The notes under the pieces were generated by a model. It did not search any database. It was not told where the DNA came from and saw only the letters and a list, made by a program, of their open reading frames with translations. A DNA stretch of 22,482 bases from the IMG/VR virus record IMGVR_UViG_3300050821_001102, positions 1 through 22,482 of that record. One strand, given 5' to 3'. This DNA comes from a virus. Positions 1-22,482 of the stretch are shown piece by piece. Within the stretch, counting starts at the first letter, position 1. Each line of letters begins with the position of its first letter. The translations under genes were made by a program, and so were the position numbers.

Positions 1-2
1 GC

Positions 3-287
3 GAGCGCCGGAATAGTGCAGCGTTGCTGTCCAATATTGGCCAGCGTGACGTGGCAATCGAACTGATGTGTGACGACCAAGCCGTGCGCGAAGCCATGCA
101 GCGCAGCGGCCATCCATGCGCGGCTGATCGTGCCGTCGCCGCGCCGGTTGCTGCGGTTGATCCTGCCGTCGTGCGCAGGCAGCAGGACGCCGTGGTGCCG
201 GTCCAGGTTGCTACCAAGCCTGCCAGACCTGATTGGTGTGCAACGGCCTCTGCCGCAGAGCTACGCTCGCATCCTGCTTGCGATTGA
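3..287 (+). CDS. Hypothetical protein, 5' end outside window
   Basis: The frame is open from the first complete codon at base 3 to the TGA at 285-287, so this is probably the C-terminal part of a gene that starts left of the window. A TTG at 24 could start an 87-residue product, but no convincing ribosome binding site is seen before it. This frame shows the coding pattern expected of a GC-rich genome (first codon positions rich in G, second positions lowest in GC). An overlapping GTG-started frame at 70-294 lacks that pattern. The product is rich in Ala, Val, Asp and Arg with no recognised domain or membrane segment. Function unknown. Confidence 0.45.
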   Translation, partial: ERRNSAALLSNIGQRDVAIELMCDDQAVREAMQRSGHPCAADRAVAAPVAAVDPAVVRRQQDAVVPVQVATKPARPDWCATASAAELRSHPACD

Positions 288-314
288 CGACTGACGGATC
301 AGCCGGCCAGGATA

Positions 315-337
315 CCTGATGCAACTGATGCATCAGG
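315..337. repeat. Perfect 9-bp inverted repeat before gene at 347
   Basis: CCTGATGCA (315-323) and TGCATCAGG (329-337) are exact reverse complements separated by five bases. The right arm runs into the AGGGGA ribosome binding site (335-340) of the gene at 347, so a folded mRNA would partly hide that site. It could equally be a DNA operator. The right-arm sequence TGCATCAGG recurs at 1192-1200 and 3091-3099. Confidence 0.6.
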
Positions 338-346
338 GGAACCACC

Positions 347-526
347 ATGCGTTACCGGCTGACTGACGGCGAGCGGACAAGCCTGCTGCTTGCCGCGCTC
401 TGCGCTTGTCCTGCCATCAATCCACCGGCTGACCTGATCAACGCCATCGCCAAGCTGGAAGGCGTCGATACCGTCGTGACTGCCTGCCGTGCGTATCCGC
501 CAAAGATGGTGATGTCTGATGACTGA
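347..526 (+). CDS. Small hypothetical protein (59 aa)
   Basis: ATG at 347 follows AGGGGA at 335-340 at good spacing. The 59-residue product begins MRYRLTDGER and contains PADLINAIAKLEGVD, which looks like a small helical protein. The stop overlaps the next gene by eight bases (ATGACTGA, 519-526), which points to coupled translation. No family is recognised. Two Cys residues lie close together (ALCACP), but there is no second pair to suggest a metal site. Confidence 0.65.
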   Translation: MRYRLTDGERTSLLLAALCACPAINPPADLINAIAKLEGVDTVVTACRAYPPKMVMSDD

Positions 527-710
527 TTATCCCCCTGGAATGCGCGTCCGAAAAATCTCTGTCCAGTCTGGACCTATCCCGCTAGGCGCAACCGGGACGG
601 TCGTTGAAGCTGTGATTGCCAATGGCGTCCCGTCTTACGACGTTGTCTTCGACATCTTCCCCGGTCAACACGTTCTCACACCAGCCGCCAGGATCGAAGC
701 GGATGACTGA
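519..710 (+). CDS. Small SH3-like beta-barrel protein (63 aa)
   Basis: The 63-residue product starts PPGMRVRKISVQSGPIPLGATGTV and later has SYDVVFDIFPGQHVLTP. The order 'Gly, Met/Asp, Arg, Val ... Gly, Ala, Thr, Gly, Thr, Val ... hydrophobic strands' resembles the small SH3/KOW-like proteins found in phage early regions, which may bind nucleic acid or partner proteins. That assignment is an inference from strand pattern only. It overlaps both neighbours by the same octamer ATGACTGA (519-526 and 703-710), so three genes in a row are probably translated as one coupled unit. Confidence 0.7.
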   Translation: MTDYPPGMRVRKISVQSGPIPLGATGTVVEAVIANGVPSYDVVFDIFPGQHVLTPAARIEADD

Positions 711-984
711 GCCGCGAATGGTCGGCAACAGGCCGACGCCAGGACAGAAGATCACCGAGCTTCATTGCTGGGTAGCGACCTATGCTGACGGAACGGAAGG
801 CATCATTGCGGGCGGCATTGAAGGTCTCGGGATTGTCACGCTGATCAGTTCGCGGCGTAGCATTGCCGAGAAGATGGAAGGCAGCGCACGCGAGGCGCAA
901 CAGTTGTCGAACAACCGGACCATCCATCGCGTCGTCAGCGTGCGGCTCGTCACCTTCACGACGACGGAAGGCACGCGGCAATGA
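703..984 (+). CDS. Hypothetical protein (93 aa)
   Basis: The start at 703 (MTEPRMVGNRPTPGQ) was chosen because it lies in an eight-base overlap with the previous stop, as the previous gene's start does. The open frame extends upstream, but only as a shadow of that gene. The product has ELHCWVATYADGTEGIIAGGIEGLGIVTLISSRR, a probable beta-rich core, and then a charged helical stretch with EKMEGSAREAQQLSNNRTIHR. No family is recognised. It is soluble, with no signal or membrane segment. It overlaps the next gene by ATGA (981-984). Confidence 0.7.
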   Translation: MTEPRMVGNRPTPGQKITELHCWVATYADGTEGIIAGGIEGLGIVTLISSRRSIAEKMEGSAREAQQLSNNRTIHRVVSVRLVTFTTTEGTRQ

Positions 985-1091
985 TCTTCGTCAAGGTCCT
1001 GGTCGGCTGGCTGCTGCTGTCCTGCTTGGCGTTGATCTTCTGGCAATGGTTGCTCGCCAAGCGCGACCGCGACTGGTGGGACCGGCAGTGA
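981..1091 (+). CDS. Tiny single-pass membrane protein (36 aa)
   Basis: ATG at 981 overlaps the previous stop (ATGA). The 36 residues form one hydrophobic segment (about residues 2-26, FVKVLVGWLLLSCLALIFW) followed by a charged tail KRDRDWWDRQ. It is probably an inner-membrane peptide with the tail in the cytoplasm. It is too short for a family call. The next gene again starts inside its stop, which supports it being translated rather than a chance ORF. Confidence 0.55.
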   Translation: MIFVKVLVGWLLLSCLALIFWQWLLAKRDRDWWDRQ

Positions 1092-1168
1092 TCTTCTGGT
1101 CGATCCTGGCTGGCTGGACCTGCTGGCTTGGTCTGGCCGGCTGGCTGTTCTGGAAGCTGCGACGGTGA
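1088..1168 (+). CDS. Tiny Trp-rich membrane peptide (26 aa)
   Basis: GTG at 1088 overlaps the stop of the preceding tiny gene (GTGA). The 26-residue product is one hydrophobic helix rich in Trp (W4, W10, W13, W19, W22) ending in LRR, a positive cytoplasmic anchor. It may act with the 36-residue protein encoded just before it. Both begin M-I-F, and the pair could have arisen by duplication. It is very short, so confidence rests on the coupled start and the clear membrane pattern. Confidence 0.42.
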   Translation: MIFWSILAGWTCWLGLAGWLFWKLRR

Positions 1169-1220
1169 CGAAATCCCCAGGATGCAAGCCATGCATCAGG
1201 CGGTCAGCAGACCTGCCAAC

Positions 1221-1239
1221 CTTATATCAGACCTTATAT
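1221..1239. repeat. Direct repeat pair CTTATAT, 12 bp apart
   Basis: ACCTTATAT-type sequence occurs twice, with CTTATAT at 1221-1227 and 1233-1239. The spacing is close to one helical turn, so the copies face the same side of the DNA, as binding sites for a dimer or for integrase arms often do. A related pair is at 1429-1447. Confidence 0.5.
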
Positions 1240-1356
1240 GCTGCGGGCCGGTCTTCGGCCTAACACGCTGAGTCCGTTGGGCTATTCCCGGATTTCTGCG
1301 TTATTCACCACAACGCCGGCATGCCAGCGCATGGTATTGCCTGACCGTCTAGGGCA

Positions 1357-1385
1357 TTGAAAACCCACATTTTACGCCGTAAAGA
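1357..1385 (+). promoter_or_regulatory. Weak promoter-like element with palindromic operator
   Basis: TTGAAA (1357-1362) is followed after 17 bases by TAAAGA (1380-1385). The -35 match is good and the -10 match is poor. A perfect 6-bp palindrome with one central base, TTTACG-C-CGTAAA (1371-1383), lies across the spacer and -10, where a repressor would block polymerase. It would drive the genes beginning at 1472. This is a reading by eye only. Confidence 0.25.
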
Positions 1386-1428
1386 ATGCACCGGGGCATG
1401 CCTCGGCCTGCCTGCACACCTGATTGAC

Positions 1429-1447
1429 CTTATACGACCCTTATACG
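1429..1447. repeat. Direct repeat pair CTTATACG, 11 bp apart
   Basis: CTTATACG occurs at 1429-1436 and 1440-1447, just before the gene starting at 1472. It is a variant of the pair at 1221-1239, so four copies of CTTATA(T/C) frame a non-coding stretch of about 190 bases. Confidence 0.5.
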
Positions 1448-1451
1448 CAAA

Positions 1452-1462
1452 CCCACCAAGGA
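1452..1462 (+). promoter_or_regulatory. Shared leader motif CCCACCAAGGA (copy 1)
   Basis: The 11-mer CCCACCAAGGA includes the AAGGA ribosome binding site and ends nine bases before the ATG at 1472. Identical copies precede the genes at 1971 and 2929. Confidence 0.7.
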
Positions 1463-1471
1463 ACCAAACCA

Positions 1472-1660
1472 ATGACCAAGACGAAGACCCAGACCACCAA
1501 GCCAGTCAGCCGGGAAGACCTGGAAAAGCTGGCTTGCCTGCTGGATGACTTGATCTGCCGTGCGGATGAAGCCGGCCAGGACAAGCTGTCTGACAAGTTG
1601 AATGATGCCTGCGACTCCCTGCAAGGCGCAATCGACTACGAACTGACTACTGCTGCCTGA
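1472..1660 (+). CDS. Small acidic helical protein (62 aa)
   Basis: The ATG at 1472 was chosen over a longer upstream reading because CCCACCAAGGA sits at the right spacing. The product has a Thr/Lys-rich start (MTKTKTQTTKPVS) and then one acidic, probably helical body (REDLEKLACLLDDLICRADEAGQDKLSDKLNDACDSLQGAIDYEL). Three Cys are spread through the helices. No family is recognised. The helical hairpin look and small size fit a phage regulator or anti-host peptide, but nothing here proves it. It is followed after 12 bases by the gene at 1673. Confidence 0.7.
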   Translation: MTKTKTQTTKPVSREDLEKLACLLDDLICRADEAGQDKLSDKLNDACDSLQGAIDYELTTAA

Positions 1661-1672
1661 AGGGACCTGACC

Positions 1673-1927
1673 ATGGACCAAGCCATGACTGATCGTTTCG
1701 TTGATGATGTCCTGTCCTGCCTGACGGCGACCTATACCGTCTCGGACGGTTCAACCATCCAGGGGCAAGCCATTAGCTACCTGATCGCTGAAATGCGGGA
1801 CTACGGCAAGCGTTGGCGCGGTCTGGGTAGCCTTGGCGACTTTGAATACCTGCTGGAACAGCAAGGCTTTCGCGTCGTCCAGGGCCGGAATGCGCGCGGC
1901 AACCATGCCCGCGTCGTGACTGTCTGA
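1673..1927 (+). CDS. Hypothetical protein (84 aa)
   Basis: ATG at 1673 follows AGGGA (1661-1665) at eight bases. A second in-frame ATG at 1685 is possible but worse placed. The product (VDDVLSCLTATYTVSDGSTIQGQAISYLIAEM... LGSLGDFEYLLEQQGFRVVQGRNARGNHARVVTV) looks like a small alpha/beta domain. The phrase 'FEYLLEQQGFRVVQGRNARGN' resembles the end of winged-helix-like phage proteins, in which a short helix precedes a final strand pair, but no family can be named. It has no membrane segment. Confidence 0.7.
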   Translation: MDQAMTDRFVDDVLSCLTATYTVSDGSTIQGQAISYLIAEMRDYGKRWRGLGSLGDFEYLLEQQGFRVVQGRNARGNHARVVTV

Positions 1928-1949
1928 CGTGCCTTCAACCTTCAACAAT

Positions 1950-1960
1950 CCCACCAAGGA
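1950..1960 (+). promoter_or_regulatory. Shared leader motif CCCACCAAGGA (copy 2)
   Basis: Identical to the 11-mer at 1452-1462. It ends 10 bases before the ATG at 1971 and four bases before an in-frame ATG at 1965. Conservation of the spacing favours 1971 as the main start. The first codons after it, ATGACCAAG, also match those of the gene at 1472. Confidence 0.7.
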
Positions 1961-1964
1961 AACC

Positions 1965-2645
1965 ATGACAATGACCAAGTTTTTCCAAGCTACAGACGGC
2001 AAGATCACCGTGTTTCGGGCAACTGCCTCGGGCCGTGCCTACCAGTCAGCCCTGAAGCTGCGGAACGGCATCAGCTTCAGTGCCACCCCGGCAAACCTGA
2101 TGGAAGGGGCAATGCCAGCCGTGGAAATCACCAAGGGTGAGTATGATGCCCTGGTGGCTCTGAAGGCAGAACGGCTGAAGGCTTCCGGCACCAAGGGATA
2201 CACCAAGCCGTCAGATAGCTGGGTCTTCAATGCCAGCCTGCCGGCTGCCAAGCCTGCCAAGGTCCTGACCGGCGCTCGCGGTCGCGTCCAGGCTGCCAAG
2301 GTTGCCGCCTACGAGGCAGCCAAGGTTGCCAACGGCAAGCCTGCCAAGGCTGCCAAGCCGGCCCCGGCTGCCAAGGCTGCCAAGGTCAACGGCAAGCCGG
2401 TCCCCCGCGAAGGGTCCTTCCAGGCTGCCATGATCAAGGTGCTCGTCAGGAAGCAGGGTGCGACGCGGCCCGAGATGATGGCAGCAGCCGGATCGAAGAC
2501 CATGCCGAACGCCCACTTCCTGAACCTGATGGCAGATCGGTTCGGCTACGAGTGCTACGCCGACAAGGCCGACCGGTCGGATGTCCTGGTCTACCAGTTC
2601 GTCCTGCCCGGTGCGAAGCCGACTGCCTACGGGGAGGAAGGCTGA
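1965..2645 (+). CDS. Lys/Ala-rich DNA-binding-like protein (226 aa)
   Basis: The N-terminal third (MTMTKFFQATDGKITVFRATASGRAYQSA...) is beta-rich and ends near residue 90. A basic low-complexity linker follows (about 94-145) with repeated AAK, AKP and NGKP units, like histone-tail or H1-like linkers. The last 80 residues (FQAAMIKVLVRKQGATRPEMMAAAGSK...) read as a winged helix similar in layout to DUF3489-type domains: a helix, 'GATRPEMMAAAG', then a recognition helix. This suggests a DNA-binding or nucleoid-type protein; it is inference, as no catalytic motif is seen. ATG codons at 1965 and 1971 are both usable (226 or 224 aa). The stop overlaps the next start (TGATG). Confidence 0.75.
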   Translation: MTMTKFFQATDGKITVFRATASGRAYQSALKLRNGISFSATPANLMEGAMPAVEITKGEYDALVALKAERLKASGTKGYTKPSDSWVFNASLPAAKPAKVLTGARGRVQAAKVAAYEAAKVANGKPAKAAKPAPAAKAAKVNGKPVPREGSFQAAMIKVLVRKQGATRPEMMAAAGSKTMPNAHFLNLMADRFGYECYADKADRSDVLVYQFVLPGAKPTAYGEEG

Positions 2646-2842
2646 TGTTCATCATCCTGCTTCTGATCCTGCTGGTGCTGCTTTTCGGCGCACCCGCAGT
2701 CCTGCTGGGCGGCGCAGCCTTCTCGGGCTTCGCCGGCTGGGCCATCTGGGCGGCGGTCAACGATCCAATCATCCTCGGCGCGTTCGCATTCGGCGTGCTG
2801 ATCGGGATTGGCAAGCTGATGGTGGCCGCGAAGAAGGTCTGA
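2645..2842 (+). CDS. Small two-segment membrane protein (65 aa)
   Basis: ATG at 2645 shares a base with the previous stop. The 65 residues are almost all hydrophobic: segment one is about residues 2-24 (FIILLLILLVLLFGAPAVLLGG) and segment two about 28-60, with a short break at NDP and a basic end (AAKKV). The layout is holin-like or superinfection-exclusion-like. Position in the early block, far from the lysis genes near 6,000, argues against a holin. An intrinsic terminator follows within 20 bases. Confidence 0.65.
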   Translation: MFIILLLILLVLLFGAPAVLLGGAAFSGFAGWAIWAAVNDPIILGAFAFGVLIGIGKLMVAAKKV

Positions 2843-2860
2843 AGACCTGGACCAAAACAC

Positions 2861-2897
2861 GAACGGCGCGACCCCGGCCAGGGCGCGCCGTTCTTTT
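2861..2897 (+). terminator. Rho-independent terminator before int gene pair
   Basis: GAACGGCGCG (2861-2870) and CGCGCCGTTC (2884-2893) form a perfect 10-bp GC-rich stem with a 13-base loop, and the right arm runs into TTCTTTT. It should end transcripts of the genes from 1472 to 2842. The next gene starts only 32 bases later, so the integrase pair needs either read-through, antitermination or a promoter overlapping this element. Confidence 0.85.
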
Positions 2898-2908
2898 CAT
2901 TCCCACAA

Positions 2909-2919
2909 CCCACCAAGGA
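2909..2919 (+). promoter_or_regulatory. Shared leader motif CCCACCAAGGA (copy 3)
   Basis: Third identical copy of the 11-mer, ending nine bases before the ATG at 2929 and right after the terminator. Confidence 0.7.
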
Positions 2920-2928
2920 TCAGTCGAA

Positions 2929-3114
2929 ATGAAGACCATCACCACAGCAGTTTCTGCCATCGAGCGCAAGGTCCGCGCCTCGCTGGCATTGTTGCAGGAA
3001 GTGCCGCCCCCCGTCCTGCGCCTGCCGGTCATCTCGCACGATGACGTTCTCCACATTCTGGATTGCGAATTACCGGCATCGTGCGAAACTTGCATCAGGA
3101 GGGCCGCGCGATGA
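2929..3114 (+). CDS. Small protein upstream of integrase (61 aa)
   Basis: ATG at 2929 is placed exactly as for the other CCCACCAAGGA genes. The product MKTITTAVSAIERKVRASLALLQEV... LDCELPASCETCIRRAAR starts with an amphipathic helix and ends with Cys residues including a CETC pair, which could bind a metal if paired with another subunit. Its stop overlaps the integrase start (ATGA, 3111-3114), so the two are translated together. It could be an integrase leader or a recombination directionality factor by position only, as it lacks an obvious helix-turn-helix. Function unknown. Confidence 0.6.
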   Translation: MKTITTAVSAIERKVRASLALLQEVPPPVLRLPVISHDDVLHILDCELPASCETCIRRAAR

Positions 3115-4403
3115 GCAAAGGATCAGACGTTAACCTGCGTGCCAGGAACGCCAAGGCACCGTCCAGAGTGTCCTTCAACGACTACTGCGGCGGACTGTTC
3201 CTGAACACGAGCAAGGCCGGAACCAAGTCATGGCGTGTCGGCTATTTCTTCAACCGGCAATTTCGCATGGCGGTGCTCGGCTACTATCCCGAGATGACGC
3301 CAAGCGAAGCCAGGACCGCACGGCTGGACATCCGTGCCAAGGTCAGTGCCGGCGTTGATCCTGTCCTGGCGCAGCGGGTCCAGAAGGCAGCCACGCTGGC
3401 GAAGCAGGGCAACACGGTGGATCAGGTTGCTTCTGACTGGCTGTCGTGGGGCAGCACGCTTGGCGGCTGGTCAGCAGGCTATGCCGTCCAGGTTGAACGC
3501 CGGCTGGCAAAGCATGTCTTCCCCAAGCTGGGCAACCTGCCGGTCGACATGGTGACGGCGCAGGACATCCAGACCGTCATTGACCGGCTGGAAAAGCAAC
3601 TCGGCCAGCATGCGCAGGCGGTCCATGTCAGGCAGCATCTGCAATGCCTGTTCGACTACGCACGCGACCACAAGTTCGTTGCCGAGAACATTGTCAGGAC
3701 CATCGGTCGTTGGCTGCCGCAACGGAAGCGCGGCGACGTGCGGGAACAGAAGCAGCCGCGCGTCGGGACAATCGAGGAAGCAAGGCAAGTCTTGCAAGCC
3801 ATGGAGGCCGCGACTGCAAGCCCCTTCCTGAAGCTCGCGCACCGGCTGATAGCCTTAACAGCGGTTCGCAAGATGGAAGCGGTGGACGCGACCTGGAGCG
3901 AGTTTGACGAGGCGATGAAGACCTGGACCATACCGGGCGCGCGGATGAAGGGCCGGCGCGGACACAAGGAGGCCCATGTGATCCCGCTGACCTTCCAGGC
4001 ATTGCAGGTCTTCCAGGCTGCTCGCGCCCTGGCGGACGTTCAAGGCATCAAATCGGAAAGGGTTTTTCCGGTCATGAATCGCTCGTCGCTCAACGACATG
4101 ATGGAACGGGTCCTTCCCCGCATCGGTCTTGACGGCAAGCATACTCTCCACGGTTGGCGTGGAACCTTCTCGACGCTTCAGAACACGGCGGACCCTGGCG
4201 CAGAGATGATCATCGAAGTGATGCTGGCGCATAAAACCAAGTCGAATGTTGCCGGTCGCTACAACGACTCGAAATACCTTGCGGCGCGGCTGGAGATCGC
4301 GCGCAAGTGGGCTGACAAGCTACTCGACGGAATGCCGACAGCCTTCCAGGTTGCCGGCATCAAGCAGCAAGGCAACGTCGTGCCATTCCGGCAGGTTGCC
4401 TAG
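3111..4403 (+). CDS. int: P4-type tyrosine integrase (430 aa)
   Basis: This is a site-specific recombinase that would insert the phage into, and with a helper excise it from, the host chromosome. The N-terminal arm (about residues 20-88: YCGGLFLNTSKAGTKSWRVGYFF ... VLGYYPEMTPSEAR) is the DUF4102 arm-binding domain typical of P4-like integrases. A core-binding SAM-like domain spans about 100-200. The catalytic domain carries the expected residues: R253 (LTAVRKMEA), K280, H347 and R350 (HGWR), H374 (LAHK) and nucleophile Y384 (GRYND). All are present, so it should be active. The ATG at 3111 was chosen over an upstream in-frame start because AGGAGGG (3097-3103) precedes it and it overlaps the stop of the gene at 2929. 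P4-type enzymes usually target tRNA genes, but none is seen here. Confidence 0.93.
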   Translation: MSKGSDVNLRARNAKAPSRVSFNDYCGGLFLNTSKAGTKSWRVGYFFNRQFRMAVLGYYPEMTPSEARTARLDIRAKVSAGVDPVLAQRVQKAATLAKQGNTVDQVASDWLSWGSTLGGWSAGYAVQVERRLAKHVFPKLGNLPVDMVTAQDIQTVIDRLEKQLGQHAQAVHVRQHLQCLFDYARDHKFVAENIVRTIGRWLPQRKRGDVREQKQPRVGTIEEARQVLQAMEAATASPFLKLAHRLIALTAVRKMEAVDATWSEFDEAMKTWTIPGARMKGRRGHKEAHVIPLTFQALQVFQAARALADVQGIKSERVFPVMNRSSLNDMMERVLPRIGLDGKHTLHGWRGTFSTLQNTADPGAEMIIEVMLAHKTKSNVAGRYNDSKYLAARLEIARKWADKLLDGMPTAFQVAGIKQQGNVVPFRQVA

Positions 4404-4429
4404 TTCTCACCTTTAAGGGGTTCAACAGA

Positions 4430-4720
4430 ATGTCTTGGATCAAAGACGATATGCAGGAAGCCATCGATAAGGTTGCCCGCATCTTCTACATCGACTCGCT
4501 CATGACGAAAGCATGGAACGAGCACAGGAAGGCAGGCGAGCCGCGCCTGATGACTGGCTGGTGCTGGGAAGCCAAGACTGGCGGACGGCATCAGGCAGGC
4601 TTTAAGACGCCGACCGTTTGCAAGATCGACTGCTGGTATCACCTCGTCGCGGAGGTTGAACCGCCAAAGATCAGCCGCAGCGCCCGACTCAACGTCGTTT
4701 CAGATAGGAAGGCCGCATAA
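4430..4720 (+). CDS. Hypothetical protein (96 aa)
   Basis: ATG at 4430 follows AAGGGG (about 4413-4418). The product MSWIKDDMQEAIDKVARIFYIDSLMTKAWNEHRK is helical at the start, then has a Trp/Cys-rich middle (MTGWCWEAKTGGRHQAGFK ... CKIDCWYHLVAEV). The two Cys groups could be structural. No family is recognised. Its stop TAA abuts the start of the HTH-like gene at 4721, suggesting the two are co-transcribed after the integrase. Confidence 0.72.
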   Translation: MSWIKDDMQEAIDKVARIFYIDSLMTKAWNEHRKAGEPRLMTGWCWEAKTGGRHQAGFKTPTVCKIDCWYHLVAEVEPPKISRSARLNVVSDRKAA

Positions 4721-5197
4721 ATGCCTGAAGCAACCCCGGCCCAGATTGCTTCGCTTGGTCATGTCGCTGCGTTGATCCGCCGCGAACTGGAAAAGCGGGA
4801 GTGGTCTGTCGCCGACTTCCATCGTGCCATTGGCGAGGATGTCAAAAGCACGCGCGCTTATGCCTGGATCGCCTGCAAGGTAAGGATCACGGATCAATTC
4901 CGCCCGAAGGTCGCCAAGGCCCTCGGCGTCAAGGAGGAAGACCTGATGCCGCGCGAACTGACGACGCAGGCAGTCGCCGTCGTGTCTGATGCCAAGCTGC
5001 GTGCCGTCCAGGCGATGCAAGGCGCGCCGGCCCGCACGCTGACGGCGGCTGGCGATGTCCTGGCGTTCAGCGTCAATGCAGAAGGCAACGCGCGGCTGCG
5101 CCTGGATGTCACCTTGCCGCTCGACAAGGGGTCCAAGGTGCTGCGCCTGCTGCTGGACCACATCAGCCTTGCTGCTACCGAGGACGAGCAGCCATGA
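4721..5197 (+). CDS. Putative HTH (XRE-like) regulator (158 aa)
   Basis: Residues about 10-76 (HVAALIRRELEKREWSVADFHRAIGEDVKSTRAYAWIACKVRITDQFRPKVAKALGVKEEDLMP) follow the Cro/C1-type helix-turn-helix layout: 'L...REWSVADFHRAIG...' as helices 1-2, a short turn, a recognition helix around STRAYAWI, and the closing 'KVAKALGVKEEDLMP', which is very typical of XRE proteins. The C-terminal half (80-158) is beta-rich and may dimerise or bind a ligand. It could be the lytic or lysogenic regulator, but position alone does not say which. It overlaps the next gene by ATGA. Confidence 0.75.
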   Translation: MPEATPAQIASLGHVAALIRRELEKREWSVADFHRAIGEDVKSTRAYAWIACKVRITDQFRPKVAKALGVKEEDLMPRELTTQAVAVVSDAKLRAVQAMQGAPARTLTAAGDVLAFSVNAEGNARLRLDVTLPLDKGSKVLRLLLDHISLAATEDEQP

Positions 5198-5427
5198 GCG
5201 CGACGTCGCCTCTCCCCACGCCTGAACAGGTCCAGCGTGCGAAATGGGACCTGCTGCTGACTGACCTGGAATATCGAGCCGAACAGGTCCGCCAGATCAG
5301 GGCCACGCCAGCACGCATCGAGGTGATGAAGTTGGCGCTAACTGCCATCACGTCCGCCGTTGCCCTGCTTGGCGGCATCGGCGGCGGGACGGTCTTCCTG
5401 CTGCACGCTCTCGGCTACATTCACTGA
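5194..5427 (+). CDS. Small tail-anchored membrane protein (77 aa)
   Basis: The start overlaps the previous stop (ATGA, 5194-5197). The first half is a charged helix (PTPEQVQRAKWDLLLTDLEYRAEQVRQIRATPARIE). The second half is one membrane segment with a Gly-rich stretch (about residues 46-72, LALTAITSAVALLGGIGGGTVFLLH). The N-cytoplasmic coiled-coil-like region plus one C-terminal anchor resembles small phage proteins of unknown role, including some exclusion proteins. No specific family is recognised. Confidence 0.7.
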   Translation: MSATSPLPTPEQVQRAKWDLLLTDLEYRAEQVRQIRATPARIEVMKLALTAITSAVALLGGIGGGTVFLLHALGYIH

Positions 5428-5443
5428 AAGGAACTACCCACCA

Positions 5444-5641
5444 ATGGCCCATTACCATGCGCCGGTCGATCCTGATTGCCCGGTTGTCTCTGCCTTCACG
5501 ACAGCACTGTTCGATGATCCCATGACGGAAGCCATGGGCGCGCCGACCGATGACATCATGGAAGGCTTCGAGCGCAAGCATCGTGCAGAATGCAAGCGAT
5601 GCCAGGACTACGGTGCCGCCAACATCGAGGTGGTCTACTGA
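5444..5641 (+). CDS. Small protein with C-terminal Cys pair (65 aa)
   Basis: ATG at 5444 is preceded by AAAGGA and by a partial copy of the leader motif (CCCACCA). The product MAHYHAPVDPDCPVVSAFTTALFDDPMTE... HRAECKRCQDYGAANIEVVY ends with a CxxC pair near an early Cys/His group (HYH, DC). That could form a small zinc site, although this is only inferred from residue spacing. It shares one base with the next start (TGATG). Confidence 0.65.
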   Translation: MAHYHAPVDPDCPVVSAFTTALFDDPMTEAMGAPTDDIMEGFERKHRAECKRCQDYGAANIEVVY

Positions 5642-5850
5642 TGAAAACAACCATGCATGATGTGTTCAAGCGTGCTGCTGAACGCCTGAAAGCGGAAACC
5701 GCTGCGCAGGATGCCTGGGAAGCCACGCCAGAAGGAAGGAAGTGGCGGGAGGCCCAGGACGCGCACCACCGCAGGATGGCGGAAGCGGATGCGCGGTTCG
5801 CGGCGGAACATCCGCCAGAGGATGAACCGGAACCGGACGAGGATGACTGA
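5641..5850 (+). CDS. Small charged helical protein (69 aa)
   Basis: The product is a long charged helix (MHDVFKRAAERLKAETAAQDAWEATPEGRKWREAQDAHHRRMAEADARFAAEHPP), followed by an acidic tail EDEPEPDEDD. It has coiled-coil character and a net negative end; no family is recognised. It is the last gene of the left block. The ATGACTGA octamer that joins two upstream gene pairs recurs at its stop (5843-5850), but the frame starting there reads only 14 codons into the terminator. Confidence 0.7.
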   Translation: MKTTMHDVFKRAAERLKAETAAQDAWEATPEGRKWREAQDAHHRRMAEADARFAAEHPPEDEPEPDEDD

Positions 5851-5862
5851 CTGCCAGGGGGC

Positions 5863-5888
5863 GGGGAGCAATCCTTGCCCCTTTTTTT
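5863..5888 (+). terminator. Rho-independent terminator ending the left block
   Basis: GGG-A-GCAA (5864-5871, one bulged A) pairs with TTGC-CCC (5875-5881) around a three-base loop and is followed by seven T residues (5882-5888). It works only for rightward transcription. The reverse strand lacks a T run, so it should not stop the leftward late operon. Confidence 0.85.
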
Positions 5889-5934
5889 GAGCTAACTCCA
5901 TGAAATCACGAAGGCAATAGGGGGGGAGTGTACT

Positions 5935-6186
5935 TCATTGCCGGCGACCGGCCACGATCAGCGCAATCAGGATCGGCAGGGTTTCAGCCAGCCATTCGCG
6001 GATGCCCATCCCCCATTCCTTCTCGGCGCAGTAGGGGATGAACCAGACGGTGCAGCGCAGCGTGACGATCAGCGTCTCGATGAAGGTCCCGACGATCAGG
6101 ACTGCCAGCAGGATCATCGCCCATCGGGCAGGATCGAACGGCGGTCTAGGCGACGGCGGGGGCGGGGTCGGCGGTGACGATGACAT
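5935..6186 (-). CDS. Putative holin (83 aa, two membrane segments)
   Basis: After a Pro-rich start (MSSSPPTPPPPSPRPPFDPARW) there is a hydrophobic segment at about residues 23-45 (AMILLAVLIVGTFIETLIVTL), a short loop with two Cys, and a second one at about 66-79 (AETLPILIALIVAG), then a basic end GRRQ. Small size, two segments, charged tail and position right after a putative cell-wall hydrolase fit a class II holin that would make the inner-membrane lesion for lysis. The start is uncertain: ATG at 6186 overlaps the upstream gene by 41 bases, and ATG at 6117 would remove the Pro-rich part. It is the last gene of the late operon. Confidence 0.6.
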   Translation of the reverse strand: MSSSPPTPPPPSPRPPFDPARWAMILLAVLIVGTFIETLIVTLRCTVWFIPYCAEKEWGMGIREWLAETLPILIALIVAGRRQ

Positions 6187-6541
6187 GATACGCATCGCCA
6201 TCATTGACCGGCTGACCCTTGCCGGCGCGGTAGCGGATCACCCGCTGCTGGACAGGATGCCCCAGCCACTGATCGTAGACCAGCAAGCCATCGCTATGCC
6301 GCGCGATCAGGATGGCAGCATGGGACCTGCCGTCGGTGTGGTTGCCGTAGCGGTCGTCGGCGTCGTTGAAGGTCGCAATGGCCAGACCTGCCTGCGAGGC
6401 GTCCATGGTCCTGACCTTCTGGCCACGCCGCCAGCCATTCGTGTGCGGCGCGCCGGATGCCTGTCGGACGAAGGCAACGCAATGGCCGTCGCCCACGACC
6501 TGGAAGATGAAGGCTTCGGGCCGGCTTGCCGTCCAGATCAT
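6146..6541 (-). CDS. BPSL0067-family putative cell-wall hydrolase (131 aa)
   Basis: The product contains VVGDGHCVAFVRQASGAPHT, then NGWRRGQKV, GLAIATFNDADDRYGNH, SHAAILIARH and LLVYDQW. This is the order seen in the BPSL0067 family, small papain/CHAP-like proteins often encoded by phages. C21 and H74 are the likely catalytic pair. By fold and position it is probably the phage endolysin (amidase or peptidase acting on peptidoglycan), though family members are poorly characterised. No signal peptide is seen, so export would depend on the holin. The ATG at 6541 was chosen because CCAGGA precedes it and homology begins there; an upstream extension to 6796 lacks family resemblance. Confidence 0.72.
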   Translation of the reverse strand: MIWTASRPEAFIFQVVGDGHCVAFVRQASGAPHTNGWRRGQKVRTMDASQAGLAIATFNDADDRYGNHTDGRSHAAILIARHSDGLLVYDQWLGHPVQQRVIRYRAGKGQPVNDGDAYHVIVTADPAPAVA

Positions 6542-6660
6542 GGCCGGGTCCTGGCAGGGCCTGGAGGCCGGCTTGGGCCGTCCATGGCCGTCCATGGCCG
6601 GCCAGGACCTGGAAGCCCTGGAGCGCAGCCGGAGGCCGGCCAGGACCCCGATTCGGTCAT
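6538..6660 (-). CDS. Possible 40-aa Pro/Gly-rich peptide
   Basis: ATG at 6660 overlaps the stop of the gene upstream (ATGA, 6657-6660), and its own TGA overlaps the ATG of the hydrolase gene (ATGA, 6538-6541). The ORF therefore fills the gap exactly with the coupling used elsewhere in this operon. The peptide is MTESGSWPASGCAPGLPGPG and then a Pro/Arg-rich end, with no hydrophobic segment. A 10-bp tandem repeat (TCCATGGCCG twice, 6581-6600) lies inside. It may be a real coupled leader or a chance reading of GC-rich DNA. Confidence 0.35.
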   Translation of the reverse strand: MTESGSWPASGCAPGLPGPGRPWTAMDGPSRPPGPARTRP

Positions 6661-6881
6661 GCTGCGTCGTCCCGCTCCAGGCTTTCCCGCAGGATGGCTT
6701 CCTGGACCAGCCGCAGGCGGGCCCGAGCGATCCGTCTGGTCTGCCAGATCGCCTCGACCCTGGTGCGGTCGTTCCTGGCCACGCCTGCCTGATCAACGGC
6801 TGCCAGCAGGTCCAGCAGGTCTGACCGCTGCATGGCCGGCAGGCTATGCCACCAGCCGGGGACCTGACCCATCCGGCTCAT
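6657..6881 (-). CDS. Small helical protein in lysis region (74 aa)
   Basis: ATG at 6881 follows AAGGA at good spacing; longer upstream readings overlap the better-supported gene at 6895-7074. The product MSRMGQVPGWWHSLPAMQRSDLLDLLAAVDQAGVARNDRTRVEAIWQTRRIARARLRLVQEAILRESLERDDAA is helical and basic in the middle, with no membrane segment. It lies between the fibre genes and the hydrolase. No family is recognised. The Rz-like spanin role was considered, but the needed N-terminal anchor is missing. Confidence 0.55.
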   Translation of the reverse strand: MSRMGQVPGWWHSLPAMQRSDLLDLLAAVDQAGVARNDRTRVEAIWQTRRIARARLRLVQEAILRESLERDDAA

Positions 6882-6894
6882 GCCCGAGCTTCCT

Positions 6895-7074
6895 TCATAG
6901 GTTGACCGACTCCGGCGCGGGGTCAGGTTCATTCCCCTCCCGCAGCCACGCCAGATAGTCCCGATAGTCGCTGTTCGCCGGATCGAAGGGGATGAATGCG
7001 CCGTCGGCAATGCGTTGGACAATCTGCTGCGTCATGCCGGGAAGCGGTGCAACGAGTTGGTAAGGTTGTGCCAT
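6895..7074 (-). CDS. Small tail-fibre-linked protein (59 aa)
   Basis: ATG at 7074 is preceded on its strand by AGGGGA. The product MAQPYQLVAPLPGMTQQIVQRIADGAFIPFDPANSDYRDYLAWLREGNEPDPAPE has the 'F-I-P-F/T-D-P-A-N-S-D-Y...Y-L-A-W-L...G-N-P-D-P' motif common to small proteins or domain ends encoded next to phage tail fibres. These usually have no experimental function; a fibre-folding or capping role is inferred from position. It is short enough to be missed by a 60-codon cutoff. Confidence 0.75.
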   Translation of the reverse strand: MAQPYQLVAPLPGMTQQIVQRIADGAFIPFDPANSDYRDYLAWLREGNEPDPAPESVNL

Positions 7075-7084
7075 GCTGTTCCCC

Positions 7085-8359
7085 TCAAAGATCAGCGGAT
7101 GCGGTGTAGCTGCCCTGGAGCACCCAATTCACCCCCGCTCCGATGTTGCTTGTTGCCACGTTCAGCGTGCTTAGACTAACTGAAGTGACAGTCGATGACC
7201 CGCAGTTTGTCTGCACTGTGTATGTCGGGGTGACAGTTGGACTGGCGCGCATGGTAACTGGCAAATTGGAAGGCTGGGCAAAGGTGATGCCGCCCACCGT
7301 GGCATAGCTCGCATTGTAGAAGTTCCCCACGTAGAAAAACCGCTGACAGTTGCTGAGATCATAGCGAGGGTCCGGCTTTTCCAGCGGCGTTAATACGGAG
7401 CCGATCTCAACCTGCACACCCCAGATATTGATGGTGCCGGATTGCACGCCGATACCAGCCGCCGCAGCGACGTTCGCGCCGGCTGACAGCCAGAACTTCA
7501 AGACGGTGTAAGAGTAATCCGTGCCGAGCGTCTTGCCAGCAAGCGATGGCACAGTGAATTGCACGCTATACCGCGTCCACGTTGGGGACAGCACGACGAC
7601 TTTTGGTGCCGTATCAGTGACCAGTGAGCCGCCAGTGCCAAGTGCTTGTCCTATGGCGAGACCGATTGACAAAGCGGTGCCGGCATTGGCCCAAAAACTC
7701 ACGGTCACTGTTTTATTGGCAAGTCGCCGTGCGCCTTCTATCCGCTGGAATATCTGACAGAAGTTCGCCGCCCCGCTTCCTCCGGTGATGCTATTTGAAA
7801 GGAACTGCGTTGCTGCTTCATCACCGATTGCCGCGCGGCTGGCATCGGTATGTGCAACCATTGACGTTGTAAGCGCATCACCAGCGCCGCCGATCAGCCC
7901 TGCCCAACGATCGGTAAAATAAACTCCTATCGATGTTATCGCGGTTGGTCCTGGCCCCCGCTGCGCCACATTAAACATGCTATTGTGAATGAGATTGCGG
8001 CCCACACCGTTCAGCGCCGGCGCTACCGCTGCCTGCACGAATGCTGACGTTGCAATCGACGTGTCATTGTCTCCAGATGCCGGGGTCGGTGCCTTTGGAT
8101 CACCCGTGAAGGTCGGCGAATTAACTGGCGCTTTCGCGTCAGAGTATTGCTTTGTCACAGCACCGAGCGGGTTCGTAGGGTCGCCTGCCAGGATCATCGG
8201 GCCGGTCATGGTTCCGCCGGATGTCGGCAAGTATGGCGCGGTTGCAACGGTTGCTTGTAGCGCAGTGATCTCATCGTGCGCGGCTTGGAAGTTATCGCGC
8301 ACACTTTGCGTGGTCGGGTTGCCGAAGATCGGATTTGCTGGGTTGATATTGGAAGCCAT
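7085..8359 (-). CDS. Tail fibre with carbohydrate-binding-like domain (424 aa)
   Basis: The N-terminus (NPANPIFGNPTTQSVRDNFQAAHDEITALQ) is the conserved start of many phage fibre proteins and probably attaches to the baseplate. Fibre repeats follow (GGTMTGPMILAGDPTNPLGAVTKQYSD; SPTFTGDPKAPTP). From about residue 125 (GRNLIHNSMFNVAQRG ... DRWAG ... FCQIFQRIEGARRLANKTVTVSFWANAG ... WTRYSVQFTVPSLAGKT ... INIWGVQVEIGSVLTPLEKPDP ... CQRFFY) is a jelly-roll-like module seen in many fibres and thought to contact cell-surface sugars. It would bind the host receptor. RBS AAGGGA precedes the ATG at 8359. By eye the gene is richer in A/T than its neighbours. Confidence 0.85.
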   Translation of the reverse strand: MASNINPANPIFGNPTTQSVRDNFQAAHDEITALQATVATAPYLPTSGGTMTGPMILAGDPTNPLGAVTKQYSDAKAPVNSPTFTGDPKAPTPASGDNDTSIATSAFVQAAVAPALNGVGRNLIHNSMFNVAQRGPGPTAITSIGVYFTDRWAGLIGGAGDALTTSMVAHTDASRAAIGDEAATQFLSNSITGGSGAANFCQIFQRIEGARRLANKTVTVSFWANAGTALSIGLAIGQALGTGGSLVTDTAPKVVVLSPTWTRYSVQFTVPSLAGKTLGTDYSYTVLKFWLSAGANVAAAAGIGVQSGTINIWGVQVEIGSVLTPLEKPDPRYDLSNCQRFFYVGNFYNASYATVGGITFAQPSNLPVTMRASPTVTPTYTVQTNCGSSTVTSVSLSTLNVATSNIGAGVNWVLQGSYTASADL

Positions 8360-8373
8360 CGCGGCGCGTCCCT

Positions 8374-8646
8374 TCAGATGAACTTCGCGGTGATACCGTA
8401 AGGTGTGAGCACTGCCGCGAGGTTTGCTTCGGTGTCGATCCGCGTGGTGGGATCAATGCCGCCATTGCTGCTCATATGGGCATCTTTCCACGCGAGATAG
8501 TCCACGTCGGTCGAGGGAACGAACTGATTGCGCGCGGATGAAAAGACGCGGCTTGCGTCTCCGGTGAAGTCGGCGTCAGGGCCGGTGATATGCGGACCTG
8601 TCCCGCCGACGATCCAATACCAGTCGCGCGCATTGTATCGCATCAT
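8374..8646 (-). CDS. Small conserved tail-fibre-region protein (90 aa)
   Basis: The product MMRYNARDWYWIVGGTGPHITGPDADFTGDASRVFSSARNQFVPSTDVDYLAWKDAHM ... IDTEANLAAVLTPYGI belongs to a recurrent group of small proteins found beside fibre genes. It has 'RDWYWIV', 'VFSSARN.FVP..D..Y.AW' and a closing 'EANL..VL.PYG'. Function is unknown; a role in fibre assembly is likely from context. ATG at 8646 follows AAAAGGA. A second ATG is next to it. Confidence 0.78.
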   Translation of the reverse strand: MMRYNARDWYWIVGGTGPHITGPDADFTGDASRVFSSARNQFVPSTDVDYLAWKDAHMSSNGGIDPTTRIDTEANLAAVLTPYGITAKFI

Positions 8647-8658
8647 GTTGCTTCCTTT

Positions 8659-9711
8659 TTAGAGGTATTGTCCGCCTGAGCCTTGGACGCCCACCGTGCT
8701 TCCGGGGAAGTAATTCGCGCCGCCGCCGCCGGTCTGGATCACACCATTAGCCTCGACGTCGAAGTGCGGGCCGGTTGCTGATCCGATAAAGCTGACGGTC
8801 GATGCCTGGACGATGCCTGCGGAGGCTGCCACAACGAACCCCTGGGTGAATGACAGCCCGGTGACGTTTAGCGTCGTGCCGGGGAACCATATCAGGCCGC
8901 TTGGGCCGACACTCATCGGCGCGACCGCTGTTCCGGCGAAGCTGTTGCCGGTCCCTGTCAGCGTCACCACCGATCCATTGGCGCATGAGATTTGATAAGC
9001 GCATGAGAGGAACCGGCAATTTTGCACATCGACCCACGCGGCGCTGTTCAGCGATAGGCCGTGCCCCTGGTTTTGATAGATATTATTGATGTTGCCGGTC
9101 GCGGTGAAGGTGATGCCATTGATGGAAAGCTGGCAGCGCAACACGGCGAGACAGTTCGCTGTGGTCGCGTTTAAGATGACGTTGCCCGGTTGGTTGGGAT
9201 TACCGATGATCCTAAGACCGCCTTGGGGCATCCCGAATGGTTGTCCATAAGCCACCCCCTCCCAGCCTCCGACAACCGTGTTGGCATTGTAAGTGCCATC
9301 CGCGAGTTGGATCGTGCCGTCATGACCGTCCCAGTCGAAACGATTATAAACCGCGCTGATGGCAGCCTGAAAGGTCTTCAGCGCGGTCCCTGTGGTCAGA
9401 CCGTCATTCGTGTCGCTGCCAGTCGTGGGGTTGACATAGATCGTCGTATCCTGCGTCACCAGCGCCCGGTAAATGAACAGCTTCTGGAGTGCTTGCAGGA
9501 GTTGCGTATTGTCGGTCTTGTTCAGCACCAACCCCGACTCTTCAATGACGTGCGACAATTCCTCTTGCAGCGCGTTCATAAACTCATAACGGACCACGGT
9601 CGCGGCGAAGCCGCTCGATCCTGGCGAGCCTCCAGTGAAGAATCCCGGCGTGCCTTGCGGGCGTGGTGCCGGCAGCGTGGGGGAGGCAGTCGGATCGTCA
9701 ATGCGGTGCAT
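8659..9711 (-). CDS. Tail fibre/spike with beta-helix body (350 aa)
   Basis: The first 80 residues (MHRIDDPTASPTLPAPRPQG ... GFFTGGSPG ... EFMNALQEELSHVIEESGLVLNKTDNTQLLQALQ) are the standard N-terminal attachment region of phage fibre proteins. From about residue 88 (TTIYVNPTTGSDTNDGLTTGTALKTFQAAISAVYNRFDWDG..TIQLADGTYNAN) the sequence turns into a pectate-lyase-like right-handed beta-helix, with repeated short strands through the end. Such bodies bind or sometimes cut surface polysaccharide. No catalytic residues can be named here. With the gene at 7085-8359 it gives the phage two candidate receptor-binding proteins. RBS GGAG precedes the ATG at 9711. Confidence 0.83.
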   Translation of the reverse strand: MHRIDDPTASPTLPAPRPQGTPGFFTGGSPGSSGFAATVVRYEFMNALQEELSHVIEESGLVLNKTDNTQLLQALQKLFIYRALVTQDTTIYVNPTTGSDTNDGLTTGTALKTFQAAISAVYNRFDWDGHDGTIQLADGTYNANTVVGGWEGVAYGQPFGMPQGGLRIIGNPNQPGNVILNATTANCLAVLRCQLSINGITFTATGNINNIYQNQGHGLSLNSAAWVDVQNCRFLSCAYQISCANGSVVTLTGTGNSFAGTAVAPMSVGPSGLIWFPGTTLNVTGLSFTQGFVVAASAGIVQASTVSFIGSATGPHFDVEANGVIQTGGGGANYFPGSTVGVQGSGGQYL

Positions 9712-9725
9712 TTGCGTTCACTCCG

Positions 9726-10394
9726 TTAGCTTCCTAGCCCGTCCCACACCGAGGCGTCATTGTCCCAGAGCGAACCACCGCGATCCCAGACGGCGACCGG
9801 CGTGGTGTATTGAAACATCGGGACGGTATGCGCTGGCGCATACATGCGGATCAGGCATTCGAGTTGGGCGTTGCCCCAGGCGGCGAGCGGTTCATCCGCG
9901 TGTGATAGATCAGCGCGGAAATAGGTATAGTTTTCGGTGGTCGAATACACGGTCCAGGCATAGTCCCACGCGCTATCATAGAGCGGCTGTTCGGCGCGAT
10001 TGATGTCCACGCGGAACGCGGAAAAAGTTTCGATGTTGATCGTGTAGCCATGCGCGGCGGCAAGCTCGATGAAGTAGTCCACCGACTGCCCGCCGCGCAT
10101 CGAGAACTTGGCGCAGACCGCAGCCTGCCGCTGCTGGACGGTATCAAGCGGCTCGCAGTCAGGCAGGCCCAGTGTGGCTTCCCACTCTGGCAGCATTTCC
10201 GCAGCGACGGTGCAAGGGAACGTCTCGCTGATCACCTCACCGGCCCGCGTATGCAGCCGTGCCCAGGTGGGCATAAGGGTGAGCAAGTCTTGCGCCTGCA
10301 AGGTTCCCCAGCCGCGCTGCCAGATGCGGCCACGCGGCAGAAGCCGCTGGAATTGCCAGAGGTAGTCGGTGGCAGTCGCGACAGGCGGCGGCAT
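9726..10394 (-). CDS. Mu gp48-like baseplate protein, DUF2313 (222 aa)
   Basis: The product (YLWQFQRLLPRGRIWQRGWGTLQAQDLLTLMPTWARLHTRAGEVISETFPCTVAAEMLPEWEATLGLPDCEPLDTVQQRQAAVCAKFSMRGGQSVDYFIELAAAHGY) has the hallmark 'LLP.G..W', 'FP.TA..LLPEWE..LGLPD', 'R...V.A.....G' and 'A...GY' blocks of the YmfQ/DUF2313 family (Mu gp48, comparable to P2 tail protein I). It sits at the outer baseplate next to gp47 and links wedges to fibres. The length is normal. The ATG shares one base with the upstream stop. Confidence 0.9.
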   Translation of the reverse strand: MPPPVATATDYLWQFQRLLPRGRIWQRGWGTLQAQDLLTLMPTWARLHTRAGEVISETFPCTVAAEMLPEWEATLGLPDCEPLDTVQQRQAAVCAKFSMRGGQSVDYFIELAAAHGYTINIETFSAFRVDINRAEQPLYDSAWDYAWTVYSTTENYTYFRADLSHADEPLAAWGNAQLECLIRMYAPAHTVPMFQYTTPVAVWDRGGSLWDNDASVWDGLGS

Positions 10395-11497
10395 CAGATC
10401 ACCGACAAGGTGCCCATCACCGGCAACGCACCAGCCGGCGCAGTGACCGGCGCAGCCGGAATGGTCATGTCGAAGCGATTCACTCCAGGCGTGGCACTGA
10501 TCGCGGCATAAAGCTGTGAAGGATAGATGGTGCCCGCCACCTCACCAATCGTGAGGAATGCAGCCTGAAGCGAGCCGAGTATGTCTGCCTCCATCTCCAG
10601 CGTCGAGGGGTCCAGATTGGCAATCGTGACATTGACCGGAAGCGGCACAGGCGCGGCAACGAACACCAGCGCAGTGACTGGCTGCACTGACCAGATGCGC
10701 TGTGCGACGGCAAGCTGATCGCCGCTCGCGGTCGGCCCCCTTGTCTCCTGGATGGCACAGCCGTCAGTGCCTTGGGGAAAGCCGCCATCGGCAGCGTTGG
10801 CAACGTCAAACATCGGATAGACCTGGACCTGTCCCGCGCTCGATTGTGTCCAGGCACGCGTGCATCCTGGCACTTCAGTCGCCCATTCGATGTAGTCCGA
10901 CGTGGAACCACCCTGCGGCGGCTGTGCATACTTGGCCAGCATCCTTGTCCGCAGTTGGTCCTGCGTCTCCTGGTCAGCGCCGCCGGTCAGTGGCGAGACG
11001 GTCACCCCGCCCGAGTTGATCCCTGCAACTGGATTGTCGATGGAGATGGCAACCCCGGTATCAGCATTCGTCCCAGCACCGTTCACAGCCGCGATGATGG
11101 GCACCGTCATAATCCCGGTATCATCGACCGTGCCATCAGCGGTCGTGGTGTATGGCACGCCATCCTGGCGCGTGAGTGCAGCACCGGAAGGGAGCGGAAG
11201 ACCGGCAGTGCCGGTGAATTGCGCGCTGCCAGTCGCGGGCGTGCTGTCCTTTTGATACACGCCGATCAGCGCGGCCCAGGCATACAGGTATTCATCCGTC
11301 GCGGTGAAGGGCACGGATTCACGCGCGATCCAGTCCACATACCCATAGACTGAATACGCCAGACCAGACATGACCCAGGCGAGCACACGCAAGACGGCAT
11401 TGCGCAGCAGACCATCAAGCCCAGGCACGCCGGATGTGGTGATGTCCTGGATTGCCTGATTGCGCAGCGCAGTCAGCGTCGGTCGTGCGAATGGCAT
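10394..11497 (-). CDS. Baseplate J-like protein, Mu gp47 family (367 aa)
   Basis: A baseplate wedge protein. The N-terminus (RPTLTALRNQAIQDITTSGVPGLDGLLRNAVLRVLAWVMSGLAYSVYGYVDWIARESVPFTATDEYLYAWAALIGV) is the classic start of baseplate J/gp47 proteins. The middle has the 'LP.G..LTRQDG..Y.T.AD' and 'GG.D.E....LR.RML......P.GGST.DYI.WA..VPG..RAWT' blocks. A full-length C-terminus follows. ATG at 11497 directly follows the TGA of gp46, with AGGGG upstream. Confidence 0.95.
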   Translation of the reverse strand: MPFARPTLTALRNQAIQDITTSGVPGLDGLLRNAVLRVLAWVMSGLAYSVYGYVDWIARESVPFTATDEYLYAWAALIGVYQKDSTPATGSAQFTGTAGLPLPSGAALTRQDGVPYTTTADGTVDDTGIMTVPIIAAVNGAGTNADTGVAISIDNPVAGINSGGVTVSPLTGGADQETQDQLRTRMLAKYAQPPQGGSTSDYIEWATEVPGCTRAWTQSSAGQVQVYPMFDVANAADGGFPQGTDGCAIQETRGPTASGDQLAVAQRIWSVQPVTALVFVAAPVPLPVNVTIANLDPSTLEMEADILGSLQAAFLTIGEVAGTIYPSQLYAAISATPGVNRFDMTIPAAPVTAPAGALPVMGTLSVI

Positions 11498-12094
11498 TCA
11501 GGTCACCCCTACACGTCGCAGTGTGATGGCTGTTGGCGGCGGCACTTGCATGGGCGATGCCAGCACCGCCAAGCCCTGCCATGCCCAGGCGAAGCGAAAG
11601 CGTGTCATGCTGCCATCCGGCTTGACGATGGCGATGCCGATCCCGAGTGCGGTTGATCCTGCTGCGTTGCCGAGCCAGGAGGTGTTGACGATGACCTGCT
11701 TTGCGATGCCGTCAGTTACCAGCCACTGCAAGGCATCTTGGGCATAGCGTTGTGCAAGGCCCAGCGTGTCACGCGTCTTCTTCGCGCGTTCCAGTTGCCA
11801 GAGGTTCGACCCCAGCGGCGCGTCGTTGTAAGGATCAGCCCACCAGCCGCGCCGGTCTGACGTTCCATCCGTTGGCACGAAGTCAGGCGTTGCCTGCTTG
11901 TCAGTGAACAGGGAGACGAGACACGCTGTCTCCAGGTCCTGGCCGGTCTGCAAGTCACCCTGCGCCAGTTGCCAGTCGCCTTCGGCGTTGACGTTATCCC
12001 ATGCAATGAAGACATCGCCTGTGCAATTGGCAGGCGGCGGCAGCATGCCGTCCGAGATCACCGGCAGGCCGATGTCTTCAATCCAGCCGGTCAT
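11498..12094 (-). CDS. Mu gp46-like baseplate protein (198 aa)
   Basis: The product has the gp46 family blocks: an N-terminal '[62 protein letters not shown]' and then '[41 protein letters not shown]'. In Mu-like tails it is part of the baseplate wedge, comparable to T4 gp25/P2 gpW in position. The ATG at 12094 was chosen over 12109 because it overlaps the upstream stop by ATGA (12091-12094). Confidence 0.93.
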
Positions 12095-13212
12095 GCGCCA
12101 AGGTCCCACTGCGATGCGCCGAGCTTCGCCTGAAGCGCAGCAATGGCGGCGTCCACGTATTGCTTGGTGGCTGCTTGCATTGCCGTTGCCGGATCAGCCG
12201 CCAGCACCAGCGGGCCGGTCAGCGTGCCGCCCGATACAGGCAGCACTTGTGTCCAGGCAGCATTCAACCGGCCATACGTGTGACCATCAGACGCCGCGTC
12301 GGTGATCCCTGGCCCCTGTGGTCCGGTTGCGCCCTGCGGCCCCTGCGGGCCGGTCAGTCCGATCGGCCCCTGTGGTCCAGTCGGTCCTGTCGGGCCTTCA
12401 GGACCTGGAACCGTTGAGTCTGCCCCAGCCGGTCCCTGTGGTCCGGTCGCTCCGGTCGCTCCAGTCGTGCCCTGCGGGCCTTGCGGTCCTGGCGGGCCTT
12501 CCGGTCCAGGCACAGTCGATGCCGGCCCCTGCGGGCCTTGGGAGCCGGTTGCGCCGGTCGGTCCTGGCGGGCCTTGCGTGCCGGTTGCGCCGGTCGGTCC
12601 AGCAGGTCCTGTGGGGCCAGCCGGTCCTGTGGGTCCAGCAGGTCCAGCAGGTCCTGGCGGGCCTTCCGGTCCTGGCGTTCCCCCGCCGCCGCCGCCGCCG
12701 TGCTGGTCGACGTAGTTCTTCGTGGCCACTTCATTCGGCGCGGCTGGCTCGTATGCCATGGTCTGCCGGCCCTCGACGTGCACGAGGGGCGTCGTCATGG
12801 TCACGGTGCTGGATGCATTCACCTCGACCTGCGGAACCGTCGTGGTGTGCTTGCCGGTTGCAGTGACTTCGATGTTGCCGCCGTTCGCCAGCTTCACCAC
12901 GCTTCCAGCATTGTCATGCAGCGCGACTTCACCCGGCTTCTGATTGCGCAGCCTGTATTGCTGATTGCCGGTTGCCACGATGACGCCATTGGACCTGTCG
13001 CCGGATGCGAAGATCCCCATGGCGTCTGATCCTGGCGGCGCATGGGTTGCCAGACCGTAAATCTGCAACGCCGGCATGTTGTCGATTGTCTCGGGTGGAA
13101 AGCCTCTGACCTGGACGCGATGCACCGGCCCGCTGTCATCCGTCGCGGTGATCTTCAACGGCGCAACCATCATCCGCGCTGCGCGGTAAAGCCGATCGGC
13201 TACGCTGCTCAT
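12091..13212 (-). CDS. Mu gp45-like spike with collagen-like segment (373 aa)
   Basis: Residues 1-150 match the gp45/gpV-like baseplate spike ([23 protein letters not shown] ... [32 protein letters not shown] ... [37 protein letters not shown]), an OB-fold plus a beta-stranded trimeric shaft. After a first fibre motif ([11 protein letters not shown], 162-171) and a Gly run comes a collagen-like stretch, residues 178-302, with about 39 Gly-X-Y triplets in three blocks separated by two STVP breaks. The C-terminus (322-361: [38 protein letters not shown]) is a fibre repeat. Usual gp45 proteins lack the collagen part and are about 200 residues. The start at 13212 overlaps the upstream stop (ATGA); a longer frame to 13344 is a shadow. 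The collagen part likely forms a long trimeric rod. Confidence 0.9.
12307..12681 (-). repeat. Collagen-like coding repeat (about 39 Gly-X-Y triplets)
   Basis: The DNA is a run of 9-base-like units built of GGN-CCN-NNN codons, mostly G-P-A, G-P-T, G-P-Q and G-A-T. Two non-triplet breaks with the same residues, STVPGPEGP, split the segment. The repetition gives long open frames on both strands here, which explains several spurious ORFs. Confidence 0.92.
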
Positions 13213-14405
13213 GTCTGCACCGTAGAGGCAGCAGGATTGAGCTTGTCCGCATTCGGCTTGGTCGGATTGAATTGCTTTACGTCTTCCTGCAAGACCAAGG
13301 TATTCGGTGAAGTCGGCGCAATCGAGAACGCTTCCGGTGGCCATAGCGACAGACGGGCGTGCTGCCCACCTTCATCGCGGATATAGGTCACGGTGCCGAT
13401 CAGCCAGGATTTATTCGGCAGCTTCAGTTGCGACGCGCTGATGGGTGCCAGCATGTTCGGTGCCCACAGCTTGCCGGATGCATCACGCCAGGAATCACAG
13501 ACGACGTTGAAGTTGAAACTTTGCCCCCAGCGGCGTGCCTTCTCCCAGGCTGCACGCTGACCGGCCAGTGGGACTCCCAGGATGGTCTGTTCGCTGATCA
13601 CGTAGAGCTTGCGGAACCGGGGAACGTCTTCATCCTTCACCACCTCGCCAATCATCGGCAGGTTCACCCCGGCATCCGTTCCAAGTGCTGCGACCGAGAT
13701 CAGATGGCCCTCGTATTCCGAATAGCGTTGGTCCATCGAGAACATGACATCCGCCGTCTCGACGTTCACACCAATCTGGAAACCGGATGCCATCGACTCG
13801 GTGCCCACAGTTGCCAGCATGATCGAGCCGTCTGGCATGTCGTAGACCAGGAGGCGCGAGTATTTGGTCACGCGGTCGATGATGTCCCAGACCGTCTCGC
13901 CCAGGTTGATATTGAACTGCGGAATTTGCGGCAGATTTGTCGCGGTGCTTTGCACCGGCACGCCGTAAGGCTTGGCCAGCCGCTGCGCAATGGCCAGCGC
14001 ATCGCCGTTGACAATCTGCATCCCTTGTTGGGATTGCTCGCCTGCGCTGATGCCTTCCACCAGTGCCGAGCAATCGCACAGGTCCTGCGACTTGCTGCGG
14101 CCTTCAACGCGGATGGTGTGCTGTCCTGGCGCAATGGATGACGCATACCGATCCACGTATCCGGTCATCACCAGATCGCCGCCGATGGTGACGGTGCATG
14201 GCTGGCCAGCCTTCAGGTCGATGTCAGGCGCATTCGGGTATTTCTCGGTCACTTCGATTGAAAAGTTGGCAGGTATGCCGGCCAGCGGGCGTGTCATCTG
14301 CACGCGCTGCCAGCCTGACAGGACCTGATTGCCGACCGTCAGGGACAAGGTATCCGTGGACCCTGGTGGCGCTCCGCGTGGTGGCACGCCATGCGCTTCA
14401 CTCAT
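13209..14405 (-). CDS. Mu gp44 (gpP)-like baseplate hub protein (398 aa)
   Basis: A baseplate hub protein that joins the tail tube to the spike. The sequence has the family's N-terminal barrel ([38 protein letters not shown]... [19 protein letters not shown] ... [19 protein letters not shown]), a middle domain ([21 protein letters not shown] ... [32 protein letters not shown]) and a C-terminal barrel ([27 protein letters not shown]). It has normal length. It overlaps the spike gene by ATGA (13209-13212) and the upstream gene by four bases (14402-14405). Confidence 0.93.
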
Positions 14406-14968
14406 TCGCTGAGTGTCGGAAAGCTGGTGGGCAGGAATAGCGGATGCGGTGGATCAGCCGAGCCGACAAGCTGCGGCTCTCTGGTGGTGTCCTGGTAGAG
14501 CGTCCAGGCTTCCGCCAGGGATGGCATGGGCGCAGTCGTGGTGACCTCCACCAGCCAAGCAAGGCTGGCACCCCGGACCGCCAGATCGAGCGCGACAGCC
14601 GTGCGCAGGCCCCGCAATGCCTCATAGGTGGCGTCCAGACCGGCATCGGCAGCCCTGGTCGCCTCGGCGTCCAGCGCATCGCACACGGCATCCCGCGTTG
14701 CCAACGCATCCTGATAGCTGACCGGCTGGTAAGCCTGTGTCGCGACGGCCAGGGCGGCGCACGCGGCACATCTGAGGCTGGATGCAATGGCGTCCTGGAC
14801 AGACCGCGCCTGGACTGCCAGCGGCCCCTCTCCAGGCAGCGGCGTGGGCATCCAGCCGGCCAGCGGAAGCAGAAGCCGGATGGCGTCAGCCGGATCAGCC
14901 GCAGATGCCGCCACGGCATTGCACAGCGTCACGCCAGCCGCCGCGAAGTCATCCGATTGCGTGCTCAC
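14402..14968 (-). CDS. C-terminal half of split Mu N protein (188 aa)
   Basis: The second part (VATQAYQPVSYQDALATRDAVCDALDAEATRA ... ALRGLRTAVALDLAV ... [41 protein letters not shown]) reads as the C-terminal half of DNA-circularisation/injection protein N, whose typical end has 'S-L-A...LY.D..R..EL...N...HP.FLP'. Here it is a separate gene starting with GTG at 14968, inside the stop of the N-terminal half (GTGA, 14965-14968). The two could act as two subunits of the same tail/baseplate component. A sequencing frameshift is the other explanation. Confidence 0.75.
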   Translation of the reverse strand: MSTQSDDFAAAGVTLCNAVAASAADPADAIRLLLPLAGWMPTPLPGEGPLAVQARSVQDAIASSLRCAACAALAVATQAYQPVSYQDALATRDAVCDALDAEATRAADAGLDATYEALRGLRTAVALDLAVRGASLAWLVEVTTTAPMPSLAEAWTLYQDTTREPQLVGSADPPHPLFLPTSFPTLSE

Positions 14969-15774
14969 AGCAGGCTTGCCGTCAGGTTGACCAGATCGGC
15001 TGCGGCGTAGACTGCCGTGCGCGCCCTCGTGGCGTCGCCCAGGACGCTCTGGACGGTCGCGGTGGCGGGCAGCATGGTTGTGCGACTGCCAGTGGCATAT
15101 CGGCCATAGAAGCCCGGCAGCCCGCGCACGCAGTTGAATATGCGAGAGGCATCATTGACCGCTCCGATGGCCATGCCGGCGAACTGATTGACGCCAGCCG
15201 CTGCCTGATTGGCAACCGTGCCGAGGCCCGCCAGGGTGCTCCCCAGGTCCGCCGCCGATGCCGTATTCAGCAGACCGGCATACGCCAGGACGTTCTGCCC
15301 GGTGGCGATGGCAGTGGACGGAAACTGGACGTCGCCGGCGATGATGAATGAGAACTGAACCTCGACCACGCGGCCCCGCTCGCGCCGGTCGGTGACCTGG
15401 AACTCCAGCAGGACGCATTGGATGCTCCCCAGCGTGGGGTGGACCAGCGTGCCAGGACCTGCCTGCTCGCAGGCGGCGATCATGGCATCCCGCTGCTGGT
15501 AGACATCATCGCCCACCATGAATGCCTGGACCGAGAAGCGCCGGGGCAGCTTGCCCAGGTCTTCTGCCCAGGCTTCGTCACGGTATGGGTATTCATGGAT
15601 GGCCACGCGCCGACCGGCCACCGTGTCGCCAGCATCCAGCACGAAGCCGACGCCGCGCCAGGACCCCGGTTGAAGTTGCTGGAACCATGAACCGTCAGCC
15701 CAGCTTGCGCCGGAATTGTCGATGATGCGTGACGTGCCAAGCGTCTGTGTCAGTGGTCCGGTGAATCCGCTCAT
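14965..15774 (-). CDS. N-terminal half of split Mu N-like protein (269 aa)
   Basis: The start (SWADGSWFQQLQPGSWRGVGFVLDAGDTVAGRRVAIHEYPYRDEAWAEDLGKLPRRFSVQAFMVGDDVYQQRDAMIAACEQAGPGTLVHPTLG) is the DNA-circularisation N-terminal domain: 'SF.GV.F', 'GRR...HEYP.RD....EDLG', 'F.V.GDD...RD.L..ACE..GPGTLVHP'. In Mu the protein is injected or sits in the baseplate. Full proteins are about 450-490 residues; this one stops at 269 and the rest follows in a -1 phase gene. Its own ATG (15774) overlaps the tape-measure stop by ATGA. Confidence 0.88.
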   Translation of the reverse strand: MSGFTGPLTQTLGTSRIIDNSGASWADGSWFQQLQPGSWRGVGFVLDAGDTVAGRRVAIHEYPYRDEAWAEDLGKLPRRFSVQAFMVGDDVYQQRDAMIAACEQAGPGTLVHPTLGSIQCVLLEFQVTDRRERGRVVEVQFSFIIAGDVQFPSTAIATGQNVLAYAGLLNTASAADLGSTLAGLGTVANQAAAGVNQFAGMAIGAVNDASRIFNCVRGLPGFYGRYATGSRTTMLPATATVQSVLGDATRARTAVYAAADLVNLTASLL

Positions 15775-17798
15775 ATCGACGCCATGTCCTGGTGTTCCAC
15801 CCGCACAGGCGCGACGTTCACGGACCCTGATCCGCTTGCCGTCACGGCGCTGTTGGGTGGCGGATTCTTGTGCGTGATGGAGACATCGACCGCGCCATTG
15901 ACCGGCTGCTGCGCCTGCGCGACCTGGACAGGTGGAGCGGCGGCAACAGGTGGTGCCTTGGCGCTGGCAACCTGCTGCGCGTAGTTCATCCGCACGCCGG
16001 CATTGCTGACGGCTGGACGTTCATACTCGCGCTCGACCAGTGCCGCCGCCTGACCTGATGACTTGGTTGTGCGCAGCGCGCCCATCATGCCGGCATACTG
16101 CGGCGAGTTTAGTTCCTGCTTCAGAAAGCCATAGTTCGCTTCATCGCTCTTGGGGTCCAGGTTGTTTGCCTTGGCGTATGCCTCGAAGGCATCACGCCGG
16201 GGTCCTGTCCACTGTGCCCAGCCGAAGCCACCGCGCCCGCTGATCGGCTTGCCTTCCTGGACTGCTTGCAGACCTGACTCCGCTTGCAGGTTGCCGACGA
16301 TGCCTGATGCCTGATCCGGCGTCAGGTTCAGGTCTGACGCCAGCCGGTCACGGATAGCTGCGCCGCGCGTTGCATTGGCTTGCGGCAGGTTCATCGGTCC
16401 TGGTGCTGCCTGCTGCTGGATAGCTTCAGGCCCCTTCCACATCCGCTCCAGGCCCTTTTCAAGCCAGCCGCCGCCGCCTGCTGGTCTGCCCTGGCGCTTC
16501 ATCATGTCTTCGTATGACAGCGTTTCGCCGGTTGCCTGATTGTGGAAGGTAGGCAGGCCGAACGCGCCGCCTGACTGCTGGTCGAAGCCCATCGCCTTCG
16601 CTTTGTCTTCGATGTCCTTCTGACCTGCCTTGTTCTTTTCATAGGTGGTGACCAAGGCAAGCGCAGCAGCAATGGGGGCAAGCGCAGCAGACAACGGACC
16701 AAGCGCGGTCACCACCTGACCAATGGAAGCAACCATGCCGACGCCCCACTTCAACGCGAAGGCTGCGGCAATCGCCTCGGCAACATCTTTGATGGTGTCC
16801 AGGTGCGTGACCACCCACTTGAGTCCATCAATCACGCTGTCGATGCCGGCTTGCACCTTGGTCCAGTCTACATTCTCCAGCCATGCCGCGAATTTCTGCG
16901 ATATTTCGTCAACCGCTTTGATGATGTCTGGCGTGTGCTTCTCTACGAACTCGCTGAACCGTTGAAGCAGTGGGCCGAAGTCGCGCGCCAGCACCACTGA
17001 TATCTGCTGGCCCAGGTGGTCGATCGCCACGCCGGCCCTGCCTTGCGCTTCAGTGAATTGTTGCAGGGTGGCTTTCTGCTCGTTGGTTAGTTCCTGGTAG
17101 CGGCCAGCATCCGAGAACCAATCCCCGAAGCTCCGGTGGGTCTGCCGGAACGTCTCCACCAACTTGCTGCCAGACGCCCCAAGCAGACCGTTCGCAACGC
17201 GCGCACGGTCCAGCGGATCAGGCAGCGCGGCAATCTTCTGGATCACCTCCGGCATCATGTCTGACATGTCACGCATCTGCCCATTGGCGTCGTGCCAATC
17301 GACATGCAGGCGACCCAGCAACTGGGCAGTCTCGGCAAAGCTCCCGCGCCCGATGTTCAGATCACCGATGGCGTTGTGCAGTGACTCCAGACCCGACGTC
17401 ATGTCTTCAGAATTGCCGCCGGCCAGCCGCGTTGCATCCTGGAACTGTTGCAGCTTCTGCGTGGTGATGCCGATGTCGTCGGCATTCTGGACCAGCGTAT
17501 GCGACCATGCCGCATAGGACTGCACGAGCTTCATCATGCCGGCGATGGATGCTGCGCCGGTCAGCGCGCCCATCACCGGGACGATGGCAGTCAGCGTGCG
17601 CAGGACAGTGGAGGCAGCCTTGCCGATCCAGTCGAAGCCTTGCGCAACCTTGCGCAGACCGGACAGGTCAACGAACCTGGATACCTGCCGCGACATCCGG
17701 TCCATCGGCGCACGCATCGCGGTGATGCGCCGGTTGATTGCCTCGATTTGCTTCGTCGCATTGTCAACGACGGAATAGGTGACGGAATATCCAGCCAT
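15771..17798 (-). CDS. Tape measure protein with tail lysozyme domain (675 aa)
   Basis: This protein sets tail length and is packed inside the tube. The N-terminal part is helical (VDNATKQIEAINRRITAMRAPMDRMSRQVSRF) with hydrophobic runs near 66-95 and 340-385. A clear phage tail lysozyme domain (Phage_lysozyme2-like) is embedded at about residues 480-600: RDRLASDLNLTPDQASGIVGNLQAESGLQ ... GFGWAQWTGPRRDAFEAYAKANNLDPKSDE ... NYGFLKQEL ... REYERP, with E507 in 'QAESGL' as the probable catalytic Glu. That domain would cut peptidoglycan during DNA entry. The C-terminus is Ala/Pro/Val-rich. The product is shorter than many tape measures. Its ATG lies directly at the frameshifted chaperone's stop (TGATG). 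Confidence 0.92.
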   Translation of the reverse strand: MAGYSVTYSVVDNATKQIEAINRRITAMRAPMDRMSRQVSRFVDLSGLRKVAQGFDWIGKAASTVLRTLTAIVPVMGALTGAASIAGMMKLVQSYAAWSHTLVQNADDIGITTQKLQQFQDATRLAGGNSEDMTSGLESLHNAIGDLNIGRGSFAETAQLLGRLHVDWHDANGQMRDMSDMMPEVIQKIAALPDPLDRARVANGLLGASGSKLVETFRQTHRSFGDWFSDAGRYQELTNEQKATLQQFTEAQGRAGVAIDHLGQQISVVLARDFGPLLQRFSEFVEKHTPDIIKAVDEISQKFAAWLENVDWTKVQAGIDSVIDGLKWVVTHLDTIKDVAEAIAAAFALKWGVGMVASIGQVVTALGPLSAALAPIAAALALVTTYEKNKAGQKDIEDKAKAMGFDQQSGGAFGLPTFHNQATGETLSYEDMMKRQGRPAGGGGWLEKGLERMWKGPEAIQQQAAPGPMNLPQANATRGAAIRDRLASDLNLTPDQASGIVGNLQAESGLQAVQEGKPISGRGGFGWAQWTGPRRDAFEAYAKANNLDPKSDEANYGFLKQELNSPQYAGMMGALRTTKSSGQAAALVEREYERPAVSNAGVRMNYAQQVASAKAPPVAAAPPVQVAQAQQPVNGAVDVSITHKNPPPNSAVTASGSGSVNVAPVRVEHQDMASI
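15999..16361 (-). other. Tail lysozyme domain inside tape measure
   Basis: These bases encode residues of about 480-600 of the tape measure, the peptidoglycan hydrolase module with Glu in 'NLQAESGL' and the diagnostic 'GFGWAQWTGPRR'. Boundaries are estimated from sequence pattern. Confidence 0.8.
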
Positions 17799-18261
17799 CA
17801 GCGGCTCGCTGCTTCCTTCTCGCGTTCAGCAATGCGTTGGGACTGTTCAGCCCACCAGACTAACTGTGTGCCCTTCAGGCTCCATGCATCATGCGGACCC
17901 CAGTGCCAGAAGCGTGTCAGGTCAGCGATCAGGTCCCGCCATCCTTGGGGGAACCGTTCAGCATGAGGGACAAAAAACCGAACGCTTCCTCCAGTTGGCT
18001 GTGCCGTAGCTCCAGCACGACTTCACGCGGCACCTTGGCAACGGCTGCCACCATGGCGATCTGATAGCGGCGCATCATGTATGGCGTGGGATTGACCGAG
18101 CTTAATTCCAGTTCGGCCTTCTCCAGTTGCTTCGCAGTCGGTTCCTCCAGGTGCAAGTTGGTGAACCGTTTCTTTTGGAACGTCACGTCGATGTCCATGT
18201 CCAGCGTGGCCGGAAGCTCCGGCTCGCTGACATCGACGAACTCATTGTCCATGATGTCCAT
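17798..18261 (-). CDS. Tail assembly chaperone, -1 frameshift fusion (154 aa)
   Basis: The first 97 codons are those of the chaperone gene at 17929-18261. At T TTT TTG (17977-17971) a slip back by one base opens a frame of 57 more codons with no stop until TGA at 17800-17798, right at the tape-measure start. The extension (VPHAERFPQGWRDLIADLTR, then FWHWGPHDAWSLKGTQLVWW) matches the E'/G-T style C-terminal extension: 'W..L...L....HW.P....SL....L..W'. This frame has no ATG, GTG or TTG start, so it can only be reached by frameshifting. The heptamer plus a Shine-Dalgarno-like GGAGGA nine bases before it is the known bacterial -1 frameshift arrangement. Confidence 0.85.
17929..18261 (-). CDS. Mu gp41-like tail assembly chaperone (110 aa)
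   Basis: The product (DMDIDVTFQKKRFTNLHLEEPTAKQLEKAELELSSVNPTPYMMRRYQIAMVAAVAKVPREVVLELRHSQLEEAFGFLSLMLNGSPKDGGT) has the gp41/phage tail assembly layout: 'L..P.A..L..........' then 'A.V..VP..VV..L...DL.....F...' before a short tail. It lies between the tube and tape measure, where the chaperone always sits, and coats the tape measure during tail growth. GGAG precedes the ATG at 18261. The unshifted product ends at the TGA at 17929-17931. Confidence 0.92.
   Translation of the reverse strand: MDIMDNEFVDVSEPELPATLDMDIDVTFQKKRFTNLHLEEPTAKQLEKAELELSSVNPTPYMMRRYQIAMVAAVAKVPREVVLELRHSQLEEAFGFLSLMLNGSPKDGGT
17971..17992 (-). promoter_or_regulatory. Programmed -1 ribosomal frameshift site
   Basis: On the coding strand, GGAGGA (17992-17987) lies nine bases before the slippery heptamer T TTT TTG (17977-17971). 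The heptamer fits X XXY YYZ in the chaperone frame (GGT TTT TTG). The spacing resembles the ribosome-stimulated dnaX site. Confidence 0.82.
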
Positions 18262-18264
18262 GGA

Positions 18265-18630
18265 TTATGACTCCGATACGTCGATGCCATCGAAGCGGAC
18301 CTGGAAGGTCCCTTCTGCGGCTCGCACTTCCAGCGCAGCGGTGTTCCACATGTTGGCACCACCCACCACCTTGCCATTGGCCAGCGTCACCAGGACCTCG
18401 ACGCAGCGCATGTCGTTGAAGTCGCCAACGGTGATGTCGCCGCTGTCTCGCAGCGTGGCTTCGATGAAGCCCTGAATGGGAACCTCGCTGAACCCATGCA
18501 CGCTATCGAGGCCGACCAGGGTTTCACGCTTCCACTTGGCAGGCGACCAAGTGACATCGCTCACCACCATGTAGGCATTGCCGTCGATGGTGACGCCGGT
18601 AATACCGGCAAGCCGTTCACACGCAGCCAT
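18265..18630 (-). CDS. Mu gpM-like tail tube protein (121 aa)
   Basis: The product MAACERLAGITGVTIDGNAYMVVSDVTWSPAKWKRETLVGLDSVHGFSEVPIQGFIEATLRDSGDITVGDFNDMRCVEVLVTLANGKVVGGANMWNTAALEVRAAEGTFQVRFDG is a normal-length Mu-type tube protein. It starts with 'GI.GVTIDG..Y.V..D.TWSP...KRETL.G.D.VHGF.E.P..GFIE..L.D' and ends with strands that stack the hexameric tube rings. RBS AAGGGGG lies before the ATG at 18630. The gene sits between sheath and chaperone, the usual order. Confidence 0.95.
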   Translation of the reverse strand: MAACERLAGITGVTIDGNAYMVVSDVTWSPAKWKRETLVGLDSVHGFSEVPIQGFIEATLRDSGDITVGDFNDMRCVEVLVTLANGKVVGGANMWNTAALEVRAAEGTFQVRFDGIDVSES

Positions 18631-18640
18631 CGTTACCCCC

Positions 18641-20113
18641 TTACGACTTGCGGAACTGAAGCAGGATTGCGATCTGCCGAAGCTGATTGACCAGATCGAC
18701 AGGCGCCAGGATTTTCACCAGACCATCGCCGGCATCTTCCACCACAACAGCCTTGGCGAACGTGGCGCTGTTCTGGACATAGCCGCCAGCTTCCAGTGCG
18801 CGGTATTCACTGATCACCGACGCCCGGATCATGGAAGGATTGACGCAGTTGGAACCGGCCAGGATTTGCGTCTGATCGCTCACCAGTTTCTTGCGGGCAT
18901 ACCGTGTCAGCAGGTAGTTCGACAGGTCACGCGCCACGAACATCAGCCCATACATGGTTTCAACGTCCAGGTATGAGTTGTCAGCCGCGCCGGCTGCGTT
19001 CTTTTGGTAGGTCGTGGCCATCCGTTCCAGGATCACCGTATCGTCGTCACCAGTGCGCGTCGTGCTCAGACCGTCATACAGCAGCGTGTTGCGCTCCCCC
19101 AGCGTCCAGCGGTCAGGAACCGGCGGCGCTTTCAACGTGGTGTTGATGTATTGAAGCGGCAGACCTGGATCGACGCGCAGGCTGGCAGCCGATGCCGCGC
19201 ACACTTCTGTCGCCCATATCCAGACCGGATCAGGCGAGCCGTTGAACGGCATCACTGACATGTGCTGGTCATTGCGGCTAAGGCCGAAGGCGGTGCATTC
19301 CCCAAGCGTTCCACGGAAGGCAGAGAACGCGCCGCCATAGATCATTTCCTGCCAGGACCAGCGGCCAGACGAGTCAGACAGGAAGGCTTCTAGTGCATTG
19401 AGCGATGCGGTGTCGTTGTAGGGCAGACAGATGAAATCGAACGGCGCGGATGACAGGTTCGCCAGTCCATTCGTCAGCAGCGGGTTCGCGGTCCCGCCAG
19501 CCATGGGCGCGAATGCGACTGTCAGACCGGCAACCGGATATTCCCCGCCAGCGGTGCCCAAATAATTCTGCTGCAACTGGATGTCGTTGCTCGCAAGCCC
19601 TTTGTTCTTCGCGGTCAGCGTGACCACGCCAGCCGCAGCCGCAGCCGTCACAGCAAGGTCAGCGTTGCCGGTGATGGCAGCCGTCAGACCAGTGGCAGCA
19701 GTCGCAGCCGTATCGCCCAGGTTGACCGGCGACTGAACCAGCGTGCCGCCGATGTAAATATTCAGCGTGCCTGGAGCGGTTGCGGTGCCGGCAAGCGTGA
19801 TGGTGCCGGATGCTGCTTGCCCTGCTGCGTTGTCAGCCAGGGGCAGCATGTAGACCGCGCCGAAGGTATCAATCCCCAGGTAGCGTTGCGCCATCTGCGC
19901 CAGGATTGATCCCTGACCGCACAGCGTCAGGACCTGGGCAACGCTCTCGACCAGGATCGGCACATCAGGCGTGGCGTTGCCGGCTGCGGTGATCTGACCA
20001 ATGAGAAGCGTCTTTTGCAGGACCTGCGACGTGTTGGCTTGGCTGGGGTCCATCTCGACGTAGACCCCAGGCACGCGGTTGGACGTCGGATAGTAAGTGA
20101 AGTTGATACCCAT
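18641..20113 (-). CDS. Mu gpL-like tail sheath protein (490 aa)
   Basis: This protein forms the contractile sheath. The start (INFTYYPTSNRVPGVYVEMDPSQANTSQVLQKTLLIGQITAAGNA) matches Mu gpL family proteins, whose 'R.PG.Y.E.D.S.A' opening is distinctive. A variable strand-rich insert (about 90-200, with Ala/Thr-rich GTITLAGTATAPGTLNIYIGG) is followed by 'FDFICLPYNDTASLNALEAFLSDSSGRW...' and the C-terminal domain (SYLDVETMYGLMFVARDLSNYLLTRYARKKLV ... NCVNPSMIRASVISEYRALEAGGYVQN). ATG at 20113 has better ribosome binding site spacing (GGAGG, eight bases) than ATG at 20119, which overlaps the upstream stop. Both are in frame. Confidence 0.93.
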   Translation of the reverse strand: MGINFTYYPTSNRVPGVYVEMDPSQANTSQVLQKTLLIGQITAAGNATPDVPILVESVAQVLTLCGQGSILAQMAQRYLGIDTFGAVYMLPLADNAAGQAASGTITLAGTATAPGTLNIYIGGTLVQSPVNLGDTAATAATGLTAAITGNADLAVTAAAAAGVVTLTAKNKGLASNDIQLQQNYLGTAGGEYPVAGLTVAFAPMAGGTANPLLTNGLANLSSAPFDFICLPYNDTASLNALEAFLSDSSGRWSWQEMIYGGAFSAFRGTLGECTAFGLSRNDQHMSVMPFNGSPDPVWIWATEVCAASAASLRVDPGLPLQYINTTLKAPPVPDRWTLGERNTLLYDGLSTTRTGDDDTVILERMATTYQKNAAGAADNSYLDVETMYGLMFVARDLSNYLLTRYARKKLVSDQTQILAGSNCVNPSMIRASVISEYRALEAGGYVQNSATFAKAVVVEDAGDGLVKILAPVDLVNQLRQIAILLQFRKS

Positions 20114-20115
20114 CG

Positions 20116-20298
20116 TCATTCCCTCCCAACGCGGCGCGCTTCATCAGGCGCAGCCGGCGGATCATTGGTCACGTCGCCATCACGCAGCCGGCGCAGCCAG
20201 AACGAATCACCGTCAGGAACCTCGCGGCCCTCTGCTGGCAACAGTTGGAAGTTGCGAGGATCGCGCACCGCACGACCCTCTACGGGATAGACCATCAT
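20116..20298 (-). CDS. DUF2635 protein, Mu gp38-like (60 aa)
   Basis: The product MMVYPVEGRAVRDPRNFQLLPAEGREVPDGDSFWLRRLRDGDV has the full DUF2635 pattern: 'V.P..GR.VRDP....LPAEG..VP....FWLRRL.DGDV'. This small protein is coded before the sheath in Mu-like phages; its role is unknown. The ATG at 20298 follows AAGGAG at good spacing; the longer upstream frame is a shadow. Its stop overlaps a possible sheath start (ATGA). Confidence 0.88.
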   Translation of the reverse strand: MMVYPVEGRAVRDPRNFQLLPAEGREVPDGDSFWLRRLRDGDVTNDPPAAPDEARRVGRE

Positions 20299-20311
20299 AT
20301 GCGCGACTCCT

Positions 20312-20914
20312 TCAGCATGTGTTGGCAGGATCAGGCCACGGACCATTGGTCGGCGGTTGCGGATTGTCGCCGGTCGGAATTTGGATGACGGCGGCAGGCA
20401 TATCACCAGCCGTTACCGGCGCTTTGAATATGTCGACCTCGATGCGTTCCAGCGGAATGCTAGGCGGCTGCACGCCATCCGCATCGGTGATCATCCAGTC
20501 AAGGCCGAACTCCCATTGATACCAGAGGCGCGCACGGTCCAGGTCCAGGTATCGCGCGCCGGTAAAGGATGCGCCGCGCACCATGCGGCAATCACCGATA
20601 GTCAGGTTGAGACACGAGGCGAATATCTGCACCTCGATATCCTCGAAGTTCATGGTCGGTGCCTGTCCGCGCCGGTCAGTCTGCGCGTCAAGTTCCACTG
20701 CGATGCCGATGCCCTTGTGGACTTGCTGGATGAGCCCGGTCCAGACCTGATTGGGATCTGCTTCCTGGCCAAGCGGCAGGACATAGGCAGCCGGCAGCGG
20801 CATCGACGTGTTGTAATTGCGCAGACCTGCATAAAACTCGGCTGCGCCGGCAACACGTCCGCCGAAGATCGGCGCATTCGCGCGCAACTGAGTGATGAAC
20901 GCAGCCATGATCAT
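20312..20914 (-). CDS. Mu gp37-like tail protein (200 aa)
   Basis: The product (AFITQLRANAPIFGGRVAGAAEFYAGLRNYNTSMPLPAAYVLPLGQEADPNQVWTGLIQQVHKGIGIAVELDAQTDRRGQA ... IEVQIFASCLNLTIGDCRMVRGASFTGARYLDLDRARLWYQWEFGLDWMIT) has the 'R....GRV.GAA.F......LP.PAAYVLP' opening and a terminator-like alpha/beta pattern with 'L..WR.P.A.....G......DRARLW.QW.F....I'. It occupies the gp37 slot before DUF2635 and the sheath and is probably a tail terminator/completion protein. ATG at 20914 overlaps the previous stop (ATGA, 20911-20914). Confidence 0.82.
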   Translation of the reverse strand: MIMAAFITQLRANAPIFGGRVAGAAEFYAGLRNYNTSMPLPAAYVLPLGQEADPNQVWTGLIQQVHKGIGIAVELDAQTDRRGQAPTMNFEDIEVQIFASCLNLTIGDCRMVRGASFTGARYLDLDRARLWYQWEFGLDWMITDADGVQPPSIPLERIEVDIFKAPVTAGDMPAAVIQIPTGDNPQPPTNGPWPDPANTC

Positions 20915-21084
20915 TCGCCGATTGCCTTCTGCCATCGATATTCGCGCACTATCGCCGGGCGCATTTCCATGACGTATTGCCGCCTCGCTCCCTCTGACAT
21001 GACACGGCAGGCGGTCAGCATCAGGGGGAATTTCTCGCGCATCACCCGGTCCAGCATGTGGTCGTCAATGAACGAGTCGCGCAT
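20911..21084 (-). CDS. Small hypothetical late protein (57 aa)
   Basis: ATG at 21084 lies in the TGATG junction of the gp10-like gene, and its own TGA overlaps the gp37-like start (ATGA). The product MRDSFIDDHMLDRVMREKFPLMLTACRVMSEGARRQYVMEMRPAIVREYRWQKAIGE is charged and helical. No family is recognised. Its position, in a head-tail/tail-completion stretch with tight coupling at both ends, suggests a structural or assembly factor. Confidence 0.65.
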   Translation of the reverse strand: MRDSFIDDHMLDRVMREKFPLMLTACRVMSEGARRQYVMEMRPAIVREYRWQKAIGE

Positions 21085-21602
21085 CACTTGGTCTGCTTCC
21101 AGGTCAGTGCCTTGGACAATGCCAAGCGCACGCGCCGGTCCAGTTCGGGACCTTCCTGCTGCATGACACGATCCAGGAACGGGCGCGGCTCCAGCACCCG
21201 CTTGGTGTAAACGCCTTTCGCGCGCATGCGCCGGCCAGTGCGCCGGTTGATCGGCTTGACGGCACGCCCGCCAGGATTGCCGCCACCACGCGCGCCGGCT
21301 TCCAGGAACAGCGCATAGAACTGGCGTGCCCGCACGGCAAAGCCCTCGCCGGTTTTATAAACGTAGGTCTTCAGCGAAGTCCGCAGATTGCCAGACACGC
21401 GCACAGGCGGGTCCCCTGGCGTGCTTGCCCGATACCTGCCTGCCGGCGAACTGTAGAAGTGCCCGCCGCCCTGGCTCTTGTTGATCAGACGCGCCGTCTT
21501 GGTCCGCACGTCATTGCCGGCTGCGCGCATCAGTTTCTTAACCTCGCGCGTGTCCAGCATGACGCCGCCCCAGTTGGTGACGGTCAGCTTCAGGTCGCTC
21601 AT
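21084..21602 (-). CDS. HK97 gp10-like head-tail protein (172 aa)
   Basis: The product (GGVMLDTREVKKLMRAAGNDVRTKTARLINKSQGGGHFYSSPAGRYRASTPGDPPVRVSGNLRTSLKTYVYKTGEGFAVRARQFYALFLEAGARGGG ... LEPRPFLDRVMQQEGPELDRRVRLALSKAL) follows the HK97-gp10-like family: a helix of 'R..A......TKT....', 'RYRAS.PG.PP..R.SG.L..S......', 'FYALFLE.G' and 'PRPFL'. It helps complete the neck between head and tail. It overlaps the adaptor gene by ATGA (21599-21602). Confidence 0.88.
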   Translation of the reverse strand: MSDLKLTVTNWGGVMLDTREVKKLMRAAGNDVRTKTARLINKSQGGGHFYSSPAGRYRASTPGDPPVRVSGNLRTSLKTYVYKTGEGFAVRARQFYALFLEAGARGGGNPGGRAVKPINRRTGRRMRAKGVYTKRVLEPRPFLDRVMQQEGPELDRRVRLALSKALTWKQTK

Positions 21603-22054
21603 GGTGCAGCAGCCGCGCCGTCATAGGGTTCGGTCAGCAGGTCATTGCGCGTCTGGTCGCTGTCATCCGGCGTGGTCCTGCTGCGCTCCAGTTCGCATTC
21701 CAACTGGATGAAGCGTTTGCGGCCGGCAATCTCCATTGACCGGCGCACCCGGTAGACTTCGCTTCGCAGGCTGCCATCCGGGCGTTGCGTAGTCCTGACC
21801 ACGACCTCGATGGTGCTCGGGTAGTCCTGCCAGCGGATGAAGATCATGTGGGTGGTCGGCGTGTCGACCTGGACCGACTGGTAGAAGGTCCCCGGTCTGG
21901 TCGCCTGGATGTCAGCATGGACGATGCCGAGGGGGACAAGGCTTTCGGTCAACGCCAGATCGTCAGCCGGGGCTTGGTCGCGGCGATACAACGTCACGAG
22001 CCAGCGTAGCGAGCCTATAGACTGCGCCAGAGCGCCTGACGGGTTATCCGGCAT
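21599..22054 (-). CDS. Head-tail adaptor, SPP1 gp16-like (151 aa)
   Basis: The product (LRWLVTLYRRDQAPADDLALTESLVPLGIVHADIQATRPGTFYQSVQVDTPTTHMIFIRWQDYPSTIEVVVRTTQRPDGSLRSEVYRVRRSMEIAGRKRFIQLECEL) has the beta-barrel pattern of head-tail joining proteins of the SPP1 gp16/HK97 family: a start 'L...V.L.R', a central 'G..Y' turn, '...T..IF.RW' and an end '...Y.V.R..E..GR.RF..L.CEL'. It docks on the connector to close the head. Confidence 0.78.
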   Translation of the reverse strand: MPDNPSGALAQSIGSLRWLVTLYRRDQAPADDLALTESLVPLGIVHADIQATRPGTFYQSVQVDTPTTHMIFIRWQDYPSTIEVVVRTTQRPDGSLRSEVYRVRRSMEIAGRKRFIQLECELERSRTTPDDSDQTRNDLLTEPYDGAAAAP

Positions 22055-22057
22055 GGT

Positions 22058-22482
22058 TCAGCCTGCGAAGGTCCATAGCCTGTGTGGGTCCATCAGGAGC
22101 GCCGCGGCGGTGGGCATTTCTGCTGATACGTCGCCCCGCTGTTCGTAGAGGAAGGCGGTCAGCAGCAGGATCGCATGCCGGATGCCCATCGGGACGGTAT
22201 CAGGATCGGCGTCGTCGTATCCGGCTGTGTAGTCGATGATCATGGACTGCTGCGGGATGCGGGGCAGAAGCTGCGGCTTGACGGCAACGTATCCAGGTTC
22301 GACCGCCAGATTCAGGTCGTAGTCGTCAGGATCGGCAACCTGCATGTTCCCCAGCGCGCCCCAGGTGATCTGTTCCACCGACACGCAAGGCGCACGCGGT
22401 AGCTCTATCGGTCGTTTGACCAGCGGTGGCCAGTTGAGCGGGAAGACAATCAGCGACTGTGGCACGAGCGGCGTGGCGGTTG
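22058..22482 (-). CDS. gp6-like head-tail connector, 5' end outside window
   Basis: The frame is open to the right edge; a GTG at 22465 is preceded in frame by Thr-Ala-Thr-Pro-Leu, so the true start is beyond the window. The product has 'PQSLIVFPLNWPPLVKRPIELPRAPCVSVEQITW' and then 'VKPQLLPRIPQQSMIIDYTAGYDDADPDTVPMGIRHAILLLTAFLYEQRGD', with the last part typical of HK97 gp6-like connectors: 'I.YTAGY......VP..I..AILLL.A.LY..R'. It forms the first ring below the portal. Upstream capsid genes are not in view. Confidence 0.82.
   Translation of the reverse strand, partial: TATPLVPQSLIVFPLNWPPLVKRPIELPRAPCVSVEQITWGALGNMQVADPDDYDLNLAVEPGYVAVKPQLLPRIPQQSMIIDYTAGYDDADPDTVPMGIRHAILLLTAFLYEQRGDVSAEMPTAAALLMDPHRLWTFAG

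Follow-up and report, generated by a model that had tools for sequence, protein, structure and literature searches.

A conserved 11-base leader located just before the starts of small early gene units in a lineage of uncultured tailed phages

A few groups of phages have, since 2011, been described as carrying start-associated repeats, to which no function has been assigned (PMC3203893, PMC11373665). The anatomy of these start-associated sequences (SAS) is described in several papers (PMC3203893, PMC12699233, PMC7302621, PMC11373665, PMC4611695); PMC4331800 concerns promoters. In Cluster K mycobacteriophages, the SAS is a short asymmetric repeat with a Shine-Dalgarno (SD) core that lies in one orientation just before unrelated non-structural genes and is conserved beyond the bases that pair with 16S rRNA, as is the leader described here (PMC3203893). 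The Cluster K sequence is GGGATAGGAGCCC (13 bp), and our leader, CCCACCAAGGA (11 nt), differs from it throughout and is, therefore, not a Cluster K SAS proper, for which at most two deviations were allowed (PMC3203893). Each Cluster K genome has 11-19 copies, usually separated from the start by 3-7 bp, compared to 3 or 4 copies at a distance of 7-10 nt in our block-spanning records (PMC3203893). About half of the Cluster K copies have an upstream inverted repeat and, by our own reading, 8 of 16 leaders here have a hairpin directly upstream (PMC3203893). The Cluster K upstream repeats may hold promoters, whereas those found here are GC-rich hairpins (PMC11373665). The Microbacterium Cluster EF motif, with ten copies, also occupies the ribosome-site position, is unusually well conserved and has linked upstream sequence, but its consensus, GGGAAAGGACCCC, differs from our leader and the phages and hosts are different ones (PMC7302621). 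Citrobacter phage Mordin, a Felix O1-like myophage, has a repeat before 8 gene starts that its authors liken to an SAS; it differs from our leader in being 26 bp long, with an SD of the GGAGA type and otherwise another sequence (PMC4611695). The letters AACAATCC are found both in the Mordin consensus and in the run into our leader copy 2 (AACAATCCC), possibly by chance (PMC4611695).

Since the sequence of the leader is unlike any of these, we do not claim kinship; the leader seems to work like an SAS. No published mention of the CCCACCAAGGA leader was found in the open-licence literature, and a full-text search for the 11-mer returned nothing about phages by title among the matches listed. The lineage adds a separate start-associated case, which has another sequence and in which gene units are exchanged behind a constant leader.

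The window, meaning the whole stretch of DNA analysed, is 22,482 bases long and is the entire IMG/VR record of an uncultured tailed phage. Its early block, including the integrase, is on the + strand, and the tail genes, among which there is a tail sheath match, are on the - strand from about 6.2 kb onward. At 12091-13344, the minus strand encodes a tail-fibre-like protein that contains an extended collagen-like run of G-P-x repeats. Among named phages, the nearest kin is Komagataeibacter phage phiKM1, at 33.8% for the integrase and 44.9% for the tail sheath. The early block holds the following features, all on the + strand:

1357..1385, +, candidate early promoter (TTGAAA-17 nt-TAAAGA), proposed from its sequence words
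1371-1383, +, palindrome TTTACGCCGTAAA, overlapping the -10 side of the candidate promoter
1428..1446, +, direct repeat CCTTATAC, two copies, just upstream of leader copy 1
1452..1462, +, leader copy 1, CCCACCAAGGA, 9 nt before the ATG at 1472
1472..1660, +, 62-aa gene, first of unit 1
1673..1927, +, 84-aa gene, second of unit 1, without leader
1950..1960, +, leader copy 2, CCCACCAAGGA, 10 nt before the ATG at 1971
1971..2645, +, 224-aa gene with a sub-threshold DUF3489 match
2861..2893, +, hairpin GAACGGCGCG...CGCGCCGTTC with a T-rich tail downstream, located after unit 2 and before leader copy 3
2909..2919, +, leader copy 3, CCCACCAAGGA, 9 nt before the ATG at 2929
2929..3114, +, 61-aa gene, heads unit 3 and overlaps the start of the integrase
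3111..4403, +, tyrosine integrase, second of unit 3, with its own SD (AGGAGGG) and without leader

A preliminary description of this DNA had reported three exact copies of the 11-mer, 9-10 bases before three early genes. All three were recovered on the + strand, with spacers of 9, 10 and 9 nt; after copy 2, an in-frame ATG at 1965 lies only 4 nt past the motif. A supposed shortened form before the gene at 5444 was rejected. CCCACCA is present there (5437-5443), but the order is reversed (AAGGA-ACTA-CCCACCA-ATG), the SD preceding CCCACCA, and the gene is missing in the relative L001. The window contains 11 copies of CCCACCA, compared to 4.2 expected. The exact 11-mer is expected 0.012 times in the window (both strands, first-order model). 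Six copies with two mismatches and none with one mismatch were found in the window, and we consider loose matches to be noise because 9 sites at up to 2 mismatches compare with a chance expectation of 6.87. Well over 100 window 11-mers occur at least three times, in a GC-rich sequence and with reverse complements also listed. Three copies alone are, therefore, not rare, and it is position and conservation that count.

Relatives were sought in several ways. With the DUF3489-like protein as query, four related contigs were found (L001 to L004; whole records G001 to G004). A scan for the leader followed by ATGACCA gave 40 stretches, namely three known relatives, one new relative (L036) and 36 others without the gene block (by eye), of which 35 have one copy of the 11-mer and one, L025, has two. 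A scan for the hairpin plus leader gave 7 stretches, among which L011, L012 and L013 were chance matches. A protein search with the 62-aa protein found no relatives, and none of the early gene block were found in phage and plasmid collections. Two scans of genome contigs found no prophage relative with the leader; the second gave only L017, a remote integrase without the motif. The distant relative L021 (integrase 40%) has no leader, and inspection of L069 revealed no copy.

In total, there are 16 leaders in six contigs (window 3, G001 3, G002 3, G003 4, G004 1 and L036 2). Fifteen are exact, and one, in the first slot of L036, has one mismatch. All 16 have the orientation of their gene and end 7-10 nt ahead of an ATG; the start codon itself is uncertain in 7 of 16, where an earlier ATG lies 3-4 nt past the motif. 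When up to one mismatch was allowed in the five whole records, 15 sites were found, all of them exact, and 14 are leaders. The random scatter set beforehand as counting against a special element was, accordingly, not seen. The sole non-leader site (G003 8810-8820, minus strand) is inside an open frame (...SEPTKEL..., read by eye). The second outcome set beforehand as refuting, conservation limited to AAGGA, did not occur either. Conservation in the relatives extends past AAGGA: all eleven columns are invariant except for one cell at position 3, and information drops at once in the varying columns on both sides, with about 10 G-poor bases upstream. The 16 copies are not 16 independent events because there are only six contigs and some are close, such as G001, which shares 1201/1290 integrase bases with the window. 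G003 is far more diverged from the window, with integrase identity at 251/425 residues, 809/1275 bases shared (466/1275 different) and 62/140 fourfold sites shared (78/140 different). Thus, recent descent alone does not account for the identity of the leader between these two.

The genes behind the leader belong to six unrelated families in a gene list and grouping of our own: the 62-aa (3 leaders), 84-aa (1), DUF3489-like (5) and 61-aa (5) families, one G002 gene (1 leader) and one G003 gene (1). The leader is absent from the structural genes of the window, and CCCACC precedes an SD at none of the 35 other listed window starts, one of which (22465) has no readable upstream DNA. As in an SAS, the leader occupies the ribosome-site position, only a few nt from the start, in 16/16 cases, is non-palindromic, and has one orientation before non-structural genes, with 1 stray in-frame copy in G003. 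It is also conserved beyond the 16S-pairing bases in different families, given the assumed 16S end. With the 16S 3' end that we assume, CCCACC cannot extend pairing. A G directly follows AAGGA in only 3/16 leaders, indicating that the Shine-Dalgarno is not lengthened for stronger pairing and that it is the other half that is kept. No Rfam model (leader or riboswitch) matched. These findings establish the leader, at the level of sequence, as a real, conserved and sharply bounded start-associated element of this uncultured phage lineage.

As a control, we counted the starts that share an SD-bearing 11-mer, complete frames being required. The count was 3 for the window and 4 for the G003 locus; G002 stays at 2 because the gene of its third leader runs off the contig. 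In the positive control, the known SAS of phage Anaya was found before 11 starts. The phages of acetic acid bacteria phiKM1 and phiAP1 reached at most 2. The 36 unrelated contigs, which are not a random set since they were picked for the 11-mer before ATGACCA, had counts of 1 in 21, 2 in 13 and 3 in 2.

Every leader opens a unit, and the window units lie between the candidate promoter and the integrase. The second-in-unit genes (1673, 2645 and the integrase) have no leader, and the G001 relative of the 84-aa gene, which comes first in line, has one. The 62-aa product had no match in Pfam and PHROG; the DUF3489 match of the 224-aa protein was at E 0.0022 with 18.5 bits against a cut-off of 29.5. 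In slot 1, G001 DNA matches the window as far as the leader and then continues with a different gene. G002 has neither of the first two genes, and its promoter-region leader stands before the slot-2 gene. In both G002 and G003, one extra unit is present between the DUF3489-like and 61-aa genes, with the leader at its front and a hairpin at its end. Four gene-content changes are fronted by a leader (G001 slot 1, G002 slot 1 and the two extra units) and two are not (1673 in the window and 2645, which is absent from G001). Changes at leader boundaries fit the trace of cassette shuffling that had been suggested beforehand.

The hairpin at 2861..2893 has a fold z of -4.3. The GC-rich hairpin before the 61-aa gene is identical in all five contigs that hold the gene (window, G001, G002, G003 and G004), and different hairpins precede three other leaders (the second of G002 and the second and third of G003). 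Some of the hairpins upstream of leaders have no T-run, so termination cannot serve as their general explanation. At 2894-2935 of the window, a predicted fold, which we note without claiming it, pairs the T-rich hairpin tail TTTTCATT with AATGAAGA, spans the start codon at 2929 and puts the leader in the loop; a similar prediction was obtained for G001, G002, G003 and G004.

Upstream of slot 1, TTGAAA and TAAAGA are kept in G001, G002 and L036. G003 keeps them with 18 nt spacing and has another palindrome, ACGAATTCGT. A consensus promoter scan of the region gave no site. Judged by its sequence words, this control region looks like a candidate promoter plus operator with exchangeable operator specificity. 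A direct repeat, CCTTATAT, occurs twice at 1220-1239; the CCTTATAT and CCTTATAC pairs are spaced 11-12 nt, and G003 has GATATC-like repeats in about the same places. Similar GATGCA...ATGCATCAG elements are found at 315-338, before the gene at 347, and at 1183-1200, before the control region.

The openness of the start regions was compared by RNA folding from -30 to +20 around the start. Of 38 listed window starts, the 3 leader starts and 28 others were used, and 7 uncertain ones (713, 2644, 22465, 21087, 20406, 12109 and 6796) were left out. The leader genes had folding energies of -0.6, -3.0 and -3.3 kcal/mol compared to -4.8 to -17.2 for the others and were the three least-folded of 31 starts, for which the random-rank chance is 1 in 4,495. 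When all 16 leaders from the six contigs were taken together, their median was -2.5, compared to -11.1 over the 28 window starts, and 15 of the 16 folded more weakly than every one of those 28. With folding from -20 to +20, the third window leader gene ties with one other start. From -45 to +35, all three again ranked first, and 13 of the 15 foldable leaders across the contigs were weaker than all others. There are 3, 3 and 4 Gs in the 35 nt before the window leader starts compared to 5 to 16 before the others, so the predicted openness follows largely from composition. CCCACC had been called unexplained. It still has no evident 16S pairing partner, but in the folding model CCCACC and the preceding G-poor stretch leave the start region unusually unfolded.

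We favor the reading that CCCACCAAGGA is an SAS-like translation-initiation element heading each small early gene unit, with a probability of roughly 0.6, and a translational role of some kind appears rather likely from the sequence comparisons. AAGGA would be the ribosome site, and CCCACC with the G-poor upstream stretch would keep it single-stranded. Such an open site could allow efficient ribosome loading on each unit of a polycistronic early transcript, and the leader probably promotes initiation on the early gene cassettes by a mechanism of this sort. Since every cassette has the same leader, cassettes could replace one another and still be expressed. The exact retention of CCCACC points to an additional contact there with the ribosome, a host protein or a phage protein, which might bring the leader genes under joint control. 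The leader is probably a mark by which early genes are translated strongly or in a co-ordinated way. That a dedicated factor binds CCCACC, such as the translational regulator proposed in the preliminary description, is possible but seems unlikely, and it is similarly doubtful that CCCACC acts as a tag on the mRNA that a phage-encoded or phage-recruited factor reads, with the early genes forming a translational regulon. If tag reading were true, any cassette arriving with the tag would join the same control. The unusually open start region is the testable property, and the shared principle, if it holds, would help to explain how newly acquired phage genes are expressed.

Another possible explanation is that the 11-mer is mainly a cassette joint, kept or spread by recombination between early cassettes, with the ribosome site only part of it. 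The gene differences of G001, G002 and G003 that begin at leaders agree with this, but those at 1673 and 2645 begin away from one, the 7-10 nt distance from the ATG in 16/16 is tighter than a mere joint needs, and eleven bases are short for homologous recombination; we regard a joint as rather improbable. It is very unlikely that the 11-mer is an ordinary SD leader without special function, repeated through descent of duplicated leaders or host preference. AAGGA is a normal ribosome site, a single copy of the 11-mer likewise precedes a start in the 36 unrelated control loci, and triple recurrence is common among 11-mers in this GC-rich window. However, CCCACC before an SD at 0/35 other starts, the sharp bounds of the block and its retention across deep divergence argue against such a leader. 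Least expected, and in our view highly improbable, is a site that acts at the DNA level, for example an operator or stoperator to which a phage repressor binds. The repeats are intergenic in an early region between the candidate promoter and the integrase, as such sites could be, but the leader is non-palindromic, in one orientation and always at the ribosome-site position with AAGGA, and palindromes that differ between phages are found at the candidate promoter instead.

L068 is another GC-rich phage contig, obtained from the metagenome that also yielded G001. It has a leader copy with one mismatch at 4777-4787, which is suggestive only and was excluded from the 16. At 4774-4788 of this contig, AATCCCAACCAAGGAG lies ahead of a gene whose coupled partner is remotely related to the 61-aa gene.
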